Of a DNA stretch of 64,000 nt, positions 1 to 64,000 are shown piece by piece. The stretch's first letter is position 1. Each line of letters starts with the position of its first letter. The notes beneath the pieces were generated by a model that saw nothing but the letters and a program-made list of their open reading frames with translations, was not told where the DNA came from and made no database searches. Made by a program: the position numbers and the translations under genes. The DNA comes from Nymphaea colorata (Eukaryota; Streptophyta; Magnoliopsida; Nymphaeales; Nymphaeaceae). The stretch covers positions 32,213,706 through 32,277,705 of the forward strand of contig NC_045139.1 in the NCBI RefSeq assembly GCF_008831285.2, given 5' to 3'.

Positions 1-559
1 CCGCGAATCGGTTAAGATATTCATAGAAAACAATAAAAAATATTTAAAATAATTGAAATAACATAATTATTAAAACACCTTTAAATTAAAAATCTATAAA
101 TTTGTACTCTTAAATCAGCCACAAAAATTGTTGCTAACATTGCTTTCACACTTTCTTTAAACGGCAGCTGATTAAAGGACTGGTTTAAGTTGACCTTACT
201 TTGAATAACTTTTTCATGGGAAAGCCATATACTAATTTTTTAATATTTAATATTCAAAACTTTCATTTTTAATAAATATTTATATTTACTACTTTTTTTA
301 TTTACTTAGGGAAACCACTTACATAGGGAGAGATTTTATTGGTTGCCAAGAGCATAAAACCCTCGAGACTATCTCCATTTTCTCCATTTTAGAAGGTTTA
401 TATTTTTGCTAGAACCAAATATCTGGGGGTAGAGGTAAAAATTTGACTGAATAGTTTCAAAATTTTAAGAAGAAATATGATTTTTCAAACTTTTTATGTG
501 GGCTAAATTAAAATTTTTAAAATTTAAAAGCAAAATTTTATTTATTTACTTATAAATAC

Positions 560-625
560 CACACATATTTGAATCAGTGACCGGCCTCCTACCAGTAACT
601 CGCCCAACCAATTACACCACACTCT
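560..625 (-). mobile_element. tRNA-like SINE head (pol III box A and box B)
   Basis: On the minus strand a box A-like word (GGTGTAATTGGTTGG, complement of 604-618) is followed about 30 bases later by a box B-like word (TGATTCAAATA, complement of 566-576). This is the spacing of the internal pol III promoter of tRNAs and plant tRNA-derived SINEs. The stretch does not fold into a complete tRNA that I can defend, so a SINE head is more likely than a tRNA gene. Element ends and target duplication were not found. Confidence 0.45.
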
Positions 626-2247
626 TTGGGTCTTGCATTTTTTAATAATTTTTTGAAGATTTCTAACATTTTGTTCCATAATAAAAAAATCTGCCAAATT
701 AGATTTTAAACCATACATATTCTTGGAAGGAATGGAAGATTTATTAAACCACACATATTCTTGGAAAGGACGACGGATGAATTAAACCGTCAGGAAAAAG
801 TCCTCCTCCTCACGGTGGTCTCTGGTGGCTGAGAGCTCACAAGACAAATCTGCTGTCCTTTCATTCTCCTTTCCTCCAAATGAAACGTGATCACAAGAGA
901 GAAGCAAACAAATTTTTTTTTTATTTTTCTTTTAAATGTTGAAATTTAAATGCAAATGTCCAATCTAGTCGGAAGCGCTTAGTTGTGATTGATGAATACG
1001 CGGCAAACATTTTGGACCCTGAGGATGGGAGAGGCTGCAGCCGCCACTCAGGCGGTGAGATTAGTCTCCCGCTCACCCGAATATATGGCAAACATTTGTC
1101 GAGCGTACTTGAATCAACCAATTCAAATCGAATATCATTCCTTTTTATTCGATAAGAGACGGGTGCCACGTCGACATGTGGAACTTTTTTCTTCCTTATT
1201 TTTTGCTTCAATTTTTTTATATTGATTTATTTTTATATAAAAATTTTTAATTTCTAATTTGATTTAAATTTGAGACAGATTTATGAAATACTTACAAAGT
1301 GTCTTTTTATTAAAAAAAGTAATGCACCTTTACTTTTTCATTTTGATTAAAAATTTTGATTTGAAAAACTAATTTGAAAATGTTGAACACTTGGGAATGA
1401 ATTCATCAGAAGTTGCTTAGAAGCGATTTTTTTTGGATTTTGAAAACTAAAAGAAAGTGAAAGAAGCAAAATACTGGGAATTCAAGCATTATCAAGACAT
1501 TCTGGTCATTATCCTCCAAGTACAAGGGCACGGTCGTCTATTGGGAAATGTGAGGCCGGTAACGGATACGAGATGCACAGGCAACGGCGGCACATCACAT
1601 GTGTGGTGAAACGGCGGATATCGTTTTCCGTTGTCCTTTTGCGACGGGGAGGGGGACCGCCTCTATTTTTCACCACGAATGGAATACATGACCGTTAAGA
1701 TTTTTCCCTTCCGCACCCTCATTTCTCTTTCAAGCCATCTGTCGGTCTTTGGCCATTTCTCACACCAGACGATTCTTGAGTATTGGCGCCGTATCGGTTT
1801 GTTCACCGATACATCATGTTCATGTATACCAACTCGTATCAACCCGGTACACTTTGATACGATGCGGTATTAAGTATTAACAACACAGATGTGGATATAT
1901 ATATATATGTGTGTGTATGATTTTTTGTTTTTTTTTGTTTACAATCAAACATTGCTGATATGATGTTAAGAATAGATTGATGCAAAATATATATTAATTT
2001 GATCTTTTTTGGACTTTAATAGCATTTTTTGATAAACAAAAATAAATGGCTTTTATTGCATCAACATTTCAATGATTAAAAAAATCCATACATTTTATAA
2101 AAACAACTTGAACTTCAAAGCATGTTTTATATCAACATAGTCTTTTATAAATATATAAAAATGTTTATATTTTTATATAAAATAATTTTTTAACAACAAT
2201 TAAGGTCTACTTTTTGTTCCTGACCTAATGGTCTCGTGTGTGTGCGC

Positions 2248-2283
<36 letters not shown>

Positions 2284-3660
2284 ATATAAGGAGTTACTTT
2301 CGGAATTCTATTGTCAAAACTTTTTGAAATATATACAGCAAAAAAAATCACAAAGCAATTAGACATCACAATTAATGTTGTAGGTGAGTCCTAAAAGACA
2401 TAAAATATGGATGATTTGTGGTCCTCTTAATAGTAACATATTTTTAAATTTTAATGACCTTTCCATGGCCGGCTTGTAATTAATCATAAAGAATCATATG
2501 GCTAGAAATTGTTTAACAATTAATTAATACTATTGATAGGGTAATATCACTAAAATTAAAATCAACGAGCAGCTTTAAGTTTTTTTCTTTCTTTCTTTTT
2601 TCGAATTTCCATTTTTTTCCGCATTGAGTGCTTACAGGATGTCAATTGAATGCCTCAAACATTTCGAATAACTTGTGCTTGAAAAAACTTTGTGTTTTTC
2701 CTAAAACAAATTCAAGCATTTTTGTGGTGTCGGGTTTTCAAAATGGCTATATATATATATATCGAGAGTCTAATTTAAGTTGACGAAATATCAATCACTA
2801 TTTTGTTCTTCTTTTTTTAACCGTTCATCGTGTTAGATCGTACAATGCAGATTAAATGACTTGGTGACTCTAAAAAACCGAAGTTGATATTCAAACAAGT
2901 TCCTATGTAAAAAGGAATTAAAACAAGATCGGAGTCTATCAAACACACCTTAAAATTTAATTGGGAAACAGTGATAACAAATATGTAAATTCATGGCTAT
3001 AACAAATTTTGGCAAGTTAGAGGGATACCTGTCCCTTGGCTTATATATGGTTATGCTATTATTTCGGATACATATAGAAGACATAATTAATGAAATATTT
3101 TACACAATCTTTTCGACCTATAAAATCTTACATGCACATAAGAATATACGACTTTTATGTTAACTCATAAGTATCCAATTAAGAAGATTGCACCAATGAA
3201 TCTAGTTTTATGAAAAAAAAAAAAAACATTTTAAATACCCAAAAGTCTCAATCTTATTCATTACGGCATTGCGAATTCACTAAGATACTTTGCCTTGCAA
3301 GATTTGATCTAATTTTATATGATATAAATACAAGGGTTAAAAGTCTGATGTTTGAATCTCCTTGTCACCTTTATGTTCTTGTGTGTTATTTTTCGAATTC
3401 TAAATGATGCTACTACAACACCTAAATTGAAGGATGTACTATAGGTCGATGTAAGCTTAAAAATAATATGCAAAAAAATAAAGGTTTTATGTCTAATTTT
3501 GTTTTCTTGAAGTAAATATTTTAAAAACATAAATGCTAAGCCTTTCAACTGCCCAATTTATAAAATAAAAAATATCATGTTTAATATGAACTATAAGCAA
3601 ATTTAGACAATGTAAATGGTCGTAGATAACGAATAAATGCAGATAAAAGCTAAGAGAGAG

Positions 3661-3745
3661 AGAGAACCGATAAAATGGAAATTCATAGCAAAATTTAAAG
3701 AGAAGAAGTACCCTAAATACAAGAACAAAGAGCAAAAACAAAAAT
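3661..3745. repeat. Dispersed repeat next to a GA tract, copy 1
   Basis: A GA-rich tract is followed by 'cgataaaatgg', an AT-rich middle, then 'ccctaaatacaagaac'. The same order of words recurs at 8654-8735 and 56790-56845. Read on the minus strand, the layout (a conserved tail ending in a CT-rich microsatellite) resembles the 3' end of a non-LTR retroelement. That reading is an inference, since no reverse transcriptase lies beside it. This copy is the most diverged of the three. Confidence 0.5.
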
Positions 3746-5240
3746 AAGAGAGAGAGAAAGAGAGAGAGGAATTTACATAATTAGAAATAAAAATGAAAAA
3801 AAAAACTAAGAATGAGGTCGAAATTATTATCACTATTATTTATTTATTTATTTATTTGTGCAGGGTAAATGTCACGTCAGATGGCTTTCTCGTAGGCACG
3901 GCTGATTCGCTTGCGGACGAATCAGACAAAGAAGGCCATCTTGTAAACATCACCGCGTATCGGTGATACGGCAGTTTTGATTCTCAAACTGAGACGCATT
4001 GGAATATCGGTCGCGATGCATTGGCGCGTATCGATCGACACCAATGGCATAAAAAACGGGATTACCTTTTAGTTCTGTGGATTTAACAACTAAAGTTGTT
4101 TTTAACGAACCGAACCGAGACGGTACTGGGCAACACTTACAAGGACGATACGCCCTCAAAATATTCTGCTGCTCGAGAAAAAAAAAGGAAAAAAAAAGCA
4201 GAAAATTTTAAAAATAAAAACAAAAGAGAAAATGGGCATGCAGCTATTTATTTATTTTTTTAATCCATTATTAAAAGAGATTGGATTTACCGGAAGACAA
4301 AAATTAAGGGAGAGAATGAACGACGCTTGCGGTACCGTACAGCATTCTAACTTCAGCGTAATACAATATCATTTACCGTTAGGTTTGCACGCTGACCCTT
4401 GTCCTAATCAAACACATCAACTATTTCAAACATATATATCTAGAGAGAGAAACAAAGCTACATATTAAAGCAAATTAGGCCAATTAAAAAAATTATTTGT
4501 TCCTGTAATTGCTTTTTTCATTTTTGTAACAATTTATTTTTTATTTCTTTATACTAATTAGTATTTTACCAAAAATTTTAAAAAATCACATATATATATA
4601 TATAAAAGAGAAAAAAAGCAAAATATAGCCGTTGGATGGTTTGTTGTAGTTGGTGCCAAGGTATCACTCACGTGGATGCCTTGTAAACGGGGCCTTTCAT
4701 TCTCTTTTTCTTTTTTCCAGTCTAGTGAGAGAAAGAAATCGAGATATTTTCACGTTTTTAGAGGAAGAGAGAGACCAGCTCCTGTCTTTTTTTCTATTTT
4801 TCTGGACCTTATTTCATTGCCACTCCTTCTCTTACAAGTCATTTCTGATTTCCCTGTTTTATATTTTGAAATTCTGGAATTTTACTTTTTCTTTTTAAAC
4901 ATATTAAGCAAAAAATAGCACTTTCACCTTTATTTCTCGAACTAAACCACTCATTTATAGCAATACTTATTTACATTTTAAATATTTTGCTTTCTCTCTC
5001 CTCCTTCACCCACGCTTCCATTTTCTCTTTCTCTCTCTAAAAAGGATTTAAAAAATCGAAATATCTGAAAAAAAAAGATAAATGAAAAAAGACGACCAGC
5101 TGCGCTGATAAAATCCCTCGCTGCACAGACGCAGAAGAAGCACGCGGACACACACACTCTCTCTCTACTCTCTCCTCCTCCAACGTTCTCCTCCTCTTCC
5201 TCGTCTTCCCCACCAGGCCGTCGTCTTTCGGAGACCGACG

Positions 5241-6500
5241 ATGACGAAGGACGTGGTTGCAGAGCCGGAGCCGCACCACCATGGGAAGGACTACGTCGAC
5301 CCTCCCCCGGCTCCGCTCATCGACCCCGGCGAGCTCAAGCTCTGGTCCTTCTACCGTGCGGTCATCGCGGAGTTCGTCGCCACCATGCTCTTCCTCTACG
5401 TCACCATTGCCACCGTCATCGGCAACAACGCGACCACCGCGGCCAAACCTTGCGGAGGCGTCGGCACCCTCGGCGTGGCTTGGTCCTTCGGCGGCATGAT
5501 CTTCGTTCTCGTTTACTGCACCGCGGGCATCTCAGGTTCGCTCGCTCGTTCGTCGAGCCCGTTGGCTCGGGAATGGCGTTCACGGATGATTGCTTTCTGA
5601 TCTGATGATGGTTTTCTGCTTTGTGGTGTTGGCAGGAGGGCACATAAACCCCGCGGTAACGTTCGGGCTGTTCCTGGCGAGGAAGGTGTCGCTGGTGAGG
5701 GCGGTGGCGTACATGGTGGCTCAGTGCCTCGGGGCCATCTGCGGTGTCGCCCTTGTGAAGGGATTGACTGGTTCCTTGTACAAGCTCAACGGCGGCGGGG
5801 CGAACATAGTTAGCGCCGGCTTCACCAAGGGCACCGGCTTCGCAGCGGAGTTACTTGGTACCTTCTTCCTCGTCTACACCGTCTTCTCCGCTACTGACCC
5901 CAAAAGAAACGCCCGTGACTCCCACGTGCCTGTACGTAGCTCTCACCCTTCCTGTCTCTCTCTTTCTAGCTATCAAGTCTGATTTTCTGCTGTGCAGGTC
6001 CTGGCGCCATTGCCAATCGGCTTTGCAGTGTTTATGGTTCATATCGCCACCATCCCCATCACCGGAACGGGCATCAACCCGGCCAGGAGCCTCGGCGCTG
6101 CTGTTATCTACGACAACGAAAAGATTTGGAACGAGCATGTAAGTTTCAGAGCTTTTTCTGGACTTTTTTCTGCTTTCTTATACAAAAATGTGAATTACAA
6201 GAACGTATTTTGCACTGTTTTTTGTTGGAACCATTTGCTGTTTCTTGGTTGTTGATGTTTCAGAGATTTTGAGGACTTGGTTTCTTGCTTTTTAGTACAA
6301 GAATATGCAGTATTATGGACTGAATGAACATATTTGATCATGTTTTTGAATCATTTGCTGTTTTTTGGCAGTGGATATTCTGGGTTGGCCCATTCGCCGG
6401 AGCGGCTGCAGCAGCTGCGTACCATCAATACGTGCTGAGAGCGGCAGCGGCCAAGGCCTTGGGCTCCTTCCGCAGCGGCGGCGGCGGCCGCCACATTTAA
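5241..6500 (+). CDS. Plasma-membrane aquaporin, PIP2 type
   Basis: Water channel of the major intrinsic protein family, acting as a tetramer in the plasma membrane. Four exons: 5241-5535, 5636-5931, 5998-6138 and 6372-6500, giving 286 residues, normal for PIP2. Both NPA boxes are present (GHINPAV, residues 101-107; GTGINPARS, 221-228). The aromatic/arginine filter reads F83, H212, T221 and R227, the water-selective PIP set. The gating residues known from spinach PIP2;1 are kept: loop B serine (RKVSL, S117), loop D histidine (RDSHVP, H195) and C-terminal serines in GSFRS (276 and 279). The N terminus is long with a KDY-DPPPAP motif. Oddity: residues 4-6 are DVV, so the di-acidic D-x-E export signal common in PIP2 proteins is not in its usual place. 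The start is the first ATG after a CT-rich leader. Confidence 0.97.
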
Positions 6501-8549
6501 AAGCCTCTTTATTATACAGCAGGAGGGCTTCACACTGAGCCATTTGCTATTGATTTTTTTTTCACATATACACCGCTCCTGCTTCTCCTTCTTTATTGGG
6601 TTGTTGTTAATTATTGTCCTTGTATGATTTTAGCGTGGTTCCCTGTCTTACTGGAGTGTTCATGAAGACAGTTTGCGAATAGTTTTGTTTCTAATCATTC
6701 TCTGTACTCTTGTGTGCTGTCATCTTTCTGTATCATGTATTCTTTGGGACTATAATGCGTTTGGCAGCAGTAGACTCCTTTTCTTATGTTTCTTTTTAGC
6801 TTTCAACGAGCCTTCAAAGTTCAAAGAATCAAACATTTCGAGGGCCTTCTTTCCTCCGTTAGTCTGTCTGCAACCAACCACTCTCTCTCTCTCTCTCTCT
6901 CTTTTTCTCTCTCTCTCATGTGAGAGCTTGTCTTGTACCAATGGACCTGACTGTGTCCTAAAGCAGAGAGACCGAGAGTCTTCTTCCCTTGCCTCAGGTT
7001 TCACGTGATTCCCAGAACTGGCAATCCCCCCACCCCTTGCCTTATTGCAGCACTAAAGCAGGACTTTGCTTTTTAAGGCCTCTAGCCTCGATGGTCGAGC
7101 TCTAGCTCTCTACATGGGATTGATGACTCCTTTAGAGTGAAACAGTGAAAATAACTTTTTTTCTCTTTTTCTTTTGCAAATTGGCTTTTTATTTCCGGCT
7201 TCCACAGAAACTGTCAAAAGAGTAAAGAAGATGGCAGATCCATGTCTTTTTCTTTCCTGCAAAAAAATTTCCGTAAAAGTGAATGAAACAGAAACTGTCT
7301 GTTTTTAACACACTACAGAACAAGCAACAAGCCAAAAGCATATGTGCGGTTGGAAGTGTCACTAATCTCTTTGATGGACCATTAAGTGCGCCACTGTTCG
7401 ATGAAATTTTCTTATGTAAGAAACCAACAGATCTTTAGAAAGATGGTATAACAGAGTGTTGTAAAAATATTGAACATTGGATTATAATTATATTATGAGT
7501 GTCTATGAGCGGAAGTGTGAGAAGAATAAATGCTAAAAAGAGAAGATGGCGAAAAATGTGATTTGGACAAAGCTTTTTGACTGATAGTTTGTAACTGCTT
7601 TGAAGTTTGAACAACTACAGAAGAGAAAAATATTTGTTTTCCTGTTTTTTTCTTTACAATTAGGACGAAGTCATGCTGCTTCAGAGAGCTTAATGCAACC
7701 AGGAGGCAAACAGTTGCAAGCACGAAAATGGGTCTCACTGCTAGGTCTCTGTGGAAAGCTTAAGCAACAAAATGGCAGGATCAAGACCTGATTCATTCAC
7801 AATTCCCCTCTTACCATCTTCTGAAACATAGTGTCCACCGGTAAATTTTGATAAAGCGCATGTTCTGCCATGAAGATTTTTACCTTATCCTTTCTTAAAG
7901 TTACGGCTATGGAGTAGGGACAATCTGCAAACATGTGATCCCGTCTGCATATGATCGTTTCTTGCAGTGACACTTTCTACAAGTAAAAGAAAGAAAAAGG
8001 GAAAAAGTGTGTAAAATAACTGTAAAATCTTGCATTCACCCTGAAAAACTAGCTTTTTATCTTCTTTGGTTGAATAGTAGGTAAGCAACCCATTAACAAC
8101 CCACCATTCGAAAAAGACCTTAAGGTCCATTCATTTCCCCTAGTTGGCAGGTCTTCTTTTGTAACCTTTCAATACCATTAAATATTTTCACATAGATAAA
8201 CAAAAATGTTATATGCATTAAGTCAAAATGCCTATTAGAAACGCCATTTTACCCCAAAGCAGACAATGATTGAGATTTTAGAAGACAAGGTCGCAATGGT
8301 CTTTCTTTAGTTCTATAATCATAATCAGACCGATTATCATTAATTTAATACTAGTTCAGAAGACTCAAAAGAAGACGGGAAAATTCAGGAAGGTTAGGAC
8401 CTATTTTTAAGTAGTATGAAATAAAAAAAACTAGGAGTTGTTTTCCAGCATGATCTTAAAACGGGATTCTGTACCTTGGTATCACGGCTTTAGCCTGCGC
8501 ATGGGCTTCGAGAGGAAGGGCTGGCACTATAAGCATCTTTCTCAATATG

Positions 8550-8735
<186 letters not shown>

Positions 8736-11580
8736 AAACAGAAGCAGGAAGAAGAAATGTACAATACAATGCACAGAAAAATAAGAGAGAGAGGAAAAAC
8801 GGAGTGGCACAGTCACCCAGCCGCAGACGGACAGTAGCGCTTCAACCGAATGGCAAACTAGACATTCCCTTGCACAAGACGAGCCACAGAATCTGGCGAA
8901 GAGAAGGTTTGCGCTCCTTCCAAATATAGAGACAGAGAGAGAGACAGAGAGAAAGAGATGAGACAGAGAGATTGGTGTTAGAGTATTGATATCATGATTT
9001 CGTTTCAGATCATATAAGTTTGAGCAGTTGATGTTTGGCATCGAGCAATTTTTTTTGCACTTTAAAATGATGTGCTTCAGAAGTTCACTTAATCTCTCAC
9101 AGGGGTGGAGAAAGAAATTTTTTTCTATGAGACACTAAGCATATAGTTAACAAATTTTCAATTAACACAGGTCTTGTGGAGCTGTTTTATTTAGCTCGAC
9201 CTAGATCTGTACCTACGTCCTTGTCTTTCACCAAGTTTTTGAAACCATTTGCTTCACTTCCACAAGCATAAAACACTTTTTTCGGGTTTTACCAACATTA
9301 GGCTGAAATCCCAATGCCATGTGGGGTTTAAACAAGTTTGGCACCAAACAGTTTGAAAGAACCGAAATTCAAAATCTCAAAACCATAACTTAACAATTTA
9401 CATTGCTGCAGAAAATTTCTGATGAAGGCAAGTTTTCTGCAATGGGTTCGGTCTCAATATTTTAAGGTTTGTTTGACAGTTTAAACACTCTATGAATGTT
9501 TGTTGAATCCCCCTAAATATTGAAGCAGATTCATGAAACACTAACAAATGTTAGTGTTTTATTTGTCAAATGACCTTTAGGACTGTGGTGGAACTCTTAT
9601 GAGTATGTTAGTTTGCCTCAGTTTAACCTCATAGAAGGTGTTTCATAAGGAGTACACTATGTAATTAAAACACTATGGTTCATGATGATGCTTAGTTGAC
9701 GAATGTCCTGCCCTTTACCCATATCCCAACATAATGCTAGACTCTGGAGGAAGCGGAAAGAGGGAGGAGGGACTTTGACCGCTTCGAGATATACCCTAAA
9801 AAGAGCTACATGCTTGTTTCAAGATATATATGGTAATTATAGATGTTAACGTTGGACATATTGATACCATAGTTTTTGAAATCAAAATATAACAATTTTA
9901 GAAGCGAATGTACCAAGAAGACAATGTTCTTAGCAAACGCTCAATATTGGTTAGCACAAAGAATGATATCCAGTCTGCCTATATCATAGAGAAATTCCAA
10001 AACACTATGCTTCAGCGTTTTGCGCCGCCAACAAGCGGTATAGACTATTCTTAAAAGGTGTTTTTCATATTCTCGAATTCCAACTGATCTAAAATCTCTT
10101 TTTTGTGAGACCCACATCATAAACAAACACCATATTTTATTACCATATGGAAAAGAAGATTTGAGATCCTCACTGTATGGCCAAAACCTAAGATTTGAAA
10201 CAAGGAAGTGGGAACTTTTCGTAGATAAAAGATTTATATGATCTTAAATGACAGCAAATTTCAGATCCGAGGCCATCAAACCCCACCTAAGGGTATGGTT
10301 TCTCCTTATAATCATAATAAAAAAAGAAAAGAAAAACAAGTGTATAGAAAAAATCACCAATGCCAGCATTTGTAGAGGAAAATAGATCGAACTAGGCGCT
10401 CATTAAATAGGACTCAAAGTGCAGAAAGTGGGGGTACATGTGGAGTTTCCTAACCAATAGCTCTTTCGTCTCACCCTGCCCGTGCAGCCGGAGAAGGAGA
10501 GCATCAAGGCATAGATCAACCGCTACAGTGCACCTTCTTGTTTCTCCTTTGAAATGGTTTTGATAATACATTTGAAAGATGGCACAGTTCCTCACTGAAC
10601 AATCAGCTGCATTTACCAACTCCTGGGCGCTGCAAACACTCGTGGAAATAAATTTTTGTTTCGTGTCGGTCGTGATTGTGAGAAAAAGATATTCCTAGCG
10701 TCAATTGGCACGAACTTTTATGCGAGACTGCTGCAGGGATCTAACAAAGTTCTATAATTTCATGGCGCAAACTTTCAAGTAAACTTCTCCTATGTATCAT
10801 CATCAGCGACCAATAGGGGACAGAACATAAAAACACACATAAAAGAAAACGAGGTTCCAGACTGAACAATCTATGAAGAGGTGACATTTAGACGAGACAT
10901 CTCTATGTATAGAAAATGAAGAATAATTGCTCCAAGTAAATTGAAAGGTCAAGGCCAGAAAATTGGTTTCAATTATTAGTTCATCAAAGTTCAACAATAA
11001 AAAAATCAGTCCTACGGTTAAAGTGATTGTATGTAGGTTCTATATGTATATGCCTGAGCTCTTTTTCCCTGCACAAGAATGAAAGGTATTAGGAGTTGAG
11101 GGATGTAGTGATCAAATGATAGACATCCCTGCCTCCCAAAGGAATCTCTGTTTATTCTACTCTTCCAGGAAACTTCCAAACTCTTGTTGGAAAACGCCTC
11201 TAACAATCACCAAAAATCTTTTCTGATAAAGTGAAACCAAAAAGAAAGAAAAGAAAGAAGCAGCATGAGTTTTGTTGGAAGCCACTGGCGCACAAAAACT
11301 CCAACCTGCAAACACCAACAGAATTAAACTATACATCCTAAACGCAGTCATTATGTACCTAAATCAGCTGTGATTCTCCTTGCCAACTTCTCTTTTTTTA
11401 CCTTTTCTTATGCCCTTTCTCTTTTCATGTGGGATTTACCAACCTAGTTTTATAATAGTCAAGTAAGCTAATGCAAAGCCAAGATTTTCACCACCCACCG
11501 TCTACTGTTGCCTCTGCAAGCAGTACGAGTTGCTCTTCTCTTCGATGTTGCATACCCTCACTTTAACACATTAACAATGC

Positions 11581-13226
11581 CTACACACTTGAACTACAAT
11601 GAGCAATGTCCTGCCCCATCATCTCTCTGTTAAGTGGTTGGCTGCTCAACTCTGTGGATGATGATCTACTCAGTGCCTCATTACGAGCTTCTATGAGAGG
11701 ATATCTTGCCTCACTTTGCTGTACTGGACCCTCCAGTCCAACTCCTCTCATTCGTGAGACCAAATCATCAGGACCTGAAACAGCAGTTGGCCCTTCTTTG
11801 GAAGTTGAAGTCACGTCGGGCAAAAGCCAAGTCCCCCAATCATTGCGTCTTCTTATTTTGTCGCCCTACAATGCAGATCAATTACAACTAAAAAACCTCT
11901 GGTATTGTAGCTTTGAAGTTTAATTTTTCTCAATAATCTCATTTATATATCAAATAAGGCAAAAAGCTCAAAATATTAAAGATATTGTAATAAATATAGA
12001 GAAATTCCAAGAAAAAAAAAATTAAGAAATTTATGGAAAAAAGTAGTAAAACGAAAAATCTGTTCAGTAAGCAAATAAACAAGAGTTCAGAATAATATTG
12101 CGATAAAAGATGACATTATTAGGATACAGTCACAAGATATTTCCTGCATTTTCAATATGCCGTGGATGCTATTTTAAAATTGTTTTCCTTACCCTCACCC
12201 ACCATAGTGATACTTTCAGAACAATGCCCAGACATGTAACCATGTGGACCATGGGAAGCATACCTGTACTTCTACAACAGATGATCCTCTCAGAGAATCC
12301 AGTATGAATGGAATGCTGTTTGTCAACTGCTTAACCTGCAAAAGACGTGCCGATGGGATCTTTTCTTTCTCTAGACAAATGGATATTTAATATTGCTGGA
12401 AAATGCTATTTCATGGAATTTCGAGCAAAGAAAACATGCAGGAGGCTCAGGTAGACTGGAGTCATCTTTCAGATGGATCACCATGCATGACACATTAACG
12501 CCCAAATTACAAAACTGTTCATTACTAACAAAACCAAGCCATCCTAATTCCCAAGCAACATTATCCCAGCCAAAAATGCTCATGTAGATCCATCCAATAT
12601 GGAAATGCAAAAAAATACAAGGCCCAATAATCAACTTGATGATATGTAATTAACATGCAAAAGCATGCTTCTTTGACATAGTCAAATGACATGCTTATTG
12701 AAAAGAACCACTAAAATATATGAAATCATGCCCACTCATATATAAGTCACATGGGTACTTCAATAAGGTCCATGTACCTTAGTCGTCATACCCATACCCA
12801 AAATGGGTACTTGGGCATACTTGGGTACCTATAGATCCAAACTGCTTAATTTTACTTTGATTTAATTTTTTTCACCTTACTTTTTATTCTATTCTTTGGA
12901 TGTGAAAATTTGATTGATGTTCATATTTGACTAGGGGGCTGCTCTATTATCCATACGTTTAAAGTTTTTCATTGGTTTTTTAAACACGCTGCTGCAAGAG
13001 CCGTTGATATATACTTTCTATGTTATTTATTTGTTTATGTTGATGTATATTCTTTATTTTTATACATATTTTTCAAGTATTTCTTATTGTTTTTTTATAT
13101 ATATATATATATATATAGCCACAATTCCGCACCCAAGTTTTTTTAAAATGGTCAGTAATTGTACCCACACCGACACCCGTACCTGTACCTATGTGACATA
13201 AATATATATATATATATTCCCCCCCA

Positions 13227-13294
<68 letters not shown>

Positions 13295-16200
13295 GACAGA
13301 AAAGAGAGAGAGAGAGAACATTGGCACAAATATCGTGGCGGTATTGCCTCCTTTTTTTTTGAAAAGTTCCTTATCTATATGTACTCCCCTTAAAATGTTA
13401 GTATCTATTTTGAATGTTGACACCTATCTTCTGTCTTCATCAACACTTTTCGAACAAAATTAATACCAAATTTACTCTTTCATAAAAACTTTTTCATATT
13501 TTTGTTTAAATTTTATGCATCTCTAATTTTTTTCTGAGAAACAAACAATGCTAAAAGCCTAAAACGTAGATCCAAGAACAACCTTGTTGATAATTACCCG
13601 CGAAGAATTTTTGTTACAATGATGTAAAAAACTGATGACAGGAAGGAAATTAGATGCCCTAGTTTTCTACAGATAATTATTTGAAAACCTAATGTACTCA
13701 ATCACTAGCGTTCACCAGACTAGACTTTAGCTATGCAGTACATAAGATGAGGCAGTTCATAACCTCACCTTGATCTGTTCATCTTAGACCAATCTTCAAA
13801 ATCATCTAACATATGAGATATATTTAGCATTGGCACATTATTTTCTCTGACAGCCTCCGCAAAGCTTAGAACACAATGTTATATTATTCTGCAGCATTTC
13901 CAAAACTTGTTGCTTTGGCACTTCTTAAAAGTGTTAATTTAACAAGATTGTTAGAGAGATTTTGAAGATACCATAATTCCCTCATGTTCTCTCAATTTTG
14001 GAAACATTTTTTGTATTTGAATCACAAGATCTTCAAAAAAATATATACGTTCCTCTGACTGGAACCAAAAACTATGTGGCGTTTGTTAATGACTATTCAA
14101 GAAAAAAAAGGTTGAGCGTATCTGAGAACTTCATGAATTTCAAACTTTTGTTCAAAGCACTGTTTAAGGTAATATACTTTATCAAGAACACAAACAGAGG
14201 ACACTACAATACCCTGCTTTTCAACTACCTCAAGGACCGCAAGATTGACAACAAAGGGAAGTTGGCAGTAAGGGGGTGACCACTATGCCATATCGTGAAA
14301 TTTAAGGCACTGCAATACATTATTAAGATCCTTCTTCAAAGATTCATGTGAACAGGGAAAGCTCAGATGCAGTAAAATCTTGCTCTTACCAAATAAAAGT
14401 CGTTGTATCAGCATAATTAATGCATTTTTATTTTCATATGCATAAGATAAACGAAAAAATACTAATTAAAAATTAAAATAAATGTTACAAAAAATTGGTT
14501 CAAAACTGCCAATTCAAATTGCATAGGCACCTTTTGGATTCAACATAAGTGCCAAATCACGGAGGAGGGCAAGGTCAGCCAATCCTCAGCCAAATCAGCT
14601 GAATCATGCATAAAGGAGGTGATTCTAGCCGATCAGCCACTTTTCCCTTAGTTTTTCAGGGAGGGTCATGTCCTTCAACATGATGATGCTGGAGAATGCT
14701 GGGAGCATGCCCGAAGGACGTAATGCTGATGGTCTGCTACTGTTACTGATATGTGACATTCAGACAAACACATTGAGGATGGAAGAGCAGAAGCAACTGA
14801 AGAAAGTGGTTGATTTACACAAGAAATAGATACAAACTGGTAGTTGCAGCTACGATCATTGTCCAACATATGGCTGCAGTGAGTGTGCATAAAGCATGAT
14901 GAGCTGTGAATTTTTTTTGCCTAATTATCTGCATATCCAGGCTCCCAGGAATGGACACCTGATCATGTTTTCTTATGTATATTTTTCGGTCTTTAAGTTC
15001 ACAAAGGATCACGTCACACTTAGTTCTGGATGATTATAGAACCACCTAGCAGAGATTACTCCAAACCATTATTTACATTAAAGAACACAGAAAAGACAGG
15101 TTCCCTCACTCCTCACACCTAATTAAAAATAGGTGAGCATCTGCAATACTACAAAGCCTTGGGGAAAGAAGGGAAGAAAAAAGAACCTAACAGAGCTCTT
15201 ATAATCTATCATCAGACACGATGGCACATTTCAACATTAAGATAAAAAGGTTAGGAGCAATCCAATACCTGTGAATGCACAACCAACACAAATTAAATAA
15301 TTCATCAACAGTTGCAGTAGGACCTTTAGAAAGGGGAAGCTAAACCAAGTAAACCTCCAAAAGGCAAAAACTCAGCACTTGAACGAAGAACTGCTAATAT
15401 TAAGCATTGCATCTAATATTAAGCATTGCATCCACATAATCAAATGTTAAAAAATAAAAACTAAAAATCACTCACTCGATTGAAGTCTGCAACCACGGAG
15501 ACAGAAACCCATCCTTGTCTATCCATGTTCTCCCTCAAGAACAGATCTTTACACAAATTTTCACCGCTGCACCAGGCCAAAATAACCAGAATTACAATCA
15601 CATTCTGACACCAGACAGCCCATCTGACCTGTCACTCCTTACCACTACAGCAACATTAGAAACTAGACGATATCAACAATCGGAAAGACCCAAGGAAACT
15701 TAACCATTGTTACCTGAAATAATAATCTATCTGCCTAACTAACATAGTGCGCAACTGATGATCTACTGATGGATAAAAAAAAGCATTAGGTGGAACATGT
15801 GGTACGAACGACACGGCCTGAAAAGGCTCAGCAGGTGCTCCAGGAACATAGTATAATTGAGTACCCATATCTACAAGCAGAAAGAAAGCGACAATCAGAG
15901 TGCAGAAACGGCATGCCACATTGCCAAATCAAAGTAGAATGCTACTCACCAGGATAGACCATCTGGGTAGGATAACCTCGATGCATGTTCATAAAGTGGG
16001 AGACAGCAGGCGATCGGATGAAATTCCTTGGACCACCTCTCTGCTGCTGATGGATATTCCGACCACCATAACCTTGATTCGAGGTCAACTCATAGTGCGT
16101 TCGATCTTGGTCACGGGCATTGCCCCTGTTCCCATGGTTGCTATGGTGGGGGGCGTTACCTCGTGGGTACGGGCCATTGCCTTTCCTAAATGGATTTCGG

Positions 16201-16989
16201 GCATGAACATTGCCACTGTGACCAGGAGAACCCCACCCTTTCGATCCAGAATCCCAATTGCTCTTGCGCGATGGATCTCTCTGTGCCTGTTCTTGTCTTC
16301 TGGAGGCATCATGCAGCGATTCCGCACCAGAAATCGCATTGACGCCGTTCGTGTTATTACTGCGTCTGTGGGGATGCGCCGGCCGGTTCACGGATTCATG
16401 GTTACGGTTAGGATTTTCCTCCGCTTTTGAGTTCTCAACTGATCTCTGAGGAGTTTGTGGCATTACTGGATCCTAACGGAAAGCAAAAGCAACAAACCAA
16501 AAAGAAAAAGGCAAACGCCATGACGAAGTTCATCCCTGAAGCTACAGAGGGAACTGAAAGCGGAGAGAACGGAGAACCCACCTGCGAAGCCACTGATCCG
16601 TCCCCAAGCGGCTTCGCGGAATCCACAGATTTGGAAGAAGCCTTAACCGATTCCGACAGCGCCGGCCAGGACGCAGCCCCTATGACGGCAACGGCATCCA
16701 CCACCGGCGTGCCTGGCGCGTTGCACGGTTTGTTCCACGCGTGCTTCTTCAAGGACGGGGAGCCCTCCTCGTTGGGCTCATTGGGCAGCTTGTGGGGCGA
16801 ACCCGCCGACGGACTCAAGGAACCAGAATCAGGAGGGGAGTGCTTGCCGGGAGGAGACCCAGGATCGTCCCGGACAGTCTGAGACCAGGAACTCTGCGCG
16901 GGAACTGGGAGGTGAAATTGGGTGTTGTCTGCCGAGAATCCCGACGGCGTTGCCGGGAAAGTCGATGAAGAGTCGGTGGCAGCAGCCAT
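11581..16989 (-). CDS. LARP1: La-related protein 1 (LARP1B/LARP1C type)
   Basis: RNA-binding protein that in plants acts in cytoplasmic mRNA stability, translation and decay. Six exons: 16989-16582, 16472-15950, 15870-15714, 15566-15476, 12335-12264 and 11865-11581, encoding 511 residues. The N-terminal half is low-complexity and carries the plant LARP1 words KKHAWNKP and GAASWPALSES, followed by a Gly/Arg/His/Asn-rich segment (about 150-310). The La motif spans about 346-431: LRTMLVRQIDYYFS, NLCKDLFLRENMD, QGWVSVSVVADFNRVKQLT, then RRRNDWGTWLLP. All junctions keep phase. Intron 5 is 3.1 kb and holds a decayed copia fragment and AT/AC microsatellites. No DM15 repeats are visible, which fits the short plant 1B/1C class and not LARP1A. 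The start is the only upstream ATG giving MAAATDSSS, as in relatives. Confidence 0.93.
13090..13294. repeat. AT, AC and AT microsatellites in LARP1 intron 5
   Basis: An AT array near 13097-13118, a TA run near 13203-13217, a pure AC array at about 13228-13266, and an AT array directly abutting it (13267-13294), then a short GA run. All lie inside the 3.1-kb LARP1 intron. The sequence between contains 'gggtac/gtaccc' words also seen at 12760-12840, typical of degraded plant repeats. Confidence 0.9.
14040..14265 (+). pseudogene. Ty1-copia integrase fragment (degenerate)
   Basis: The translation VPLTGTKNYVAFVNDYSR resembles the plant copia integrase core (Gly-x-x-Tyr/Asn-aromatic-hydrophobic-Asp-Asp/Asn-Tyr-Ser-Arg). 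A later NYLKDRKI-type segment sits where copia integrases have their 'F...NGI' block. The expected 'SDNGGEY' acidic core is lost, flanking gag, protease and reverse transcriptase are absent, and no LTRs were found, so this is a short, old remnant. It lies antisense in LARP1 intron 5. Confidence 0.5.
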
Positions 16990-18950
16990 GTGAGAAGGTG
17001 CACCCGGGACGTGGGTCAGTCCGCACCTTCAGCAAACGAACAAAGGAGGGTTCGCGCCCCAATGTGAAAACCAGAGAGAGGGCAGAAATGATTCTTCTCA
17101 ACAGGAAACCAGAGAGAGAGAGAGAGAGAGAGGTAGAAGACTGTGAAGATACTTGGATTTTGGAGGGGGAAGAGAGAGAGGGAGAGTATGTATTCGTGGG
17201 GTTGATGGCGGATCAAACAGGAATTCTTTATTCTACGACGAGGACCCTTGAGAGGAGGAGACTCTTCCTTCGGAAGCAAAAAGGTTCCTATGACGAAAAG
17301 AAGAGTATTCCGTATTCGTCGCAGATCATGAGTTCCGGCCCAAATTGTTCCAAACACGAACGTTTGAGATAGGGACGTAAATGGTGGGGACTACGAGACG
17401 AATTCAGCTTTTTACCGACTTTTCTTGGTATTTTGTGTAATTGGATTGGAGCTCGGACTTTGGATTCAAACCTTATTTTTTTGGAAATCAAATTCAGATC
17501 CCACTGACATAAGAACTTACAACTAACCAGATATCAAATTGAGAGATTCAGTTATGAAAACTTCAAATCTAGCATAGAGTAGTTGGTTGAATAGATGGCA
17601 TGAGCTAAAGTGTGTCTCATGTTTGATTTTCATAAGTGCTAGTAAGAGATTTTTCTCTCCTCCCTCCCACTCTCTTTCTTTCTAAATGTTTTCTTAATTC
17701 AAAAAATTATTATGCCCTTTTGGGTTTTGGTCTTTGTGTTTATTTGTTTGAGATTTGAGTTGATGTATGACATTTTGGGGTTTGACAATTATTGTTCTAC
17801 TACTGTTAGGTACACGTCTTTTGCAATTAGGTTGTTGCAGTCATCGTTGATGGATGGCTTCCGAGTTTAGTGGCAGGGAGGGATTTTCATCCTTTCGATT
17901 GATGTCATGATACTCATGACAATATGGTTGCCCTCATGGCCTTCCTTTTTTTCAGCACTGCAGAAACATAAGCTATGTGGTATGACATATTAACCATAAT
18001 GTGTTCTTTAAACCCACTTATTCATAGCAAACCATGTTTTTATTCAAGGTAATATAGTGCAATTATGTTAAGCGTGTGATCATTAAGCTTAAGAATGTCA
18101 TTCATAATGTTTTATGACACGTATTTTAGGAACATGTATTATTATTAGAACATCATATTTTTCTTTTTTTATCATAAGTCTTTCAAAAGTGTCACTCAAA
18201 GCTAGTGGAATAAATGTGTAATACAAAAAAAGTAAAAAAGATTGCCGCCAACTTGGGCAGATCTTGATGCACTGAAAGCAAGTCTTAAACTCTCATCAAC
18301 AAGAATTGGGTAGAGGTTTCGGCCTTCAACTAGCTAGGTAGTGGGACGTCCTCACTCCGTAAAAAGATTTAAGATTTAGAAAGGTTTAACCACTGTTCTC
18401 ACTATGTTTAAGGCCTGATCTTCCACTTCGAACTTGCGCAGAAAATGATAAAAGAAGAGTCCAAAAGGGTCTAAAAGGCCATAGATTCCTTGGACTATTC
18501 TACGGCAAGCTTCCTAGCAAGTTCAAAGTATCAGTCACAGAAACACACACGGAGAAAAAGGGTCTCACTGTCAAATGAATAAGCGACAGCAGATCATCCT
18601 TTCCAAAAGCAGGGGACTGACTTTCTTATGATTACTGTTCTACAGTCCGCATATTATTAATTAAGCCACAGAGTTTCAAGTGAACTCCTCGCTTAAGGAA
18701 AAGACGAGTTTCAGAAAATGTGTAGCCACGAAGTTATGATAATATTGGCTTCCTCTGTACTGCAAATCGAAGGTTTGATACACAGTTGTTCTTCCATTTG
18801 AGCTGCTTAGTCGTTATGTTGCTCGAGTCCAACCACAAAATCCTGGAGCGGAAGAGATAACAAAGGCAGGAAATCCCGACCAAAACTTGCAGTTGGGAGC
18901 TTCTCTAGCTTTCAACCCTCGTTACCAGAGAATGCCTGCAAATTAAATGT
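16990..18950. other. Upstream flank of LARP1 and intergenic DNA
   Basis: The first 400 bases contain GA runs (17109-17132 and near 17170) that read as a CT-rich leader and promoter for LARP1 on the minus strand; no TATA box was seen. The rest, to 18950, is AT-rich with no supportable exon. Confidence 0.5.
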
Positions 18951-19388
18951 AAATGATGAACGCGGGTGAAGGCGTCAAGCAAGTTATGGTAAACATATGT
19001 TAGTCTAGAACATGAGAGCTGTTACAAAGGGCGGTTAGAATTTCATCATAAACATCAGAGTAACATCGCAAAAGCATCAAAGACAATTTTGAGTTTTCTT
19101 TTTCTTCGACTCCTACTTTTGATTTGTATATGTTTGTGTGTCTGTGTGCATCTGTTTTTGTTTATATATGTAGCTATGTATGTGTTTATGTCTGTATGTG
19201 CCGGTTTCATGGAAAGTTCAAAAGTAGGAGTCGAAGAAAAAGAAAACTCGATTGTCTTTTGATGCTTTTGCGATGTTACTCTGATGTTTAAGATGAAATT
19301 CTAACCGTCCTTTTTAACAGCTCTCATGTTCTAGACTAACATTTCTTACCATAACTTGCTAGACGCCTTCGCCCGGGATTCATCACTT
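18951..19388. repeat. Long inverted repeat: 172-bp arms, 95-bp loop
   Basis: Arm 1 (18951-19122) and arm 2 (19218-19388) are reverse complements at roughly 92% by eye, with about 12-15 mismatches and two single-base indels. The spacer (19123-19217) is TG-rich. A transcript from either strand would fold into a long hairpin. No terminal motif or flanking target duplication was recognised and neither arm has a coding frame. It could be a hairpin-RNA or MIRNA-like locus, or a foldback transposon. It lies about 1 kb beyond the 3' end of the phosphatase gene. Confidence 0.93.
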
Positions 19389-20361
19389 TGCCTTTTTATG
19401 CGGCTTTGCATACTTTTGAATTAACCATTTACCTGTGATGTTTTAATTCATTTAGTAGAAAAGACAGCAAAATTGAAATTTTTCATGCAAGCCCAGTGCC
19501 AAATCGATGGCAAAAAATGAAATACTTTGCGAAATTTTTCTAAAGTAGATCATGATTTATAACAAATAAGCAATCGTAGATACACATGCATTCGGGTCAA
19601 GTCCAAACACGTAGAAGTACGTTTTCTCAGGGAATTTTAAAGATCTTTCAGTGGTTTGCACAAATACTAACTTCTATAGCAATTCTTTACATTTGCAGCA
19701 TAGAAGTACAGTGATCTAACAGTCTATTTCTTATATTTATTGCCCCAAGTCATGTTTTCTCTCATCTTTCTCGAACACTGATATTTGATTGAGGGGAACC
19801 GCTCTTACATGCTCTCGAGGAAAGACAACTTGAGAAGTAGCCGGATTGAAAACTGTTTCTATAGTTGATGCCTAATCTATGTACCGCAGTACAGGAATAT
19901 TTATATGAGACCCAATCTTTTCAAACTGCAGACTTTTTTCTCCATCTATGAATGGACTTATCACAAGCATGTTGACCAATTCGTGTCCTGAAACGGATTT
20001 CTGAGGTTAAAGATTCTTCAAGAGACAAGTTTACCATAAATGAAACTATCAATTTGCACATACCTGGTGCTATCATGGCCAACAAGCAAACATGTTGCAA
20101 CTACAGACTAAATTATGTGGTACATCATATTCTGCATAATTATAACTCCAGAATTTTCATAATTTAGGATGCTAGTGGCGAGAAACTCGTAGAAGTACCT
20201 CACAAAAAATGGAGATTCTGTCATCAAATTGAAGCGATCTGTAGTATGTACAGTAAAAACTAGTGGTACCACAAGCACCAAATATCCCCAGACAGGAAGC
20301 ATTACTTCTATTATGCAATGTACTGGCCTCATATATGAATATTCTTAAGCAGCATTGGCTG
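19389..20361. other. 3' flank of the phosphatase gene
   Basis: Downstream flank of the minus-strand gene ending at 20362, probably including its 3' UTR. No exon, RNA gene or clear repeat was recognised. Confidence 0.5.
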
Positions 20362-22667
20362 CTAATCAAAATGTGAAAAAAATGACGGACCAGAGCTGGA
20401 CCACTCATGATTAAATTCACCTGGCTTTGCCTTCATTTGCCTGATTATACATTGACAAAAGAAAGAAAGGTATTAGCATTTTGCCAGAATAGAACTATTT
20501 ATTCTGATACTCAAATGGGGCTCTGGTTTGAAACCTTGCATTGGAAGATGGAAACACGATTTTGATGTGTCTGCAAAGCAGGATTTCTTAAAATTTTTGG
20601 AGCTGCAGACTTCATAAGTCGTTTGGGAGCTTTTTCTAATTCAGATAGCTTTGGTCATATAGAGACAGAAAGCTTGATAGACGTTCCTACTCTCTTTTTG
20701 GAAGGCAAGGTAGCATTAAGTTGCATGCCAATGGATGATGTTGGCAAATCGTTTTGAGGGTGGACTTGCATTATCAACTCCATCTGCAATGCAAGGTTCT
20801 GCAAACACTAGTGCTTTAAAACATGGGAAGGCATCGACAAAACCACAGTAACACCCTATTTCTAAACAGTGTCCAACATGCAATGGTGAAAGCAACCAAA
20901 GTGTCGATCCATTACCATCTCTGGTCATGAAGCATTTCTTCTGTCAAGCCAAACTCCCGCATCTCCTCAACTGTGTGATGAACTAGCAGACTATATCTGT
21001 AATAGAACCACAAGAGAAACTGCAGCATCAGGACTATGCATCAAATGAATCTCCAGTAATGCGTAAACTGCTTGGTAGATAAATGAAGCAATCTGGTTCC
21101 CTGAGTCAGGTCCATGGTTATCACTGAACACCAATACCAAAAAAGAGTAATGCATATACGTTACCTTCCACCAGTCCCTGTTTGCATGACAATCATCCCT
21201 CCATTCCCGAAATTGTGGAGGCCCTCAAATTGCTGCACCGTCCACTTATACCATCTCATCAAGAAGACCCGCAATGCCAGGCCATGAGAAACTATTATTA
21301 AGTTCATGTTGTGAGTCCATTCATCTGGCGGTTGGAATCGGCCAATGTCTATGTCTGCCCTGAGAGTTTCTCTGAAACCTAGAGTACTTCCAAATATCTA
21401 AATTAAGTACGCAGAGAGCCTGCTCAGACAAAAAGGGAGTGCAAAGGAGGAGTACCTGTTATCCGATCATAGACATCAGCAGCAGATTCTCCATCTGGAA
21501 AGCGGTAAAAGAATCGGCCATACTTAAGGCGTTCAGCTTTCTCTATTATCATTTTCTCCCTGTCCTGAAAGTTCCCTAGTCCCATTGCAGAGATTTGTCA
21601 ATTGCAAAAGCCAGAGATAAGATCAATTCATGGAGCAAGAATCTGAAAAGTTTGACCAGTTCCTGTAATACTGACTAGAAAGCCCAGTTTCCTGAATGCT
21701 GACTAGGCTTGACACCAAGACCGTCATGGTATCCTGAGACTTAGTACGTCTTACTGCTAACATTTTCACTTCAACATGAAACTATTATCATTATTATTTT
21801 CTTGTCTGACAAACACAAATTCACATGTACTAGGCTAAAGATTCTAGAGTTCAACATTGACTTGACGCCAACTACAACAACTTGGATCAAAACAGTCCCT
21901 GCTCCTGTATAACGAATACCAACTCAATCTGTCCAGGATGTAGAATAGCAACTCACTTCATAGTTTATTTAGATACCAAGAGAACTACCAACTGAGGTAC
22001 AATGCAGTATACTGCCAATCATTCTCAGTATCACAATAGGAACTCATTCTTCAAGCTAGTTTATGATAAGTGGAAGGTAAGTTAATATAAGTACAGAACA
22101 ACGAAACGTAAAGCTAAGGGAATGGAGGTGCGAACCGAAGTCTTGCTCCCGCAAGCGAGGCTCTTCCCTCACGCCAGTGATCCGCTCGCGCTCGAAGGCT
22201 CTGCCCAAACCCCTCAGCGTCTGAAGCGTCCTGGTGTATGGCGACACGTAGAAGTAAACCTTCCAATCGTCGCAGCCATCATTCACAATCATCTCCCGTA
22301 TCCGCCTGCCCGTCTTCTCGGCGCCTCGCCACCCTTTCTCCGTCAATTCAATCTTGGGGTCGGGTATCCGAGTATAGACGCTCTCGTCCACGTTTCCCTG
22401 GCTCTCGCCGTGCCTCACAAGTATTATCCGGCGAGGCCGCGGGCAGCGCCCCAGTGTAGCAGTGGCCTTCTCTGGGAAGTCGTGCAGTGATTCGCCTGGG
22501 ATGGAGCCATTCTCGCTGCTTCTCCCGCTACCTGCTGTGCTTGCATTACGTTGACGCACGGCGTAAGAAGAAGGGTGCTGTGCTTCTCGTGATGAGAGCT
22601 GGGGACTCACCGGATTCCGGCATCCAATCCGGATTCCCGGCAATGGGAGGATAGAGGATACATGCAT
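20362..22667 (-). CDS. Phosphoglycerate mutase-like histidine phosphatase (AT74 type)
   Basis: Member of the histidine phosphatase superfamily, related to the plant AT74/AT74H/DG13 proteins; substrate not established. Five exons: 22667-22136, 21575-21456, 21378-21165, 20996-20916 and 20440-20362, encoding 341 residues with matching phase. The catalytic RHG motif is LVRHGESQGN with H86; the second histidine is H249 in IIVSHGLALR. Also present are SPYTRTLQT, the REQDFGNFQD block around the exon 1/2 junction, RFPDGESAADVYDR and NFGNGGMIV. The C terminus ends GPSFFSHFD, as in close relatives, which supports exon 5 and its stop. The roughly 75 residues before the domain are Ser/Arg-rich and could be a plastid transit peptide, although relatives often lack it. 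Confidence 0.93.
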
Positions 22668-23755
22668 TTTGGTTCATTCAGTGACTGACTGCGATGGAGA
22701 AACAAGAGTTCCACATCGGTGATGCAATCGCAGTTCCCCCTCACTCTCCGCTCTCTTCTCCTTGCTTTCATCTTGCGGTGGAACTACGAACTACGAAGTC
22801 TCTTGCCATCCGTCGTAATCTCATACACGAATTCCTCTTGGACTGTGCCGCTCCACGTGTCTTCTACCCGTGTCTTCTATTGGTAGATAAGGTTGGTCTA
22901 GATTCAATCGAATTTAACTATTAAAGTTGCGCCGCCTACGTACGCAAGGGAAATGTTTTTGTAATTTAAAAATTTTAATGCACAAATTTGTGCGACTGTA
23001 CTTTAAATTTAGTTATTATTTTTAAAAATTAGTTTTTATTTTCTTAACTGTAATTGAATTGTTCACAACCCACCACCGGAAAACAATGGCCCCAAGCACT
23101 CCTCTGCAATTCTTCATACTTCCGGGGTTTCGACTTTGCACCAGAATTTGTGGCGAACGGTATAGCCATCAAATTGTTTACTGTCAAAAGAAACAGCATG
23201 CTTGAGAGTTAAACATGTCTTTTATGTGTCCAACCAGTGATGATACATCCCTTGATCTTAAAACAAGATTTACTGAGATTGAAGAATTAAAGCTCTTCAA
23301 ATTTTATGTGCCATAAAATTTACCTATCTAACAAAAACTTGTCTGGGTTATGCTGATACATTTTTCAGATTCTTTTGTTACGAAATCTTATGGAAGGATC
23401 TGAGGAGGAATATGCTCTTGGCTTTCAGAAAATGGCCATTCCATATACGTTGTTGACACTGAAACCAGCACCATAGAAATTTAGCTTCAGCAATATAATT
23501 GCACAAAATTTATGCAACTACATTGCATCTGGTCTTGGTTGAATGTAGCATCTTGTTGGTTCACCAAGGTTTTGTTTCCTATCGAATCGTGTGGACCACC
23601 ATGCCGTGACCAGATGTGCAAGTTGGCTATTTGCTTTTTCCTGTATGTGTGCTGACTAAGAAGATGTTCATGCCCTGCTCCAACAAAGGATTGGTCAGAG
23701 AAAGAGAAAGAGGCAGATGTGATGTTTCATATCCTGCGCCAACAAAGGATTGCTT

Positions 23756-23786
<31 letters not shown>

Positions 23787-25621
23787 CAGAGATACAGAGA
23801 GAATTTGCTTTTTCTTGGATGTGTGCTCTAAGAAGATGTTCACGCTCTGCACCAACAAAGGATTGGTGAGAGAGAGAAGTTGCTTTTTCTTGGATGTGTG
23901 CTCTAAGAAGACATTCATGCTCTGACCAACAAAGGATTGGTGAGAGAGAGAGGAGAGGGAGAGAATATGCTATTTCTTGTTGATGCTCTGCACCAACAAA
24001 AGATTGGTTGGAGAGAGACAAAGCGAGAAATAGAGAGATATGTAGAATGACTGCTAAAAGGAATGAAGAAAAATTCTTTTTGTTTTTCCGAGTAGATTGC
24101 ATATTTACCATTTCCCTTGCCTTGACATCTGTAATCATTCAGGATTAGTCACCTGCCAATCATCATATATCCTCCACCTTCATCATGAATTACAAAAAAA
24201 ACTCTGATTTAAACTCCGGCAGCCATTGTTTACGATAAAATTTTATAGAAAGTTTTGTTCTAATCCATAATAACTTCCACATTAACCGTCTACAGACTAA
24301 CTTAGAGCTGACCTAACCTCTCAGTGAATCGAAGCTACCGGAGGCACCATGGGCTGCTGGTCACTGAATCAAGGATCAGCATTTATTTACTCGGCTACTT
24401 TCTCTAATGTTGCAAGATGTAAGGATCATGTACCTTAAGTTGGATTAGAGTTTCAGAGGATATCCCTCAAGTTGGTGACTTTCTCTCCACAGATTTCACT
24501 GCTTTAACTTGGCTCAAGTTTTACCATGTTCAATCTCAGCTCATTTGGGTACATGAGCAAGTATTGAACAGATCTCTCAACCGCCTTTTGGAAAACGAAC
24601 CTAGTTTGAACATCTTGCCTTAATTAAGCTTGGCGAATACATGTAGCGCAGAAAGAAGGGAGGAATTGCTACCAAATTCAGATTCATTAGGTACAAACTG
24701 GTCATGATCACCACCATTAAACCTTAACCCAACCATACAGAGCAGCTTAGGCAATTCAAGTTTTTCCAATTTGTCCCAATCATCTTCATCTAACCTTATG
24801 TCATCCGCATGACGCAGCATGAAAAGAACCATAACTTGCGGTGCTAGTGCTGCGATGTGCATAAGTGAATAACGATACTTCGAAACCTTGTATACCAATA
24901 TGGACAAGTTGATGCTTCGAAACAGGGCAGATTGCTTTGAACAGTATGGTTTGGTAGAGGATGACCAAAATCTGTTTAGATCAACTACAAATGTGTTAAG
25001 ATCTTAGATTTTTATTAATTGATGTGGATCATAGATCTATAGTGCCGATTGTTGGAGTGTGGAGCCTGATCTTTATTAATAGGCTTTCCTAGTCTCCATG
25101 TTTAACAGGGGGCCATCATTTTTCTTGTACTTCTTGATCTTTTTGAGATGGTGAGAAAAGAACGAGTGTGGCCATGGATGTATGAAAACTTTGTTTGTCA
25201 ACCACGTAGAAAGACCTTTTACCTCTCCTCATCGTAGTTTTTCTTTGGTGTGTGAGTGAGAAAGAGAGAAGGCCTCGTTCCTACCACCGAAATCCACGTC
25301 TTCTTTTAAGGAGTGCCTGCAGGTTTGACCTACTGTGGTGAACGCTCCATAAACACCCCAAGAACTGTTAGACAAACATAACAAAGCGGGTGCAGGCTCT
25401 GCCCTCAAAAAGGCCATACTCATGAGGTTCAGCACAACAACTAATAGCAGTAGTCAGCACAAGTCTCCAAACAAAGTCGGAAAATAACTGAAGCCATGAA
25501 ACAACCAGTACAAGTTACAGGACATATTCACAGATGTCAATGAAGGCCAAACTAGTTTACAACCCAGATGCCGAGCTCTTTACAAAGTTGTAGACTGTTG
25601 TTAATCATCTGGCCACCCTTC
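22668..25621. other. Intergenic region with a 70-bp tandem repeat
   Basis: Besides the minisatellite at 23629-24020, I see no supportable exon. A 95-codon frame on the minus strand (24620-24907) is acidic in its middle but matches no family I know and lacks flanking splice or promoter evidence, so it is not called. Confidence 0.5.
23629..24020. repeat. Minisatellite, unit about 70-80 bp, five copies
   Basis: The unit runs 'ttgctttttcttggatgtg', a 'gctctaagaagatgttcatg' part, then 'caccaacaaaggattggtga' and a GA tail. Units start near 23629, 23716 (5'-truncated), 23801, 23880 and 23968 (shortened). Each ends in a GA run of different length; the longest, near 23757-23783, has expanded into a microsatellite. 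No coding frame is kept across units. Confidence 0.85.
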
Positions 25622-26141
25622 TCATGGTTTGGAGTTGGTATAGATATAATCCTCAGAATCAAACAAGTTATCATCAGCAACACCTTCACTGCCTTGGTCA
25701 CATCCTTTTTCTTTGCCCTTCGAATCCTTACACTCCACTGCCTAAAGCACCAGAACATGAATCAAGACAAGAACCCAAGACAGATGACGATCTAACCGTG
25801 AAAGAGGTTAAAAGTTCCAACTTGATTCACAGGATTAATTAGGACTAACATGAACAAAGTTCAAAAACACAACATGTTGGAATAACTTGCCTCATGTTGA
25901 TGATGATGATCATGAGCTTCCGAACTCTTTTGGTGCACAGATAAGTTGGTGGTATCTGAGTTTCCAAAGATAAGAACCACAAAAATAAGAATAACTCAGC
26001 ACATTCCAATCAAGAAAAGGAATGAAAGTGAAGCAAAGAAACAAACTTACTCATTAAGAGCAATCTTGAAGCCAAACACCCATTTACAAAGAGTAACAGA
26101 AGGATCAGAAGACAGAACAACTGGTTGGGAGCCCTCATCAT
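25622..26141 (-). CDS. Phytosulfokine-type peptide precursor with YIYTN core
   Basis: Secreted precursor of a sulfated growth peptide; in known PSKs the tyrosines are sulfated by TPST, the pentapeptide is released by subtilases and it signals through PSKR receptors. Three exons: 26141-26051, 25955-25891 and 25741-25622, encoding 91 residues. Phase holds at both junctions. A clear signal peptide (MMRAPNQLF then CLLILLLLFVNGCLAS) is followed by a variable His-rich stretch, two cysteines (EC, GC), an acidic segment and DSEDYIYTNSKP at the C terminus. The acidic residue before the first Tyr matches the sulfation site. The fifth core residue is Asn, not the usual Gln. Intron 1 is 95 bp with a gtaagt donor; intron 2 (149 bp) starts with GC in an ideal AG/GCAAGT context. 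The Arg-Arg-Leu block seen in many PSK precursors is missing. A second in-frame ATG lies at codon 2. Confidence 0.86.
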
Positions 26142-26186
26142 TACCACTTCCAATGTTTATGGTCTGCTCTCATACACCTCAGTTCT

Positions 26187-26195
26187 GTATATATA
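26187..26195 (-). promoter_or_regulatory. TATA box of the phytosulfokine-type gene
   Basis: Minus-strand CTATATATAC lies about 46 bases before the first ATG of the peptide gene, which would give a transcript start near 26158 and a very short leader. A second TATA-like word (catatatact, about 26219-26228) could serve a longer leader. Confidence 0.55.
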
Positions 26196-27099
26196 GGGAG
26201 AGAGTCAATGAGGCTTTCCAGTATATATGGCCTCTTTACTGGTACATAAGCAGATGAAGTGACAAAACAAAAGCTACCACCCTCGAGGGAAGAAAATACA
26301 GAGTGGCTTTTTTCTTAGTCACGTGTGGAAGACTCGGCCTCTACCTTCCCTCCTAGGTTGTGTCACAGGAGAGTCAAACTGATTCTCTAATTTCTTGCTG
26401 TTTGTGCCCTCTTTCTTGTTTTCTTCTTGTCATTTCTATCTGCAGAAGCCATGCTGCACTTTAACCTGTGTGCTGCATAATATGCTTGCCTTTTTAATTG
26501 ACCCCTACCCACTTCCTCCTGCCTTTTCGCATTTGCTTCCAGAATATTTTTCTCCAAATTGCAGATGCACTACACCTCTTTCTAGATGCGGAATCTTGAG
26601 TTCCTTATCATGCTAAAAGCAAGTTCTTCTGTCCATATATATACAAAAGGAAGTGGGTTTGGTACGATCAAGTAACCTTTTTTTTTTTTTTTTGTTTCAA
26701 TGGAGTTTGTGTTTGTTTAAGGTGTGCCGGACAAGCAATATGTAGGGTCATGCTCATTAAAAATACTTGGCCAACTTAAATTGGGCTTGTCTTAGCTACC
26801 TAGGATCATAGATTTTTCAAGCTTAGCTCATGAATTTTTCAATCGGTGAAGCATCACAAGCTTAAATTGGCCTTGCGACGAGATCAAATATATAAGCACA
26901 AACTGATCTTTGGATTTCACAAAAATTAAGTTTAGCTCAACATGTATATGAGTTCGAGCAAGTTGGGAGTAAAATAAAATAGAAAACAAATTGATTTAGT
27001 AAATAAAAAGAGGACAACATGTATTAACAACTTCTAATGTTGTGCTTAACATTATGTATTCATACACGTATTCAAGTTGAGTTACCAATGAATTTTGGT

Positions 27100-27346
27100 G
27101 GCGTTAGGAACACACAGCTAAAAAAATTGGTTTTTGTGAAAAAATTTGGTTTTTTTTTAGTCAGTTTTGAAAAACTGGTCTACGTGTTTGGGTAATAGGA
27201 TCAGAACACATTTTTTTGTGAATAAAACTGAGTTTGGCAAAACTCTTTTTTGGTGTTACCCAAACGCATTGAAATGGCGTTTTGGAAGAGAAAAATCTTT
27301 TTTTTTTAAACTCCAAAAATTGGTTTTGGGGTGTCATCCAAATGCC
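27100..27346. mobile_element. MITE-like element with GGCRTTTGG-type ends, copy 1
   Basis: The left end (ggcgttaggaacacac) and the reverse complement of the right end (ggcatttggatgacacc) are similar, giving short imperfect inverted termini around an AT-rich core of repeated 'aaaactggtt' and 'ccaaaaattggttttgg' words. A relative in reverse orientation lies at 56246-56410. No target duplication was found. Confidence 0.45.
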
Positions 27347-27580
27347 CGAAATTCAAGTAATTCGAGTATGAATTTGAAAGTTTCCAAAGGTTTCTACCAT
27401 ATTTTCTTGTTGGTTGCTGATCAGCCATGGCATTGACCTGTCTGCTGCCAAATTGTACTGCAATATTCACGGGTTCAAGTGGGAAAATATTCTGTTGGCA
27501 TTCATGGTTTCCCCTCTCCTGCCATTTGAATCGTTTTGCTTGCTTTCTCAACAGCTAATAACTCCAAGAAAGTGTTGAGG

Positions 27581-27739
27581 CGAGGTGCCCCAAGGCGCAT
27601 AGCATAGCTGTGGTCGAACCAGGGGAAAGTCCGGTCATCAGTTCGACTCCTGTGGGTGCAATTCCTCTAGACTGCAAGCAGTGTGTACATGATGCTTAGT
27701 TGATGTGCGTCGGGCTTCAGCCTCTTGGGGATATCGCCA
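27581..27739 (+). mobile_element. tRNA-derived SINE with 15-bp target duplication
   Basis: A 159-bp element flanked by an exact direct repeat (aagaaagtgttgagg at 27566-27580 and 27740-27754). It contains a box A-like tagcatagctgtgg near 27600 and a box B that fits the consensus (agttcgactcc, near 27639), the internal pol III promoter of tRNA-derived SINEs. The body after box B is unrelated to tRNA. There is no long A tail. A related head lies on the minus strand near 53540-53595. Confidence 0.8.
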
Positions 27740-28393
27740 AAGAAAGTGTTGAGGTGAAACAGATATGAAGGAAAAATTTGAAACCTTGCCACTTCTATCA
27801 TGTTTGCAATCTTCACTTAGGCTCGAAGTATCACCAACCTATCCTGTAATGGTGGTGAAGGTTTTTTCACTGTCATGGATGTAAGTGGATAGCATATATT
27901 CGGATGTCGATCTGATATTAAAGTTGTTTCGATTGATCTGAAAAAGACATTTACTTCCTATTAATAATCAGATTCAGTTGTCAGTCTGTTGTTTCTTAAT
28001 TGAATTGGAAGCTGAGTCTGAAATCTAACTGATATATCAAATAGGACCGATCCGAACTGGAAGAAGTGGTTAAGTTGAATTGGATGAAGTTGGATGGCAT
28101 CAAATCTGGGTCCCTGAAGTTTGTTTTCTATCTCAAAAGAAAAGCACTCGCACACTATGTTCTTCCATAACTACTTAGTTTGCTGGTGGAGCAACAAGTG
28201 CAATTTTAAATAAAAAGAAACCTTTATAGTGCTTCTGCCTTGTAGAGAAAAAAGATGCACTTCTCGGTAGTTTATTTGGCTGAGAAACTTTATATCTCCT
28301 TGAGTTAGGTAAGGATAGAGATAAACTCAACTTCTTTTAAAATGTTGCCTTCTCGGAAACACACTACGATTTTGTAGTTGGACACAGTCAAGG

Positions 28394-28397
<4 letters not shown>

Positions 28398-28480
<83 letters not shown>

Positions 28481-28482
28481 AA

Positions 28483-28520
<38 letters not shown>

Positions 28521-28540
28521 TTATCTCTCTCTATATATAC
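28398..28540. repeat. AT/GA microsatellite with a perfect 60-bp palindrome
   Basis: An AT array (28398-28456) runs into a GA array and then into a palindrome at 28472-28531. The left half (gagagagataagtgta plus TA units) is mirrored exactly by the right half (TA units plus tacacttatctctctc). Such DNA can extrude as a cruciform. Confidence 0.93.
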
Positions 28541-28800
28541 CGGACCATTCAAACCCAAGCCCGAGCTCGGTCTGCGCCCGGTCCGATTAAATTTTACAAA
28601 AATATATTTTTTAAATATAAAATGATATATTAATTGTAATAAAATATTATATGTATATATATATTAATAAAATAAATATAAAAAAACATTATTAGGCCCA
28701 ACTGGGCCAGCCCGATAAGGAATCGGGCCGAACTAGAGCCCCTTTTGGCCTAGGCTGGCTGGGTACCAGGTACCCAACGGTGGCCCGGCCCGGTGCTCCG
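28541..28800. repeat. GC-rich 'gggcc' dispersed repeat, copy 1
   Basis: Two GC-rich blocks made of words such as 'cgagctcggtc', 'gggccagcccgat' and 'gtggcccggcccggtg' bracket an AT-rich stretch with TA repeats. The same design recurs at 47590-48060, partly at 32580-32900 and 33420-33610, and near 55150-55280. No coding capacity or LTRs are visible; the element class is unknown. Confidence 0.55.
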
Positions 28801-29026
28801 CATTAGAGATAAGTAGATGGTTAAGGAACCATCTTAGTTTTTGATCTTTTTGAAATTGGCATTGAGAGAAAAACAAGAAGAAAAGATGATGAAGTATTTT
28901 TCGTTATTTAATACTACTTCGCACATTTTTTTTTCCCAAACTTTATCTCTCCATCAACGATCTGAAAATGATCAAGGGCTAAGATAGTTTTTTTATCGAT
29001 CTAACATCTAAAGTATTTATCATGTA

Positions 29027-29063
<37 letters not shown>

Positions 29064-30563
29064 GTAACTAAAGCTAGGAAACAAGCCAAATGCACTTAAT
29101 GGGGCATGTTCATAATCAATTGATTCATTTAGGCATTTTTGACTCATTGGATGATTTAAAATTGTGCAAATAACGCACAACTAAGGTTAAACATTTCAAA
29201 TCCTTTATTGTAAATATGGATCTCGCATATGTCAAGTCTATTGCAGATGGATCGGGTCCAATGGGAGGCCCCCACCAAAATCAAATCCAGTACATTGGAC
29301 ATTAATAAAACCGTCAAACCAAATCCTGACCACTTATGACTACAAACCAAATCAAATCCAGTACACTGGATCTTTTTGCATGAAAATTTTCAGGTTAATG
29401 GATTGGATCAAACCCGAGTCACGGGTTGCTCCATTCCTCGGCACTTCCTCGTCTCACAGAATTTACATGAGACGCTGGGATTTAAGATCCAAAACTAAAA
29501 ACTACGATGTAGCGTGATTTGGCTTGTTTGCCAGTTTTATATTGAAAAGTAACTCAACCAATTAACTTAACATAAACTAAAAATAAAAAATAAATAAAAA
29601 ATAAGAAGATTAGAAGAATGTTACTGTAGGTTTGTCTTGGCTTTTTATGAGAAGCTTATTGTTGATATAGTTGTTTATGTTAAAAGAATAATGCTTGAAA
29701 AGGAGTTTGATAAGAGGAATATTGTTTTTTTAAAATGCATTTCTCTACATTATTATTCGAATTTTTATATATAGACATTGAAGTTTTTTGCATTAGTGGC
29801 CCTCCAGCTAAATTTTTAACTGGTGCATAAAAGATTTTTGCACCAATAAAGATTTAAAAAATTAAATAAGTCAATATAAATCAATTCCTAACTCTGCCAC
29901 TTTTTAGTTCTATCATGGTGTAACTGTGACTCACTTACTTCCTTTTCTTCGAGTCGATTAAGTGGTTTAAGGTTTAAGGTTTTTTTTTTTTATTGTTTTA
30001 AAGAGCTTAGGGTGAAGGTTTTAGAAAATAAGTAATTTTGCTTTTTCACTTAATTTATATTACTTCAAAATAAATGAGTTATGCTGATCTAGACCTCTCG
30101 CCCTGGAGTATTTGCAGCGAAAAATGCCCACATGGACCAGTTTGAGTAGATTAGCATTAGGCCTCTTTCATGTTTTGGTAAGTTTCAACAATTTTTTTTT
30201 TTTTTGTAAAATGAATTAAATCTCATGGTTCAAGTTTGCTTTTAGTAATGTTTCGATTATGCTTCAACTTGCATATCCATGTTTCTTTTTTGTAACACAA
30301 TAAATTGATGTCATTAAATTTCCTCATAATCAACATTTTATCTTTTAAAATATCTTTAAAAGATAAATGTCAATAGTTTATAGAATATCTTATTTTCCCC
30401 ACTGGATCCTCATAACTGATAAAGACCAAGGCAACATTACATTTCTTATAATCACGTAAAAATAAAAACGTATATTTTAATTTTTATCATATATATATAT
30501 ATATATATATACACAAAAGGCTTTTAACTATTTCAATATTTGAGACTTATTTATTTAGTACTC

Positions 30564-30655
30564 CTTCTTAATGTCAAACGATTCATTCCATTTAAATCAG
30601 TCACTAGGAGCTTCTTAATGTCAAACGATTCATTCCATTTAAATCAGTCACTAGG
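30564..30655. repeat. 47-bp tandem duplication
   Basis: The segment starting 'cttcttaatgtcaaacgat' and ending 'cagtcactagg' occurs at 30564-30610 and again from 30611, almost identical over 45 bases. The second copy runs straight into the hAT-like element, so the duplication may have arisen with that insertion. Confidence 0.9.
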
Positions 30656-30806
30656 GGCGAAGGGAGGGGGGCGCCTAGGCCATGGCCTCACTCCGACCAA
30701 TGAAAAAAATAAAATTTTTTAATTATATTATGTATTTTTTGAATTTGAATTCAGTTGGTCTTACCCAAATTCGGCCGCCCCTAAAAAAAAATCCTAACTC
30801 CGCCCT
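30653..30806. mobile_element. hAT-like MITE relative (ends degenerate)
   Basis: It begins 'taggggcgaaggga' and ends 'taactccgcccttta', imperfect inverted ends of the CAGGGGCGG type. The interior matches 53615-53811 in order: a GC-rich head, 'ccaatgaaaaaaataaa', an AT-rich core, 'cttacccaaattcggccgcccctaaaaaaa'. No clear 8-bp duplication was found. Confidence 0.6.
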
Positions 30807-32254
30807 TTACTGCCACCACAAACAACAATATTATGCCAAAATAATAAGAAAAATAATATTTTAATATCATTCTATCTACATATCAGCGGATACGAATCCA
30901 AAGCCGAGACACCAAGTGTATCGACTTTATACGAGACGAGACAAGAGGGGACGATACTAAAAACTTGGAGGAAGAGAGAGTTGGAGAGGCTGGTCCGATT
31001 CCAACGACCCATTGGGGAGGGAGGTACGGTCCTCGTAAAGCCTTCAAAAAAAAGGCGTTCTACAAAGTTTCCTTTGCCTCGAGGTCAAAAAGGGAAATTG
31101 AAAAAAGGGGGGACGCAAAAGTCGAGGGGAGGGGACACAAACAAAAAAGTTGGCACCGAAAAGAGGGTCTGTACGGTCCTTTCACGCAAATATAGACAGT
31201 GGTTGGGAAATTTTTTTTCCTTTTTTTCGTTCCCGTTTTTTGGAACGAGGCCGTTCAGTTCGTATATATTTATCTATTTAGCGTAGGACGGACAATTCAA
31301 AATGCGGGCTTAGTTTTCTTAATTTTTCAGTAATATAGACAAATGACGATCTAACTAATAAATATCTAGTCGAGCTCGACTCGTCAAAGCTCAGCTCGTG
31401 AATGAATTCGAGCTAAGTCATTTGCTTAACGAGTCGAACTCGAGATAATGAGTCTAAATTAATACTAAATAACAAAAATATCTTTAACAACCCAGATCCA
31501 AGATACTATAGTAGATCCAAATTGTGTTCAGATTTAAGAAAGTCTGCCTAACTATATCAATATATGAGTCAGAAACTCTGACATGTTGGTGAATATGATA
31601 GAAAGTAACCAAAAACCATATTCAATCTCTTAGAAACTGACAAAAAAAGAAAAAGGTAAAAGCAATTTGCAAGTAAAAATTAACCAGAAACGTACTTTCA
31701 TCCAGATCGAAAGTAAATGCACTTCTAAAGAATGGTATGGATCCAATGGGCTCCAAACGATATTGAAACTGCCAAATCAGTTTCTGATCCAAAGTGCATC
31801 TGGATTTTAATTTCATTACAAATCTCAAACTTAAAAAAGTTCCCCTCATGCTAAAAAAAAATGATTTTGAACCTTCTCTTTGCCTTTTCACTCTACAACA
31901 TTACAATGTTCATGCATGCATGCACGCCCATATATAGTGGCAAAGCCAGAAAAATTGGTTGAAAGAACGCTTGTTCAAAAATACTCATATCTGGTGAGTC
32001 ACTTGTTTGTATCTGCAGATAAAAGTTTTAATATGTCTATTTAAAAATAAAATAAAAAATTAAGAGACTTGAGCACCATGTGGTTCCACTCCACTGCTAA
32101 AGCTTGTTTGTTTTCTCATGTTGGTTTTCATTCAAAAGAGAGGTTTTTACTCCACCTTATAAGGTTTAGTTAGAAAACATTGTCGTTTATAATCACACAA
32201 CAAAATGTGGATGTCTACGTATTTACATGTACATATGCGTGGTTTATGCAACCT

Positions 32255-32395
32255 ATAGCGGAACCAGGGTGCAGTTCAAAAAATTTTTGTTTATCCTATA
32301 TGAAAATTTTAAAAAATTATAGTTTGGCTTGTATTAAATTCTGAAGCTATAATTCGACCCTCCTCATTCATTGAAAAATTTATGGCTGTAACCAT
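32255..32395. mobile_element. Degraded copy of the 'ggctctgcccct' MITE family
   Basis: It shares word order with 55928-56119: a GC-rich 'ggaaccagggtgcag' start, 'atgaaaattttaaaaaatt', 'tttggcttgtattaaat', 'aattcgaccctcctc', 'gaaaaatttatggctg'. Its ends are eroded. Confidence 0.45.
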
Positions 32396-32579
32396 GAGTT
32401 ACATTGTTATAATTAACTTATGAGATGAAGACTTAAACATAGTGGTGGTGCCTTTTTTTTCTCTTTATATTTTAAGTGTGTATAGCATGTAGATCCTTAC
32501 TTCTATAGCTCTAGCATTCGAAGATTCTTTAGCTGTCAATGTGTAAAGTAAAAAAGGGAGCAGTCCTATATATATAAGT

Positions 32580-33322
32580 AGGGTTGGGTTCGGACCAGCT
32601 TGAGAAGCCTGGGCCTGCAGCCCAGCCGCAACCCAACCCAACCCAACCATTAAGGCTGAAGCACAGGCTCAGCCAGACTTTATATAACAAAAAGAAAAAA
32701 TATATAAACATATGCATTGTCTGTCCTGATCTGGTTCTAGTAATATATATATATATATATATATATATGTGGAAAGAAAGAGAGAATACTTTGAGTTTTG
32801 GTAAATCTGGGTGTCGGGCCGAGCTGCTGCAAGGCCGAAAAGAACCTGGCCCGGCCCGGCCAATCGTGCCCGGGCCCTCCGTCCCCGGCTCCCCCTCCTC
32901 CTCCATCTCCTTCTCCTTCTCCCCCTTCGTATCCCGCTCCTGCTCTCCCTCCTCCTCAGTCTCCCTCCTCCTTCATCTCCGGCTCCCTCTCCCCCTCCTC
33001 CTCTCTCCATCGCTCCTCCTCCCCACCCTAATCTCAGATAGCCCCACCCTGCCCCGCTCTACCACAGAAACCTTGGGCTGCATCCTTGCCCACAACGATC
33101 TTGTCGCCAGATCACTGCCAACATGCTCGACGCCAGGTCGGCAGGTTGAGCGCCAGGTCAAGACCATCGGGGAAGGGGAAAAGGAGTCTGCGAGGGACAA
33201 AAGGCATCGTGGTGGCAGGAGGAGGAGGAGCACGGCCGCCGGGAAGGGGGAAAGAGGGTCGGCCGTCGGCGAGGGGGAAAAGGGGTCGGCCGTCGGCAAG
33301 GGGGAAAGGCGGTCGGCCATTT
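32580..33322. repeat. GC-rich repeat block with a 27-bp minisatellite
   Basis: Contains 'gggttgggttcgg' and 'cccaacccaaccc' runs, an AT array (about 32743-32768), 'cccggcccggcc' words and a CT-rich tract (32880-33030). Three 27-bp units at 33244-33270, 33271-33297 and 33298-33322 share 'gggtcggccgtcggc'. A long open frame crosses it on the plus strand, but its product is low-complexity Ser/Pro then Gly/Arg/Lys repeat and is not credible as a gene. Confidence 0.7.
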
Positions 33323-35531
33323 GCCCTGAGCATTTTCAGTCAGTTGGTGCTCCTGGATTGGATATGTAGGCACTTTTATTATAAGTAGGATCCTTATCTA
33401 AAGTTATGAATGTATTCTTAACATGGTGCCGGGGGAATTTGAACTTGGATATCGGCCCTCCGAGCATTGATATGGGTCTTGCCATCACTCGGCCCCACAA
33501 TATATATATATTAAAAATATTTTTAATATATATATATATATATATATTAATTATAAACATATGTTTTTATATTAAATGTATGTATTTTTAAATATTTATT
33601 TATTAAAACGCCAGCCCGATGCCCTATGTAATTGTCAATATGTTTGTGGATATAGATATTGGACCAGATTCACAAAAAAAGGGATCGAGTGTGTTGTTTG
33701 CTTATATATACTTCTTGAAAAGAGACTACCAATCATAACTTTGTTAATAAAATAAACTTCTATGAAAATTGTCCAATAAAAGCTTGAAATAAGTATCCAT
33801 TAACTTGGAAAACAAAAAAACATTAAATAAAATGGTAATAATGTGATTCAAATCGAATCTGATATTTGGTGATCGTTTCAATAGCACCCTGCATCAGCTT
33901 TTGCTAATTTTTGAAAAATATTTAATTTAATAATTACATATCCTTTTTTCTTTAAATATTTCTGGCCGATTCATAACAGGAACCAGCTTTTAAAATATTG
34001 ACTCGCACATTGGCAAGCGGGAAAGTTGTAGTGGAGAAGCTGTTATGGATCTTGATTCTGGACATGGCTATGGATTCATGGCCATAATAATTTGAGTGCA
34101 ACTCAAGATCATTTCAACTACTTGTACTGACTAGCAACTCATTTCCCGTGGCGTGGTCTTTTAGTTGAAGCAATATGCCATAATAGAATTATAAATCAGA
34201 ATAATTATTCATTTGTTCTTTTATTTCAAAAGGTACTCAAGAGTTCTATTGATTTTATTTTAATCTTGGTTGGAGTTTAAAGAGAAACCTTTTCTGCTGC
34301 AATATAATCGATGTTGTTAAATGATTAAAAATTAAAAATTTATGAACTGTTGATATATCACTTTTTTTTTTAAGTTTCAGTCATCCAGCATTATCCGGCG
34401 CATCACAGTATGGAACGCCCAATCGAATTGGTGGTAGTTTGAGAAACAAGCTTATCTTTTACTTTTGTATAATGTCAAACTAATTTAAGAAATCAAAAAA
34501 TGTGAAAATCTTGCAAAATTGGTGAAGATGATCCTCAAATATATATTTCAATCTCTCACTGAAAGCCGGACTCTTCGGTCTACATGCAGAAGGTTAGAAA
34601 AGAGAAAGGGGAAAGAATGATTAGTGGTATCAATTAGTCCGCCATTATTTCTCGAAATGATTTCTGAGAAAGAGAGAGACATTACAGAATCTAAGCCAAT
34701 CTTTTTTCAGCAATGACGACCAATCTGACCTCATGTTACAGAAATGGAGAGCATATGGTCCCTCAGGTAATTCCCACTGCATTAGACTGCAGAAGGAGAC
34801 TCAGAGAGCACACTCACGCTCTGCACATCTTCATGCAGCAGAGTGGGTCCTGCTTCAAAGGTCTTGACGATTTTTTTTTCTCTGTTCACCAGGACCGCCA
34901 TTAATCAACGCCAAACTCACGAAACTAAATGGAAAGCATCCACAGATTAGATTTTGTTTACAGCAGCAGCCGTTCCCATTAAAGAAGTGTTAAAAACAAC
35001 ATGAGAATTTAATACCGATGACGACAGGAACCATAACTCACTCTGTCCCAGAACACAAAGAGTCGTTCGGTTCCCAAAACACCCAGAAAGCTTTGACTCA
35101 CGCCGCTGCTTGCTCGGTTGCTCCAGCAGCTGCTTGCTCCAGAACTCCCCACCATTGCTAGAGAGAGAAAGGGGAGGGTTTCTGGAGCAGAGGAAGACGA
35201 CCCACCTCTTTTCTACTTCCTTTCTCCTTGAACTGAGTCGGCCGCTGCTCCAGAGCTCCGGTTCTGGGGAGACAATGGGTGGCGCCGCCGCCTAGACAAA
35301 GAACAAGAAGGATTCCCAAGGAAGAAGTTTCACCTCCATTCTCTCCTCTAGCTGTTTCAGTGCAGCGGAGAGATAGAAAGAGACATAAGGAGAGAGAGAG
35401 AGAGAGCCGCCTACCTCTTCGACAAGCCTTTCTATTTTCTCAGCTTGGCTCTCAGTAGCAGGCCAGCTTCTGCTGCTGCAGAGCATCATTCCTAAAGAGA
35501 AAGGTGTCTGTGTGAGCTAAAGTAGGAGAGA

Positions 35532-38500
35532 ATGGGTGCATGCTTGAGTTCTAGAATGGGTAAGCTAGGGGAGGGAGACGAAGGAGACGTGGTTGCTCTC
35601 TGCAAAGAGAGGAAGCGTCTCATAAAGGCCACCATCGAGCGCCGCTACGCCTTTGCTGACGCCCACTACAGATATATGCTTTCCCTGAAGGCAATGGCGG
35701 ACGCGTGCAGGCTCTTTGCCTCCGCGCACACCTCTCCCGCGCCTTTGTTCATAGCACTCCCTGAGCCCGTTTCATCCTCACCGCCGGACAGCCCTCCTGC
35801 TGCACCTCGCCTCTCTCTTCCTCGCTGTTGTTCTTCTTCTTCCTCCTCATTGTCCTCGCCTTCCCCGTGTTCGTCTTCACCGGACATAAGCGCCCCGGTG
35901 ACAGCAGAGGAAGCGCAGACCGTGTTTCAACCCCCACCACCGTCGACGTTTGGCTGGGATTTCTTCTTTAACCCGTTCGACGATTTTGGGGCCAAGGGAG
36001 GGAGGATGAGCCGAAGCTCGGACGAGGATTTGAGGATGGTGAGGGAAGAAGAGGGCATTCCAGAGCTCGAGGAAGTCGACGACGACAGTGATAGCGGCGA
36101 TGGTGATGCTGTTGCTGATGCTCACACCTCTGCTGATGATGAAGTTGTTGTTGTTGATGGTGGTGGCGACGGCGGTGGCAGCGATGGAGAGGATGGATGT
36201 GGTGGAAACGAAATAAGCGACGATGAGAGCGTAGCAAAGATGGTAGCGATTGGAAAGGTTGAAGGAGAGAAGGAGCAGAGTCAGCAGCAGAGAGGACTAA
36301 CGGTGATCGACACACCGGCAAGGGAAAGGGACCTTCTTGATGCGTTAAAGGATGTTGAGGACCATTTCATCAGAGCATATGATTCAGGAAAGGAAGTTTG
36401 CAGAATGCTGGAGGCAAACAGGTTCCACCTCTGCTCTGGTTTGGAGGAAATCAAAGGTGAGCAGGCTGCTTTTGCTTTTATGCACTTACCTTTTCACTTT
36501 CTCTTTGCCTTTTCATCTGCTTCATTTTGTTTATCTTGAGTTGATGGATTGGGGGAGCGTGAAGAGATGATTGTTTTACTGGAGACATGATTTTCAGCAC
36601 TTGGTCCCAATGATGATCCATGGTTGATCTCTCAGAAAACCTGATGTTGTCCTATTATGATATTCTCTGTGGGACCCACTTACTTAGAACTCCCCCCTCT
36701 TGGGGCCTGTATGATTCATCATACTGGTTCGAGTCGGTGAAAACGTTGATGTAGGATATTTTACTGTGGACTGGTGGATGAAACGATGTTTCTGCTCGAC
36801 TACCATCTGGTTGTTGTAAACCTGCATACAAGAAGTAGAGAGGCAATCAACGGTCGCTGTGTTACGCTTGTTTTCCTTCTCTTCTGGGGTTTTCTGTTTT
36901 CTGCAACTGTTTGAGGAACTGGTGGAGCTGCCACGAGCAGAAACTGTGTTTTGACTAGCATAGCCAACAAGCCATTATTTACTTTTAATCCAATTATATG
37001 TGTCAGAGTGCGTTCTATTAACAATCAAGCATAAGTATGCTAAAAAATTTCATTGATACTCTGTTCAAATGATGCCATATTATGTCTAGTTTCAGTAGTT
37101 TTTCTACATTGGTTGCCATATTGATTACAGTAAGGATTATTTGTTATCTTATACTCCTGTGTGCGGGTACAGTTATCTGGTGATAACTGGGTTAACTGGA
37201 TTTCTTGTGGTGCTTGACTGCAACACACACTTATTCTTTCTTTCCACCTGTAAAATGTCCGAAAAGAATAGAGAAACTAACCTACAAACTGTGGAATAAG
37301 CTCTAGGGTAGCTGCTGCATTGCTGCACCACTCCAACACACTGATGAGTCATAGAACTTTTCAGCTTATTTATGCTTTAGGTGAAATTAGTACTGCAGGC
37401 TAGCATGCATATGCAGATAGTTCAGTGCTTCAAGGGTTCTGGATAACTTGTGTGATGCTAGCATGGCAACAGCAAATTTTATTTGAAGTGCATTCATATT
37501 GGTCCATGTCCAATTAGGCCTGCACATTTGTTTCATTTTTTAAGTATATTGTATTTGTTACTTGGATGATTATATTTTACCTGATATCCAAATATCAAAT
37601 TTAAAACTGCATAGCTACTATTTTTTCTCGCTTTCTGGCTTTCTTATCACCTTATCATGTTTATGACCTCAACAAAGGGACTGATAAAAGAAGAATGAGA
37701 TGAATTAAGTTTTAGGTTGTCCGCTTGAATCCTAAACTGCAATTTTTTCAGGCAGGTTTTGCTCCAATTTCAATAGGGATGAAGGTTGTTTTAAACTAGA
37801 TATGTTTCACCATTTTCTCCCCGTAACCTTAGTTGCCGACAAAATTCATAGAGAGATTCTGAATAATTGATGCCAGAAAATGGCTCCTGTTTAGACAGTT
37901 CTTTAAAATTCTTCATATTTCTAGGACATGTTTCTGCCTTGACAGTGTGATTCATTCTCCAGATGCTCTTTCTGTATGGTAGTTCTTATATCATTTTGTT
38001 TGCAGTATGTTCTCTTTGAATTACAAACTAAATGTGCATAAAATTTGCTGATTGAAAATGTCAAAAAACTGAAGGCAACAAAAATTTAGTCATCCTTGGT
38101 AGGTCAATATATAGATACAAATAAATGTATCTTCAAATGTCATTTGATGATATAATCTGTTAGCATGCATATCTCAAAGTTATATTTGGTTCCAAACTCA
38201 GCTTGATTCATGTTGAGCCCAAACAGCGGACTACCAATATCATGATTTACAAAAGCTGACCAAGGAATTTTGTTGCCACCTTTTGGTTTCATTACGTAAG
38301 TTTCACTTGTTGATAGGTGAGCAGTACTTTCTGATTTCCCCATTATTGCAAGTTTGGATCTTCATAAGAGAAGTTTGTACTTCCCAAACCATTGAAAAGG
38401 TAGAAGAAAAGAAGTTGCAGGTGTATTGAACAGTACTGCATTTGTGAATTACATTATGTTCCATTCGGCCAGTATGATTTTATTATGTTCTCATCCGATT

Positions 38501-40029
38501 GCAGAGAGCTCCTCGAAAATCATCCATGCAATAACATGGCATCGTTCCTCTTCCTCATCCCAATGCTCATCATCACGTCGTAGTTTTCTCTCATCCACTG
38601 ATTTTGACAGCACCTGGAAAAGTTTCAGCAATGATCTTTTTGAGGAGTGTGGGATGGTATCAGGAAGCCATTCATTAACACTAGACAGGTTGTTTGCTTG
38701 GGAAAAGAAATTGTATGATGAAGTGAAGGTAATCCATGCTTTCCCATCTCTTAAGGGTTGGTGTTGGCATTTTAATAACTGGGCCAATCGCTACATACTA
38801 TTCATATTTGACATAAAAGAAGTTTGTTATCACGAAGAATATCTGATCATCCTTCTAGCTACATGTGCAAATCTTGATTCTTATGTATTCCATTCTAGGC
38901 TGGTGATCAAACAAGAAGGATCTATGAGCGCAAGCGTTTGCAGCTGAGCAATCAGGAAGCTAGAGGAGATGATTTACAATCTGTAGACAAAACTAGGGCT
39001 GCCGTCAAAGATCTTTATACAAGAATCTTGGTTGCCATACGTGCTGCTGAGTCCATATCAATAAGGATTCATAAATTAAGAGATGAGGAGTTGCAACCTC
39101 AGATTGCTGAGCTACTAGAAGGGTAACACTCATACTGTATCCTAAATTATTTGTTTATATGGTGACGATCTAATTGTTCTCTTTGCAGGCTGATGAACTG
39201 CTGGAAGATAATGCTTGAATCACATGACACTCAGAATCAAATAATGTTTGAAGTGAAATCTTTCACAAGCTCTGCAGCTGGAAAGTTTTGTGGTGATTCT
39301 CATCGTCATGCAACCCTTCAGCTGGAGAATGAACTCCAAAACTGGCGATTATGCTTTAATGAGTGGATTGGTACCCAGAGGACATATGTTGAAGCTCTCG
39401 GTGGTTGGCTGTCTAAATTCATCATCCCTGAAGCTGAATTTTGCTCCAGTGAAACACCCTTCCCTTCATATAGAGGTGGTGGTCCTCCATTAAACATGAT
39501 GTGCCGGAAATGGCTAGCTTCATTTGATAGCCTTCCTCACAGGGCCGTCTCTTATTCCATCAAAAGTTTCTGCAGGGATGTTCGAACTCTGTGGGCACAA
39601 CAGGGAGAGGAACAAAAGCTGAAACGTAAGGTTGAAGGCCTTGCTAAAGAACTTGACAGACGAGTTTTTGCACTTCAAAAAGTAGAGAAGAGAATACTGG
39701 AATCTAAATTATCTGACTCAAAAGAAGAAGGAGACGTGGGAAACAGAATTGATTACTTGATTGGAAGGAAAGATTTGATAGACATGTTCAGAAGGCGGTT
39801 GGATGTTGAGAAAGAGAAGCATCACAAGTGTATGCAGGAAACAAAGCATGTTACACTTAATGGTTTTCAGACGGGATTGACGTCAGTATTTGAATCATTG
39901 ACAGAGTTTTCAAAAGCGTCTGCTAAAATGTATGAAGAACTTGTGCTGTATTATAAGAAAGCAAACATGGCAAAGGACACCAGTAATCCACGCATTGAAG
40001 GACCAAAGGTTGATGTAGACAGTGGATGA
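35532..40029 (+). CDS. DUF630/DUF632 protein (NRG2-like family)
   Basis: Plant-specific family, sometimes annotated as bZIP-like; a member (NRG2) acts in Arabidopsis nitrate signalling, but the role here is unknown. Four exons: 35532-36456, 38505-38728, 38899-39122 and 39189-40029, encoding 737 residues with consistent phase. The N terminus MGACLSSRMG gives a predicted myristoylated Gly2 next to Cys4, so membrane attachment is likely. DUF630 is residues 1-60 (LCKERKRLIKATIERRYAFADAH). A Ser/Pro-rich and then acidic Asp/Gly/Val-rich linker covers about 75-270. DUF632 runs from about 288 (ERDLLDALKDVEDHFIRAYD) to 650, with LTLDRLFAWEKKLYDEVK and WLSKFI. The C-terminal part is rich in charged heptads, as in coiled coils. 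Intron 1 is 2.0 kb. The long leader has a six-codon upstream frame at 35275-35295. Confidence 0.95.
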
Positions 40030-43000
40030 GTTGAGGACGTGGGGGGCTTATGGAGGAACAGTGCGTAGTTCCGTCTCCGTTAACTCGACCAACTGTTGGT
40101 TTGTCACCAATGTGGAGGTGTAGGTCTCCGTATTTTATATGAAAACAGCTGTCTTCTGATCAGCCATTTTACAAGTTTAGATGATGACAACAGCGTTCGC
40201 ATGGATCTGTCTCTTATTGGTGCGAATCTTCTCAGTAACCTGAGACTCTGAGAGTGGCTTTACAGGAAGCATGTGAATGGTCTCCCACCATTTTGGTTGC
40301 ACTGCTTTGCTGTTGTTGATACTTGAACAAAGGGTTGGATAGAAAGTAGAGGCTTTTTAGGTGGGCTCCATGTTGTAAGTAAATGTATGATATTGCATCT
40401 GGGAATCAGAAAACCATGAAGTGATGGTAAATTAGTATGTATCCCTCTAGTCCAGTATTTTACTGGAAAGTAATTTAGTTTTTGCAGCAGTTTCTCCTCT
40501 TAACTAGTTTTGATCATGTACAGCCACAGAAACATACTGGACGCTTTCTAATCCTTCACCATAACAGAAATAAAAATGTGGTTGAGATTACGACGAAACG
40601 AAACACATTAAGACACCAATATTGTTGCCAACATTACTCTCTCTCTATATCTCTCTCTACACTTGATGGACGGCCCAAAATTCGCCTTGATGCGTTGCAT
40701 ACGACATTTCCCTGCCTTGCATCCACCAAAACAATGTTGAGATGAATAGGGTATCAAACTATCCAGCTTAGGATCCCATTGAGATGGATGGTGAGCCATG
40801 GGGAAGCACATGCAGCACTAGTGCCCAATAAACATCCATATGCTTGAGAAACACTATTCCCATAATGGTCAATTGTCATTATGTCCACAGTAAAGCACCC
40901 CCTGTTTAGCAGGTTCAAGATGGCAGACAAACTTTTGGAATCATATGAAAATGACCGTTCTCTGTAGTTACATTTGGTTACACGAGTCCAAAAGTGCGCA
41001 CATCAATGGCGTTCATTTGTCTGCACACACGTCCAAGGTGCCATTCAATTTGCCTCTTTGGCATCAAGCAACTGCAGAAACAAGGCAATTATTGTGGTAT
41101 GCTGCCATGTTTCAGAAATGGTGCTCAACGGTGGGGCAGCTGTGCGTTCCCAGAGACGAATTTATGCTTGGGAAGGACTCCACTGCAGAAATAACCAAGT
41201 GAAGTGAACAGTGTACAAACTCGGCCATAATGGAAAACCAAAGACGGTGTAGGAACCCTAGGCATTTATATACCAGCTACTCCATTCATGGTTTGGCTCC
41301 TGTCAGCGGTTTCAACTTCTCACTGCGGAGGAGACATCTGGAGAGCTTCCCCCCTGGATCTTGGTCCAAAAATTTTTGTCACATAATGATCTTGTAAACC
41401 AGGCACGATATTTTGCAAAAAAGACATCAGAAAAGAAGTGAGGAGAATATGCACATTTCCTTTATACAAGTGCATCCACGTTGAACCAACGACTAACGAA
41501 TAAATTTGGAAGAACAGAAAACGTGGACAAGTTGAGTGATACAAATTGATGGACCAATATCCAGATTTGATCCGAAAAAAGGAAGTGGGTCTTTATATCC
41601 TTACATATTTATCAGTTTGTTCTTGGTGCAGTGTAGATGTTGTTGTCCTGAATCGATTGATTATGGTATGGGCTTGCTCGAATCTTGATGTTTGGATATG
41701 ATTATGATTTGTCCAACGTTGACGGCAAACAATTTGGATTTGGACAATTAAAATACAACATGAAACAGATACAGTCTAATTTTGTACAACTAAAAGAATT
41801 TAAATCTCGAAATCATATTTCAACCAATTCCATCCTTCAACAGGAGAGTGCACGGTATTTTTCCTCAGCGGAGGAAATCTTGAAGGTTCTTCATCAAGGA
41901 TGTCAATGAGTTTTTGGGTCTTCAAAGATGGTTGCCAGGGATGGAGATTCTGTCTTCACTTTACGCTTCCTCTTGAGAATCTCAGATAGATGGGTAGAAA
42001 GGGTGTGTGAACGACTCAGGAGAACACAAAGACGCCTCCTGCCTTTATGTTCAGTAGAATATTACAGTACGTTCCAGCCGGCTTGCTTCTGAATCTTCAA
42101 CCATGTCGACATCCAATCAAGATCAAGCACCGCGTCCGAGCTACAAACCTATCTTTACCAATCATAAGATATGATACTAATGCACATCATGGAATTCTGC
42201 TTCTACTTGCTATCATACAAAAAGCAGATGCTATTAGCCTTTTTATTTCTCTCTCTTTCTTCTAATAAGTCGGTGCATGTCTTTGTCAAATTAAATCAAG
42301 AGCCGAGTAATGCCCAACGAGAATAGTACCGATCATTTGATCTTATCCCACTTCTCTTTTATAACGTTCAAAATGCCAATTATGACTCATGACAAAACGT
42401 TCATAGGAAAAAAAAAAGGGTTATAGATATGTATGATTTCTATTGGCATATCATATTATATTATATTAAGACGGATCGTACTTCATGTATTCAGCTATCA
42501 ATCTCATTCAACTTGGAAGCCTCTTTAGGTCCAGCCTCATAAAACTGGCTGATGCTTAGTTGGTCCTCCTTTGAAACAGGAGAGTTACTAGGAGAATGCT
42601 AGATAAAGAACCGAGTTTACCTATAGCATTGTCCTTGTAAAGGAGATGATCCCTGGGCAGGCCAATTAAGTGATCCATCTTCAAAGAGCTCCATGTCAAA
42701 ATATGTTAAAAAGGAAAAATAGACACTCAGCAAACATGCAGCCAACCACTTAGTGATGCATTTTGTTCAAACATTAGGTAAAGTGGGACACTTGTTACGG
42801 ATTCTAGTAGTGCCACCATCTATAAGCATGCATTTGCTTAATAAGGACAGTGTGCTCCTTGATTGGCTCAATACAAGAGAACCACAGGATCGAATTTGTC
42901 AGCATCGGAGATTCTCATGTTTTCTGGTACCAAGCACCGAGGAGCCCAAGAACAGTTCTAGTCACCACCGCACAAATGCAAGCAACAACGAATAAGTTCA

Positions 43001-43326
43001 TACAGATCACAATGATACCATAGAAGATGCCATCAATCTTACTGCATTCATGCCCACAGCGTAAAATCTGAAGGCATAGCTAAGCTCGCAAGAGAAAACA
43101 GAAATTAAAGCTTAATATAGTGTTTGTATAGGCATAAATCAAAGCTAATATAGTGTTCGTATAGTTGGACCACCAACAATAAAGCCCGTCAATGACAGTC
43201 CCCTTTCGGTCGGTCCCCTTCTTCGACAGTAGACAAGCAACAGTCTTGACAATACAGATAGTAAGCTACATCGGTATTTACATGGACGATATAATAGAGT
43301 TCGAACCTTCCAGGATGACCATGGTT
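40030..43326. other. Intergenic region between convergent genes
   Basis: 3' flanks of the DUF630/632 gene (+) and RD19-like protease (-). I see no family-supported exon. On the minus strand a TATA-like word (tatataaatgcc, about 41265-41276) stands about 40 bases before an ATG in good context at 41228 that opens a 38-codon frame; this could be a small or noncoding transcript. Confidence 0.5.
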
Positions 43327-45735
<2,409 letters not shown>

Positions 45736-45771
45736 CGGCGCCGAGATAGGAGGAAGCGTGCGGTGGGAAAG

Positions 45772-45779
45772 CTAAATAG
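45772..45779 (-). promoter_or_regulatory. TATA-like box of the RD19-like gene
   Basis: Minus-strand CTATTTAG stands 37 bases before the start codon. The spacing would give a leader of only about 5-10 bases, so the true start site may be set by another element further up. Confidence 0.35.
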
Positions 45780-46478
45780 GCGTCATGATTCTCCAGAGAA
45801 AGTATCTTCTAGTGGCCAGCTTGTAACGTGGCGAAATATAATTGATCCACGTTTCCTTGAGCCGTCACCCGATAAGAGCAACTGAGCGTCTGGAGAGCTT
45901 TTCTCCAAAGCTGTTGAAAACATTAGGACATTCTGAGCCGTTCGATTTTGAAATCGGACGGATGAGAATTTTGCGACGGAACCCGATTACTTTTTTCTGG
46001 AATTTTCTGGGTGCAAGTTGTAGAATTTCCAATAGACGACACATTGTCACGCCTCTTCTGAAACCCTCGATTGCCTCAGAGTCGGACAGTGCTCTGAAAC
46101 CCTCGATGGCCGTCGAGGATCTCAGGCTGCCCTGTGGTCGAGTCCTTCTTCTCGATCATCTTCTTTTCGTTTGAGAGAGGGTTGAGAGTTCACTCTGAAT
46201 CGCATGCCAAGGGTTCACCCTCAATCTTAGAGAAACCCTCGCGTTCTGAGCGCCTTTTCTGTTTAGCACGACCTTCGGCATGGCCGAGGGTTTCAATCTC
46301 TGATCATGAGAAGCTTCCTTCACAGGCTGAGCATTTCTTAGTAAAACAGAGAGAGATCAGCCTGTCATTTGACCGGTCGTCCATTTCCCCGGCCGATGGC
46401 CACGGAGGGGGATTTCCCGCCAAATTCTTGTAGACGGAGATTCATGCGAGAGATCAGACCACTCCACCGTCCGATCTC

Positions 46479-46557
46479 TAATCCGTGGATTTCACCGATT
46501 TTGATCCCTAATCCGTGGATTTCACCCATTTTGATCCTAATCCGTGGATTTCACCCT
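46479..46557. repeat. Minisatellite, unit 29-30 bp, nearly three copies
   Basis: Units begin at 46479, 46509 and 46538 with 'taatccgtggatttcacc' followed by 'gattttgatccc' or a one-base variant. The third unit is cut after the first part. Confidence 0.92.
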
Positions 46558-47589
46558 TGATGATTTGAAAATCCTCTGTTCAAAAATTCACGGTTTGCTA
46601 AACTTCTGACTTCATGAGGGAAATCCGACCGCCGACCTACAGGCAATGGCCCTTTTTTCACTATTGCTGCGTCGCCGTTTTAGCCGTCACGCCGGCCGGC
46701 GATGGTCGGCAGTCACTCCCATTGTGTCTCTCTCTCGGTCTTCGTGTCTGCAGTCAACTTGATGTCTCTCCGGCGTCTCTCCGGCGTCTCCGCCCGGATT
46801 TCTGTCCCGCTGCCTCTCGCTGGCCCTTTCTTTGATAATTAAGATCGCGTTTGATTAGGAGAAGATCCCATTGGAGAATCGGACCAAGAACAGAATTATT
46901 AATCGTTCTGGTGAGCTCCGTTCTTCTTGGTTTTGATGTTGCTTGCTCCTTCACATAGAGGAAACGCGTAGTGGTTGCGATCTCAACCAAACAATTTGTA
47001 CTTTAGTCACAAAATGTGCATTTCACACTCAACACCAAAGTTGATTGACAGTGCTGAATGCACTAAATTGGCTTATTTGGAAAGATCGCCTTCGTCTTCA
47101 ATGTGCAAGTCTACATCAATAGCTTGCTTCTTCGTCACTTCTCCCCTTAAAGCAAGAACATTTCTGCTCCAAAAAGCGAAAGGTTTGAGCTGCAAATTCT
47201 GTGATATAATATGTTTGTAATTTCTACGGCGTGCGGAGCGAAGGAACACGCAACCAACCGAAGAAAATCAAGCAAAAAACGACGAGAAAGTAATTAGAAC
47301 GCGACGGGCCAAATATGATATACTTAATACTTTAATGCAACAGTTTTTGTGAAAAAACTGACTTAACGATGGCTCACTTTCGAAATTACAAACATTCGTT
47401 GGTTGGAGTCTGTAAAACCCTTTACGATATCATGCTTTACAAACGACCGTTTTGGGATCTATTTTAAAAGGGCCATTTTATCTTTGCTAAAAAATCACAC
47501 TAACATAAGAAATTTCAGAAAACCATATTTCTTAAGGCGTCATTTACAACATCTCTTTTTCTTTGGGGGACTTTTTGTCCTTAAGCTCA

Positions 47590-48060
47590 AGGTGCACCCA
47601 AGTAAGTGGGTCGGAGTATCGGGTACCTGGTAACCAGCCTAAAAAAACTGGCTCCGGTCGGCATGATGGGACCCGATTCAGCCCAATTAACATTTTTTTT
47701 GTTAATTTTATTTAACAATAATATATATTTTATATTCAACTACGTTTATTTTATATTAAAAAATACTTTTTTATTTAATTGGCCGGCCTGATCAGGCCTG
47801 AGCCCGAAAAAGCAAGCCCGATGGGGCCTGATTCGGCCTGATTAACCTTTTTTTTATATTTTTTATTTTTATTTAGTAATAATATATATTTTATTATTCA
47901 AAATTTTTATTTTATATTTAAAAATATATATCTTTTTAATGGGGCCAGACCGCACGGAGTTCAGGCTCAAGTATCAAGCGTCGGGCTGAACCGGGTCGAA
48001 CCGAGCTCGAGCATCGAGTGTTGGACTGACTCGGGCCCATGTCGAGGTCTACACCCAAGG
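47590..48060. repeat. GC-rich 'gggcc' dispersed repeat with internal duplication
   Basis: Two similar halves, each a GC-rich block ('gggacccgattcagccc', 'ggggcctgattcggcc') followed by an AT-rich stretch ('aacaataatatatatttta', 'agtaataatatatatttta'), end in a third GC-rich block ('gaaccgggtcgaaccgagc'). It is related to 28541-28800, in inverse order. Class unknown. Confidence 0.6.
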
Positions 48061-48639
48061 CCAGTGTGCAGAACTATCCATCACACCAAACACGTTCCAA
48101 GGTGCATTCTTATTTGATCTAATCTGAGTTGTCCTGTTATTAAAGGATGTGAGACTGCATCCCCTTCTCGGTTAAGTCTTAGAACATGCCCTTTTGGTTT
48201 GGGTGAAATACAATAAAATGTGGACTTTCATAAATTGATTATTGGTTTTGATATGTGAATCCTTTGTTTGATAGAACACGAGTTCTGTGCTTCAGTGTAA
48301 CCACTTCCCATAGAAGATCAAAAGACAGACAGTTTGTCCCTAAATCCTCCGATATCATGTCCAGAATCATCCCTTCAAAGTCGTTTGGTAAAGGGAATGC
48401 TTTGTGAGCGTTTTATGAATCTGCCCGGAAAACTAAACAGATCATAAACACTTAGTTTTGGTGTTCCATGAATCTGTTATAATCTTTGCAATAAATTCAC
48501 AAAATATTGAACACTTCCTCCATGATGGCTCCATGGATATCGACAATTCGGCATAGTGCCACCATCAAACTGCAGCATGCAAGAGGTCCGATCTGTCCAT
48601 TTTTTTCCTTCTTTTTTCTTTCTTAGCGCGCGCGCACAC

Positions 48640-48674
<35 letters not shown>

Positions 48675-48717
48675 GGGAAATATCATATGCAGTTCAGGCA
48701 TCACTGATGAAAAGATC

Positions 48718-48929
48718 ATGGAGACACCTGAATCAGTGGGAATGAAGATGAAAATAGATGACAGAATTCCATTAAAAGACCTCACACCATACCAACAATT
48801 AGTTGGCTTCTTGATGTATCTCAGTATTACATGACCAAATATTACTCATGTTGTCCATATGGAAAAACAATTTCAATATGCTCCTACATTCACTCATATG
48901 AGCGCAGATCATCAGATCCAACATTGAGA
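48718..48929 (+). pseudogene. Ty1-copia reverse transcriptase/RNase H remnant
   Basis: The translation from 48718 begins METPESV and reaches LTPYQQLVGFLMYLSIT, matching the conserved 'Y(R/Q)xLVGxLxYL' block at the end of plant copia reverse transcriptase. An in-frame TGA (48832-48834) then interrupts it exactly where relatives have the Arg of 'TRPD'. After the stop the frame continues with PNITHVVH, QFQYAPTFTHM. Both sides lack the rest of the polyprotein and any LTR, so it is a dead fragment. Confidence 0.8.
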
Positions 48930-49188
48930 CCAATCCGGTTAGATTAACATTAGAAAATATATTTTAACATGGAAGGAAGCCTGCGTAAAAAATATAATCT
49001 AATTTCTCTTCGAGTTCTATTTTCAGGCAGATCGGTTAAAGCAAGGAAAAAGATCTGAACCAAAGCCGACCAACTGCCTTGCTACATCACCTAACGACTA
49101 TCCCGAGCTTGCATTAAGGTCAAATATTTTTCTTTTGTTGCTTATTTGCTTTCACTATTTTATGACACGCCCCGAGACCGGTTTCCTC

Positions 49189-49196
49189 TATAAAAG
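49189..49196 (+). promoter_or_regulatory. TATA box of the ATX1-like gene
   Basis: A consensus TATAAAAG lies 97 bases before the ATG at 49286, predicting a transcript start near 49220 and a CT-rich leader of about 65 bases. Confidence 0.75.
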
Positions 49197-49285
49197 GGGA
49201 AGGCAATTTGGCCGGCCTCTCCATCTGCACACCGAAGAGTTCTTGTTGACTTGGTCTTCTTCTTGTGGCCTTCATTTCTCTCTCC

Positions 49286-52200
49286 ATGGCTCAGGTATCC
49301 TAATTCCCCAAATTGGGTCTTTAAGGAGCTTCGATTTTTCTTTTATTTTCTTTTACAATTTTGGGCTTCAAATTCTGATGGTTGTGGTACCTTCTTCTTC
49401 TTCTTCTTCTTGTGGGTTATACTGGTCTGGAGCTAATTCCCGAGAAGCCATGATCTTCAATATGTTTTTTTTTCATGTGTTGTTGTTTGAGGAATTATGT
49501 TTCGCTTATATTGATTGTCGTTTGATTTTCAAATCTTCATCCATCTTGAGTACCTCCTCCGTCTTTCCTGTCTCTGTGAATAGTCATATTTTAATTTGTA
49601 TCGAAGTCTGTTGTTTACAATCTCTACCTTTCTTGCTTTGGTTGATTTTAAGCGTTGCACTATTATTCTTCTTTCCCAGTGCCTTAATTTCCCTGCAAAT
49701 ACGGGGGAGGATAAAAAATTGGGAAGAAATTTGGTGGTGTAATCCCAACCCTTATGCCTCTCTCGTGTGTGTGGATGGGTCAAAGTCAGACTAACGTCCT
49801 ATCCCTTGCCTTCCTGATTTGCTTTAACATGATTACTAGTGATAAGATTATGAGAGACCCCTTCTTAGTCGTGGATATATTTCTACTGTTGCGTCCGAGT
49901 CTGGGATGAGATATTATGGCTTTTTACATCTTCATTGACATCCTTTTTGCATATCTGAGTTGCTTTGGCATGACTAAGTGATAAACTTCATGCACATGTG
50001 TATCTGCAACTGAATTGGAACACTAAGGTCGAATATAGCTTACTTGTTATCACTAAAGATAAGTCAGGAAGGAAGAGAAAATATTCCAGTAGGCTCCTTC
50101 ACTTTTGGCTTATGAACTTTCCTAAAGAAGTTTTCTTCCTTGATTTGGTTTTCCACTGCGCCAGTACCTATGGAACAGATTTCGTTGATCAAGGGGAATG
50201 GATAACCTCATGGGTTGCTCTTCCATTAAGCTTTTTTTCATTCGTTCCACTGTACAATTCAATTTTTTGGAAAAGAAAGGAACGTAATCATGTCTCTTAT
50301 TTATATGAAAAGGTGGTTCAGGAAAAAAAAAATAATCCCAATGGAAATTCAGTTTAATGTTTTGGATGGGAGGATCTTATTTTGTTTTCTGATGGATGCA
50401 ATTATATATGACACAGCTAGAAGCACATATGTAGACTTCATCTCCTTGGGTTTACTGCTTACCATTTCAATGGTTGCTGGTAGTGCGTTTTATTTTCCTC
50501 TTGCTGTCCTTCATTCCATAGTCCTGTCTGGACTATATCTGCTATCTAAGTATAGAGCACGCAAGGTTGCTTGTTATTCAGTATGACAACTCTGACACTG
50601 AACGGTTCTATACTATTTTTCTTTGTTTTGCATGCTTTATTGTAGAGCAGTTTTCACCACATTGGCTTTAAAATGTGCTAACTTGGAACAGCGGCTACCA
50701 ATGCTTGGATTGCACTAGTCCTTTGATTGTTTATATTTCAGAAATTCATCCAATAACAATTTGGAAGGTGTATATTAATGTGTTGAGTCCTATCAAGTCT
50801 TTGCTATGCTGTCATCTGACCAAAAAGAAAGAAGCTTCCTATTAGTTTTAGGGTCTAGAGAAATATTAGATTTCAACCATGTAAAACCTGGTATTTATTT
50901 TCAGAAATTGCACAAATAATGGAAATTCGGCTAGAAATGTTGCAAAATCATTTTAATTATATAAAACAAACTGAAGCAAAACTTGTTGAATCTTAAGTAA
51001 TAGCTCGAAAGGGCATCATAGCTGGGTTGTTGCAGGTGATTTAGGACATATTTCACGTCTTCAATAGCTGATTTTTTTGTACAATGTGCAGACAGTGGTT
51101 CTCAGGGTTGGCATGACCTGTGAGGGCTGTGTTGGTGCTGTGAAGAGGGTACTGAACAAAATGGAAGGTCTGATGATTTGCCTTTTGCATGTGTTGAGCC
51201 TTCCTTTAATGTATTCTGCAATATTGATCAGCTTTTCTTCTTTGCTTTTGAAGTTTGAATAATATCTTGTGACTTTGGTGACGGTTTCCATGGTCATGTG
51301 GGCTCATACTTCATTTTTAGTAAAGGACGAGTTGAGATAATTTTTTGGAACCTTCATGGACCGTATATCACTAGAGTATTAGAGATGGATTAACTTGACT
51401 TGATATACATCCTTTATTGGAATATGAATAACCTTGGGCCAAACACCTTGACGAATTCCAATTCGCAACTTCTACTTGGTCTTTGCCTCACATCATTTTT
51501 AGTGATTTAGCAGCTCTTCCGTAGATATTATAAAATCATTGAACAATGTTATTAGCCTTGCTAAGTATGGATTGGATGATAATTGTCATTTGAAGTCGAT
51601 TACAAAATTTAAGTTAGCTATGACTGCCAAGCTATTGGGTCACAGACTCACACAGCAACATGGGTTCTCCATTTTGACTGCTGCATCATGTTCCCTTATA
51701 TATAGAGCATCTTGTGAAGTCTATGGGATTGCTATATTCCTCCATTTATTGCTGCATCCACATGACATAGCAGTTAAGCAGACAATACTTTGTACACAGA
51801 ATATCTGTGATGAGTCATTTCCCAAAAATTCTCCATGTTTCTTTCTGGTCTTTATGATGCCTAAATCTGCTCCAAGGGAAACATAAATGCCGCCAAGAAT
51901 ACGGAAAAATACGGAAAACTAAAGGGACGTAGGGTAAAAAGGTGGTGTGTATATTTGCCTTGAATTTAAGAGTCAAGGGAATCTAAGTTCTTTGGATTTT
52001 CGATCTGAGGATTTTAGATTCTTGATTTCTAACAAGCATTTGAGACCATATGTTTGAAAGATGCAAGGATTACACCATGGACTTGTATTCCTTGTATTCT
52101 GAAATCCATGGATATCAAGCGAGACCTCCTCCCCTCTATCTTGAGATCCATGAATTTGATGCATAATAACAGAATCATGGATTTACGGTGGGCCAATTGA

Positions 52201-52463
52201 TGAATCAAACCTATCTTATCCAAGGCAATCAATCGCTTCCCAAATGTATAATCACTAAGAGGGAATATGTTGATGCTTCCCGGAGATACGGTTCTCACTA
52301 TTTGCTTATTGTTGTTTCAGGTGTTGAGTCGTATGATGTGGATATGAAGGAACAGAAGGTGACTGTCAGAGGCAACGTTCAGCCAGATGCTGTGCTGCAG
52401 ACTGTCTCGAAAACTGGCAAGACAACATCCTTCTGGGAAGAAGGTGGGAACGTTCAAGCATAG
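49286..52463 (+). CDS. ATX1: ATX1/CCH-type copper chaperone
   Basis: Small cytosolic HMA-domain protein that carries Cu(I) to P-type ATPases such as RAN1/HMA7. Three exons: 49286-49294 (only nine bases, coding MAQ), 51092-51167 and 52321-52463, encoding 75 residues, the size of ATX1. The metal-binding loop is GMTCEGC with C13 and C16. Later landmarks are [16 protein letters not shown] and [15 protein letters not shown], all typical of plant ATX1. The tail after the domain is only about eight residues (GGNVQA end), so the long C-terminal extension of CCH is absent. Introns are long (1.8 and 1.15 kb) and show no recognisable gene inside. A consensus TATA box is upstream. Confidence 0.96.
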
Positions 52464-53539
52464 AACTCTTTCCAGAATCAGTTTCGGCAGTGGCATAACT
52501 ATCAATAGGCAGTGCTATGCAGCTACTAAGACAGACATTTGCGGACTTATTGTGTAACTATATATCCAAATAAGAAAATTTATAACTTAAACTGTTTCAT
52601 CGAAATGGCGTCGTGGCGTTGAGCATGTGGAGCTTGAGATCCTTCTGCATCTTTACTTGTTAGCATTATATTTTAGTATGATGAGGAACTGTGATTGTTA
52701 TTGCTTGTTTGAATGCCCTGTGAACTCGGCAGTGCAGCAGATACCACATGATCATAATTCCACGCTTCCAATCACTGGCTGGCTTTGCGTTAACATCTGC
52801 CAAGAAGTGCATTTGGATTACATAAGGAAGTGTCAGTGTTTGATACTAAGCCTCTGTACATGTCCAGGCAACACTTATTGGTCATAAGCTGTAAGTATTT
52901 AAATTCAACCAATTAAAATGTTTGTTGATCTCTATCTGTGTTAATGACAAGTACTTGCAGGATTGTTCACATATTCTCGAAAATGTGACATTTAACTATT
53001 TCATCACAACTTTTAATCAGATTTATGTTGTACGACATTAAACACACACATATATACAGATTTTGGGCTGTGTGCGAGAGGCCAGATGTATGGATCGCTG
53101 GTGCCTCTTGCATATCAGCTCTTTAAACAACATTAATTTTTCTTTGAATAGGAATAAAAAATCACTGCTACATGCCAAAAAACCCATTGCTGGTTTTAAG
53201 CAGCCTATGTTGCAGAGCTGCCATGAATCCTTCCCACTTGTGACCATGAATCATTCAAAATGGGAAGAAGAAAGGAAAAAAAAAATAGAGAATCAGTTAA
53301 GTTGAGTCCCAACGGAAATAAATTGTGAACTGGACTAATAAAATTAACTTTAATAAACACAAAATAGGTAAGAAAAAATTAAATAAAAATTATGTGTCAC
53401 CGGTTCATGGATGAGGGAAGAGCCATCCAGCAGATGGCTTAGAGTCCCTTCCTTCCTCTTGCCTTCAGGGTCCAAAGCTTTGTTGGGACTTAATAAGGAG
53501 ACAACGCACCATCAATTAGATATTGTGCTTCGAGGAATA

Positions 53540-53599
53540 GCACCCATGAGAATTGAACTGACAATGCACTATATAGTGTGTCACTAACCAGTTGTTTTG
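53540..53599 (-). mobile_element. SINE head with box A and box B
   Basis: Minus-strand tggttagtga (53590-53581) fits box A, and agttcaattct (53559-53549) fits box B, about 30 bases apart. The sequence following box B ('catgggtgctattcctc') matches the SINE at 27581 ('tgtgggtgcaattcctc'), so they look like one family. The 3' end is uncertain, perhaps near 53480. Confidence 0.6.
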
Positions 53600-53614
53600 A
53601 AAGGCTCTTGACGC

Positions 53615-53811
53615 CAGGGGCGGAGGGAGAGGGGGGTTCGCCTAAGGCGTGGTCCAACCTCAGCTAATTGGAAAAAAAAATTACATTAAAAAAAATGAAA
53701 ATTTTTGGTTGCATAATGTATTTTTAGGATTCGGGTTTAGTTTGGCGCTACCCAAATAAGTTCGTTGGTCTGTTTGGCCCGCCCCTGAAAAAAAGTCTCG
53801 CTCTGCCCTTG
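53615..53811. mobile_element. hAT-like MITE with perfect 8-bp target duplication
   Basis: A 197-bp element flanked on both sides by cttgacgc (53607-53614 and 53812-53819). Its ends are imperfect inverted repeats: caggggcggaggga on the left and the complement of ctctgcccttg on the right. A CAGGGGCGG-type end with an 8-bp duplication is the hAT signature. There is no transposase, so it is non-autonomous. It sits 15 bases from the SINE head. A relative lies at 30653. Confidence 0.88.
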
Positions 53812-54226
53812 CTTGACGCCCATGTCCCCAACTGATCTTTCCTAGTTTCCTTGCTTTTGATTCTCACATCAACCTGCACCCAGTTCAACCCCACCATGTG
53901 GCTGTTGCTACTGAAGTTGTTGGTCGTTTAGATAGTGTTTGATAAGAATATATATGCTTGGATGCATAATTTTGGAGCATATGCTCCAATAAACATACAA
54001 ATTCTTGTCTAAGAGAACAAGTTATGATAAGGTATGGCCATTCACCTATATAATGGGATACCATTCTCTTTTTTCTTCTAAGAAAACAATGCCTCCAGTT
54101 GTCCACCTACCAAAATCATCCTAACTTCCTTTCTAAGAACAAAACGTAAATGATAAGAATATGTAACAACGTTTCTATGCATATGTAGACAGATTTGGAC
54201 CTTTTCTAGAAGGGATTCCTCGAGAA

Positions 54227-54666
54227 TAGGGATGTCAAAAAATTTGATTTAGATCTATTATCTAGCTTAACCATTTTCAAAAAAATTGAATATCGAAAAA
54301 AATTTGATATCTGATTAAAAAATCAGATTGGTTCGGATTTCAGACATGACACCCGATCATATTTGGATGCAGATTTAAGTAAATATCTGATCAGATTCAT
54401 GATCATGTTAGATATAGTTTTAAATAAACATCCTAAATTCAAAATTTATAATGCTGTCTAGATTCAGTTTAGAAGCCGGATTCCATTTCAGATGTTAATC
54501 TAACAATCAGGTTCGGATTGAAATCAAATTTGTGAATTCAGATTCAGATTTGGATATAGTATAAAATTTTCTTCATTCATATTCAAGTCCGAAACTAACA
54601 TTAAAAAAAAAAACTGGATATGACAAATAAAATATTCGATTTGAATCCAATTTGTTGACATCCCTA
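54227..54666. mobile_element. MITE with TAGGGATGTCAA inverted ends
   Basis: A 440-bp AT-rich element. The left end tagggatgtcaaaaaattt and the reverse complement of the right end (tagggatgtcaacaaattg) match at 17 of 19 positions. The interior is made of 'atctgat' and 'ttcggatt' words with no frame. The flanking 8-mers (ctcgagaa, ctcaccaa) agree at only five positions, so the target duplication is eroded or doubtful. Confidence 0.75.
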
Positions 54667-55319
54667 CTCACCAAAGCAGATTATACATGGACATTTTTTC
54701 TTAACAAAATCTACATTCCTATTTTTTTTTCTGCCAATAAAAATATACACCTTATAAAGCACTTTTGTAATACATTAAGGTTTAAATCATACCATAGTTT
54801 GATCAATGTCATGTTATATAAGTGGGTATGAAATTTGAATTATATAAATGCTGTCATTGTACTAGCAAACCCTAATATGAAATTTGGTTGCTTGTTACAA
54901 GAAAGTAATCTTAGCTTTTTGGTTACATTAGATATGCGAAAGCGATATAAGTGATTTTAGATCATGGATCTGAAATATACAATGCCAAAATCCATTGTTT
55001 GTTTAAATAGTGACTAGATTTAGAGTTTTTTTCCTCATTTTATCCCAAAAGATTGAATCAAAGAGAAATCTTTAAAATAAGTGAAGTTTTTCATGCAACT
55101 ATCTGATTAAACACACGTCCATGAATATGAGAAAACTATGAGTTGGAGTACTCCCACTTTAGGTCCATGGCCGGAGGGGAGGCCATGAGCCAGCTCTTGA
55201 GGCCTAAAGCCTGCCAAGCCAGTCCATAGACCAGGCTGGGCCAAGACAATGGAGCCAATCTGTCGGCCGAACCCATCGAGGTTTGACCTGGCCTGGAGAT
55301 ACACAACAATGTTGTGGCA

Positions 55320-55505
55320 AAGCCAATGTAGGACCCGCTTGGGCCCTGGCCCCACCTCAAATTTTTCTTTAACATTTCATATGTAAATTTTAGAAAATTT
55401 GGCTTGTTTTATTTAAAAATTTTGAAGAATGATATTTCGGCGCTGGTCAAAATTTGGAAACTTTAATTCGGCCCCCTTTTGAAAAATTTCTGGCTCCGTC
55501 CCTAC
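55320..55505. mobile_element. 'ggctccgtccct' MITE, diverged copy
   Basis: Same word order as 55928-56119: 'gcttgggccctggcccc', 'catatgtaaattttagaaaattt', 'cttgttttatttaaaaatttt', 'gaatgatattt', 'aattcggcccc', ending 'ctggctccgtcccta'. The ends are eroded and the flanking 8-mers match only partly. Confidence 0.6.
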
Positions 55506-55927
55506 AACAGTGTCAGTCCAATGAACGACTCAACTTGAAGGTTAGACATTTTTTGGATCACCTAAGTAGGCTTGAACCCGGCCGAGCAAGTTCATGGGCG
55601 AGCCAACATGTTGGTCGAGCCCGAACCAAGTCAATATGGAGCACAGTAGAGAACCTGATGAGGTAAACATTGTTGGGATCTTGTTGAGTGAGCAGTCATC
55701 CATGCCTTAATTGAGGAGCATTAGTAGCAATAATAGCAACAACCATTATGAGAGGAGTTTGAATGCTATCCATCAGGGCAATAACTCCTTTCCCATTGTT
55801 TGAAGAATCAATGCCTTTTGCTTTTAAGAAATTAGGAATGCCAAGCTGGTGACAGAGAAAGGGCTGCTCTGCTAGCCAGCCCCAATCCCCAGAGTGGGTC
55901 TCCTCACATGCCAACTAAAACTTATGA

Positions 55928-56119
55928 GGGGCCGAGCCAAGGTAAGGCCCGCATGGGCCCTGACCCCATCTCAATTTTTTTTTTTTAAATTTACCATGTA
56001 AATTTTAAAAAATTTCACTTGTTTTATATAAAATTTTTGAAAAATGATATTTCCACCCTAATCAAAATTCAAAAAATTTAATTTGTTCCGCATCATGAAA
56101 ATTTTTTGGCTCTGCCCCT
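55928..56119. mobile_element. hAT-like MITE with perfect 8-bp target duplication (second family)
   Basis: A 192-bp element flanked by acttatga (55920-55927 and 56120-56127). Its ends are inverted repeats: ggggccgagcca on the left and the complement of tggctctgcccct on the right. No transposase. Diverged relatives are at 55320-55505 and 32255-32395. Confidence 0.88.
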
Positions 56120-56245
56120 ACTTATGACTCAATATTTTAGCGGAATTTAACATGATTAGGCATAACATAATTGCACATCAATGATATGAATCGTGATAGT
56201 CTTGTTCAAGAACCCTCTTTTGCCAAAGAAGGCCAAGTTTTAGGA

Positions 56246-56410
56246 GGCGTTTGGATGACACCCAAAAACCAGGTTTGTGAAACTCTAAAACCAAGCTTCT
56301 TAGAGTCCGGATGCCATAAAAACTTAGTTTTATAAAAATCAATTTTGACAAAACCTGATTTTATAAGGAAAAAAAGAGCGAAAAACCCGACTTCTCTTAA
56401 GTTATTATTC
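56246..56410. mobile_element. MITE-like element with GGCGTTTGGATGACACC end, copy 2
   Basis: Begins ggcgtttggatgacaccc followed by 'aaaaaccagg' and continues with 'aaaacttagttttataaaa' type words. It is the reverse-orientation relative of 27100-27346. The right end was not found. Confidence 0.45.
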
Positions 56411-56789
56411 AAATAAAACCAGTTTGAACTCGTTAATAATTCAAAAAGAAGTGAACAGATTTACTTTGAATATATAATTGCATTATTTTTGTACAATGTA
56501 GGGATAGAAAAGAGGGGAAATGGGGATGCTGTACTTTGGAGAGTTGAAGAGAAAAAACAACATTGCCAACACATGGACAGCCTCTAGACCTAACACCACG
56601 CATTATTTATGCGCTTGGTTGGTAGGCATTTCCCTTAGTTGGTGGGGTCACATTTTTCATTTTTCACCAAAATGTTTGGTATTCACATGGGAAAAAACCC
56701 ATGTCAGAAAACTACAGCTCCCCATGAATTGGAATCATTTTCTATAGACTTTTTCCAAGGAAAAAAGAAAGAAAGAGAAAAAGACAAAG

Positions 56790-56845
56790 CCGATAAATTG
56801 GGAATATATATCAAAATTTGGAGACAAGAAGTCCTCTAGATAAAA
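56790..56845. repeat. Dispersed repeat next to a purine tract, copy 3
   Basis: Reads 'cgataaattgggaatatata', 'caaaatttggagacaagaa', 'gtcctctag', matching the copy at 8654-8735. It is preceded by an A/G-rich tract, as in the other copies. Confidence 0.5.
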
Positions 56846-57322
56846 AAAATTGGGGACAAAAAGTCTTTGGATCCGAGGTGGTTAACGATTCTTTTAACTA
56901 AAGACCCTCATGAGTCCACTGTTTGGAAGGAAAAAGTTTTCCTCGAAACCAAAGAGTAATTTTTTGGAGAAGATGACTTACAACTGAACATGGAGTGATG
57001 CTTAAGGATTGTTGTCAAACACGAACAAATCTAATCAAACACGCTTCAAACGATATGAGGAGGAAGGAACCTTTTTTATTCTTGCACACGAAGCAAAAAA
57101 AAAAAAAAAAAAGGAAATTCCAAAAGTGCACTTGTTCTTTTCAACAAATGACCGAACTCAGCTCATGCAACTGAATTGTTGAACCAAATGGTCAAACCAT
57201 ACCAATGTCACTAGATCGGCTGATTCGAATTAAATCAGTGGCAAATCCATTTAATTAAATTAAAAAATGGCATATATTATTCTTAATTATTTTTAGTACT
57301 CTAAATGTCTTTTCATTTTGAT

Positions 57323-57323
<1 letters not shown>

Positions 57324-57376
<53 letters not shown>

Positions 57377-57408
57377 CAATTTCATTTAATTCAAAGTAAA
57401 AACTTCTA

Positions 57409-57470
<62 letters not shown>
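57324..57470. repeat. AT and CT microsatellites
   Basis: A long AT array (about 57324-57367), then about 45 bases of unique AT-rich DNA, a CT array (57414-57441) and another AT array (57442-57470). Confidence 0.95.
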
Positions 57471-57475
<5 letters not shown>

Positions 57476-58148
57476 GAAACGGTTCTCTGACAAACGGAAT
57501 CACAAGAATTAATATTTATAGTATTCATAAAATATTTTAATATAAATATTTAAATATCCAGTGGCAGAGCACTTGCAAGAAGTTAGGTTAAGTGGTCAAC
57601 GAACTCCAAAGGAGCGGCTTGTGAAATAGATGGAAGGGAATGGGCAATTTCGGAAGTTAAAAACCAATTTCACGGTGAACCGACGGACCGACGATGGAGG
57701 AAACGGCGAGAACACGAATCAGAGTGGAAGTTTTTGTGCAGAAGTGTATGACAGCTGTTTGTATACTAAAATAAAGCCGCATTCGTAACATAATCTAAAT
57801 GAGGGGTACTTGTGTCAGAAATTACTTTTTATGTACACGTTTCGAAAATTATGGGAATGACTTATTCCATAAATGGTTCATTGATGGTCTCAAGTAACCT
57901 CCAGGTAATTTCTTGTACCAGCTTTCGTTGTTGGTTTGTTTTAACGTTAAAAAGGCGAGAAAATCTGTCGTTCAATCGCAATCCTTCCTCCCTCTCTTTG
58001 TATTTTTATTTTTCTCCCTTCTTCTCCATTCCATCCGCCACCGCGTGCTCTCTCTCTTTCTCTCCGTCTCTCCATAATACGCTGTTGCCTCCTTCCTTCC
58101 TCTCGGTTGTCGGCCGTCGGAATTTGGGGGTTTCCTTTTGGTTGCTCG

Positions 58149-61100
58149 ATGGCGAGTGAGGAGCAAAGGAAGGAGCAAACGAGAAGTGAGTCCTACAAGA
58201 TCAAGACGGTGAGTTTCTTCGATCGGGAGGTTCCCATCATCTTACAGAATGACAACGGCCCATGCCCTCTACTCGCCATCTGTGAGTGGTTTCGTTTTCT
58301 CCTGCCCCCTTTTCCTCTATATGTTGGAGAAGGTTCAGTTTGGGGATTGCTGATTCCTATCTATGTATATGTTTTATATTGGAATGCCTCTTTATGTGTA
58401 TGAATGGTGCTTTTGTTTCAATTGAAAAACTGTATTTTTGTCCCAACGACCCAATTGCAAAAGTTGTTCACGTCGCCCTTGGCACCAATATTTGACCGAT
58501 TGAAATTGGGAGTAGCCATTTTTTTCATTTTTTCGGTTGCTGTGGTCTCCTGACATTCAATATCGTCTCCAGTCCTGTATTGGTAATTGTTATTTTTATG
58601 AGATTCTTTGGTGGGAAGCAGCAATCTGCATTGTTTTTTATTGAACTGATTGAAGAATGGGCGTTGGAGAAATTTATTCAAATGAATATTGTCTACTTTC
58701 TGAGGTTTGGAGGATTTTATGGGTTATTTTTTCTTGTTTAAATTGGAAGAGAATCTTGGTTGATTACTCTGGAGAAACTTGGAAATGGATAAACAGAAGC
58801 GTAACTCTTGAAGTTTAGTATGTTTAGTGTTCGTAGACCTTGAGGCAAGGGAGCCCACTGTTATGTAGACAAAGATGCAGGGAAAATGTACAAAAAAGAG
58901 AACTGAAGGAAAGATACAGAGTTCAGGAGATAGTCTGCTTTGCCTATCTCTGTTCAGGAGGAACGAACATACTCAATGTCTAAGTCTGATGACAAGCGGC
59001 CTTGACAATAATCACTGGAAGCTTTCACTGTCGCTTGGTAGTCACTTCTGTGTAAGGTGCTTCTCGGGCAGACTGTTAGCCTCTGTGATGGAAATCGTTA
59101 ACACAATCGCTCAACAAATCAAACAGAGATTGATTAAGTCTATGGTGACTAGGTGGCTGTCTTGCTCCTAAGCATCTGATGGAACAAATAGTGAATCAAA
59201 ATAGATGGATGGTTATATTTAGAGAATGAGATTTTCCACGGTACCTTCCATAGGACCATAACATTCTAAAAAGTGTGGGAACTGAATATCATGGAGCCTT
59301 AATAAAAACATTTTGCTAAGAGCTTAATGGAATATTTGTTCAAATTTTAAGCGTTAGCGGTTCTTGCTAAGTTCCTGCAGGTGCTAAAGCATTTTCTTTC
59401 AACTGGAAATAATAAAGCATAAGGTGGAAGGAAATTTCATAAGCATTTGAACAATGGAGGTATACGAGTAATTAAAACAAATAATGTTAAAAGCATATAT
59501 CCAGTTCATGCCTTTTTGTATTGGCCAGTTTCAGAGTAAAGGCAAGAGTAACATAGCCATATTGATAAGTTTACGAGTATTGAATTATATCTCATGCACG
59601 AGTTTGTAAAAAGAACTTCAGCATTGTATCATAATATTAATTTCCTTAGTAATGGTAGATTTTATGAATGTTTTTTTTCAGGATTAATAAGTGACTACTA
59701 TTGGTCAGTTAAAGCTTTCAGTTCTCTCATCTCTGGGATACCTACATATGAGAAAACCTTTTGGAGGAGTATGACTATTAACATCATACTTTTCTGGATA
59801 AGGAAATGAAAATGAGTTGCATTGCAAGTTTGAAAATTAGGAAGTGGTTACTTCAATTTTTTTTTTGGCAGTTTTGGTTAGTGGGAAGCGGGTGGGAAGC
59901 AACACAGGAAACTGTTTAGGAAGTGATATATGTCGAATCCTATAAAATATTAATAGATTGATGCTCACATACGTACACACAATTTACATAAATAAAACTC
60001 TTAAAGAAGATCAACAGTGCAGCTAGGGGAATGGCATCAGAGGGCAACTTATGCCATGAGAATTGGGATTCCCATGACTGGGGACTGGGCCTATGTATGG
60101 GAATTAGGACACCTAACGAATTCCACTTCTGGTTTCTACTTCCTAGTAACTTGGATTCATATTTAGTTTAAGTCACTTTGGTAACTATGTCAAAATTAGT
60201 GAGATTTAATTCTTGGGATAAATCTGCTAGTCGTTTATTGCTTCAAAAGATTTGTTTTCTAGGACGTGTATGATTGTGAAGGAAACGACAATTGAGGAAA
60301 AATTGTTTCCAAGGCAGGCTACTTTTCATGTCAGGCATGTGCTTTCTTTTGTTTGGCAGAATTTGTTTTTGGACATATGCCATAAAACACCTTCCGAAAA
60401 AATATGTATTCTCAACTTGTGCACATGTTTGTCGAGGAGATTTGCAGTTGTTATTTACTCTCTGTTGAACACTAAAAATGTGTTAGCTTTTTGTTGATCT
60501 TTGAATGTGGGAGTCAGTAGATGTATCTTCTTGTAGAGAAATAGCTTCTGGCCTTCAAATAATCTGAAGAAAGAAGTGGTGATACCACAAGTTGCCAGTA
60601 TGAGGTGATACCACAATATACACAACCACATGATGCAAGGAGAAAATATCAAAACACTAGCAACTAAAAAGTTCTAGGCAGTTGTGATTTGATTGATTTT
60701 TTGTGCATGAAAACATTTGCTTATGGTTATTTTCTGAGTATCGTATATGTACATCAGGTGAAGTTCTGTCTGATGTGTACGACAGGTAATGTTCTGTCAC
60801 TGAGAAACAGTTTGAATGCTAATTGGGATGCATCTGAAATTCCACAACAAAGATTGCTTCATCTTGTTGGTGAACGGTTGCTTGATACCAATAATGCTGA
60901 GGTAATATTTTCCGGTTCTGGTTTTTTTTATTTAGCAGATGTACCAAAGTATTATAAACAAACAATTTGTGAAATGGAAAAATGTTATATTTTGGTGCAG
61001 AACAAAGATGCTGGATATATGAAAAATCAGCAGCAGAACATTGCGGATGCATTTGAGCTCGTCCCTTCTCTTGCAACGGGAATAGATGTCAATGTTCGTT

Positions 61101-64000
61101 TCAGAAAGTGCGCATTGTTCTGTTTTTGCAATACCCAATTGTTTATTGTTTGTATGTTACTGTGGAATTTCATAAGGAAAGAGTATTTGTTGCTAAACTT
61201 GACACATTTTTCAGCATACATGACTTCGAGTTTACACCAGTCTGTGCCATATTTGATCTTCTGGAAATTGACCTTGTCCATGGTTGGATAATTGATCCTC
61301 AGGTATGCCTTTCCCCATGTTCTCTGCTCTTTCAAAGAATTCTGAGTAGTGTTGTTCTTATCTTGTACTGTTTTTCACGTGTGCAGTTGTGCGATTGATT
61401 CCTTAACTTTCCATGGTTCTTGATGAACTTGTTTCATTAATCAGGATGCTGATACTGCCTCTGCAATTGGATCAAACTCATACAATACTCTTATGGAGAA
61501 ACTTGTGGCACTTGAAGCAAGCAATATACAGAAAGAGAGCACCTCTCAAGAGGACTGTGTAGATTTTGCTGCTGCGACAACTGCAACTTTGGGAGTTCCA
61601 TCCCCATGTCTTTCAAGACTAAGGTCTTTTGAAGAACCTCCAATTGCAGTCTCTCTTCATGAAAACAAAAGAAAGGGAGATGTTGAAGAAGTAGAACAGC
61701 TTATGAAGGTGTTGGAGCTGTCAAAATCTGATGCTTCAGTAACAACGGATGGACATTTGTCTCCTGAAAGTCTAGATGTTCCCCAAACTCCAGAAGACCC
61801 AAAGGCTGGTGAGGATCAGAGGCCTTCTGAAGCAGAGGAACATAATCAAGAAGAGTGCACCATTTTATCTGCTTCTTTTAGTGGTGGCTCTTCATCAGAA
61901 ACTACACCTGAGGCTACCATCTTATTGGCCCAAAAATCATCCGAAAGCTGTCCGGTTCAGACATCTGAAAACCATGTGGGATTGGTTCCTTCTGGAGAAA
62001 ATGGCACAACTAATGAATCATTCCATGATGAGCCATTCTGTTTTCCAGATAGCTCAGATGCTTGTCCTGATAGCACATGCAAGATTCACTTGTGTGGCTC
62101 GCCAAAGGAGCAGGAGACTCTTACTGACCCAGAAAATTTTTTGAACCCATGCAATAAAACATCCAACAGCAATTTTCCTTCAGTTGTAGCAGACACAAAT
62201 ACAGACTCTTCTGTTACTGATGGTGAACATGATCTTGCTGATGTTCCTATGGATGCAACCTCTAGTTTAGATGGTAGTGAGCCAATATATGAAGGTGAGG
62301 ACTTTGTGCAAGATGCAGGACTTGCTATGTATGAAAGTCCGGAGCCCATGTATGAGGGTGAGATGATACTTGCCAAGCAGGCAGATAGAGAGAAAGAAGA
62401 TGGGTGCAGTAGACAATCCATTGATGAGGATCCTCAACCTAACCATGGTTCCACTAGTCCAACTCCAAGAGAAGGTAAGTGATATTGTTGTTTCGTTGAT
62501 CGCTTTCTTTTATCCCCTGAATAGTAAGGTAATTTTTTATTCTTTTGATGTTTATTCAGGAGAATTAATACGAAATTTCTTGACAAATAATGCAAGCCAG
62601 CTGACTATTTATGGGTATGCTATTTCATGTGTAACAAATTGTGTTGCATATGTTTTGATATTTCCCATTCTCTCTCCATTCACTTATTTTCCTATGCTCC
62701 ACTCTGCAGCTTATTTTGCCTACAGGAACACCTGAAGGAGCACTCACTTTGTGTGTTTTTTCGTAATAACCACTTTAGCACTATGTTTAAGGTAATGGCA
62801 TCTCTTCTTCATGATTTTGTGCTTTATTCCTAACAGGGAGGCAAGTTGGTCAGAGCTTCAAGCTCGAGTCCATAGTGTCAGTTACTCATGTGCTCCAAAT
62901 AAGCATTATCTTCCAACTTCCAAGTAGATACAGTCAAATGTAATCGGATTTGATCTATGTAGTCGCTTGCCACACACAACCTAGCACCAAGGGACAGCCC
63001 AAGTGAGGGCATCCAGGCTCCTTTTACATTTCATTTTCTCTTTGCTTTTAGACTGTTATTACAGGAGTATCCAATTGCTTTTTATTATGCGAGTTTGTTG
63101 ACATCTTTAAAATTTTAAAGCAGTGTTATTCTTTATTTTTTTTGGCTAACAAATTGTGCCTAGATGCTCACTGGGTCTTCTAAGGGCTTGGTGCCTGGGC
63201 AGTTTGACTAGCTTATTTAGGACCTAGGAGCTGAGTTGAAAGAGTATAACCTTGTTCATTTTATCTTTTCCAATTGGAAATAGTAAATATTTTTAGCATT
63301 CACCAGATTGAGTATTATAGGGATTTGGATTATGGTCAGTATCGGGATTTGCTCTTAAGTAGGACAAGAATCTAGAAATGAGCACGCTTTCAAGAGTTAG
63401 ACGCGGTTGTTGATCTATCGTGATCCATGTCATATCTTACCTTTCGGTTTCCTACTTTGTGCTTTGTGGGTGGCATGCTTTTTAGCACCTAGAGACTATT
63501 TTGTTATTGGAGGCTTCAACTTAAAAACCTAATTCTCATTTTATTTTGCAGCATGAAGGTCAACTTTATTTGTTAGCAACTGACCAGGGATACATTAACC
63601 AGCCTGATTTAGTGTGGGAAAAGTTAAATGAGGTATTGTCATGGTCTCGTTCATCTCTCTCTCTTGCCCCTACTTCTTTTTTGCTGTAGGGATAGCTTTA
63701 GTCTAGTTTATGCACGTGGTTGATGCAGATGCTTTGTCATTGTATAGTTGATTACAACTCCATTAATAACGATATCTGATCACCCATTTATCAGGTCAAT
63801 GGAGATACTGTGTTTATGACTGGAAATTTTGAGGAGTTCAAGGTTGGAAATGAAGCCGGTGGATCATGGGATCAACAAAATGCGATGAACAGTACTGCTG
63901 TGTGTAACATACTTTAGATTTGATACTGTGCTGATGGTAGTATAATATGAATATCTGGTTGCTTACTGGTTGTATGGTTCAGGAATATCTTGCCAGAATG
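58149..64000 (+). CDS. MINDY-family deubiquitinase, 3' end beyond window
   Basis: Ubiquitin hydrolase of the MINDY-1/2 (DUF544) family; characterised members trim K48-linked chains. Ten exons are visible: 58149-58281, 60786-60901, 61001-61107, 61215-61302, 61445-62474, 62560-62614, 62710-62791, 63552-63632, 63795-63899 and 63983 to the edge, giving 605 codons so far with unbroken phase. The catalytic region is ILQNDNGPCPLLAIC with Q33 and C39; the catalytic histidine is H531 in FFRNNHFSTMFK, followed by HEGQLYLLATDQGY. DFEFTPVCAIFDLL and HGWIIDPQ are also typical. Exon 5 encodes a 343-residue acidic Ser/Glu/Pro insertion between the DPQ block and the histidine half, with two similar PxYEGE motifs near its end. 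The start is the first ATG after a CT-rich leader. The C terminus is missing because the window ends. Confidence 0.95.

What the first reader, a model, noticed from the sequence alone, without database searches (positions are those of the whole stretch)
25622..26141. Phytosulfokine-type gene with a YIYTN core instead of YIYTQ
Three small exons join in phase into a 91-residue precursor with a signal peptide, two cysteines and a C-terminal DSEDYIYTNSKP. The exon pattern makes it easy for annotation to miss. Classical phytosulfokine is YIYTQ. From memory, variants with Asn at position five have been described mainly in legumes; if this plant is not a legume, the variant is wider or has arisen independently. 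The precursor also lacks the Arg-Arg-Leu block that many PSK precursors have upstream of the peptide.
Basis: partly seen in the sequence, partly recalled or inferred. Interest (0 to 1): 0.85.

Follow-up and report, generated by a model that had tools for sequence, protein, structure and literature searches.

The report
Legume-type phytosulfokine gene in water lily
A water lily carries two old, selectively preserved genes for a small plant growth hormone (YIYTN) that has been described in print as unique to legumes, so this form of the hormone is older or arose more than once.

Summary
On the minus strand, three exons (26141-26051, 25955-25891, 25741-25622) join in phases 1 and 0 into a 91-residue phytosulfokine (PSK) precursor ending DSEDYIYTNSKP; intron 2 is GC-AG. 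The host is the water lily Nymphaea colorata: a published SSR marker matches exactly on the expected chromosome. The genome holds a second YIYTN gene on C9 with the same intron phases and exon-3 length, four intact-looking YIYTQ genes and one apparently broken copy. Between the YIYTN copies, FDSEDYIYTNS shows 4 synonymous and 0 amino-acid-changing codons, while 21 of 26 upstream codons change the residue, which argues against error and decay. Ks near 1 suggests a duplication about as old as the Nymphaealean genome duplication, but only 1 of 5 neighbours tested supports a duplicated block. Papers seen here call YIYTN (PSK-delta) legume-specific. The Pfam match is weak (E 0.0027, below cut-off) and the C9 copy has none. 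Two PSKR-like receptors are present. Expression, sulfation and activity are untested; ancestral or convergent origin is open.

The parts
26051..26141 (-). Exon 1 (coding part): hydrophobic signal-peptide region, MMRAPNQLFCLLILLLLFVNGCLASRLLLM plus one base
   Evidence: Gene model; hydropathy maximum 3.6; same phase-1 end in the C9 and C11 paralogues
25956..26050 (-). Intron 1, 95 bases, GT-AG, phase 1
   Evidence: intron of 87 bases, phase 1, in the C9 paralogue
25891..25955 (-). Exon 2, 65 bases: NTTNLSVHQKSSEAHDHHHQHE (first codon split), His-rich
   Evidence: the C9 exon 2 has 65 bases to the equivalent GAG
25742..25890 (-). Intron 2, 149 bases, GC-AG (GAG|GCAAGT ... TTTAG), phase 0
25622..25741 (-). 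Exon 3, 120 bases with stop: AVECKDSKGKEKGCDQGSEGVADDNLFDSEDYIYTNSKP
   Evidence: ungapped 39-residue match to the C9 exon 3, 44% identity
25634..25648 (-). Pentapeptide core YIYTN, preceded by Asp at 25649-25651
   Evidence: conserved in C9 with synonymous changes only
26188..26195 (-). TATATATA, possible TATA box 47 bases before the ATG
   Evidence: Read from the sequence; function inferred

Best explanation
The locus is a functional PSK precursor gene of Nymphaea colorata that encodes the PSK-delta-type pentapeptide YIYTN. Shown here: the spliced reading frame, a second YIYTN gene on C9, a substitution pattern that spares the peptide and its immediate flanks, four intact-looking YIYTQ paralogues, and two PSKR-like receptors in the same genome. 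Inferred from what is known of PSK: the precursor enters the secretory pathway, tyrosylprotein sulfotransferase sulfates both tyrosines in the acidic DSED context, subtilases free YIYTN from ...DSED and SKP, and the peptide acts on one or both PSKR-like receptors to promote cell growth beside the YIYTQ form. The two YIYTN genes are most likely an old duplicate pair, possibly from the Nymphaealean whole-genome duplication, so the Asn form was already present in an ancestor of living Nymphaeaceae.
For: Gene model in phase with splice signals. Pfam PSK is the best family, aligned over positions 1-86 of 88, E 0.0027. The two exon 3 sequences find each other genome-wide. Exon 3 of C2 versus C9: Ks 0.93 and Ka 0.03 over the last 13 codons, Ks 1.05 and Ka 0.88 over the first 26; amino-acid-changing codons 1 of 13 against 21 of 26, Fisher p = 1.7e-5 (which corrects a hand count used). 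All six modelled PSK proteins share DYIYT and a terminal Pro. The C11 YIYTQ gene has the same three-exon layout with phases 1 and 0. Receptors at C1:25634952 (57% to AtPSKR1, 389 bits) and C11:6253863 (56%, 378 bits), next best 36%, 121 bits (120 of 1485 first-look candidates scored). Species by an exact marker amplicon of 189 bases with 13 T on C2, published for chromosome 2. Position 5 is tolerant in AtPSKR1: Q5A and Q5K peptides promote roots more than the wild type (PMC11994915, passages; Asn not seen tested there). Legume YIYTN is bioactive (PMC10796568, passages).
Against: No transcript or peptide evidence. Pfam score below the curated cut-off (19.2 against 25), and no match for the C9 copy; the exon-by-exon family search of the genome listed neither YIYTN gene. 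The intron 2 donor is non-canonical (GC), and in C9 the equivalent position reads ATGAGT, so a donor 15 bases on is assumed. The selection test has 39 codons. Only 1 of 5 window neighbours tested has its closest copy near the C9 gene, and that one lies 237 kb away against about 20 kb in the window; its second-best copy is also on C9, 2.1 Mb off. The other four do not.
Confidence: 0.83

Rival explanations
1. The YIYTN genes are decaying PSK copies on the way to pseudogenes, as has been suggested for Arabidopsis PSK6 (YIYTH).
For: Weak or no Pfam match, non-canonical intron 2 donor in C2 and assumed shifted donor in C9, fast change upstream of the peptide. AtPSK6 with YIYTH is described as lowly expressed and possibly a pseudogene (PMC11534595, passages).
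Against: Two copies with Ks about 1 keep open frames and an identical FDSEDYIYTNS with only synonymous changes. The pro-regions of the YIYTQ paralogues differ widely too.
Confidence: 0.1
2. The reading frame and the splicing are chance, and the motif is a random hit.
For: The motif alone is less frequent than its reversed control (38 against 87 sites). No decoy splice control against Pfam was run.
Against: A second locus shares exon 3 length, both intron phases, Cys spacing and 11 consecutive residues, and is the only other hit in the 408-Mb searches.
Confidence: 0.02
3. The gene makes a secreted peptide, but it does not act as a PSK: it may act on another receptor, or as a longer peptide than YIYTN.
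For: Conservation covers FDSEDYIYTNS, wider than the pentapeptide. Both water lily receptors have Ser where AtPSKR1 and DcPSKR1 have Asn at the Asn356 equivalent, which in AtPSKR1 binds the carboxyl end of residue 5.
Against: Acidic residues before the first Tyr are what sulfation and Asp-dependent cleavage would need, so the wider conservation has a simpler reason (inference). The same receptors presumably also serve the YIYTQ peptides of this genome.
Confidence: 0.08

Closest known systems
PSK-delta precursors of legumes (YIYTN; MtPSKdelta, Yu et al. 2022, known here only through passages of PMC10796568 and PMC9662189)
   Same: Identical pentapeptide sequence; Asp before it; precursor size; signal-peptide region
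   Different: Host is a water lily, not a legume; three coding exons rather than the two stated for reported PSK genes; homology to the legume clade not testable here
PSK-alpha precursors (YIYTQ), including four intact-looking paralogues in the same genome
   Same: DYIYT, terminal Pro, two Cys in the pro-region, a phase-0 intron before the Cys-bearing last exon; the C11 paralogue has the same three-exon layout
   Different: Asn instead of Gln at position 5; acidic FDSED where the YIYTQ genes have HTD or HLD; no Arg-Arg block in C2 and C9 (also absent from the L047 YIYTQ gene); wider Cys spacing and a different stretch after the second Cys
Arabidopsis PSK6 (YIYTH)
   Same: A position-5 variant in a non-legume
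   Different: His, one lowly expressed gene thought to be a possible pseudogene (PMC11534595, passages); here Asn in two copies whose peptide is conserved

Membership tests
Phytosulfokine precursor family (PF06404) | Precursor of about 80-120 residues with N-terminal signal peptide | tested here: met
   91 residues; hydropathy maximum 3.6 near the N-terminus. Hydropathy only, no SignalP.
Phytosulfokine precursor family (PF06404) | YIYTx pentapeptide near the C-terminus with Asp at -1 | tested here: met
   DYIYTN, 3 residues before the end
Phytosulfokine precursor family (PF06404) | Sequence match to the PSK profile | tested here: inconclusive
   E 0.0027, 19.2 bits, profile 1-86 of 88, below the gathering score 25; C9 copy no match; a YIYTQ paralogue (L047) also below, 18.2; three other YIYTQ paralogues 53.3, 56.3 and 61.4 bits
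Phytosulfokine precursor family (PF06404) | Tyr sulfation and release of an active pentapeptide | not testable with these tools
   Needs mass spectrometry and bioassay
PSK-delta as described from legumes | Pentapeptide YIYTN | tested here: met
   Codons TAT ATC TAT ACC AAC
PSK-delta as described from legumes | Found only in legumes | tested here: not met
   Host is N. colorata. I therefore do not file it in the legume PSK-delta clade, only as having the same peptide sequence.
PSK-delta as described from legumes | Groups with legume PSK-delta/epsilon precursors in a tree | not testable with these tools
   No plant sequence collection on hand
PSK-delta as described from legumes | Two exons ('like the reported PSK members', PMC9662189) | tested here: not met
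   Three coding exons. Not a sharp criterion: the C11 YIYTQ gene also has three, and tea PSK genes are reported with 2 to 3 exons (PMC11942274 passages, a paper that elsewhere gives other exon counts)

The most novel reading that the evidence does not exclude
YIYTN is an ancient second form of phytosulfokine, already separate from YIYTQ before water lilies split from other flowering plants, kept in water lilies and in legumes (where it was drawn into nodulation) and overlooked or lost elsewhere because its precursors can fall below the PSK profile cut-off.
Probability: 0.25. Interest if true: 0.75.

Novelty: new member of a known kind. Interest (0 to 1): 0.58.

Why it matters
The papers seen here state that YIYTN (PSK-delta) is encoded only by legumes and tie it to nodulation. 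Two conserved YIYTN genes in a water lily show that the form is not confined to legumes and cannot have arisen for nodulation alone, unless it arose twice. A search that applies the PF06404 cut-off would miss both genes, so absence in other plants may partly be a matter of detection. Both water lily receptors carry Ser at the place of AtPSKR1 Asn356, a contact to residue 5, which makes ligand-receptor co-variation testable.

Tried and rejected
Considered and rejected: sequencing or assembly error for Asn (the C9 locus has the same residue; by the standard code CAA or CAG to AAC needs two changes). The other 31 of the 38 motif sites showed no PSK context when I read the frames around all 38; the pattern requires Asp at -1, so the family count is a lower bound. 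A weak PF06404 hit at C1:13397552 (18.5 bits, L004) has no DYxYT motif and was not followed. Synteny: of five window neighbours only the papain-type protease supports a C2-C9 block. DUF632: closest other copy 33% at C9:24.49 Mb; a 34% copy lies at C9:23.28 Mb, 333 kb from the C9 PSK gene, but it is not among the closest. Histidine-phosphatase gene: C11 56%, C9:17.69 Mb 46%. The 61493 gene: no other copy found. Aquaporin: closest other copy on C12. No decoy splice control against Pfam and no structure prediction were run. The Island-domain Pfam search gave four matches, which I take for BRI1-like receptors (label from recall) and not PSKR. Search of solved structures with the end of the precursor gave nothing useful.

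I could not compare with legume PSK-delta precursors or other angiosperms: no plant collection is held. Paper searches: 'phytosulfokine' with 'YIYTN' gave 1 paper; with 'PSK-delta' 7; three of four terms incl. Nymphaea and Amborella 1; with 'Nymphaea' 1, a review whose only Nymphaea mention in the held part of the text concerns CLEL peptides; with 'legume-specific' 9; two of phytosulfokine/PSKdelta/YIYTH/YVYTQ 6. Searches gave wider lists (27 and 37 papers; 25 and 10 listed), one search was too loose to be of use. Of the papers I saw passages of five; no non-legume YIYTN in them. No paper was read whole. An earlier hand count (22 of 26 changed codons, Fisher 5e-6) was wrong; one search gives 21 of 26 and 1.7e-5. 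The mended count did not change my odds.

Full report
What is there. On the minus strand of the window, exon 1 (26141-26051), exon 2 (25955-25891) and exon 3 (25741-25622) join in phases 1 and 0 into MMRAPNQLFCLLILLLLFVNGCLASRLLLM-NTTNLSVHQKSSEAHDHHHQHE-AVECKDSKGKEKGCDQGSEGVADDNLFDSEDYIYTNSKP, 91 residues. Intron 1 is GT-AG (95 bases); intron 2 is GC-AG (149 bases) with the donor GAG|GCAAGT. The window holds no N. Pfam PSK is the best family, aligned over nearly the whole profile (E 0.0027; the only other family listed is at E 0.085), but at 19.2 bits it is below the gathering score of 25, so annotation by that cut-off would pass it by.

Which plant. The window lies in a held genome of 407.8 Mb in 783 contigs. 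Of the contig lengths I saw, nine of C1 to C14 are 12.6 to 44.0 Mb and C156 is 21.6 kb. That fits Nymphaea colorata: 409 Mb, 14 pseudo-chromosomes (PMC7015852, passages); published GC 38.59% (PMC9601493, passage) against 39.1% in the window. I tested it with a published SSR marker: both primers of Ny-2.1, listed for chromosome 2 with a (T)13 core (PMC9601493, passage), match exactly on contig C2, 189 bases end to end, with a run of 13 T between them. The plant is a water lily, not a legume.

The family in this genome. A degenerate pattern for DY[IV]YT[QNHK] gives 38 sites, fewer than the reversed control (87), so the motif alone means nothing. Reading the frame around all 38 sites leaves 7 with PSK context: this locus; C9:22943844, also YIYTN; C3:24540912, C4:9858609, C11:14692, C3:9675886 and C10:7836722, all YIYTQ. 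The C10 copy has an interrupted exon 1 in the frames read and was not modelled. Against Pfam PSK the six score 19.2 (this gene), none (C9), 56.3, 53.3, 61.4 and 18.2 bits. All six end in Pro and share DYIYT.

The second YIYTN gene. C9 encodes ...GMKCDRMMMDIKKCNEGKAAGTDQRAFDSEDYIYTNSRP. It shares intron phases 1 and 0, a 120-base exon 3 without gaps, and 65 bases of exon 2 up to the equivalent GAG. After the GAG the C9 sequence reads ATGAGT, not GT or GC; the in-phase GT used in my model is 15 bases further on, which is an assumption. As genome-wide queries the two exon 3 sequences find only themselves and each other (E 6.4e-4 and 0.0012); these searches did not reach the YIYTQ genes. The C11 YIYTQ gene has the same three-exon layout, so the layout is not confined to the Asn type.

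Selection. Codon by codon, FDSEDYIYTNS differs by four synonymous changes and none that alters a residue; the next codon is Lys/Arg. Upstream, 21 of 26 codons change the residue. Nei-Gojobori values: last 13 codons Ks 0.93, Ka 0.03; first 26 codons Ks 1.05, Ka 0.88. Amino-acid-changing codons are 1 of 13 against 21 of 26, Fisher p 1.7e-5. The numbers are small, but the pattern is what a peptide hormone precursor should show, and it makes Asn as an error very unlikely.

Age. The neighbouring papain-type protease (window 43327-45735; Pfam) has its closest other copy at C9:22707171, 237 kb from the C9 PSK gene, in the same order and relative orientation, with Ks 1.11 over 358 codons (0.88 to 1.69 by piece); its next copy is also on C9, at 25.07 Mb. 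The paranome peak of the Nymphaealean genome duplication is at Ks about 0.9 (PMC7015852, passages), estimated there by another method. Exon 3 of the PSK pair gives Ks 1.01. This fits a pair from that duplication, but four other window neighbours tested (DUF632, histidine phosphatase, the 61493 gene, aquaporin) do not have their closest copy near the C9 gene. So 1 of 5 anchors supports it, and I hold the duplication origin as likely, not shown. In either case YIYTN appears old in this lineage.

Receptors. With an AtPSKR1 fragment as query, the genome gives two clear homologues, C1:25634952 (57%) and C11:6253863 (56%), the next being 36% (120 of 1485 candidates were scored). Over this segment they are 74% identical to each other. 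Of 17 AtPSKR1 residues named as contacts in the passages of PMC11994915 that I saw, 16 could be placed with matching letters (F514 falls on Pro). In both water lily receptors 8 of the 16 are identical to AtPSKR1. Arg310 and Thr335, which hold the carboxyl end of residue 5, are kept, while Asn356, the third, is Ser in both, and Leu409 is Lys in both. This cannot be tied to YIYTN, because the same genome encodes YIYTQ. The same paper reports that Ala and Lys at position 5 promote root growth more than Gln, so Asn is unlikely to abolish activity; I saw no test of Asn there.

How it most likely works. By the established PSK route (inference): secretion, sulfation of both Tyr by TPST in an acidic context, cleavage by subtilases (Asp-dependent for SBT3.8, PMC11534595 passages), and action through PSKR. 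In legumes YIYTN acts redundantly with YIYTQ in nodule organogenesis, and one receptor gene has been identified in Medicago (PMC10796568, passages). The two water lily genes may differ from the YIYTQ genes mainly in where they are expressed; that is untested.

Known or new. PSK-delta (YIYTN) is known and, in the passages I saw, is called legume-specific. [quoted passage not shown] My searches found no paper that reports it in a water lily, but the library lacks most subscription journals; I did not see the original PSK-delta paper and know it only through later ones. So the peptide type is known, and the host and precursor are new to the literature seen: a new member of a known kind, with a distribution that contradicts the printed statement. 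Whether the Asn form is ancestral or arose twice needs other plant genomes, none of which are held here.

Noticed in passing
window 25885-25896 (-), and L043 near 4121-4142: The exon 2 donor is GC in this gene and reads ATGAGT at the equivalent place in the C9 paralogue; both copies seem to have left a GT at the same donor.
   Followed up: partly
window 26141-26173 (-): Upstream reading frame MRADHKHWKW whose stop abuts the start (TAATGATG); the possible TATA box at 26188-26195 would put the transcript start below its ATG, so it may not be transcribed.
   Followed up: no
L048 (C10:7836722 region): A YIYTQ copy similar to the C3 L047 gene, with a stop in exon 1 in the expected frame; probably a pseudogene.
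   Followed up: no
L047 (C3:9675886 region): A YIYTQ gene that scores only 18.2 bits against PF06404 and lacks the Arg-Arg block, so the profile cut-off misses some PSK-alpha genes too.
   Followed up: partly
L067 and L068: Both water lily PSKR homologues share Ser for AtPSKR1 Asn356, Lys for Leu409 and Leu in the island strand (PLF/PLY for PFF).
   Followed up: partly
window 35532-40029 (+): DUF630/DUF632 gene with a Ser/Pro-rich first exon; its best-scoring relative in the genome is only 33% identical over the C-terminal exon.
   Followed up: no
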